Below, piece after piece: positions 1-32,566 of a stretch of 32,566 bases of DNA (position 1 is its first letter; each line of letters starts with the position of its first letter). The position numbers and the translations under genes were made by a program. The DNA comes from Candidatus Terraquivivens ruidianensis (lineage in GTDB: Archaea; Thermoproteota; Nitrososphaeria_A; Caldarchaeales; Wolframiiraptoraceae), in NCBI GenBank assembly GCA_023267975.1, contig JALNLA010000002.1, positions 242,004 through 274,569 of the forward strand, given 5' to 3'. Below the pieces are notes generated by a model, which did not search any database, was not told the origin of the DNA, and saw only the letters and a list, made by a program, of their open reading frames with translations.

Positions 1-1146
1 CTCAGAAATCATCGTGGGTATATCTATGCTAACGGGACATGTCTCTCGGCATAGACCGCACGAGATACAAAGAGATGCATAATCCGCTGCGTTCTCAAGA
101 CCGTGTGATATATATGTCCAAGGGATACCTATCGGGCCGCTATATATGTAGCCAAAGACGTGCCCCCCTAAAATCCTGTAGGTTGGGCAGACGTTAAAGC
201 ATGCTGAGCACCTTATGCAATTCAGCGCGTCGGACATAAACCGATCTTGAATTGCACCAAGCCTTCCGTTATCCAGCAAAACTAGGTGGAACTCGCGTTT
301 TACGATTCCGTCCTCTGACGATGGTGTTTCGGAGCCGGCGTTCAGTACTGTGATATAGGTGGCCATTTTTTGTCCAGTAGCGCTTTTCGGCAAAACGTCA
401 AGTATTTTCACAGCATCCTTCCATGTGCCGATTAACTTCTCGACCCCGACGATCGCCACATGAATAGGAGGAATTGCTGTAACCAACCTGCCGTTCCCTT
501 CATTCGTTACGAGTACCAAGCTACCGGTCTCTGCGACCAGTAGATTCCCACCAGTTATCCCCATATCAGCCCTGAGAAACTTATCTCTTAGGAACGAGCG
601 TGCAAACTTCGTGACCTCATCAGGGTCCGGTGGCAGCTTAACCCCTAGCTTGTCCTCTATAAGCTTGGATATATCATGCCTAGAAAGATGTATTGCCGGA
701 GCCGTCAAGTGTGAGGGTCTCTGGTTGGCTAGTTGGACAAGCCACTCGCCAAGGTCTGTCTCGACTACCTCAAACCCCTCGGACGTAAGCCATTTGTTTA
801 GCTCTATCTCCTCCGTAGTCAAAGATTTTGCTTTAACGATCCTCTTAACGCTCCTAGCCTTTGCCAAGCTAACCACATACTTGCATGCATCCTTAGCGGT
901 TTTGGCGAAGTAAAAGTTGCAGCCGTTTTCCCTGAGCTTTTTCTCAAGCGTCTTGACATTCTTATCGATTGAGCCTATCGATAACTGCCTAATTCTTCTC
1001 AACTCGGCCAATTCTTTCTCAGTGTAACCAGTCATAGCAACATCTCTTTTCTCTATCATATGCAACGTGGAGCTTCTTAGATTCTCGATCTGGCTCCTGT
1101 TTTTCAATGCTTCAGAGACTTCAGCAACCAGATTCCTACCTCTCAC
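1..1146 (-). CDS. lutB: LutB-like LUD-domain iron-sulfur protein (3' end beyond window)
   Basis: The first 382 codons are open from a GTG at 1146, which overlaps the lutC stop (GTGA arrangement), so translation is probably coupled. The gene runs off the left edge. Residues about 50-280 form a LUD domain with the family signature ITGGNLLVAETGSLVLV and a following PPIHVAIVG segment. Two bacterial-ferredoxin cysteine sets follow: CIRCSACFNVCP near residues 308-320 and CISCGLCRETCP near 357-368, each able to hold a [4Fe-4S] cluster. This is the order seen in LutB/YkgF, the iron-sulfur subunit of the LutABC L-lactate oxidation complex, which is thought to pass electrons from lactate to the respiratory chain. 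LutC is directly upstream. LutA is not in the window and could lie beyond the left edge. Family assignment is firm; lactate as substrate is inferred from the family. Confidence 0.9.
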   Translation of the reverse strand, partial: MRGRNLVAEVSEALKNRSQIENLRSSTLHMIEKRDVAMTGYTEKELAELRRIRQLSIGSIDKNVKTLEKKLRENGCNFYFAKTAKDACKYVVSLAKARSVKRIVKAKSLTTEEIELNKWLTSEGFEVVETDLGEWLVQLANQRPSHLTAPAIHLSRHDISKLIEDKLGVKLPPDPDEVTKFARSFLRDKFLRADMGITGGNLLVAETGSLVLVTNEGNGRLVTAIPPIHVAIVGVEKLIGTWKDAVKILDVLPKSATGQKMATYITVLNAGSETPSSEDGIVKREFHLVLLDNGRLGAIQDRFMSDALNCIRCSACFNVCPTYRILGGHVFGYIYSGPIGIPWTYISHGLENAADYASLCISCGLCRETCPVSIDIPTMISE

Positions 1147-1721
1147 CCAGCACCCTCCTCCAAGACTATAACATGAAGCTCGTGAGGTCCATGAACGCCT
1201 ACCACAATTTCGAGCTCTATGTCCGCGGTCCTGCTCGGCCCAGTAATCACGGATACCGTATGCGTGCCCGTGTCTTGCATCTTCTTAAACCATTCGGCAA
1301 GTTCTAAGAAGTTATCCACTATGCCTCCTTTTGTGAGTATGGCAACGTGGATTGGGGGTAAGCACGATAGAAGCCTCTCCGCATCGTTCCTAGTGGTTAG
1401 GACGAGCGAGCCTGTCTCAGCAACGGCCAAGTCCGCATCCGTTATCCCTATGTCGGTTTTTTCGAGAAGCTTACGAAGCTCATGTCCGTCAAAGTCTTTG
1501 ACATCAAAACAGGATGCGCCTGCTGAGGCTATGGTCCTCGAGAGTTCAGAAGACAGCTCCTGGTCTAGGCCAGACATGAGTACCAACTTAGCTTTTCTTT
1601 CAATTACAAGCTTTTCGATATACTTGATGACTTCTGTATGTGTTCCGAAAAGCTTACCAGTCGCCCCTAGCTTATCAAGTTCAGACATGAATTTTTGGAC
1701 CAAACCGGACTTCGCTTTCAT
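1143..1721 (-). CDS. lutC: LutC-like LUD-domain protein
   Basis: This 192-residue protein is a single LUD domain (LutC/YkgG/LldG type). The diagnostic segments are GITDADLAVAETGSLVL (about residues 91-107), LPPIHVAILTKGGIV (about 120-134) and ITGPSRTADIELEIVVGVHG (about 159-178). It has no cysteine clusters, unlike LutB. The ATG at 1721 starts on a domain of normal family length. It is the first gene of a two-gene operon with lutB, and the stop codon overlaps the lutB GTG start. LutC is required with LutA and LutB for lactate oxidation in bacteria; its exact chemical role is not established. A TATA-like box lies about 50-60 bases upstream, with a short palindrome beyond it. Confidence 0.88.
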   Translation of the reverse strand: MKAKSGLVQKFMSELDKLGATGKLFGTHTEVIKYIEKLVIERKAKLVLMSGLDQELSSELSRTIASAGASCFDVKDFDGHELRKLLEKTDIGITDADLAVAETGSLVLTTRNDAERLLSCLPPIHVAILTKGGIVDNFLELAEWFKKMQDTGTHTVSVITGPSRTADIELEIVVGVHGPHELHVIVLEEGAG

Positions 1722-1770
1722 GAATTTGTGTCACGAGCTTTCTGCTCAAAATATGATATTCTAACCCGCT

Positions 1771-1796
1771 CCTTTTATACTTAATGAGTTTACTCA
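1771..1796 (-). promoter_or_regulatory. lutCB promoter with upstream palindrome
   Basis: Read on the minus strand, GTATAAAAGG (1771-1780) is a good archaeal TATA box. It predicts a start near 1750, giving a leader of about 30 nt before the lutC ATG. Just upstream lies TGAGTTTACTCA (1785-1796), a palindrome with 5-bp arms and a 2-bp spacer, placed where an archaeal activator or repressor could act next to the BRE. The palindrome is short, so its regulatory role is only a suggestion. Confidence 0.5.
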
Positions 1797-1848
1797 CGAC
1801 CGAGCTCAACTTTCTGAAGGTCGGTGGACTTTACAGTTTTATACTGTT

Positions 1849-2490
1849 TTATGTTCTTAGAAGTAGGTCATCGATTTCGATGATGTTTTCAACTTGAAAG
1901 TCAACGTCTTTCGATGCCCTACCCTTTCCTACCATGATTGTATTGATGCCAAGCTCTTTCGCCGTCTTCAGGTCGATCTCGTATCGGTCGCCGACGTATA
2001 TGGCCTCCTCGGCAGCTATCCCAGCGAGTTCGAGTATCTTTAAGTATCCGTCACGGGAGGGCTTTGGTTCAGCATCGTCGCTCGTGATTATTATATCGAA
2101 CGTCGAGGGCTCTATCCCAAGGGCTTCGAGTACCTTAAGGGCAAGCGCTTTTCCAGAGTTCGTGTGTGCTGCCAGCTTGAATCCTGATTCCTTAAGCTTT
2201 CTCAGCAAAGCCTTAATACCCTTTATCTCCTTTATATGATTTGATGGGGTTACCCTCCTAGCCAACTCTCCATAAAACTCCTTCAGGTTTATCCCAAGTT
2301 TTATTAAACACCAGCTTATGCTAGCAACCTCCTTCCTCAGAGTCCTAAGCTTAGCTTTGGCCTCTTCGGGGCTGCAGCCAAGCTTCTCTGCGAGCAATTC
2401 CACGATTTCTTTATGAAGTTCTCTCTCGTACTCATCATTTCTGTACAGCGTGCCATCTATGTCAAAAATTATCAGTTTTTGCTTAGGCAT
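1849..2490 (-). CDS. HAD-family hydrolase (phosphatase)
   Basis: A 213-residue haloacid dehalogenase superfamily protein. Motif I is IIFDIDGTLYRND near the N-terminus, with the nucleophile and acid/base aspartates. Motif II is HTNSGK near residue 109, motif III is the Lys in AEPKPSRDGY near 140-149, and motif IV is YVGDRYEIDLKTAKELGI near 166-183. The helical cap between motifs I and II makes it subclass I, resembling phosphoglycolate phosphatases and pyrimidine 5'-nucleotidases. The substrate cannot be told from sequence. It follows the RidA-like gene by 12 bases and has no promoter of its own that I can see, so the two are probably cotranscribed. Metabolite repair is a reasonable shared theme but is an inference. 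Confidence 0.85.
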   Translation of the reverse strand: MPKQKLIIFDIDGTLYRNDEYERELHKEIVELLAEKLGCSPEEAKAKLRTLRKEVASISWCLIKLGINLKEFYGELARRVTPSNHIKEIKGIKALLRKLKESGFKLAAHTNSGKALALKVLEALGIEPSTFDIIITSDDAEPKPSRDGYLKILELAGIAAEEAIYVGDRYEIDLKTAKELGINTIMVGKGRASKDVDFQVENIIEIDDLLLRT

Positions 2491-2502
2491 CTTGTTTTAA
2501 CC

Positions 2503-2979
2503 CTACCTTGCTTGAACGAGCAACTCGATTTCTACCGGAGCGCCCCTCGGTAGCTCCATGACACCTACCGCAACCCTAGAATGTTTCCCATTCTCGCCGA
2601 ATACTTGTATGAGAAAGTCTGAGGCACCGTTGACTACCTTCGGTTGCTCCCTGAAGCCATCGGCGGAAGCCACGTAGCCAACCAGCCTGACAATCCTCCT
2701 TACCCTTCCGAGGCTACCAAGTGAAGACTTTATAACTGAGAGAGCATTTAACGCCGCAACCTTAGCTGCCTCATATCCTTGCTCCAATGTGACCTCCTTG
2801 CCCAACTTACCGGTATACAAAAGCCTATCGTTTATTAGAGGTAGGACTCCACTCACGAAAAGTAACTTACCTACTCTTACGCTCGGAACGTAGGAAGCAA
2901 CAGGTTTGGGCGGCTCCGGTAACGAATAGCCCAGCTCTTTTAACCTCTTCTCATAACTAATCCTTGCCAAGCATACCAC
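2503..2979 (-). CDS. RidA/YjgF-family protein
   Basis: A 158-residue protein of the RidA (YjgF/YER057c/UK114) superfamily. It shows the family order GKLLFVSGVLPL (about 37-48), EQGYEAAKVAALNALSVI (about 66-83), an internal VRLVGYVASADGF segment, and a C-terminal AVGVMELPRGAPVEIELLV. Canonical RidA hydrolyses reactive enamine/imine intermediates, using an Arg in a motif close to RVAVGVxxLP; here RVAVGVMELPRGAPVEIE is close to this but not enough to prove deaminase activity. It is longer than RidA (about 125 residues) at the N-terminus, which places it in a YjgF-like subgroup. The GTG at 2979 is the chosen start because a TATA box lies 26 bases upstream, predicting a leaderless mRNA beginning at that codon. 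The HAD gene follows in the same transcript. Confidence 0.85.
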   Translation of the reverse strand: MVCLARISYEKRLKELGYSLPEPPKPVASYVPSVRVGKLLFVSGVLPLINDRLLYTGKLGKEVTLEQGYEAAKVAALNALSVIKSSLGSLGRVRRIVRLVGYVASADGFREQPKVVNGASDFLIQVFGENGKHSRVAVGVMELPRGAPVEIELLVQAR

Positions 2980-3000
2980 GCGTAAAAAAGATAGGGTGCG

Positions 3001-3011
3001 GTTATAAAAAC
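3001..3011 (-). promoter_or_regulatory. TATA box of ridA-HAD operon
   Basis: On the minus strand the sequence GTTTTTATAAC is a clear TATA element. Its centre is about 26 bases from the GTG at 2979, the usual archaeal spacing to the transcription start, so the message is likely leaderless. Confidence 0.6.
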
Positions 3012-3030
3012 TCTAATGCTGTTTTAACAC

Positions 3031-5324
<2,294 letters not shown>

Positions 5325-5344
5325 ACTTGAGCTTTAAATTTGAA

Positions 5345-5356
5345 GTTATTTTAATT
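5345..5356 (-). promoter_or_regulatory. TATA-like box of pgk-gap
   Basis: On the minus strand TTAAAATAAC is an A/T-rich TATA-like element whose centre is about 26 bases from the pgk ATG. A second candidate (TTTAAA near 5333-5338) would place the start inside the ORF and favour Met15. Confidence 0.4.
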
Positions 5357-5469
5357 TTTTGCATCGGATTGTCGGTGGATGTGTAGTTATTTTATTGCTT
5401 GATGCTTTGCGGCACACATAGCTCTGCGTCGGAATCGCGGGATTTCTAGGCGTTCAAACGGTTCTGCAT

Positions 5470-8220
5470 TCATTCAGACGTTGGTGTCGGGTAGTAGTAC
5501 TCGCCGATTGCTTTCTGTTGCCTGTCCAGCCTAGAGTCGGGTTTGTTTGCCCTTGGCCTAAACGTTTGCTGGTCCCTCCTAAATGTAACCCCCATCTCCT
5601 TAAGGAAAGCATTGAACCCGGACCTAAGGTCCATGGGCCTGCTTGCATGCCCTCTGACGCTGGGCTCGCCTGAGAAGACCATTAGTCTATTCGATGCAAA
5701 GTCCAACACCATGAGGTCATGCTCCACGAGAAAGGTGTAGGCCTGCATCTCGCGTGTTATCCTCTTCAACAACTTTGCAATCGTGTATCTTTCCTCAACG
5801 TCTAAGTAGGCGCTGGGCTCATCTATCAGGTAAATTTCGGCATCTTTCGACAGGGCTTCTGCTATCACAACTTTCTGGAGCTCACCACCGCTCAACTCCT
5901 TAACGTTCTTCTCGAGCAGTTTGTGCAGGCCTAGCGGTCTAATCAGCTCTGACTGATAAAGGTCGGTCCCGAACTTACCTCCAGCCGCTTGCCTAAGCAC
6001 GACCTCAACCTTCTCATCTCTTATCTCTGGATACTGAGGCTTGTAGCTTATCGCCCTACAAGGCAGTTGGAATTCTGCATCGGCCTTCTCAACGCCCGCT
6101 AGTATCTTTATGAAAGTTGTCTTGCCTATGCCGTTCGGGCCGACTATGCCGATTACCTCACCCGGATATATGCATCCGTCCTCGACCTCGAGCCTGAAGA
6201 CATCGTAGGTTTTCGTCATGCTAGGCCAGTAAAGCGCTGAATGGCTTTCCTCGTAAGCTTCTGTAGGGGGCTTTAGTTGGAACGATATCCTCTCGTTTCT
6301 AAACCTCACGTTCTCATCGGGTATGTAACCTTCTATGAGTATATTTATGCCCTCCCTAACACCGTAAGGACCTGCGACGATGCCGTATACCCCCGGCTCG
6401 CCATAAAGGACGAAGACCCTGTCCGACATGTAGTCGAGGATTGCGAGGTCGTGGTCTGATACAAGGGTCATGCTTCCCCACGTCACAGTCTCCCTAATTG
6501 CCGAGGCAACCCTAAACCTTTGTTTGATGTCGAGGAAGCTTGTTGGCTCGTCCAAGATGAAAGCATTGGCATCCTTCGCAAGACAGGCTGCTATCGCAAG
6601 GCGCTGGAGTTCACCACCGCTCAGCACGGAAACATCTCTATCCAAGATGTTACGGAGTTCCAGCAGGTCTATTAACCTGTTAACGCGTTCTTCCGAGCCT
6701 ATCTTTGATAGAACTGTACTAACTTTGCCCTTAACCACTTTGGGTATCATGTCAATGTATTGTGGTTTGTACGAAATTTTCACGCTACCGTTTGCGAGCC
6801 TCATCAAGTAATCCTGTATGAGCGAGCCCCTGAATACTCTTGCAACATCGTACAGAGATTTCTCCCCATCGAGCTTGCCTAAATTCGGGACGATATGACC
6901 TGCCAATATACGTATGGCCGTAGTCTTGCCTATGCCGTTCTTTCCTACGATGCCGATAACCTTTTCCTTTTCTAAGTATGGAAGCCTATAAAGCCTGAAC
7001 GAGTTTATACCGTATTGGTGCGTCAGGTCCTTGCCCAGCTCCTCGCTGAGGTTAACTATCGTGATTGCCCGGAATGGGCACTTCTTGACACAGTTATGGA
7101 CGACAAGCCCTGTTGCGTTATACGTTTCATCATCCTCAACCTCCAAGTTCATTACCAGATAGTCCTTTACATACTCAACCTTAATCGAGTCTATTGGGTG
7201 TAGCTGGTAGTTTTGTGACGGTACGATTTTTTTGTTATCCGTGAACGAAACCATGTAAACGTTTTTATTACATTCAATTGTGGCTTTGCTTACTGAGAAG
7301 AACAAACCTAGCTTAGCGGCCATCAGCTTTAGGATGTATGCATTGCCCACAGAATTACATAGGGCTACACCATTCTTTCCGACAGATAAGAATCCCGATA
7401 TGATGCCTCTCAAGAAGTCGAAGGGTGCTGACAGAAAATTCACCGGTATGCGCTTTGACCCTTCTGAATTCCCAAGGAGGTTACTTAACAAATTGGCTAA
7501 CGATTCTGAGTTGACGGTGACCAGCCCAGAGCCTTCGTGCCTAGCTTTTACACCAAAGCATCTTTCCAACAATTCTTCAGCCTTCTTCGCTAAACTTTCA
7601 CCATTGAAGCTAAATACGACTTCTCCACCTTCTACGTAACCTCTTGCGAGGTAGTAACCGAAAACTACGCCAAGCTCGAAAGTTAGTTGAAGTCGTAGCG
7701 ATTGCGCTAAACCATCATCGGTCGAGACTATCGGAATGCAAAGATAGTCGTCTTCCCTCAGTTCGGGCGGAGTTTTCCATGTGAACATGAAACCATTTCC
7801 ATTCTGACATTTAGACGCCACGAGCAGGGGATGCTCTTCGGTCAGCGCTACATGCTCTGCTATGCCGTAGACCTCTATCCTGTAAAGGGGACCGGTATAT
7901 GCCCTAACGCTCTTCGAAAGAACTGTCTTAAATCTCCCTTTATGGGTGAGTACTCTATCACCTACCCTGATTTCTTTAATGGGCTTTAAACCAGCCTCTG
8001 TTACGACCCCTGTATCGGGGTCGAGGCATATACCACACCCAATGCACAGCACTTCGTTGATGACCGGGAATCCCTTCTCGCCGAGCTTTATGGCATCTAT
8101 CTTGTTTCTCACAGGCGGGCAAAATGCTATACAGGGCTGGCCGCACTTTGTCGGCTGACAAAAGTCATAATCTATAACAGCAACTCTGTGCAACTTGGTC
8201 CACCTATAACTACATGCCAA
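5470..8220 (-). CDS. abce1: ABCE1/Rli1 ribosome-recycling ATPase interrupted by an in-frame intein
   Basis: The 916-residue precursor is ABCE1 (RNase L inhibitor) plus a 312-residue intein; the spliced protein would be 604 residues, the normal family length. The N-terminal ferredoxin part has CQPTKCGQPCIAFCP (residues 21-35), then CIGCGI (59-64) split from CVKKCPFRAI (377-386). ABC1 has Walker A GIVGKNGIGKTT (423-434), signature LSGGELQR (533-540) and Walker B FILDEPTSFLD. ABC2 has GIVGPNGIGKTT (691-702), LSGGELQK (776-783) and YLIDEPSAYLD. ABCE1 splits 70S/80S-type ribosomes after termination in archaea and eukaryotes and is essential where tested. The start is uncertain: TTG at 8220 is the furthest possible, and TTG at residue 10 (8193) gives a start closer to other archaeal ABCE1 proteins. 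The next gene upstream is pepA, 96 bases away. Confidence 0.95.
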   Translation of the reverse strand: MACSYRWTKLHRVAVIDYDFCQPTKCGQPCIAFCPPVRNKIDAIKLGEKGFPVINEVLCIGCGICLDPDTGVVTEAGLKPIKEIRVGDRVLTHKGRFKTVLSKSVRAYTGPLYRIEVYGIAEHVALTEEHPLLVASKCQNGNGFMFTWKTPPELREDDYLCIPIVSTDDGLAQSLRLQLTFELGVVFGYYLARGYVEGGEVVFSFNGESLAKKAEELLERCFGVKARHEGSGLVTVNSESLANLLSNLLGNSEGSKRIPVNFLSAPFDFLRGIISGFLSVGKNGVALCNSVGNAYILKLMAAKLGLFFSVSKATIECNKNVYMVSFTDNKKIVPSQNYQLHPIDSIKVEYVKDYLVMNLEVEDDETYNATGLVVHNCVKKCPFRAITIVNLSEELGKDLTHQYGINSFRLYRLPYLEKEKVIGIVGKNGIGKTTAIRILAGHIVPNLGKLDGEKSLYDVARVFRGSLIQDYLMRLANGSVKISYKPQYIDMIPKVVKGKVSTVLSKIGSEERVNRLIDLLELRNILDRDVSVLSGGELQRLAIAACLAKDANAFILDEPTSFLDIKQRFRVASAIRETVTWGSMTLVSDHDLAILDYMSDRVFVLYGEPGVYGIVAGPYGVREGINILIEGYIPDENVRFRNERISFQLKPPTEAYEESHSALYWPSMTKTYDVFRLEVEDGCIYPGEVIGIVGPNGIGKTTFIKILAGVEKADAEFQLPCRAISYKPQYPEIRDEKVEVVLRQAAGGKFGTDLYQSELIRPLGLHKLLEKNVKELSGGELQKVVIAEALSKDAEIYLIDEPSAYLDVEERYTIAKLLKRITREMQAYTFLVEHDLMVLDFASNRLMVFSGEPSVRGHASRPMDLRSGFNAFLKEMGVTFRRDQQTFRPRANKPDSRLDRQQKAIGEYYYPTPTSE
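7093..8028 (-). mobile_element. Class 1 intein in ABCE1 with degenerate LAGLIDADG endonuclease domain
   Basis: The intein spans precursor residues 65-376. Block A begins CLDPDTGVVTEAGLKPIKEI with nucleophile Cys65. Block B is VALTEEHPLLV with the TxxH set Thr127-His130. Block F is VMNLEVEDDETYNATG, and block G is LVVHN ending His375-Asn376, followed by extein Cys377. All residues needed for standard splicing are present. Between the splicing halves lies a DOD-type homing endonuclease region. Its first motif is ELGVVFGYYLARGYV, with Arg193 where an acidic residue is usual. A block D-like SKRIPVNFL follows, and the second motif is FLRGIISGFLSV, with Phe277 where the catalytic Asp is usual. The endonuclease is therefore probably inactive while splicing should work. 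The reading frame is intact throughout. Confidence 0.95.
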
Positions 8221-8316
8221 GACGCTTGGGCACGGCTTTTTACCGCGTAAGAATTAATTGAATCTTAGCACAATTTAAGTATTGGTCGCCCTGATAAGGG
8301 TTGAACGGGGTAAACT

Positions 8317-9813
8317 TTAACCTCGCTTAACCTCTGACTTAAGGAAATCAGCGAGCAGTCTAACACCTATGCCCGTTGCGCCCCTCGGTATATAGCTCTT
8401 CTCGGGTGACGATTCCTGGGTCCACGCCGTCCCTGCTATATCTATGTGGGCCCAAGGTATGTGATTGTCTATGAAGTTCATCAAGAAGGCAGCCGCAGTT
8501 ATCGCACCGGCCGGCCTACCGCCGACATTCTTCATGTCTGCCACCTCGCTCTTTATCTGCTCGAAGTACTCTTTCCAGAGCGGAAGCCTCCAGAGCCTCT
8601 CGCCGACCCTTTCTCCCGAATTTATAAGCGCGTTGGCCAGCTCATCGCTGTTGCTAAACAAGCCACTCGCATGCGTTCCAAGAGCTATGACGCAGGCGCC
8701 CGTTAGCGTCGCCAAATCTATTATTGCTTTTGGTCTCATCTCGGATGCATATGCGAGAGCATCAGCGAGTATAAGCCTGCCTTCTGCATCTGTGCTTATA
8801 ATCTCTGCCGTCTTACCGTTCCTGAACCTAACGATGTCGCCAGGCTTAAGTGCCCTGCCGCTCGGTAGGTTCTCGACAGCGGGCACGATGCCTATAAGCC
8901 TTACAGGAAGCTTAAGCTCTGCCACTGCCTTCATAAGCGCGATAACAGCAGCCGCGCCGGATTTGTCATACTTCATCTCCTCCATTTTCTCCGAGGGCTT
9001 TATGGATATGCCTCCGCTGTCAAATACCACGCCCTTTCCTATAACAGCATAGGTCTCGCCGCCTCCGTCGTATTCCATGACTATTAGGACCGGTGGATTG
9101 GAGCTACCTTTCCCGACACTCACTATGCCTCCCATGCCCATCCTCTCAAGCTCCTCCATCTCGAGGACTTTAGTAGAGAAGCCGCTAATCCTGCCGACCT
9201 CAGCCGCCATCTCTGCCATCCTCTTAGGTGGTAGGTCGCTGCTTGGCATGTTAGCTATGTCCCTCGCGAGCTTCACGGCCTCGGAAACTATGGTGGCCTC
9301 ATGCGCCGCCGTATCGCACATAACCCTAACATCAAAGTCCACTACGAGCCTGATGAGCTCCGGATGCTTGCTATCCTCGACCTTTGACCTATACTTATTA
9401 AATCTGTAAAAGGCTAGGCTTAGCGCCTCGAGGACGCTGGCGGTTATTTCGGGGGCGGTATAAGGGGGTAAGTTAGGTATGGGTATTGCCATGCTCTTGC
9501 TACCCATTTCCTCAGCTTTCAGGGCCGCGTAACCATGGGCCTGTCTTACAGCCTCGAGGCTGAGCTCCTGCTTGTTCCCCAGACCCAACAACATAAAGCA
9601 TCGGGCCATGTTTACCGATTTTGGATATATCGGAAGCACTTGACCGAGCTTGGCCTTAAAGCCGCCTATCTCAATTGACGGTGCTATCTCTTTTCTAATG
9701 CTCTCAGGTAACGTAAGCGCTATCTCTGGAGCCTCGGCTCCCTCGAAGAGCTGAATAACGACAGAATCTGCCTTTACATCTTCTAAATTCGTCGAAATTA
9801 CCTCGATTTTCAT
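8317..9813 (-). CDS. pepA: Leucyl aminopeptidase, peptidase family M17
   Basis: A 498-residue M17 aminopeptidase. The C-terminal catalytic domain shows the metal- and substrate-binding segments GKGVVFDSGGISIKPSEKM (about residues 258-276), YDKSGAAAVIALM and the family signature STDAEGRLILADALAYA (about 338-354), followed by DLATLTGACVIALG. The N-terminal 170 residues fit the macrodomain-like regulatory half. It is a hexameric two-metal enzyme that removes N-terminal residues from peptides in the cytoplasm, completing proteasomal peptide breakdown. The ATG at 9813 gives normal family length. It stands alone between ABCE1 and the Lrp-like gene, all on the minus strand with separate intergenic gaps. 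Confidence 0.93.
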   Translation of the reverse strand: MKIEVISTNLEDVKADSVVIQLFEGAEAPEIALTLPESIRKEIAPSIEIGGFKAKLGQVLPIYPKSVNMARCFMLLGLGNKQELSLEAVRQAHGYAALKAEEMGSKSMAIPIPNLPPYTAPEITASVLEALSLAFYRFNKYRSKVEDSKHPELIRLVVDFDVRVMCDTAAHEATIVSEAVKLARDIANMPSSDLPPKRMAEMAAEVGRISGFSTKVLEMEELERMGMGGIVSVGKGSSNPPVLIVMEYDGGGETYAVIGKGVVFDSGGISIKPSEKMEEMKYDKSGAAAVIALMKAVAELKLPVRLIGIVPAVENLPSGRALKPGDIVRFRNGKTAEIISTDAEGRLILADALAYASEMRPKAIIDLATLTGACVIALGTHASGLFSNSDELANALINSGERVGERLWRLPLWKEYFEQIKSEVADMKNVGGRPAGAITAAAFLMNFIDNHIPWAHIDIAGTAWTQESSPEKSYIPRGATGIGVRLLADFLKSEVKRG

Positions 9814-9905
9814 CGCTTTTAATCGACCACCAATCTATTAATAACTTTTAATCAGCACTAAAAAGACCCTTAGAGCTAATAGGAGCAACGAGAGAGGTTA
9901 GAGGC

Positions 9906-10142
9906 TCACTCCCAGACGATAAGTGTGGTCGTTGACCTGATTCTTTGAATGTGTCGTATCCTAGATATTATCGCCCTGAGCTTCTCGTGGTTCTCGGCCT
10001 CTATTCTAACCACTATGTCGTAAACCCCGTATACCCTGTAAGTCTCCTTTATGCTCTCGATTCGTTTCAGCTCAGCTAAAGTCTCTTCTTCGTATCCAGG
10101 CTCGACCGTCAATAACGCGTAAGCTACTTGCATGTCATGCAT
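9906..10142 (-). CDS. Stand-alone Lrp/AsnC ligand-binding (RAM) domain protein
   Basis: A 78-residue protein consisting only of the alpha-beta RAM domain of Lrp/AsnC regulators: VAYALLTVEPGYEEETLAEL, then VYRVYGVYDIVVRIEAEN-like strands, then an RHIQRIRSTTTLIVWE end. There is no helix-turn-helix. Such single-domain members assemble as octamers or with full-length Lrp proteins and bind amino acids, in archaea as well as bacteria. The start may be the ATG at 10142 or Met4 at 10133: the TATA box at about 10159-10166 predicts transcription near 10137, which slightly favours Met4. A perfect 14-bp palindrome sits against the promoter. The target of this protein is unknown. Confidence 0.88.
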   Translation of the reverse strand: MHDMQVAYALLTVEPGYEEETLAELKRIESIKETYRVYGVYDIVVRIEAENHEKLRAIISRIRHIQRIRSTTTLIVWE

Positions 10143-10145
10143 ACC

Positions 10146-10166
10146 ACTAAATATTTAGTATAAAAA
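10146..10166 (-). promoter_or_regulatory. TATA box and perfect 14-bp palindrome upstream of the RAM-domain gene
   Basis: ACTAAATATTTAGT (10146-10159) is a perfect palindrome lying between the TATA element (TTTTTATA on the minus strand, 10159-10166) and the start codon. A regulator bound there would block the promoter, so it is a plausible repressor operator. Being A/T-rich, it could also arise by chance. Confidence 0.45.
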
Positions 10167-10284
10167 TCTTGCTTAACGCTACTCGTAATCTTCCTACGAT
10201 AATACGGAGAACTCTCCGCGTTAAATCCACCACCTTTGCATTTAGGGGAAGAGTTATGGCAAACCACCTTCGCGGACTTGTAGC

Positions 10285-10797
10285 ATGAGTAGGCTAATAG
10301 CAGGTCTCATCATTGGCATGGCAATCCTTACCATGACGTCCGTTGCCTTTTTTACGGGCTCTACCCCGTCCTGGCCTGAGCCTGAAGATTTCCAATCACT
10401 GACGCTTTCTGTGCTACTTCAGGCATATACTGCACTTTTAATGCCCCTATTCGCAGGCGTTATAAACGGTAACGAGGGGTTAGCCATATTTGCAGTATGG
10501 GTAGCTGCATCTTCGCTCGCAGGATTAACGGCTGGCAAGCTCTCTACATCCATAAAGCTAGCGCTAATCATGCCATCCTTCGTTATTCTACTGTGGTTTG
10601 GCTTAACGGCCGTCGTTTTTGCAGAAGTATATGGTCCCCAATCTTGGTTGGTCGAGATAAACGCGTTCCTAGAGCGCATTGCTGCGTACCGTCTGCTTAA
10701 CCTTTTGGTGCCCTACCTGCTTGTCTTGGCGTTTTCGGGAGTGTTCGGTTTTTTGTCCTCAGCGTTTCTGGCCCGTAAGAAGACGGTAACCGTTTGA
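10285..10797 (+). CDS. Predicted four-helix integral membrane protein
   Basis: A 170-residue hydrophobic protein that I cannot place in a named family. Four strongly hydrophobic segments can be seen: about residues 3-23, 45-88 (this long stretch may hold one or two helices), 92-112 and 139-163. The C-terminus is short and basic (ARKKTVTV), suggesting it faces the cytoplasm. No catalytic or metal-binding motif is apparent. The ATG at 10285 overlaps the stop of a ten-codon reading frame that starts at 10256. The gene is transcribed divergently from the Lrp-like RAM gene; an inverted repeat (CGGAGA-N2-TCTCCG, 10205-10218) lies between them. Confidence 0.7.
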   Translation: MSRLIAGLIIGMAILTMTSVAFFTGSTPSWPEPEDFQSLTLSVLLQAYTALLMPLFAGVINGNEGLAIFAVWVAASSLAGLTAGKLSTSIKLALIMPSFVILLWFGLTAVVFAEVYGPQSWLVEINAFLERIAAYRLLNLLVPYLLVLAFSGVFGFLSSAFLARKKTVTV

Positions 10798-10857
10798 GTG
10801 GACAGGTGCTTAGGTAAAAATAAAGGGTAGGTTTAAGATTTAGTGTTCTTGAAGGCT

Positions 10858-10968
10858 TTATGCCCCTGCCCCGCCAGCCCCTTCGGTCGGTGCCTCGGGT
10901 GCCTCCTTCACAGCGGCCTTCTTAGGTTTCTTCTTTGCTTTTGATTTCTTTGCCTTTTTCTTTGGCAT
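10858..10968 (-). CDS. 36-residue lysine-rich small protein
   Basis: The reading frame starts at ATG 10968 and stops at TAA 10858. The first half (MPKKKAKKSKAKKKPKKA) is almost all Lys, Ala and Pro; the second half is a Glu/Ala/Pro/Gly tail ending GAGGAGA. It is predicted to be disordered. The composition resembles histone H1 tails and the lysine-rich extensions of some nucleoid and ribosomal proteins, so binding to DNA or RNA is a reasonable guess, but no family is recognised. A TATA-like sequence inside an inverted repeat stands directly upstream. Support comes from the ATG, the promoter and biased codon content; a short ORF like this could still be spurious. Confidence 0.6.
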   Translation of the reverse strand: MPKKKAKKSKAKKKPKKAAVKEAPEAPTEGAGGAGA

Positions 10969-10976
10969 GCTTATTC

Positions 10977-11000
10977 ACAATACTTTATACAAAGTATTGT
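10977..11000 (-). promoter_or_regulatory. Inverted repeat overlapping the TATA region of the lysine-rich gene
   Basis: Ten-base arms ACAATACTTT and AAAGTATTGT match perfectly around a 4-base centre (ATAC). The centre reads GTATAAAG on the minus strand, so it could itself act as a TATA box for the 36-residue gene whose ATG is 9 bases away. A second TATA-like stretch (TTTTTATAAC) lies just upstream at 10999-11009. The arrangement suggests an operator that controls the small gene. Confidence 0.5.
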
Positions 11001-11114
11001 TATAAAAATTTTTCGAATTTTATAACAACTTGATGATGTACGTGATTAGAACGTGAGGGCGTGATGCTAAAGTAATCTTTTTAAACAATCCAGAATCTGG
11101 ATGCTTGAAGCCAG

Positions 11115-11444
11115 TTGTCGCAGGTTGACATATCGGAATTTAGGAGACTTGACCTTAAAGTAGGCTTAGTCGAACATGCGGAGAGAGTAGTAGGAACGGA
11201 TAGGCTCATAAAACTGCTCGTTAATTTCGGCCAATTCAAGAAAAAGTCGATAACTGCCCTTGGCCACCTATACGGTCCTGAGCATTTCGTCGGTAAGAAG
11301 TTCGTATTTCTAGTAAACCTCAAACCAAGGGTGGTTAGGGGCGAGGCATCTGAGTGCATGATACTAGCTGCAACCGAGTCAGAGGACGTCATAGCGCCGG
11401 TAGTCCCCGAGAAGGACGTGAAGGCAGGGTCTCAGGTATTATAA
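11115..11444 (+). CDS. tRNA-binding (EMAP/CsaA-type OB-fold) protein
   Basis: A 109-residue single OB-fold protein of the tRNA-binding domain family shared by CsaA, Arc1p, EMAP II and the MetRS C-terminal or beta subunit. Diagnostic segments are FRRLDLKVGLVEHAERVVGT at the start, then LIKLLVNFGQFKK, and FVFLVNLKPRVVRGEASECM with the conserved Asn-Leu-Lys-Pro-Arg and the Ser/Met pair. Free-standing archaeal copies may act with MetRS to help bind tRNA, or serve as CsaA-like chaperones; the sequence does not decide. The TTG at 11115 is the only in-frame start after an upstream stop, and a TATA-like TTTTTAAAC about 26 bases upstream fits a leaderless transcript. The AsnRS gene follows on the same strand. 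Confidence 0.88.
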   Translation: MSQVDISEFRRLDLKVGLVEHAERVVGTDRLIKLLVNFGQFKKKSITALGHLYGPEHFVGKKFVFLVNLKPRVVRGEASECMILAATESEDVIAPVVPEKDVKAGSQVL

Positions 11445-11500
11445 TGATCGCCAGAAACCCTCAAAAAATGCCTTAAGCGTCAAAAAAGGTGGTGTTTAAA

Positions 11501-12796
11501 TTGGCCAGAAGATTACACGTTGCCGAAGTCTTTGAGGCGCCAGAGAACGAGGAAGTTGAGCTATTTGGCTGGGTCAGGAACAAGCGGGCACATGGAGGGC
11601 TGGTTTTTCTGGAACTTAGGGATTCCACGGGAACTATCCAGGTTGCAGTAAAGCGTGGGCTTGTGGAGGAGGAAGGCTTTGTAGAGGCCTTGGAGGTCAC
11701 AAGGGAATCCTCTGTTATGATAATGGGCATTACCAAGAAGGACCAAAGGGCACCGGGTGGAACAGAAATCCAATGCAGGTCGTTCAAGGTCATCGGCAAG
11801 TCAATAGCCGAGTTCCCCCTAAAGCCTAGGACTAGCGTCAAGCTCCTGTTGGACAATAGGCACCTGCATCTTAGGAGCCCCAAAGTTGTTGCTATAATGA
11901 AGATACGCTCGTTGCTGACCGGCATAATCCACGAATGGTTCAGAAAGAACGGGTTTACCGAGGTCCACTGCCCCACCTTTATAACGGCCGCCGTCGAGGG
12001 CGGTGCCACGCTCTTTAAGGTGGATTACTTCGGCAAGAAAGTTTACCTGACCCAGAGCGTTCAATTCTACCAAGAGGCAGCCATATTCGGGCTGGAGAAA
12101 GTTTACACGATACAGCCCAGCTTCAGGGCCGAGCTCAGCAGAACTAGGAGGCATTTGACAGAGTTTTGGCACGTTGAGGCCGAAATGGCTAACACCACGC
12201 TCGAGGACTTGATAGCGGTTGTAGAAAGGCTCGTCGGTGACGTGGTTAAGGCGTTGGCGGAGTCGGCTGGACCATATCTTAAGATTTTGGGAAGGAGCAT
12301 GGAACCATCGGTCGCGGAACCCCCATATCCCAGATTAAAGTACGCCGAGGCGCTAGAGATTCTGAGGAAGAAGGGGTTTAACGTGGAATGGGGACAAGAC
12401 TTCGGGGCTGACGAGGAGAGGGAGCTATCCAATGAATTCAGCAAGCCCTTCTTCGTAACCCATTATCCCAAGGAGGCAAAGGCCTTCTATCACATGCCGG
12501 ACCCGTCTGACCCAAGAGTTACGCTCAGTGCCGACCTTCTGGCGCCTGGGGGTTATGGTGAGATAGTCGGCGGAGGCCAAAGGATTCATGAATACGAGCT
12601 ACTTGTTCAGCGAATCAAGGAGGCCGGCCTGAACCCTTCGGATTACGAGTGGTACTTGGATTTAAGGAGGTACGGCTCAGTACCGCATAGCGGCTTTGGG
12701 CTTGGCTTAGAAAGGGTGCTCTGGTGGCTACTCGGCATGACCCACATCAGAGGCACAACGCTCTTTCCCAGAACGCCCACAAGGGTTTACCCATGA
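11501..12796 (+). CDS. asnS: Asparaginyl-tRNA synthetase, archaeal type
   Basis: A class IIb aminoacyl-tRNA synthetase of about 431 residues. An N-terminal OB-fold anticodon-binding domain (ELFGWVRNKRAHGGLVFLEL) is followed by the catalytic domain: VYLTQSVQFYQEAAIFGLEK, motif 2 PSFRAELSRTRRHLTEFWHV and motif 3 FGLGLERVLWWLLG. The EFWHVEAEMA segment and ADLLAPGGYGEIVGGGQR identify AsnRS rather than the closely related AspRS, and the sequence follows the Pyrococcus-type AsnRS throughout to RTPTRVYP. It charges tRNA-Asn directly. I prefer the TTG at 11501, six bases after a GGTGGTG Shine-Dalgarno; GTG 11489 would add four residues. The stop overlaps the ATG of the HemK2-like gene. Confidence 0.94.
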   Translation: MARRLHVAEVFEAPENEEVELFGWVRNKRAHGGLVFLELRDSTGTIQVAVKRGLVEEEGFVEALEVTRESSVMIMGITKKDQRAPGGTEIQCRSFKVIGKSIAEFPLKPRTSVKLLLDNRHLHLRSPKVVAIMKIRSLLTGIIHEWFRKNGFTEVHCPTFITAAVEGGATLFKVDYFGKKVYLTQSVQFYQEAAIFGLEKVYTIQPSFRAELSRTRRHLTEFWHVEAEMANTTLEDLIAVVERLVGDVVKALAESAGPYLKILGRSMEPSVAEPPYPRLKYAEALEILRKKGFNVEWGQDFGADEERELSNEFSKPFFVTHYPKEAKAFYHMPDPSDPRVTLSADLLAPGGYGEIVGGGQRIHEYELLVQRIKEAGLNPSDYEWYLDLRRYGSVPHSGFGLGLERVLWWLLGMTHIRGTTLFPRTPTRVYP

Positions 12797-13350
12797 GTAG
12801 TGTATACCAGCCCGCAGAGGATACTTTCCTACTAATGGATGTCGTCAACGATATGCCCCATGTCGGGAAGGCGGTGGAGGTAGGCTCTGGCAGTGGTATG
12901 GTTTCCGTAGCGTTGACATATAAAGCCGATTATGTAGTATCCATGGACATAGACCTGAACTCATGCTATGCTACGTTAAAGCGTCTTCGTAAGCATGACC
13001 AAAGGGCCAAAACCGACGTGATTTGCTGCAACCTTCTTTCGGCCTTTAGAGAAAGCTCGGGCTTCGAGCTTATTGTTTTTAACCCTCCATATCTTCCTAA
13101 CGAACAGCTACAGGACGTCTCCGTGTTCGGCGGTGAGCACGGTGTAGAGACCTCGGTCGAGTTCCTACATCAAGCCTCATGCAGGTTGTCGCACTTTGGT
13201 AGAATCTTGTTGGTAGTCACAAGCCTTTCCAACGTAGAGAAATTGTGGGAGGCAGCGTCAAAGCTGGGACTCCACCACAAAACCCTTAGACACGCTAAGC
13301 TGTTCTTTGAAATTTTGTGCGTTGTAGAATTTAGAAAGGGAGGTATATAA
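12793..13350 (+). CDS. HemK2/Mtq2-type class I methyltransferase
   Basis: A 185-residue SAM-dependent methyltransferase. It begins MSSVYQPAEDTFLLMDVV, the N-terminal signature of archaeal/eukaryotic HemK2 (Mtq2, N6AMT1). Motif I is AVEVGSGSGMVSVAL, and the catalytic motif is IVFNPPYLPN (NPPY). Short archaeal HemK2 proteins methylate the glutamine of the GGQ motif in release factor aRF1, usually with a Trm112-like partner. ATG 12793 is chosen because it overlaps the asnS stop (ATGA) and begins exactly at the conserved N-terminus; a longer frame upstream lies inside asnS. Translational coupling with AsnRS places both genes in a translation operon. Confidence 0.92.
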   Translation: MSSVYQPAEDTFLLMDVVNDMPHVGKAVEVGSGSGMVSVALTYKADYVVSMDIDLNSCYATLKRLRKHDQRAKTDVICCNLLSAFRESSGFELIVFNPPYLPNEQLQDVSVFGGEHGVETSVEFLHQASCRLSHFGRILLVVTSLSNVEKLWEAASKLGLHHKTLRHAKLFFEILCVVEFRKGGI

Positions 13351-13392
13351 ATAAGGGAAGGTTGATAACGGAAGGTAATTACTGTTAATAAG

Positions 13393-13518
13393 TTAAAACT
13401 CTTCCTCTTCCTCAAACTCCTCTTCTTCGAATTCCTCCTCGCCCTCTTCAAACTCTTCCTCAAACTCCTCCTCAAACTCTTCCTCTTCCTCAACGGACAA
13501 TATGCTTGGATATACCAT
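13393..13518 (-). CDS. 41-residue Glu/Phe-repeat acidic protein
   Basis: From ATG 13518 to TAA 13393 the frame encodes nine ordinary residues (MVYPSILSV) and then only Glu, Phe and one Gly, for example EEEEEFEEEFEEEFEEG, with Phe every 4-7 residues. The net charge is extremely negative. GGTGAT (13522-13527 on the minus strand) precedes the ATG by three bases and matches the archaeal anti-Shine-Dalgarno, supporting translation; a GTG four codons upstream is an alternative start. No family is recognised. Spaced aromatics in a polyacidic chain are seen in tails of chaperones and nucleic-acid mimics, but function here is unknown. It is convergent with the HemK2 gene. Low-complexity DNA could also open such a frame by chance. 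Confidence 0.55.
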   Translation of the reverse strand: MVYPSILSVEEEEEFEEEFEEEFEEGEEEFEEEEFEEEEEF

Positions 13519-13793
13519 ATTTATCACCGCACTGAAAACTACGGCCATATCTTGTTTTTAAGGTTTGCGGGTTTTCTCTGAGGCATGTAAGGTCGCATGA
13601 ATTCGTTCTTTAGGTGCTGTCTTAACAATCAAGTCCCCAAACGGCATAGCTTTAAAGAAAAGATAACGTTTAAGTCGTTACACTTTCGTAAGCTTTACAA
13701 TAGATAACGGGAACAAGTATGCTGGATGGAAAACACAAGACCGTCATACGGTTGAGGTGGTAAAGAACGTTATGGTATGAGGGCTTAGCGTTC

Positions 13794-14570
13794 GTGGCCT
13801 TGGGTTTCGGGATAGCTAGCTTGGGAACGCTGATAGGGATAGGCGGCGGAGCGTATCTTGTTCCAACCCTTATCTTGCTGTACGGCTTTGAGCCCAGGAT
13901 GGCAGCCGGGACGAGTTTGCTTTTCGTTCTCTTGAACGTTTTGTCTGGAAGCACCTCATATCTGAGACTGAAAAGGGTCGACGTTAAGCTTGGGTTCATG
14001 CTCATGGCTCCTACGATTCCGGGAGCGGTCATAGGCGCATACTTGGTGAGCTATCTCGGGTCCTTCGTGTTCAGGCTTGTCTTTGCGGCCCTTCTGGTTT
14101 GGGCATCGCTTTACCTTTTATTCAGACCTACGAGTCGATCCAGTATTACGATGATGAGGGGGTACAGAAGAAAAATCGTAGACTCCGGGGGAAGAGTATT
14201 CACCTACTCGGTTAACGTGCCCTTAGGGCTAGTAACGAGCTTCGTCGCGGGGTTTGTGTCCAGCGTCTTCGGTATAGGCGGCGGCGTGCTGCATGTCCCT
14301 ATCATGATACACGTGCTCGGCATACCCGTCCACGTTGCAACGGCCACGTCGCATTTCGTACTAGTGTTCACAACACTGTTCGGCTCCATTACCCATTCCG
14401 CGTTAAACAACGTCTCATTTGAGCATGCCCTTCTCTTGGGCTTAGGTGGTGTATTTGGTGCCCAAGTAGGTGCACGCATATCCGGCCGTATAGACGACGT
14501 GAAGATCAAGAGGCTACTGGGTCTTACGCTTCTGGTCGTCGCGATTAGGCTGGTATATCAATTCTCATAA
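13794..14570 (+). CDS. TauE/SafE family (sulfite/organosulfonate exporter-type) permease
   Basis: A 258-residue polytopic membrane protein with the duplicated TauE/SafE architecture. The repeated glycine motif occurs as GTLIGIGGGAYLVPTLILLY (about 11-30) and SVFGIGGGVLHVPIMIHVLG (about 155-174), and there are about eight hydrophobic helices. The family exports anions such as sulfite, sulfoacetate or taurine-derived products, but members vary and the substrate cannot be inferred. GTG 13794 is the only plausible start codon in a frame open from 13764; it begins right on the first helix, so a few N-terminal residues may be missing if a non-standard start is used. It is monocistronic. Confidence 0.87.
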   Translation: MALGFGIASLGTLIGIGGGAYLVPTLILLYGFEPRMAAGTSLLFVLLNVLSGSTSYLRLKRVDVKLGFMLMAPTIPGAVIGAYLVSYLGSFVFRLVFAALLVWASLYLLFRPTSRSSITMMRGYRRKIVDSGGRVFTYSVNVPLGLVTSFVAGFVSSVFGIGGGVLHVPIMIHVLGIPVHVATATSHFVLVFTTLFGSITHSALNNVSFEHALLLGLGGVFGAQVGARISGRIDDVKIKRLLGLTLLVVAIRLVYQFS

Positions 14571-14756
14571 GGATAACCGTTACGTCCTTTTCGAATTTCT
14601 GGCTTTTCAGTAGTCAGAGCTGGTGAGGAGCGGATTCGGTCCAACGTACCATGGAACCATATTATGATTAGGTGATTCTTTGGGAGAAATTTTTCGTGCA
14701 TCGTAACTAATATACGCTTAACCTTTCCATCGGTACTCAAAGACGATGTCTGCAAT

Positions 14757-15311
14757 CTACCTTGACATTATGTACCCTGAGTAAATCAGAGCCCATGAGA
14801 GTACCGGATAGACTATCATCCTCTCCATCCCTCCATGGCCCAATCCCATATGAATCCCGAGTGCAAACAGCAAGATGGCCGTTAAGGATGCAGCACCAAG
14901 GACTATCGAGGGTAATGCTAAGCACCTTGGAGAGGTTCTGCTGGAGAGCACGGCAGAGGTGCCTGCGAATATGAAGGTTATGGCCGACATGATGAAGTGT
15001 AGGTTGTAAGGGCTGCCCTCTGGGAATATTCCAACACCCATTGCTCCCATCCCAGCCAAGAGCACGGTTGCAGGGAAAACCCTATCGTTCAGCATACGTC
15101 TTAGGAAGAAGGATGCAGCTGTAACGGTCAATCCTAAAAACGTTATCGATGTATTGAAGATCGGTGCAGTATCCCCTACGCCTAGGTCGCTAATGTAGTT
15201 GTTGGATACGCTGTAACCTACATATAGAGCCTCGGATACTATCATCATGATCATGAATTGCGTTATACCAGAGAGTATCAGTAATCCTGCGATCAGACCA
15301 TACCGGGGCAT
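14757..15311 (-). CDS. DUF998-family membrane protein
   Basis: A 184-residue protein with about six transmembrane helices. The segment VSNNYISDLGVGDTAPIFN (about 35-53) is the signature of DUF998, where a YxSxLG motif follows the first helix and a loop begins the second. Family members in archaea and bacteria are uncharacterised membrane proteins. ATG 15311 is preceded by an A/T-rich TATA-like stretch about 26 bases upstream (near 15340), consistent with a leaderless mRNA. It is flanked by the convergent TauE gene and, on the same strand upstream, by the P-type ATPase gene across a 221-base gap. Confidence 0.82.
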   Translation of the reverse strand: MPRYGLIAGLLILSGITQFMIMMIVSEALYVGYSVSNNYISDLGVGDTAPIFNTSITFLGLTVTAASFFLRRMLNDRVFPATVLLAGMGAMGVGIFPEGSPYNLHFIMSAITFIFAGTSAVLSSRTSPRCLALPSIVLGAASLTAILLFALGIHMGLGHGGMERMIVYPVLSWALIYSGYIMSR

Positions 15312-15532
15312 GCTTAAAGGTGGAAAATCATGGCTAAAAAAATTTCTTGCAACCTTAATGCTTTTTACTTCTTTTGAGCTTTCTATCTCGAACAGGGCTG
15401 AGATCAGTGCGGGGGGGTTAGGTTTAGACCTCGGTTTAAATTCTCGGAATTTTGCCCATGGCGAAATCCATGGAGATACTACAGTTCATATTCTTTCTTG
15501 GAATCGAGTTCCTCAGAGGGCTATCCAACTTT

Positions 15533-18529
15533 TTATGAAAGCAAAACGCTCTGGTATTCTGGGTTTACTTTGTTGTATTTGTCCTGAATTATGTCGCGGA
15601 TTTTTCGCCAATCTTCAGCTATTTTTGGCCAAAACTGGCTGGTCATCACTTGCTTCGTTACGTAGTCTTTCATAGGCTTTTCTCGTTTTATTGTCCTTAG
15701 GCGCCAATCAATGCTAATGAGTCCTGCACGTCTTAAATGTTGAATGTTATGGCCGACTTGGTCCATGTCAAGAGGATAGCTTATACTTCGTGTTAGATCG
15801 GCTAATAAGGAATCGATGGAAATCTCGTCTTCAGCACGCAGACAGATTATGGCCACCATATCTTGAACAAATCTTGCGGTCTTGCTGAGATAAAGTCCCT
15901 CGTGTCTTGTCGGAATCAAAACTTGCTCCAAGCGGTAGGCATATCGTTTATAGAACCACTTTTTGACGGTTTCGGTTAACACTAAGTAAGCGCCAATCAG
16001 TCCTGCCAAGAATAGGAAAAACGTGAATGGCGGCTTCACAAAATGGAATAGTTCGCCTATTGGCGTGAAGGGCAGTAATAATGCAATGCCAACGATGCTT
16101 AGGCTGCTTAAAAGTAAAAGTCTGCTTGGTTTGCTCTTGTAGAAAGGCGTTCTTCTCGTTCTTATGACAAATATGACAAAGGTTTGTGTACATAAAGACT
16201 CGAGAAACCATGCTGTTTGAAACAGCGACTCGGTTGCGTTGAAAACAAGTAGCATTATAAAGAATGTTAGGAAGTCAAAGATAGAGCTTATCGGCCCTAG
16301 GAGTATCATGAATCTCCTTATGAAGGAAATGTCCCATCTTTTGGGTTTTTCAACATATTCTGGATCTACATTGTCGGTTGTTATGGTGGACTGGGAGAAA
16401 TCGTAGAGTAGATTGTTTAAGAGTATCTGTGTTGCGGTCATAGGCAAGAATGGCAGAAACAGGGATGCTCCGGCGACGCTGAACATGTTGCCGAAGTTTG
16501 AGCTAACTCCCATCATGACGTATTTCATAGTGTTGCCGAAAGTTTTTCGTCCTTCTAAGACGCCTTCGTACAGCACTCTTAAGCTCTTTTGCAATAATAT
16601 GATGTCAGCGGACTCTTTGGCTACGTCCACAGCGTTATCAACTGAGATGCCGACGTCTGCTGTCTTCATGGAAGGTGCATCGTTGATTCCGTCTCCCAGA
16701 AAGCCAACCACATGCCCGTTACTTTTCAGCGCGGTGATTATTCTGTCTTTTTGGGCTGGTGTCACTCTTGCAAAAACGTTTGCTTCTTCAACAACCTTGG
16801 AAAGTGCATCGTCATGCATCTGAGCAATCTCGCTTCCAAGGACAACACCTTTTATTTCAAAACCCAGGTGTTCACAAGTCTTTCTTGTAACCAATTCGTT
16901 ATCGCCAGTAAGAATTTTTAGTTCTACTCCCGCCTTGTTTAATAGCTGCAGAGATTCCCGCGCCGTTTCTTTGGGCGGGTCGAGAAAAGCCACAAAACCC
17001 AAAAACACCATATCGCTTTCATCATTCACAGAGTATACGGGTTTTTCTTCTCTGAGTTTCTTGTAGGAAACTGCTAAGACTCTGAACCCTTCAGAACTCA
17101 AATCATAGTATTTCTGCTCAATTTTTCTACGAAATTCGTCTGTTAAATCAGAAATCGTGTCTCCATGTTCACAGTAGGAACATACCTTAACTATCTCCTC
17201 GGGAGCTCCTTTAGCAATAAAATATCGCTGTTTTTCATACTCAACAACAACAGAAACTCGCCTTCTTATGAAATCAAATGGGACTTCATCGATTTTCTGG
17301 TAATCTTTCACATCAATGTCTTTATATCCGAGTATAGCCTCGTCGAGTGGGCTTTTCAACCCTGTCTGATGATAACTGTTCAGAAATGAATACAACAGTA
17401 CTTTTTCATCATCTTTTCCTTCCATATCCACATGCAGTACAAGTTTTATTTTGTTCTCTGTAAGCGTACCTGTCTTATCAGTACATAAAACATTCATGCT
17501 TCCGAAATTCTCGATAGCCGCGAGGCGCTTTACGATAACGCCCTTTCTAGACATCGCAAGGGCTCCTTTGGAAAGATTTACGGTAATAATCATCGGCAGA
17601 AGTTCAGGTGTCAAACCGACAGCCAAAGCCACAGCAAAAAGAAGCGACTCCAAAACGTCACGTTTGTACAGCGCGTTTACGAAAAAAACAAACATTACCA
17701 GAAGAAAGGTGACTTGCATTATTAGAAACCCAAAACTCTTGATTCCCCTTTCAAATTCTGTTTCAGGCTCTTTTTCAACAAGTCTTTTAGCAATTTTCCC
17801 ATATTCAGTGAGGCTTCCAGTTTTTAACACAACAGCTGTTGCCGTTCCGCTTATAACTGAAGTTCCCATAAAAAGACAGTTATTCCATTCCGTGGGCGCT
17901 GTTCCCTTTGCCTTTACTGGCGTAGATGTTTTTTCTACTGGAAAAGATTCTCCCGTTAATGCTGATTGGTTCAGGAACAAGTCTTTTGCAGTGATGACTC
18001 TTGCATCTGCAGGCACAATGTCTCCAGCAGAAAGATACACGATGTCGCCTGGGACAATCTCGGAAAGTCTCACTTCTTGTTTGGCGCCGTCTCTGAGAAC
18101 CGTCGCAGTTGTGGTTACTTTTTCCTTCAGCGCTTCTGCAGCTTTTTCCGCTTTAGATTCTTGATGAAAGTCAAGTATCACACTTACGAATACGATGTAA
18201 AATACAATGGTAACATTTATGATCTCTCCGAGAAAACCAGCAATCAAACCCGCAATCAATAATATAATTACCAAAGGGCTACGGAAGTGAGAAAGAAAGT
18301 CGAAAATAGTCGTTCTCTTCTTTCTCTTGGCAAGTTCATTGTAACCATATATTCCTAGGCGCTTTTCTGCTTCTTCGGAAGAGAGCCCAGTCATGGAAGT
18401 GTTTAAGCGGGCAAGAAACTCGTCAATCGGTAGACTTAGAAGCTCTTCGGTGCTTGGCAGAGCCCAGCTCGAAAACTGCTTGTAGTCAACCTCTCTATGT
18501 TTTGATGCTTCATCATTTCCACTGTCCAT
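15533..18529 (-). CDS. mgtA: MgtA-type (P3B) magnesium-translocating P-type ATPase with C-terminal extension
   Basis: A 998-residue P-type ATPase. The actuator has LTGES (191-195). The helix 4 motif is AVGLTPELLPMIITVNLSKG (303-322). The phosphorylation site is CTDKTGTLTENK with Asp351, and the hinge is FLGDGINDAPSMKTADVGIS. TPELLPMI and the AIENFGSMNVLCTDKTGT region place it with MgtA/MgtB, which import Mg2+ into the cytoplasm. After the last membrane helix (about residue 853) come roughly 130 further residues. These include a helical stretch and LADLTRSISYPLDMDQVGHN / HLRRAGLISIDWRLRTIKRE, which looks like a winged-helix fold, ending in WPKIAEDWRKIRDIIQ. This extension is absent from bacterial MgtA (about 900 residues). 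The gene looks somewhat richer in A/T than its neighbours and lies beside a tRNA 3' end. Confidence 0.92.
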   Translation of the reverse strand: MDSGNDEASKHREVDYKQFSSWALPSTEELLSLPIDEFLARLNTSMTGLSSEEAEKRLGIYGYNELAKRKKRTTIFDFLSHFRSPLVIILLIAGLIAGFLGEIINVTIVFYIVFVSVILDFHQESKAEKAAEALKEKVTTTATVLRDGAKQEVRLSEIVPGDIVYLSAGDIVPADARVITAKDLFLNQSALTGESFPVEKTSTPVKAKGTAPTEWNNCLFMGTSVISGTATAVVLKTGSLTEYGKIAKRLVEKEPETEFERGIKSFGFLIMQVTFLLVMFVFFVNALYKRDVLESLLFAVALAVGLTPELLPMIITVNLSKGALAMSRKGVIVKRLAAIENFGSMNVLCTDKTGTLTENKIKLVLHVDMEGKDDEKVLLYSFLNSYHQTGLKSPLDEAILGYKDIDVKDYQKIDEVPFDFIRRRVSVVVEYEKQRYFIAKGAPEEIVKVCSYCEHGDTISDLTDEFRRKIEQKYYDLSSEGFRVLAVSYKKLREEKPVYSVNDESDMVFLGFVAFLDPPKETARESLQLLNKAGVELKILTGDNELVTRKTCEHLGFEIKGVVLGSEIAQMHDDALSKVVEEANVFARVTPAQKDRIITALKSNGHVVGFLGDGINDAPSMKTADVGISVDNAVDVAKESADIILLQKSLRVLYEGVLEGRKTFGNTMKYVMMGVSSNFGNMFSVAGASLFLPFLPMTATQILLNNLLYDFSQSTITTDNVDPEYVEKPKRWDISFIRRFMILLGPISSIFDFLTFFIMLLVFNATESLFQTAWFLESLCTQTFVIFVIRTRRTPFYKSKPSRLLLLSSLSIVGIALLLPFTPIGELFHFVKPPFTFFLFLAGLIGAYLVLTETVKKWFYKRYAYRLEQVLIPTRHEGLYLSKTARFVQDMVAIICLRAEDEISIDSLLADLTRSISYPLDMDQVGHNIQHLRRAGLISIDWRLRTIKREKPMKDYVTKQVMTSQFWPKIAEDWRKIRDIIQDKYNKVNPEYQSVLLS

Positions 18530-18547
18530 TTCTCTTTAATCACTCTC

Positions 18548-18575
18548 CAGCTGAGCTGTCATACCCTTAAAAACC
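18548..18575 (-). promoter_or_regulatory. mgtA promoter with inverted repeat at the start site
   Basis: GTTTTTAAGGG on the minus strand (about 18565-18575) is a TATA-like box predicting transcription near 18545. The inverted repeat CAGCTGAGCTG (18548-18558, 5-bp arms, 1-base centre) lies between the TATA box and the predicted start, a typical place for an archaeal repressor. Mg2+-dependent control is a guess. Confidence 0.4.
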
Positions 18576-18726
18576 CAACATATTCTTAAAGTTGTTTCCA
18601 CAATTTTTCATGCGACAAATTCGGAAGAATTGCCTTTGATTGAGACGCAACGGAGAAACCGAGAATTTAAACCTTCTTCCCAAATGACAGCGGCACTAGA
18701 AACTGAAAGGGAATAATTTGGGACTA

Positions 18727-18750
18727 TTTAGCGAAAATCGCTAAAAAATA
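18727..18750 (-). terminator. T-tract and hairpin downstream of tRNA-Leu
   Basis: Reading the minus strand beyond the tRNA, a run TTATTTTTTAGC (18741-18752) fits an archaeal oligo-T terminator. It overlaps a perfect hairpin with arms TTTAGCGA and TCGCTAAA (18727-18734 and 18738-18745) and a 3-base loop. Confidence 0.45.
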
Positions 18751-18775
18751 AGAATTTCTGGTTAATCTTAGGTAG

Positions 18776-18860
18776 TGCGGGGGGTGGGATTTGAACCCAC
18801 GAACCCCTACGGGACAGGGTCCTAAGCCCTGCGCCGTTGACCAGGCTTGGCAACCCCCGC
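18776..18860 (-). tRNA. tRNA-Leu (anticodon UAG)
   Basis: An 85-base cloverleaf on the minus strand. The acceptor stem is GCGGGGG paired with CCCCCGC plus discriminator A. The anticodon arm is CAGGG-CTTAGGA-CCCTG, with anticodon TAG reading leucine CUN codons. A long variable arm (CCCGTAGGGG) marks a class II tRNA, and the T arm is GTGGG-TTCAAAT-CCCAC. There is no intron at the canonical position and the 3' CCA is not encoded. A T-tract follows the 3' end. Confidence 0.97.
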
Positions 18861-18898
18861 CCTTCTATCGGAGGTTCATGGGTCCAAATTAAGGGTTT

Positions 18899-19762
18899 TT
18901 ACAGAAAACCTCCGACTATGAAGGAGAGTAGGGCTATGAGCATCCATGCCAAAGAGTAGTTTTTTACCCTTATGGCGTTCTTTTTGCTAGGCGACCTGAT
19001 TATCGAGACCGAGGAGTAGATGAAGCCGGCATCGCATACGAGCACGATGGGCACGTATAAGAACGAGACGTAGTCTAAGACATAAGGTAGGGGACTTAGG
19101 CATACCGCTAAAGCGTAAAGGGTCGCGCCGAGTATGGCCGCCCTTTTCTCGCCCATGCTTCTGGCTACCGACCTCACACCTCTAAGCGCGTCACCCTCGA
19201 CGTCGGATATTCCCTTGACGACCTCCCTTCCAGTGTTTGCTAAGAAGGCCAGCAGCGCGAAGATGAGTACCTTAACCCCTACCGTACTGTCGCTTAGAAG
19301 AGAACCATAAACAAAAGGTGCTACGACGTTGAAGCTCACCAGCATGTTCCCAGGTAAGCCGCTCATTTTAACTAGCGAGTTGTATAACATGGCAGATGCG
19401 TATGCTAGCAGAGCGAACGCTAAGCATACGTATGAGGTAAAAGCAGCCGCTATCAGGCCCAAGGCTCCTAGGATGAGGGAGAAAACGATGGCGCCTTTCG
19501 GCGGCACCATACCTGAGGGAATCGGCCTATTCGGTGAGTTTATGGCATCGACATGCCTATCAAAGTAGTCGTTCATTGCCATAGAGCTTCCGTTGAGGGA
19601 GAATGCTGTTACAAAAGCCAGTGATGCTTGGTATGCGGTTATGGACCTACTCTCAGAGAAAAGCACGCCTACCAGTACTGCTATAAACATCATAATTCCG
19701 TTTTGCGGCCTTGTTAGCTTAAGGTACGCGAGCGCCTTCCTGAAGTTACTTTTTTTAGACAT
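18899..19762 (-). CDS. UbiA-family digeranylgeranylglyceryl phosphate synthase
   Basis: A 287-residue UbiA prenyltransferase with about eight transmembrane helices. The first Asp-rich motif is NDYFDRHVDAINSPNRPIP (about 64-82). The second is GREVVKGISDVEGD (about 183-196). These bind the Mg2+-diphosphate of the prenyl donor. The form matches archaeal geranylgeranylglycerol-phosphate geranylgeranyltransferase (DGGGPS), which adds the second geranylgeranyl chain to make archaeal ether lipid cores in the membrane. The N-terminal basic segment followed by LTRPQNGIMMFIAVLVG is usual for the family. The start codon overlaps the end of the EndA-like gene by eight bases, implying one transcript for the two. 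Confidence 0.92.
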   Translation of the reverse strand: MSKKSNFRKALAYLKLTRPQNGIMMFIAVLVGVLFSESRSITAYQASLAFVTAFSLNGSSMAMNDYFDRHVDAINSPNRPIPSGMVPPKGAIVFSLILGALGLIAAAFTSYVCLAFALLAYASAMLYNSLVKMSGLPGNMLVSFNVVAPFVYGSLLSDSTVGVKVLIFALLAFLANTGREVVKGISDVEGDALRGVRSVARSMGEKRAAILGATLYALAVCLSPLPYVLDYVSFLYVPIVLVCDAGFIYSSVSIIRSPSKKNAIRVKNYSLAWMLIALLSFIVGGFL

Positions 19763-20306
19763 TCTTCAGGTCGACCTGGCTGGCCAGATAGTAAACAACC
19801 TCGTTTCTCCTGTCCACGACGGAAATAACCATATCTTTCTTGAGGGCCCTGCAGATGGACAGCAGATGCTTGAGCTTGCTGAGCTTAACGCTCTTGCCCT
19901 CGCTCAAAGGAGCTATTAAGTACTTTGCCGTCTCCTTTTGAAATTCACCCCTCTCGAATACTCTAAAGGCAAGGTCTGGGCTAAACCCTTCCTTGACCGT
20001 GTAGCGTCTGTTTCTTAGGTCCCTGTAGATTACATAGTCCCTCCATAACGCCTCACTCTTGCTTTCGAGGGCATAGAGGAGCTCATTGAAAGTCATATTG
20101 GAATTACCCGACATAACGAACGCCATCTTATTCTCAAGTAGGTAGAGAGCCTCCGCACAGTTGTAAACTATTATTCCGTTCTCTTTATCGAGCTGACCAT
20201 AACCCTTTGATAGGAACGCTAAAGACAGCTCTGATACTTCTGCGTAAATCTTCTCACCATCAAAGTGTAGTTCAAGCTTATTGGAAAGTGCCTCTCCCAA
20301 ACCCAT
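19755..20306 (-). CDS. tRNA-splicing endonuclease, non-catalytic (structural) subunit
   Basis: A 183-residue EndA-family protein. The C-terminal nuclease-like domain is recognised by YVIYRDLRNRRYTVKEGF (about 91-108), LAFRVFERG (112-120) and ALKKDMVISVVDRRNEVVYY (154-173). Archaeal EndA uses a Tyr, His and Lys triad. Here the Tyr of the FRVY-type segment is Phe117, the usual His-Ser pair after it is absent (EFQKETAKYL), and only the Lys (156/157) remains. This pattern matches the structural subunit of heterotetrameric archaeal EndA, as in crenarchaea, which pairs with a catalytic subunit elsewhere in the genome. That catalytic gene is not in this window. The enzyme cuts introns from pre-tRNA at bulge-helix-bulge sites. 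The gene overlaps the downstream lipid synthase gene. Confidence 0.82.
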   Translation of the reverse strand: MGLGEALSNKLELHFDGEKIYAEVSELSLAFLSKGYGQLDKENGIIVYNCAEALYLLENKMAFVMSGNSNMTFNELLYALESKSEALWRDYVIYRDLRNRRYTVKEGFSPDLAFRVFERGEFQKETAKYLIAPLSEGKSVKLSKLKHLLSICRALKKDMVISVVDRRNEVVYYLASQVDLKNV

Positions 20307-20361
20307 GCTCCGTCCATTCCTTCTTAATAGGCCTTGGTATAAATCCTAAAACCACCTAGCG

Positions 20362-20655
20362 TTACTTGATTATGCCTACGATTAAGCCTATGAGAAGGCC
20401 AGCGGCCAGCATGGGATAAGTTTTCAAGAAGCCAATAAAACTCTTCGCAACATCCTTCAAAAATGTCGCAATATTAAAGAGTTCCCCATAGTTTGGCAAT
20501 ACAAAGCTCGCTATCGTTACCCCGACGATGCTCAGTATGAGAATGGCCACGACTATCAGGACTATCCCCTTTAAAACCTTAGCAACGCCGAAGCCTATGA
20601 GGAAGCCTACGGCGAATAGGATGATACTCGGTATTAGTATGGCGTAATCTATCAT
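20362..20655 (-). CDS. Small membrane protein, three predicted helices
   Basis: A 97-residue hydrophobic protein of no recognised family. Hydrophobic segments lie at about residues 4-27, 30-53 and 77-96, with a more polar stretch (NYGELFNIATFLKDVAKSF) between the second and third. The frame is open to 20784, but the upstream 43 codons overlap the pheS promoter and start. The TATA-like AAATATAT at 20681-20688 predicts a transcript beginning near 20658, so the ATG at 20655 is the likely leaderless start. It is divergent from pheS. Glycine-rich helices (GFLIGFGVAKVLKG) suggest close helix packing. Confidence 0.65.
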   Translation of the reverse strand: MIDYAILIPSIILFAVGFLIGFGVAKVLKGIVLIVVAILILSIVGVTIASFVLPNYGELFNIATFLKDVAKSFIGFLKTYPMLAAGLLIGLIVGIIK

Positions 20656-20680
20656 GGATAAAAGTGTAGTCTTTAGCCGC

Positions 20681-20718
20681 ATATATTTCTTACTTAACGA
20701 AACATCTTTTTTATAGCA
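20681..20718. promoter_or_regulatory. Divergent promoters of the small membrane protein and pheS
   Basis: The minus-strand TATA-like AAATATAT (20681-20688) serves the membrane protein gene. The plus-strand CTTTTTTATAG (20706-20716) serves pheS, whose ATG at 20747 would follow a short leader of under ten bases. Confidence 0.5.
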
Positions 20719-20746
20719 GTTTAACGGACAAGAATGGATTATAGAG

Positions 20747-22291
20747 ATGGCTAAGCCGAAGCTCCATTGGCTCGAGAAGCTCATCCTTCGAGCGTTGATA
20801 GATAGTGGCAGGCCTATGGAATACGGCGAGGTTGCGGATGCGATATCAAAGGACGAGGGTGCCGTGGCAAAGGCCTCGCTATGGCTTAAAGAGAAAGACC
20901 TAGTCGAGGTAAAAGAAGTGTCAGTGAAAGTAGCAAAGCTAGGGACAGTTGGAAGGGATTACCTAAAGAACGGCCTTCCAGAAAGGAGGTTGATTCACGT
21001 CCTGAAAAAGGTCGGAGGCCGTACGAGTATAGACGAGCTTGAGAAAGAACGGTCCTTGGGAGGCGAGCTGGCGGTCGCGATAATGTGGGCAAAAAAGAAG
21101 GGTTGGATAACGGTTGAGGACAGCGACAGCTCTAAAATTGTTAGAATAGTTGATGAGGTACCCGACGTTACACCTGAAGAGGAGTTATTAGAGTATCTTG
21201 GAAAAGGTGACGTAAGGGTTGACGCTCTATCGCCGAAGCTTTTGGATGCATGTCTCGAGCTCTCTGGCAGGCCAAAGGTCGTGGAGCTATACGAAGAGAG
21301 AAGGCACATCATGATTCCTACAGAGCTGGTCCGTAGCATACCGCTGGAAGAGCTAGAAGTGGAGCGGCCTGTAGTTACGAAGCTAACACCCGAATTGCTG
21401 ATAACCGGCAAGTGGCGCAATTTTGAGCTAAGCCCCTTTGACATAAATGCGCCTACAAAACCGATTTTTGCTGCAAAGCGTCATCCTCTCGTAACCCTAA
21501 TCAAGCTGATAAAGGATACCTTCGTTGAGCTCGGCTTCGATGAGATTAAGGGTCCGCTCGTTGAGCTCGCATTCTGGAACTTCGATGCACTATTCCAGCC
21601 CCAGGACCATCCGGCGAGAGAAATGCATGACACCTTTTACTTGGCATACCCAGGAATCGGCAAGCTTCCTGAAAGGTTCGTCGAATCCGTAAGGAAATCG
21701 CATGAGTTTGGCGGTGACACTGGTTCTAGGGGGTGGAGGTACAAGTGGAGCAGACAGGAAGCCAGTAAGCTTATACTCAGGACGCATACGACCGCGACGA
21801 CAATCAGGCACCTCGCATACAACAACGAGCCGCCTATCAAAGTATTCTCGGTCGACAGGATATACAGGAACGAAAAGGTAGACTGGAAGCACCTCGCCGA
21901 GTTCCACCAAGTAGAGGGAATAATAATGGACAAAAAGGCTACATTCAGGGAGCTGATGGGTCTCATAAAGGAGTTCTGCAATAGAATAGGCCTTAAGGAG
22001 ATAACGTTTAGGCCGTCATACTTCCCTTACACTGAACCGTCGGCGGAGGTTATCGTTTACATGCCGGAGAAGCACGAGTGGCTTGAGCTCTTCGGGATGG
22101 GCATATTCAGGCCAGAAGTTACGGTTCCGCTAGGTGTCAAGCATCCCGTGCTAGCATGGGGTGGTGGCTTGGAAAGGTTAGCCATGGCGCTCTTCAAGCT
22201 TGACGACATAAGAACCCTATACGCCAACGACCTTAACTGGATAAGAGGTATGCCTAGGGTTTACGTAGACCTGAAGAGCGGAAGGTTATAA
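20747..22291 (+). CDS. pheS: Phenylalanyl-tRNA synthetase alpha subunit
   Basis: A 514-residue class II synthetase catalytic subunit of the archaeal/eukaryotic type. The N-terminal 200 residues are winged-helix-like repeats (YGEVADAISKDEGAVAKASL and similar). The catalytic core has RTHTTATTIRHLAYN, motif 2 around VDRIYRNEKVDWKHLAEFHQ, the Phe-binding FRPSYFPYTEPSAEV region, and motif 3 AWGGGLERLAMALFKLDD. It forms an alpha2-beta2 enzyme with PheT, charging tRNA-Phe. The length is normal for the archaeal form. Here pheS and pheT are separated by about 2.4 kb with two other genes between them, and pheT has its own promoter-like sequence. Confidence 0.95.
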   Translation: MAKPKLHWLEKLILRALIDSGRPMEYGEVADAISKDEGAVAKASLWLKEKDLVEVKEVSVKVAKLGTVGRDYLKNGLPERRLIHVLKKVGGRTSIDELEKERSLGGELAVAIMWAKKKGWITVEDSDSSKIVRIVDEVPDVTPEEELLEYLGKGDVRVDALSPKLLDACLELSGRPKVVELYEERRHIMIPTELVRSIPLEELEVERPVVTKLTPELLITGKWRNFELSPFDINAPTKPIFAAKRHPLVTLIKLIKDTFVELGFDEIKGPLVELAFWNFDALFQPQDHPAREMHDTFYLAYPGIGKLPERFVESVRKSHEFGGDTGSRGWRYKWSRQEASKLILRTHTTATTIRHLAYNNEPPIKVFSVDRIYRNEKVDWKHLAEFHQVEGIIMDKKATFRELMGLIKEFCNRIGLKEITFRPSYFPYTEPSAEVIVYMPEKHEWLELFGMGIFRPEVTVPLGVKHPVLAWGGGLERLAMALFKLDDIRTLYANDLNWIRGMPRVYVDLKSGRL

Positions 22292-22331
22292 ATATATAAA
22301 CAAAAAATAAAAAAGCTATACCGTAAACTAC

Positions 22332-23588
22332 ATGGTCAAAGTTAGCTGGTTTAATTTGCTAGCATTCGGGATAAACCTCGTGTTAATACCCGTGATGCTT
22401 TATGTCTTAATTCTTATCGCAAACCACTTTAACATTGGCACTTTGGACTTCCTCATGATATTCTTTCCGACATTTATCTTGGACTACAGTAGGGCCATCG
22501 GTAAATCCGTGATACTACCGATTTACGAACTCATTAGGAAGCCTCCAATACCTGCCTACACGCCTATGATAAGCGTCATAATACCAGCCCACAACGAGGA
22601 GAGGACTATAGCCGCTTGCATAACCTCCGTACTCGAAAACAACTATAAGTTTAAAGAAGTCATAGTCGTGGACGATGGTTCCACAGACGGGACGTATCTT
22701 GTCGCATCAAGGTTCAAGGAGCGGATAAAGCTTCTATCGAGGCCTAAGGGTGGGATTAAGACGTACGCATTGAACTATGCCTTAACCTTTGCAAAGGGTG
22801 AAGTCATAGTAACAGTTGACGCGGACACGATAATTTCCAGAGACGCTATCGATAAGATTACCGCATACTTCTGCAACCCAAACGTCTTAGCGGCAAGTGG
22901 AAATCTGAGAGTAATCAACGAGGATAAGAACCTGCTAACAAGGCTACAGTCGTATGAGTATGTGATAGCGTTCGACATAGGCAGGAGGCTACAAGCGCTA
23001 TTTAAAACGTTGCTCATAATACCTGGTGCGAAGTCCATCGTAAGGAAGCATGTTTTAGATTTTATCGGGGGATTTGACCCAGTCCTTGGCGAAGATTTTG
23101 ACCTTACGCTGAAGGTTCATAAAGTAAAGGGCAGGGTTGTTTTCATACCAGATTGTTACGCGTTCACCGACGTTCCCGAGGCATGGCGCTCATGGTTCAA
23201 GCAGAGGGAGAGGTGGCATAGGAGTCAGATTAGGATCTTGATAAGACATAGGAACATCTTCTTCAGAAGAAGGTTTGGAACACCTGGCATGCTGGGTGCA
23301 CCAGATATGGTTTTGATGGATATGCTGGCCGTCTTCCTTAGACCAACGTGGTTCACATGCTTTATGTACGCACAAAATGTTGTTAGTGTTGGATTGCTGT
23401 TGGTGCTATTCTATTTTGTAATAGAGCTTCATACCATTCTAAGCGCATTTTCCGTGCTCGAAGTCTTATCAGACTTAAAGAACGCGTACCTCTTGCCTTT
23501 AGTTTTGATATTCTACAGACCGATCTATAGTTTTGTCAGGCTCTACGCCTACATGGCCGAGCTAATTAAACCAAGCACACGATGGTGA
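22332..23588 (+). CDS. Membrane-bound family 2 glycosyltransferase
   Basis: A 418-residue GT2 enzyme. One or two N-terminal helices (about 5-50) precede the GT-A domain: ISVIIPAHNEERTIAACI, VVDDGSTDGTY, the DXD-like VTVDADTIIS, GEDFDLTLKVH and the processive-type QRERW box (about residue 297). Three hydrophobic segments follow at the C-terminus. This topology is that of hyaluronan, chitin or N-acetylglucosamine synthase-like enzymes, which make and often export polysaccharide using a nucleotide sugar. The product is unknown. A strong TATA box (TTATAAATATATAA, 22287-22300) overlaps the pheS stop, so the gene has its own promoter. Confidence 0.9.
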   Translation: MVKVSWFNLLAFGINLVLIPVMLYVLILIANHFNIGTLDFLMIFFPTFILDYSRAIGKSVILPIYELIRKPPIPAYTPMISVIIPAHNEERTIAACITSVLENNYKFKEVIVVDDGSTDGTYLVASRFKERIKLLSRPKGGIKTYALNYALTFAKGEVIVTVDADTIISRDAIDKITAYFCNPNVLAASGNLRVINEDKNLLTRLQSYEYVIAFDIGRRLQALFKTLLIIPGAKSIVRKHVLDFIGGFDPVLGEDFDLTLKVHKVKGRVVFIPDCYAFTDVPEAWRSWFKQRERWHRSQIRILIRHRNIFFRRRFGTPGMLGAPDMVLMDMLAVFLRPTWFTCFMYAQNVVSVGLLLVLFYFVIELHTILSAFSVLEVLSDLKNAYLLPLVLIFYRPIYSFVRLYAYMAELIKPSTRW

Positions 23589-23589
23589 T

Positions 23590-24567
23590 TCAACGTATGA
23601 GTAACTTTTTTATGGTGTCCTCTATTGTAAAAGTAAGCTTTTCTATCAAAGCTTCCGTATCCTCAGCCTCTACTATGATTATTCCGTAGTATTTTGCCAA
23701 TGCTTTTGCCTTCTCACTCGCCATTGGAACGGCTGTGAGCATTGCGTTTCTTATTTCGGTATCAATAATTTTTGCGTAGAGACCGAGTACTTGTATCTCC
23801 TCAACGACGCCTGTGTGAATGTCCACCACAACATCCGGAGTTTTCTTTAAGCCGTACTCGTATGGCCATAAAGCCAACGTGAAGTTGTGCTCAATGCCCG
23901 ATTTACCTCTTATCCCGTAATTTTTCTTTGCAACCCAGCCGAGTGCGGAGACCCTTTGAATGATGGGTGTTAGGTTGAACGTCACCTTCGCCAAGAGCTC
24001 ACGCTTAGTATGGTCCAGCAGATATTTGTTGACTTCTATATACTTTGCCTCATCTATCGTCTGTAGCTCTCCACATACCCAGCATTGAAGCAAAACTGTG
24101 GGGTTTTGTGTCATGTTGCCGCACTCATTACAGACGTATTGTATACCGGGCTTTCCATAATCAACGCCCAAGGCCCTGAGCTTCTTCTTACATTTCGGGC
24201 ACACGTAATTGTGCTCGGCAAATATTGACTCTAGCTCCGTGTATCCGCACGTCAGATGCTGGATAACCATGCCCTTTCTTAAGCTTAAAGAATTGCAATT
24301 CGGGCAACGATGCATTACCATGAAGGATGTACTGCCGCATTTTTTGCAAGCTGTAATGTTTCCCTCCTGAATCTTTATGAATAGGCCCTCCTTATGTAAT
24401 GCCTCAAGCGTAGGTTGTACGTTGTCTTTCAGGTCAGCCTCTGCATCCTTATAGACTATGCCGAGCTTAGGGTCAATCTTCGGTGAAAGTTCTTTGATAG
24501 CACCGTCCCTCATCTTCTGAAGGAAGACTCGGACTTCTTGCCTCTTCGTTATGGATTCTTCATTCAT
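23590..24567 (-). CDS. TackOD1 zinc-ribbon protein with winged-helix-like N-terminus and possible nuclease-fold C-terminus
   Basis: A 325-residue protein in three parts. Residues 1-70 look like a winged helix (LEALHKEGLFIKIQEGNI at its end). Residues about 70-170 carry paired cysteines: CKKCGS, CPNCNS, a CGYTELESIF segment, CPKCKKKLRALGVDYGKPG, CNECGN and CWVCGE. The LRALGVDYGKPG segment with surrounding CxxC pairs matches my memory of TackOD1 (Thaumarchaeal output domain 1), a metal-binding output domain found in TACK archaea and some bacterial signalling proteins. Residues about 215-325 contain GKSGIEHNF, TPDVVVDI, EEIQVLGLYAKIID and ASEKAKALAKYYGIIIVEA, a spacing that could fit a PD-(D/E)XK or related restriction-endonuclease-like fold. 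That last assignment is uncertain. A TATA-like box lies just upstream; the downstream GT2 gene is convergent, one base away. Confidence 0.75.
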   Translation of the reverse strand: MNEESITKRQEVRVFLQKMRDGAIKELSPKIDPKLGIVYKDAEADLKDNVQPTLEALHKEGLFIKIQEGNITACKKCGSTSFMVMHRCPNCNSLSLRKGMVIQHLTCGYTELESIFAEHNYVCPKCKKKLRALGVDYGKPGIQYVCNECGNMTQNPTVLLQCWVCGELQTIDEAKYIEVNKYLLDHTKRELLAKVTFNLTPIIQRVSALGWVAKKNYGIRGKSGIEHNFTLALWPYEYGLKKTPDVVVDIHTGVVEEIQVLGLYAKIIDTEIRNAMLTAVPMASEKAKALAKYYGIIIVEAEDTEALIEKLTFTIEDTIKKLLIR

Positions 24568-24691
24568 TTTTTCCTATAATATTTTACGTATTTTGATATA
24601 AGTACTTTTTTTGTTTTAAAAATTTTTTAGGGACCTATTCGGTAACGACTTAGATGCATCACCAGATTTGGAGCGCGTTGGTGAACAAAGG

Positions 24692-26368
24692 GTGCCGATA
24701 CTTAACTTGAAGTTGGAAAGGTTTTTCAAACTATTACACCAAAAGCTCGACAAAGATGGGTTGGTTGATGCCCTAACGAGCGTGGGCGTCGCTATCGAGG
24801 AGTTGGGAGCGGAATATGTTAAAGTAGAGTATAACCCTAACAGGCCAGACTTTTCTAGCCCTACAGGTCTTGCAAGAGCGCTCAAGGGAATTCTCGGAAT
24901 AGAGACGGGTATCCCAAAATTCCGTGCGCTCACACCCAAGACATTCTTGAAGGTTGAGAAGAGTGTTAAGGTTGTTAGGCCTTGGGTTGTGGCGGCTTAC
25001 GTTGAAGGTCTTAACCTATCAGCAGAAGAAATAGAAGAATTGATATCGATGCAAGAAGACCTGCACTGGGTTATAGGAAGAAACAGAAGGAAGGTAGCGA
25101 TAGGTCTACACAATGCCAGCGTCATAAGACCGCCAATAATTTACAGGGCAGTAAAGGGAGATGAGATAAGCTTCATACCGCTCAAGGGCTTCAGGAGGAT
25201 GACGCCGCAGGAGATAATCGAGCAGCATGAAATTGGCCGTAAGTATGGTCACATAGTGGCTGGAACTGGGCTTTTCCCAGTCATCATGGATTCGCATGGC
25301 GAGGTGCTTTCGCTCCCGCCTATAATAAACTCCGCTCTGACCGAGCTGACGGAGGGTACGGAGACTCTTTTCATAGACGTAACTGGTACGGACTTAGAGG
25401 CTGTAAACGGTGCTTTGAACATACTGACGGCGGCGCTGGCGGACATCGGCGGAAGAATCAGACGGGTGAGGGTAGTTTACGATAACGTGAAGATGACGAC
25501 GCCTGACCTAAGGACGAAGGTCTGGAAGCTTAAGCTAAGCTATGCCAACGATTTACTCGGCTTGAATATATCCATGAAGGATGCTGTAAGGGCATTGAAA
25601 AGGTCAAGGATCGGCGTTAAGAAGGTCAAGGGCGACACGATATTCGCTGAGGTACCGGCATACCGGTTCGACGTTATGCATCCGGTTGACTTGGTCGAAG
25701 AGATATCCATAGGTCTTGGGTATAAGAATCTCCAACCGGTTGTTCCTAAAACGTTAGGTTTCGGTAGGCATCATCCCGACACGAATTTCGAGGACGTGTG
25801 CAGAGAAATCATGTTCGGGCTCGGCTTTACAGAGGTTATAAATTTCACACTCTCTAACAGCGTAAGGGATTATCGTTGGATGAAGATTGAGCCGCAGAAT
25901 CCTGTAAGGGTTCTTAATCCAGTCTCGGCCGAGTACGACATACTGAGGACATGGCTCCTTCCCGGTCTGCTCTACAACCTAGCGATGAATAAACATAGTC
26001 CTTATCCACACAGGCTTTTTGAGATAGGCGATGTGTTAGCTGTTGATGAGTCTTTCGACGAAGGTGCTAGGAGAGAGGTGAAGCTGGCGCTGGTGAGCTC
26101 CCATGCGGACACGTCATTCTCAGAGGTTAAATCTATCGCAGAGGAGTTCCTGAGAAGCCTCGGCTTAAAGGAATGGTGTCTGAAGGAAGTTGAGCATGCC
26201 AGCTTTATCGAAGGAAGGGTTGCCGAGATAGAGGTCTATGGCGTTAATATAGGGATAATGGGCGAGATAAGCCCAGAAGTCTTGGAGGCCTTTGACATAA
26301 CAATGCCCGTAAGCGCAATCGAAATAGAGTTGCAGAAAGTTCGCGGTTTACTCAACAAAGCGCAGTAA
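24692..26368 (+). CDS. pheT: Phenylalanyl-tRNA synthetase beta subunit
   Basis: A 558-residue archaeal-type PheT. The B3/B4 region includes LHWVIGRNRRKVAIGLHNAS and GTGLFPVIMDSHGEVLSLPP. The B5 region includes SYANDLLGLNISMKDAVRAL and the B6/B7 core IGLGYKNLQPVVPKTLGFGR and GLGFTEVINFTLSN. It lacks the bacterial N-terminal OB domain and C-terminal FDX-ACB, as expected for archaea. I place the start at GTG 24692, giving MPILNLKLERFFKLL, which fits the family N-terminus. GGTGA (24681-24685) stands six bases before it as a Shine-Dalgarno. A TTG at 24668 would add eight residues. The gene has its own A/T-rich promoter region (about 24610-24630). Confidence 0.94.
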   Translation: MPILNLKLERFFKLLHQKLDKDGLVDALTSVGVAIEELGAEYVKVEYNPNRPDFSSPTGLARALKGILGIETGIPKFRALTPKTFLKVEKSVKVVRPWVVAAYVEGLNLSAEEIEELISMQEDLHWVIGRNRRKVAIGLHNASVIRPPIIYRAVKGDEISFIPLKGFRRMTPQEIIEQHEIGRKYGHIVAGTGLFPVIMDSHGEVLSLPPIINSALTELTEGTETLFIDVTGTDLEAVNGALNILTAALADIGGRIRRVRVVYDNVKMTTPDLRTKVWKLKLSYANDLLGLNISMKDAVRALKRSRIGVKKVKGDTIFAEVPAYRFDVMHPVDLVEEISIGLGYKNLQPVVPKTLGFGRHHPDTNFEDVCREIMFGLGFTEVINFTLSNSVRDYRWMKIEPQNPVRVLNPVSAEYDILRTWLLPGLLYNLAMNKHSPYPHRLFEIGDVLAVDESFDEGARREVKLALVSSHADTSFSEVKSIAEEFLRSLGLKEWCLKEVEHASFIEGRVAEIEVYGVNIGIMGEISPEVLEAFDITMPVSAIEIELQKVRGLLNKAQ

Positions 26369-26397
26369 CGGTTTTAAGTACGCTCGGCGATTTTAAT

Positions 26398-26482
26398 GTT
26401 GCCCCACCATACCTTGAGCCGCACCGAGGAAGGGTTGCACCCTGCTCTATGGGGTGCGGTGTTCGTGGTGGGGCAAAACCCG
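26398..26482 (+). ncRNA. Structured small RNA candidate between pheT and tyrS
   Basis: TGCCCCACCA (26400-26409) and TGGTGGGGCA (26466-26475) form a perfect 10-bp stem. Inside it, CCGCACC (26419-26425) pairs with GGTGCGG (26453-26459). An apical GGGT-TGC-ACCC (26432-26442) adds a small hairpin. Asymmetric internal loops separate the helices (9 and 6 bases in the lower loop). TTTTAAG at 26372-26378 is a TATA-like box about 26 bases before 26400, so transcription could start at the first stem base; a T-rich stretch (26488-26495) follows. No open reading frame is present. The shape recalls a single-hairpin H/ACA guide with a pocket-like internal loop, but a proper ACA and kink-turn are not evident. 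Identity is unknown. Confidence 0.6.
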
Positions 26483-26546
26483 ATACATTATTTTTAAATA
26501 TTCACGTAGCAGGTAGAGGCAGGGGTTTAGAAGGGAAGGGATTGAT

Positions 26547-27638
26547 TTGGACGTCGATACAAGGATGGAGCTGATCACTAGGCCACCGACCGAAGAGGTG
26601 ATAACGCTTCAGGAGTTGAGGAAGCTCCTTGAGACGAATGATAGGCCCGTCGCTTATGACGGGTTTGAGCCGAGCGGTCTTGCCCACATACCCTTCGCGA
26701 TACTCAGAGCGATAAAGCTGAAGGATATGCTGGACGCCGGTTGTAGGTTCAAGCTGTTGCTTGCCGACTGGCACGCGATGGTAAACAAGAAGATGGGCGG
26801 TGACCTAGAGAAGATAAGGAAGGTCGGCGAATACCTAATCGAGGTTTGGAAAGCCTCTGGCATAGACGTCAGCAAAGTAGAACTCGTTTGGGCTAACGAC
26901 GTTGCAGCAGACAAGGAATACTGGAAGCTCGTCATAAATGTGGCGAAGGAAGCTACGCTCAAGAGATTTCTTAGGTGCCTTCCGATAATGGGCAGGCAGG
27001 AGGGCGAACTTCAGGAGGCTGCCCAGCTCTTCTACCCAGCCATGCAGGTCGCTGATATATTCTATCTTGGGGTTGACATATGCCAACTTGGCCTTGACCA
27101 GAGAAGGGCCAATATACTTGCAAGGGAGATTGCTCCAAAGCTTGGGTTATCGAAGCCGGTAGCAGTCCACCATCATATGCTCATGAGCCTGACGGGACCG
27201 GTAGGAGCCAAGGGTCTTGACGACGATACCGAGATAGACGTACAAATAAGCTCAAAGATGAGTAAGAGCATGCCCGAGACTAGCATATACGTACACGACA
27301 CCAGAGAGGTACTCGAGGAAAAGGTGATGAGAGCTTACTGTCCACCGAAAGACACGAAGTCGAACCCGATAATAGAGTACTGCAAGTACATAATATTTCC
27401 GAGGCTAGGGAAGCTAGGCATAGAAAGACCGCAAAAATACGGTGGAGACGTGCTCTATGAAAGTTTTGAACAACTAAGGAAAGATTACGAACTTGGCCAG
27501 ATTCATCCCTTAGACCTAAAAAGGGCGGTCGTGGAGGCGCTCGACAGGATACTCGAGCCGATAAGGGCATATTTTGAAAGCAACCAAAAAGCTAAAGAGC
27601 TTTTTGAAAGAGTCTCAAGCTACGAGATTACTAGGTGA
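26547..27638 (+). CDS. tyrS: Tyrosyl-tRNA synthetase, archaeal type
   Basis: A 363-residue class I synthetase. The ATP-binding first signature is DGFEPSGLAHIPFAILRA, where HIPF stands for the usual HIGH-like motif. LLLADWHAMVNKKMGGDLEK and YPAMQVADIFYLGVDICQLG form the tyrosine pocket. SSKMSKSMPETSIYV contains the KMSKS loop. The compact C-terminal anticodon domain matches archaeal/eukaryotic TyrRS. It charges tRNA-Tyr. The start may be TTG 26547 or ATG 26565 (Met7); no strong Shine-Dalgarno decides. A TATA-like box (TTTTTAAATA, 26489-26498) follows the RNA candidate and predicts transcription near 26519. The 3' end overlaps the convergent GT-C-like gene by 24 bases. Confidence 0.93.
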   Translation: MDVDTRMELITRPPTEEVITLQELRKLLETNDRPVAYDGFEPSGLAHIPFAILRAIKLKDMLDAGCRFKLLLADWHAMVNKKMGGDLEKIRKVGEYLIEVWKASGIDVSKVELVWANDVAADKEYWKLVINVAKEATLKRFLRCLPIMGRQEGELQEAAQLFYPAMQVADIFYLGVDICQLGLDQRRANILAREIAPKLGLSKPVAVHHHMLMSLTGPVGAKGLDDDTEIDVQISSKMSKSMPETSIYVHDTREVLEEKVMRAYCPPKDTKSNPIIEYCKYIIFPRLGKLGIERPQKYGGDVLYESFEQLRKDYELGQIHPLDLKRAVVEALDRILEPIRAYFESNQKAKELFERVSSYEITR

Positions 27639-28811
27639 TTTCCTGAAAATCATATACAATGAATAAAGGACGAATCCTAGGAGGAGGAAGGACCTAGTAA
27701 TTGCCATCCACTGTATGGGGGAGCTTATGCCCCACGACTCGACCGTATATTCTATGCCCAATATACCCTGTATGAACCTTGAGAATCCGACCACTATTAT
27801 CGCAGAGTTCAAAACCTCAAAGAATATGAAGAATGGATACGGCGCTACGGCCAGAAGCGTAAAGAAAGGAAGGAGTACCATGTTCATCTGGGGTGTGTAA
27901 ACATAGTTAGTAAACAGGAACCAGGCCATAACTAACCAAGAGGTTAGCAGAATTTTACCATACTCTGGAAGCGAGGTTTTACGTAGTACAGTCAGTGGCA
28001 GGACGGCTAGTATGGGCATCAACCCTGCCGAAAGCACTCTAGCGTTGGGATCAAACATATCAAACAACAGTATCTGCCAGTTGCACTCCACGTACCAAGA
28101 AGCATGGTATTCCCAAAACCTTAGCCAATTGCTGGGATTCAATAGGATGGCTGGAAGATTTACGAGAAAATAGGTGGTGAGGCCTACGATGACGAATTTC
28201 ATTTTTCTTCTAAAATCACCATGCGTTATGAGTACAGCAATCGAGGGAATAGCCGTTATCAGGTTCGATGCTGCAGAAATCCCGAAGAAGATGCCAGCAG
28301 ACATAGACTTGTCCTCGATGGATAACCTGATTGCCCTTACCATGAAGTAGACCCCTAAGATGTACCAGTTAAGGAGGTTCATGAAGAGCATGCTCGGCGT
28401 GATTATGAAGTACGCATAAATCCTTCTCTTATCAGTGCCACATAGCTCGCACAACTTTCCAACCTCTAAGGTCGTTAGGAACGTTACAAGGAGCAAGATT
28501 GTCGAGGTGATTGTGTAGTAAAGGAATAGGGCAGGGTAGTATCCTTCAGTTAAGAAGCTTGCCATGAGGCCGGACGCGTAGGCCAAGGCAGCAGTTATTA
28601 CTGGGTACTCGAAGAAGACCTCGAGGTATGGAATTTTTGGTGGAAACCCCTCCAACCTTACTTGGTATACCGAGATTATATCGCTGTAAACATGGCCACC
28701 ACCATATGGTATGTGAAGCCAGAAGCAGATAAGAAACACGATAATGGTTGCAAGTAAAAGCGCATAACGTTCCTCCAGCTCTTTGCCCATCAGAGTTTTA
28801 AATTTGCTCAA
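27615..28811 (-). CDS. Polytopic membrane protein, GT-C glycosyltransferase-like
   Basis: A 398-residue protein with about ten hydrophobic helices. After the first helix, GGGHVYSDIISVYQVRLEG and YLEVFFEYPVITAALAY resemble the first loop of GT-C enzymes (GT87 or DUF2029 type), where an Asp near the start of a periplasmic loop is catalytic; Asp in YSD is the candidate. Such enzymes use lipid-linked sugars on the outer face of the membrane. The assignment is based on topology and motif resemblance only. The TTG at 28811 is placed about 26 bases from a shared GTATAC element and would give a leaderless transcript; ATG at 28790 is an alternative. It overlaps the end of tyrS. Confidence 0.7.
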   Translation of the reverse strand: MSKFKTLMGKELEERYALLLATIIVFLICFWLHIPYGGGHVYSDIISVYQVRLEGFPPKIPYLEVFFEYPVITAALAYASGLMASFLTEGYYPALFLYYTITSTILLLVTFLTTLEVGKLCELCGTDKRRIYAYFIITPSMLFMNLLNWYILGVYFMVRAIRLSIEDKSMSAGIFFGISAASNLITAIPSIAVLITHGDFRRKMKFVIVGLTTYFLVNLPAILLNPSNWLRFWEYHASWYVECNWQILLFDMFDPNARVLSAGLMPILAVLPLTVLRKTSLPEYGKILLTSWLVMAWFLFTNYVYTPQMNMVLLPFFTLLAVAPYPFFIFFEVLNSAIIVVGFSRFIQGILGIEYTVESWGISSPIQWMAITRSFLLLGFVLYSLYMIFRKSPSNLVA

Positions 28812-28831
28812 GTCGTTTGTTGTGCCCCTTT

Positions 28832-28844
28832 AGGTTTTTGTATA
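28832..28844. promoter_or_regulatory. Overlapping divergent TATA element for the GT-C-like gene and speD
   Basis: TTTTTGTATACCG on the plus strand contains the palindrome GTATAC and reads as a TATA-like box both ways. Spacing to the TTG at 28811 on the minus strand is about 26 bases, and to the speD region on the plus strand about 30, so one element may serve both genes. Confidence 0.4.
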
Positions 28845-28872
28845 CCGGATAGAGATTAATGTTTAAACAAAG

Positions 28873-29361
28873 ATGCCGAAGGGTTTAAAAGTAGCCAACT
28901 TCGATGCTCAAAATAAGGACGACTTCTACAAAGGAGGTGGGACGGGCCACTCCTTCACTTCGAGGGAGGTGGTTTGGGTGAAGGAGTTGGGACGGCATCT
29001 AATAGCGGAGCTTTACGGATGTGATGTTTCGATCCTCGGGGACTTGGAGACTCTGAGGACGACCTTACTCGAGGCAGCTGAGGCCTCGGGGGCTAAAGTT
29101 CTCGGAGAGTTTTTCAAAAAGTTCCCACGAGGGGGCGGTGTGACAGGTATCTTGGCGATTGCGGAATCTCACTTTTCAATACATACGTGGCCGGAGTATG
29201 GTTACGCTGCCGTTGACCTATTTACATGCGGAAGTCAAGTAGACCCTTGGAGGGCATACGAAGTTATCCACAAAAGGATGAGACCAGCTCGTATACATGT
29301 CAAGGAGTTTAAGCGGGGGCTTATCGAGGGTGAGGTGCTTTGGCAAAGGATAGAGGAGTAA
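28873..29361 (+). CDS. speD: S-adenosylmethionine decarboxylase proenzyme
   Basis: A 162-residue pyruvoyl-dependent decarboxylase. The self-cleavage site is AESHFSIHTWPEYGYAAVDL, with Glu98-Ser99; Ser99 becomes the pyruvoyl group, His104 and Cys119 (FTCG) are the processing and catalytic residues. It makes decarboxylated SAM for aminopropyl transfer. Compared with the 120-135 residue bacterial/archaeal SpeD it has about 35 extra N-terminal residues before LGRHLIAELYGCD. In crenarchaea a close paralogue is an arginine decarboxylase; the direct overlap with an aminopropyltransferase gene favours SpeD here. The speE start lies inside the last codons. Confidence 0.9.
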   Translation: MPKGLKVANFDAQNKDDFYKGGGTGHSFTSREVVWVKELGRHLIAELYGCDVSILGDLETLRTTLLEAAEASGAKVLGEFFKKFPRGGGVTGILAIAESHFSIHTWPEYGYAAVDLFTCGSQVDPWRAYEVIHKRMRPARIHVKEFKRGLIEGEVLWQRIEE

Positions 29362-30263
29362 ACTGGAGATTCCTGCTGGAGTGGCAGACACCAACCTCAG
29401 CCGTGCTACATGTAATCAAGCGCGTCATCTATAGCGGCAGGACAAAGTATCAAGAGGTCGACATACTGGATACCTACGACTTTGGCCTATGTTTGGTACT
29501 CGACGGTAAGATACAATCCTCCAGTGCTGACGAACAAGTTTACCATGTAGCTTTAGTCCACCCAGCGATGCTCACACATCCAAAACCATCACGGGTCTTG
29601 ATCATAGGCGGTGGTGAGGGGGCTACACTTAGGGAAGTCTTAAAACACAACACAGTAGAGAAAGCGGTCATGGTTGATTTAGACGATGAAGTGGTCCAGC
29701 TATGTAAGAAGTATCTGCCAGAATTTCACATGAATTCTTTTGACGACCCCAGGACGGAGATAATCATCGAAGACGGAAGAAGGTACGTCGAAAGACTTCC
29801 GGACAACTCGATCGACGTGGCGATTATTGATGTGACGGACCCGCTAGAGGGTGGACCTTCCTATCTTCTATACACAATAGAATTCTACCAGCTGTTAGCG
29901 AAGAAGCTGGGCGATGGTGGTGTATTCGTGACACAGGCTACCTCCACTTACTACAGCAGGAATTGCTTCGCGGCTATCTACAAGACTGTGGCAAGCGTTT
30001 TTCCGGTTGCTAGGACGTACCATGTCTTCGTACCATCATATGCATCAGAGTGGGGTTTTGTCTTAGGTTCAAAGGCAGCCGACCCGCTTAGCCTCACTTC
30101 GGAAGAAATCGAGCGTAGAATGAAAGAGAGAGGGGTAGATAATCTTAAATTCTACTCGCCCAGCATTCATCATGGAATCTTCGCATTACCGTCCTGTCTA
30201 GCCCAAGCGTTTGAAGCCGCTAAGCCAGTAACGGATTCCAGCCCTGTTTTCATGTCGGCCTAG
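29340..30263 (+). CDS. speE: Aminopropyltransferase (spermidine/thermospermine synthase family, ACL5-like)
   Basis: A 307-residue polyamine synthase. The SAM-like fold shows LIIGGGEGATLREVLKHN (87-104), the acidic strand end MVDLDDEVV (111-119), and the active-site loop DVTDPLEGGPSYLLYT (164-179) with Asp164 and Asp167. SpeE usually has DxxDPxGPA there; the EGGPxYxLYT version is typical of the ACL5/thermospermine synthase clade, which also exists in archaea and bacteria. Product (spermidine, thermospermine or another) cannot be read from sequence. The TTG at 29340 is preceded by GAGGTG and overlaps speD, so the two are coupled. Decarboxylated SAM from SpeD is the donor. Its presence suits a thermophile. 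Confidence 0.9.
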   Translation: MAKDRGVNWRFLLEWQTPTSAVLHVIKRVIYSGRTKYQEVDILDTYDFGLCLVLDGKIQSSSADEQVYHVALVHPAMLTHPKPSRVLIIGGGEGATLREVLKHNTVEKAVMVDLDDEVVQLCKKYLPEFHMNSFDDPRTEIIIEDGRRYVERLPDNSIDVAIIDVTDPLEGGPSYLLYTIEFYQLLAKKLGDGGVFVTQATSTYYSRNCFAAIYKTVASVFPVARTYHVFVPSYASEWGFVLGSKAADPLSLTSEEIERRMKERGVDNLKFYSPSIHHGIFALPSCLAQAFEAAKPVTDSSPVFMSA

Positions 30264-30449
30264 CTTTCGCTGTGTTTTCCTCTTTTTCATTTCGGTACCC
30301 TCAACTCGTTCGATTTTTTACCTGTTAGTTTTCTCATGTAATATTTGCTCCCCCTCATATTCAAGCTCTATGAGTTTATTTTCTTCCAAAATATGATGTT
30401 TAACATCCGCATCAACGAATGATATATTAAGAGACGAAAACTCGAAATT

Positions 30450-31229
30450 GTGAAAGATATGCCCCGTAAAAATTATAGAATAGCGCACATATCCGACACG
30501 CATATTACCAAGCACGGTCAATTTGATGAAAGCATATTTAACATGGGTCTTGAGGCGCTTGACACGCTCAACCCAAAGCCCGACATCTTAGTGCACACGG
30601 GAGACCTGACAGACAACGGCATTCTTCCAGACTACGAGTTGGCGATGGATAAGCTCAAGTCCGTAAGATACAGATATATCATAGCACCTGGCAACCACGA
30701 CGAACGAAATTATGGTCATTCCATATTCAAGGAAATGATAGGGCCCTTAGATTTCGAAAGGGACGAAGGTTGGGCAAAATTCATAGTCCTAAACTCACCT
30801 GAACCCGATAGGGATGAGGGAAGGTTAGGAAGGCGTAGGCAAGTGTACTTGGAGGAGGCGCTTAGGTCAACATCAGCGGAGAAATTAAAAGTTATAGTTT
30901 TTCATCATCACCTAGTGCCAGTCCCGTATTCCGGAAGGGAAGTAAACGTTTTGGAAGATGCTGGTGATGTTCTCGACATAGTTCTCCAGAATCATGTTGA
31001 CTTGGTGTTGATGGGACATAGGCATGTAAGACATGCCATCAAGATAGATGAGACAGTTCTCGTGAACGCAGGAACTTTTTCGTGTATAAGAACGAGGGGA
31101 CGCTACCTTCAGTCGTTTAACGTGATAGACTTATCGGCAGACGGTACGATAAAGATTGTGGAGGTTGACATTAAGACAAATGAGGAAAGAATACTAAAAT
31201 ATTTTCCAAAGGTGAACGCTTCGACATGA
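30450..31229 (+). CDS. Calcineurin-like metallophosphoesterase
   Basis: A 259-residue two-metal phosphoesterase. All family motifs are in order: ISDTHI (D-x-H), HTGDLTDNG (GD), APGNHDER (GNHD), FHHHLVPV and MGHRHVRHA (GHxH). It resembles CpdA/Icc-type cyclic-nucleotide phosphodiesterases and related archaeal proteins; the substrate is not known. GTG 30450 or ATG 30459 can start it: the TATA box GATATATTAA (30421-30430) predicts transcription near 30451, so either would be leaderless or nearly so. It stands alone between speE and the ribonucleotide reductase gene. Confidence 0.9.
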   Translation: MKDMPRKNYRIAHISDTHITKHGQFDESIFNMGLEALDTLNPKPDILVHTGDLTDNGILPDYELAMDKLKSVRYRYIIAPGNHDERNYGHSIFKEMIGPLDFERDEGWAKFIVLNSPEPDRDEGRLGRRRQVYLEEALRSTSAEKLKVIVFHHHLVPVPYSGREVNVLEDAGDVLDIVLQNHVDLVLMGHRHVRHAIKIDETVLVNAGTFSCIRTRGRYLQSFNVIDLSADGTIKIVEVDIKTNEERILKYFPKVNAST

Positions 31230-31356
31230 AACTTTCCAATATAGACCTTCATACTTCGCTTAGTAAGACGGAGGCTGTCTCGCTAGGAGAAGGTTTTTAT
31301 TTAAATTCAGGCAACCAATTCGAGGTCTAACAAAGTGTAGCTGGAGGTCAAGAAAA

Positions 31357-32566
31357 GTGTATCAAAAAGTTCCTATTGAAAAGGTAATAAAGAGAGATGG
31401 CAGGGTCGTTGACTTCGATGCTAACAGAATATCAGAAGCCATTAGGAAGGCCATGGTTTCGACGAACCAGTATAACCCAAAAACCCACTCGGAAGTCTTG
31501 AACTACGTTTTAAAAGTTCTGAGCGAGAAATTCTCTGAAGGACGTGTACCGCATGTTGAGGAAATACAGGACATAGTCGAGCTTTCGCTCGTTAAGTTTG
31601 ATCTGTACGAGGTAGCAAAGGCATACATTCTTTACAGAAAAGAAAGGGAGAGAATAAGGGAAGAAAAGAAAAAGATACTCGAGAAGGACTACGTGGACGA
31701 GGTCGATAAGGCTTTCTCTCTAAACGCTCTCAGGCTCATGGCATCCAGATATCTGCTGAGGGATGAGAACGGCAAGCTAATCGAGGGGCCGAAGCAGATG
31801 TTCCAAAGGGTTGCTGCTCTCGTCGCGATTCCAGACATCCTATATAATGAGCTTGTATTCTCAAAAATTGGGGGTCAGAAGGTTCATGAAAAAGAGGATT
31901 TTAACCCATTAGAATGGGTTGGTAAATTAGGATTGGAAAAGGGAGAGGGTGGGTATAAAGTTGTTTGGAATGAATGGCATCTTGAACGCATGAAGCATCT
32001 TTATGACGAACTTAACCTGCAGGGGAAGATGAAGGTCAGCTGGAGTGAGTTTCTCAATTTATTTCAAAATCGTATGTTTAAGCACAATTTTGAAAATTAC
32101 TATAAAATAATGGTTAGTAAGAAATTCATACCAAACAGCCCGACGCTGTTTAATGCCGGTACAAGGTTGGGTCAACTCTCCGCGTGCTTTGTCCTTGACA
32201 TAGAGGACGACATAGAGTCCATAATGAATGCGGCCAAGGATGCTGCCCTAATATTCAAGTCTGGCGGTGGTGTCGGAATAAACTACTCTAAGTTAAGGCC
32301 CGAGGGCGATATCGTTTTCTCAACATCAGGCGTCGCATCGGGTCCAGTGTCGTTTATGAAAATAATCGACACGGTTACGGAAGTTGTTAAACAGGGAGGT
32401 AAGAGAAGGGGTGCAAATATGGGCATACTCGAGATATGGCATCCCGACATAGAGAAATTCATAAACTCAAAGTTAACTGAGGGATATCTTGAGAATTTTA
32501 ACATATCAGTGTTAATAACGCCCGATTTTTGGGAATGTTATGAGTCCAAAAAACCATATCCGCTTA
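31357..32566 (+). CDS. Ribonucleoside-diphosphate reductase with N-terminal ATP-cone, 5' part
   Basis: The frame is open for 403 codons and leaves the window. Residues about 8-95 form an ATP-cone (VIKRDGRVVDFDANRISEAI), the allosteric dATP/ATP sensor. The catalytic barrel begins near residue 130: IPNSPTLFNAG, LGQLSACFVLDIEDDIESI with the first redox Cys near 277, and FKSGGGVGINYSKLRPEGD. These segments match the adenosylcobalamin-dependent class II enzymes (NrdJ) common in archaea, but the diagnostic C-terminus is outside the window, so class Ia is not excluded. It reduces ribonucleotides to deoxyribonucleotides. GTG 31357 is chosen for the GGAGGT at 31343-31348; a TATA-like TTTTTATTTAAA is at 31292-31303. 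Confidence 0.9.
   Translation, partial: MYQKVPIEKVIKRDGRVVDFDANRISEAIRKAMVSTNQYNPKTHSEVLNYVLKVLSEKFSEGRVPHVEEIQDIVELSLVKFDLYEVAKAYILYRKERERIREEKKKILEKDYVDEVDKAFSLNALRLMASRYLLRDENGKLIEGPKQMFQRVAALVAIPDILYNELVFSKIGGQKVHEKEDFNPLEWVGKLGLEKGEGGYKVVWNEWHLERMKHLYDELNLQGKMKVSWSEFLNLFQNRMFKHNFENYYKIMVSKKFIPNSPTLFNAGTRLGQLSACFVLDIEDDIESIMNAAKDAALIFKSGGGVGINYSKLRPEGDIVFSTSGVASGPVSFMKIIDTVTEVVKQGGKRRGANMGILEIWHPDIEKFINSKLTEGYLENFNISVLITPDFWECYESKKPYPL

Follow-up and report, generated by a model that had tools for sequence, protein, structure and literature searches.

A predicted single-hairpin archaeal box H/ACA guide RNA between pheT and tyrS in the Caldarchaeales, with a candidate target in helix 69 of the 23S rRNA

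The window, that is, the whole stretch of 32,566 nucleotides analyzed here (G000:C2:242004-274569), belongs to a genome of 1.30 Mb which, judged by its sequence, is that of a Ca. Terraquivivens-like member of the Caldarchaeales ('Aigarchaeota'). The nearest relatives of its tyrS are found in Ca. Terraquivivens (90% identity), followed by those in Pelearchaeum, HR01, Wolframiiraptor, and Geocrenenecus. Immediately upstream of tyrS lies pheT, and a strong hairpin, the subject of this report, occupies the intergenic region between the two (Table 1). Elsewhere in the window, a 398-aa ORF (27615-28811, minus strand), which has no match in Pfam and NCBIfam searches, shares 24 bases with the 3' terminus of tyrS; a tRNA-intron endonuclease gene is located at 19755-20306, and many tRNA genes of the genome, for example that of tRNA-Tyr, have introns in the anticodon region. 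Further, an ABCE1/RLI-type ATPase of 916 aa (5470-8220, minus strand; equivalog PRK13409) bears an insertion of about 300 residues between its Fer4 part (residues 12-39) and residue 376, in which residues 106-376 give a weak intein-splicing match that falls below the curated cut-off (Pfam PF14890, E 8e-6); this insertion is a probable intein.

An earlier note, made from the letters of the window alone, had described at this locus a structured RNA with a perfect 10-bp outer stem, a 7-bp inner stem, and an apical hairpin. All three are present in the fold: the outer stem pairs UGCCCCACCA with UGGUGGGGCA (26400-26409/26466-26475), the inner stem joins 26419-26425 to 26453-26459 and is extended by a closing G-U pair (G418-U460, last three digits of the coordinates), and the pocket that the note had placed at 26410-26418 and 26460-26465 is correct to within one base. 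The minimum free energy of the 79 nt from 26400 to 26478 is -44.8 kcal/mol, as against -29.1 +/- 3.2 in dinucleotide shuffles (z = -4.9), and none of 200 shuffles reaches so low a value.

Table 1. Features of the pheT-tyrS intergenic region and its flanking genes (positions within the window)
Feature	Position	Strand	Remarks
pheT, conserved upstream neighbor	24668..26368	+	NCBIfam equivalog TIGR00471
Predicted TATA box of the RNA gene, TTTTAAG, 22-28 nt before 26400	26372..26378	+	A+T-rich box in 27/27 aligned relatives
Predicted H/ACA guide RNA gene, ends approximate	26400..26478	+	
Lower stem, 5' strand, GCCCCACCA, 9 bp with 26466-26474	26401..26409	+	compensatory changes in 6/10 helix pairs
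Predicted 5' guide arm, UACCUUGA, able to pair with 23S UUAAGGUA, one pair being G-U	26410..26417	+	
Upper ('GA') stem, 5' strand, including the closing G of the conserved G-U	26418..26425	+	both-side changes in 6/8 pairs
k-turn, non-bulged strand, GA	26426..26427	+	GA in nearly all relatives
Apical hairpin, AGGG...CCCU	26431..26443	+	varies among relatives
k-turn, 3-nt bulge UAU plus GG	26448..26452	+	GA in 23/27 relatives
Upper stem, 3' strand, last base the closing U	26453..26460	+	
Predicted 3' guide arm, GUUCG	26461..26465	+	GUUAG, GUUGG, or GUCGG in relatives
Lower stem, 3' strand, UGGUGGGGC	26466..26474	+	
ANA box AAA, 14 nt below the closing pair	26475..26477	+	ACA or AUA in most relatives
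TTTTTAAATATT, T-rich, putative tyrS TATA box and/or end of the RNA gene	26491..26502	+	conserved in the genus
tyrS, conserved neighbor	26547..27638	+	NCBIfam equivalog PRK08560

By DNA comparison, each of the five other genomes of the genus carries the element, and HR01 gives a weak match; a copy from Pelearchaeum, in which the stems have changed yet remain complementary, was added via the regions upstream of tyrS. A first covariance model, built from nine sequences, finds exactly one copy in each of 27 of the 44 genomes of the order, distributed over two families, and in all, the RNA is a single-copy gene in 28 Caldarchaeales genomes of these families. The earlier note had staked its fold on compensatory base changes in relatives, and such changes are present: in the 27 aligned sequences, 12 of the 20 pairs are changed on both sides. 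Cells with changes on both sides number 70, against 20 +/- 4 in shuffles and at most 15 in slid controls, and the main covariation measures reach the observed level in 0-1 of 500 shuffles, though this 27-sequence alignment, having been built with the covariance model, leans towards the structure. A MAFFT alignment of the nine sequences has five pairs in which both partners differ, where slid controls have 0-1.

The second covariance model, which was derived from the 27 sequences and contains no information on tyrS or pheT, has hits in 64 genomes out of the 300 of Thermoproteota. Thirty-eight of the loci lie outside the two families, and in 23 of these 38, tyrS and/or pheT is found no more than about 2 kb away, where about 0.3 loci would be expected by chance, a figure to be read with the related genomes not being independent of each other. 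The arrangement of the window, with pheT, the RNA, and tyrS in this order on one strand, recurs in four distant genomes. In most members of Wolframiiraptor, an HAD-like gene stands upstream of the RNA instead of pheT. The distant orthologues have a 5' arm ending in AGA before the closing G and a 3' arm of GUUAG or GUCAG. Two of the distant loci, both linked to tyrS, match the Rfam family HgcG/Pab40 on its third hairpin, at 35.9-36.9 bits and thus below its cut-off of 77 bits.

Productive archaeal H/ACA guides obey a spacing rule, with exactly 10 layers and 14-15 nt, in the layouts '10/5/9' or '10/6/9' (PMC4652768). In the window, the closing G-U, the seven base pairs, and two G.A-type layers add up to 10 layers below a k-turn with a 3-nt bulge; the 3' arm has 5 nt, the lower stem 9 bp, and 14 nt separate the closing pair from the box, giving 10/5/9. 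The same layout is found in Pelearchaeum and Caldarchaeum, and Wolframiiraptor, Geocrenenecus, and their allies have 10/6/9. In nearly all relatives, the ANA box comes immediately after the lower stem, 14 nt from the closing pair and 15 in some. The stem-pocket-stem hairpin is backed by covariation, and the k-turn is present as well, with the window copy bearing GG where most relatives have GA (one layer being G.G). The earlier note had held that the fold only loosely recalls a single-hairpin H/ACA guide; the comparison was right in the type of fold, and it extends to the k-turn, the ANA box, the spacing, and a canonical guide-target duplex in the distant orthologues, such that 'only loosely' understated the likeness. 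With high confidence we assign the RNA, from these sequence features, to the archaeal box H/ACA guide sRNAs with a single hairpin. An Rfam scan of the region yields only chance matches, the gathering score being reached by tRNA-Leu alone, and the window copy has no match to HgcG (RF00064). The family is a new one within a known class, absent from Rfam, and not a new kind of system.

To find its target, the arms of the distant orthologues were scanned in strict two-base geometry against 341 conserved uridines of the 23S rRNA. The site CUGAC[U-C]UCUUAA scores 20.7 and ranks first among the 341, the next reaching 14.3 (mean 2.6, sd 2.6), and both arms pair with it in the canonical geometry, leaving UN unpaired between them. 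The uridine of CUGAC[U-C] corresponds to position 1921 of E. coli and to Psi2264 of yeast in helix 69, where the yeast numbering is anchored by the equivalence of 2258/2260 with E. coli 1915/1917. A scan with the Caldarchaeales guides, which allowed flexible geometry, covered conserved uridines of 16S and 23S, and had the 23S introns spliced out, again places the helix 69 site first (26.8, with the next independent site at 20.2), and permuted guides equal this score in 3 of 60 trials. Here, the 5' arm (CCUUAA before the closing G) pairs with UUAAGG, which lies two bases beyond the canonical position and leaves a spacer of 4 nt instead of 2 nt; even a third unpaired base is deemed unfavorable (PMC4652768). 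With this two-base shift, the modified base in the Caldarchaeales may be U1921 or possibly U1923. Several 23S genes carry introns in this very region: in 7 of 13 Caldarchaeales genes, introns of 44-1133 nt lie within the predicted target CUCUUAA/GG (helix 71, the slash marking the junction), and some distant genomes have introns there as well. The predicted target is split in two by the intron in C. subterraneum and HR01, and would pair in full only once spliced. Given membership of the H/ACA class, the pairing makes it probable that the RNA acts at helix 69 in the window organism.

An H/ACA guide by structure might, however, have been retargeted in the Caldarchaeales, to another uridine of rRNA or tRNA or to an mRNA, or have become inactive, with the complementarity to helix 69/71 persisting as an ancestral remnant. 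The register shift of the 5' arm speaks for this, as do the 3' arm of the window genus (GUUCG), which has one C-U mismatch to CUGAC, and the 5' arm of Wolframiiraptor (CGUUUG), which does not pair with the helix 69/71 site at all and raises the possibility that the RNA of that genus, at least, was retargeted. Against it, the other 3' arms of the Caldarchaeales (GUUAG, GUUGG, and GUCGG), found in most genera, keep their pairing with CUGAC, and all 8 positions of the window's 5' arm are paired in the duplex with UUAAGGUA (-7.9 kcal/mol). Moreover, when the Caldarchaeales guides are scanned in strict UN geometry, neither 16S nor 23S offers a full canonical target, and a scan of the 30 tRNAs of the window genome with the guide arms finds none either. 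We hold retargeting or inactivity to be unlikely, if by no means negligible. Two specific candidates were rejected: a guide for Psi35 of pre-tRNA-Tyr of the Sulfolobus type, as the arms of the present RNA do not pair with the anticodon region of tRNA-Tyr around U35 (GGCUG[UA]GGGUCU), and a pairing of the Wolframiiraptor guides with the unspliced intron junction, as one intron-less member has an identical guide. Within the helix 69 reading, the two registers of the Caldarchaeales arms, the 3' arm fitting U1921 and the 5' arm U1923, could mean that one RNA with a 4-nt spacer either modifies both uridines, which correspond to Psi2264 and Psi2266 of yeast, or binds the spliced junction of helix 69/71 and leaves it unmodified; such a geometry would be outside the published productive set, and we regard this proposal as quite doubtful.

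Its place between pheT and tyrS could alternatively make the hairpin a cis-acting element, either a tyrS leader or a pheT 3' UTR, for instance a k-turn through which L7Ae would control the synthetase genes, and L7Ae is indeed known to regulate mRNAs via k-turns (PMC5539422). The earlier note had instead taken the RNA to be probably its own gene behind a TATA-like box, and this is supported. The 7-nt segment from -28 to -22 of the RNA start is 89% A+T across the 27 relatives, a level attained by 0 of 2000 shuffles, and in all copies the RNA is free of overlap with any long ORF. In most genomes it lies 11-67 nt downstream of pheT; depending on the genome, tyrS follows it in the same orientation, converges on it, or is non-adjacent, being absent from the RNA locus or convergent in several genera, and in C. 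subterraneum the RNA is not upstream of tyrS. The T-rich stretch that the earlier note had seen beyond the hairpin is likewise real: TTTTTAAATATT fits as a TATA box of tyrS, separate from that of the RNA, and may also serve as the terminator of the RNA gene. The shared TATA-like box, the structure kept through compensatory changes, and the variable position of tyrS thus support a separate predicted transcription unit rather than a tyrS leader; with the pocket and the ANA box having no role in a cis element, we consider such an element very improbable. A mobile-element inverted repeat or chance hairpin, suggested by the strength of the inverted repeat and by a weak score on the reverse strand (which is due to the palindrome-like lower stem), is ruled out by the single copy per genome, the conserved pocket and spacing, the covariation, and the synteny, and a phage search gives no match.

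We therefore favor, with the confidence due to a probable rather than a secure reading, a single-hairpin H/ACA guide with its own TATA promoter and a predicted uridine target in helix 69. Transcribed from that promoter, the sRNA would be bound, as expected of its class, by L7Ae through the k-turn and by Cbf5-Nop10-Gar1 through its lower stem and its ANA box. The arms of the pocket are predicted from their pairing to hold CUGAC...UUAAGG of helix 69/71 of the 23S rRNA, and a uridine on the 3' side of helix 69 would thereby be converted to pseudouridine, namely U1921 in E. coli numbering (2051 in the organism's own 23S), or possibly U1923.

Helix 69 forms a ribosomal bridge, and its modification matters for translation. 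To our knowledge, archaeal H/ACA guides from groups other than the Euryarchaea and Pyrobaculum are very few, and a literature search found none for the Caldarchaeales. The present work yields a tyrS/pheT-linked family spread across much of the Thermoproteota, with a covariance model and a predicted target in helix 69. If that target is true, it would provide an archaeal counterpart of a helix 69 pseudouridine known from eukaryotes.

Among known systems, the RNA most resembles hairpin III of HgcG/Pab40/Pf7/Afu4 (RF00064), which guides the equivalent of Psi1915 (U2016 in P. abyssi), also in helix 69. The two have in common the layout of the hairpin, a GAG/UGA k-turn, and a G-U closing pair followed on the 3' side by GUGUUA. 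They differ in that RF00064 has three hairpins and the present RNA a single one, and in that the arms of the latter fit U1921, six bases further on. A separate H/ACA-like hairpin away from tyrS (locus L215, 157-231) has arms GGGUCA and GUUAC that fit GUAAC[U1915]UGACCC, like hairpin III of Pab40. For one hairpin serving two helix 69 uridines two bases apart, there is a precedent in Hvo2 of Haloferax volcanii, which serves as the guide for 1956 and 1958 (E. coli 1915 and 1917) and in one of the two registers has a spacer that departs from the canonical one, though it is euryarchaeal and acts on other uridines. In yeast, U1921 and U1923 have their eukaryotic counterparts in Psi2264 and Psi2266, the targets of snR3 and snR84, two-hairpin snoRNAs that lack a k-turn and for which we claim no homology to the present RNA. 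Finally, the sole H/ACA sRNA of Nanoarchaeum equitans was detected by RNA-Seq, has its own promoter, and lies between the gene for tyrosyl-tRNA synthetase and another gene (PMC3491384). It has two hairpins and 159 nt, and is likened to the present RNA by location; linkage to tyrS in N. equitans too suggests that this arrangement of genes is very old.
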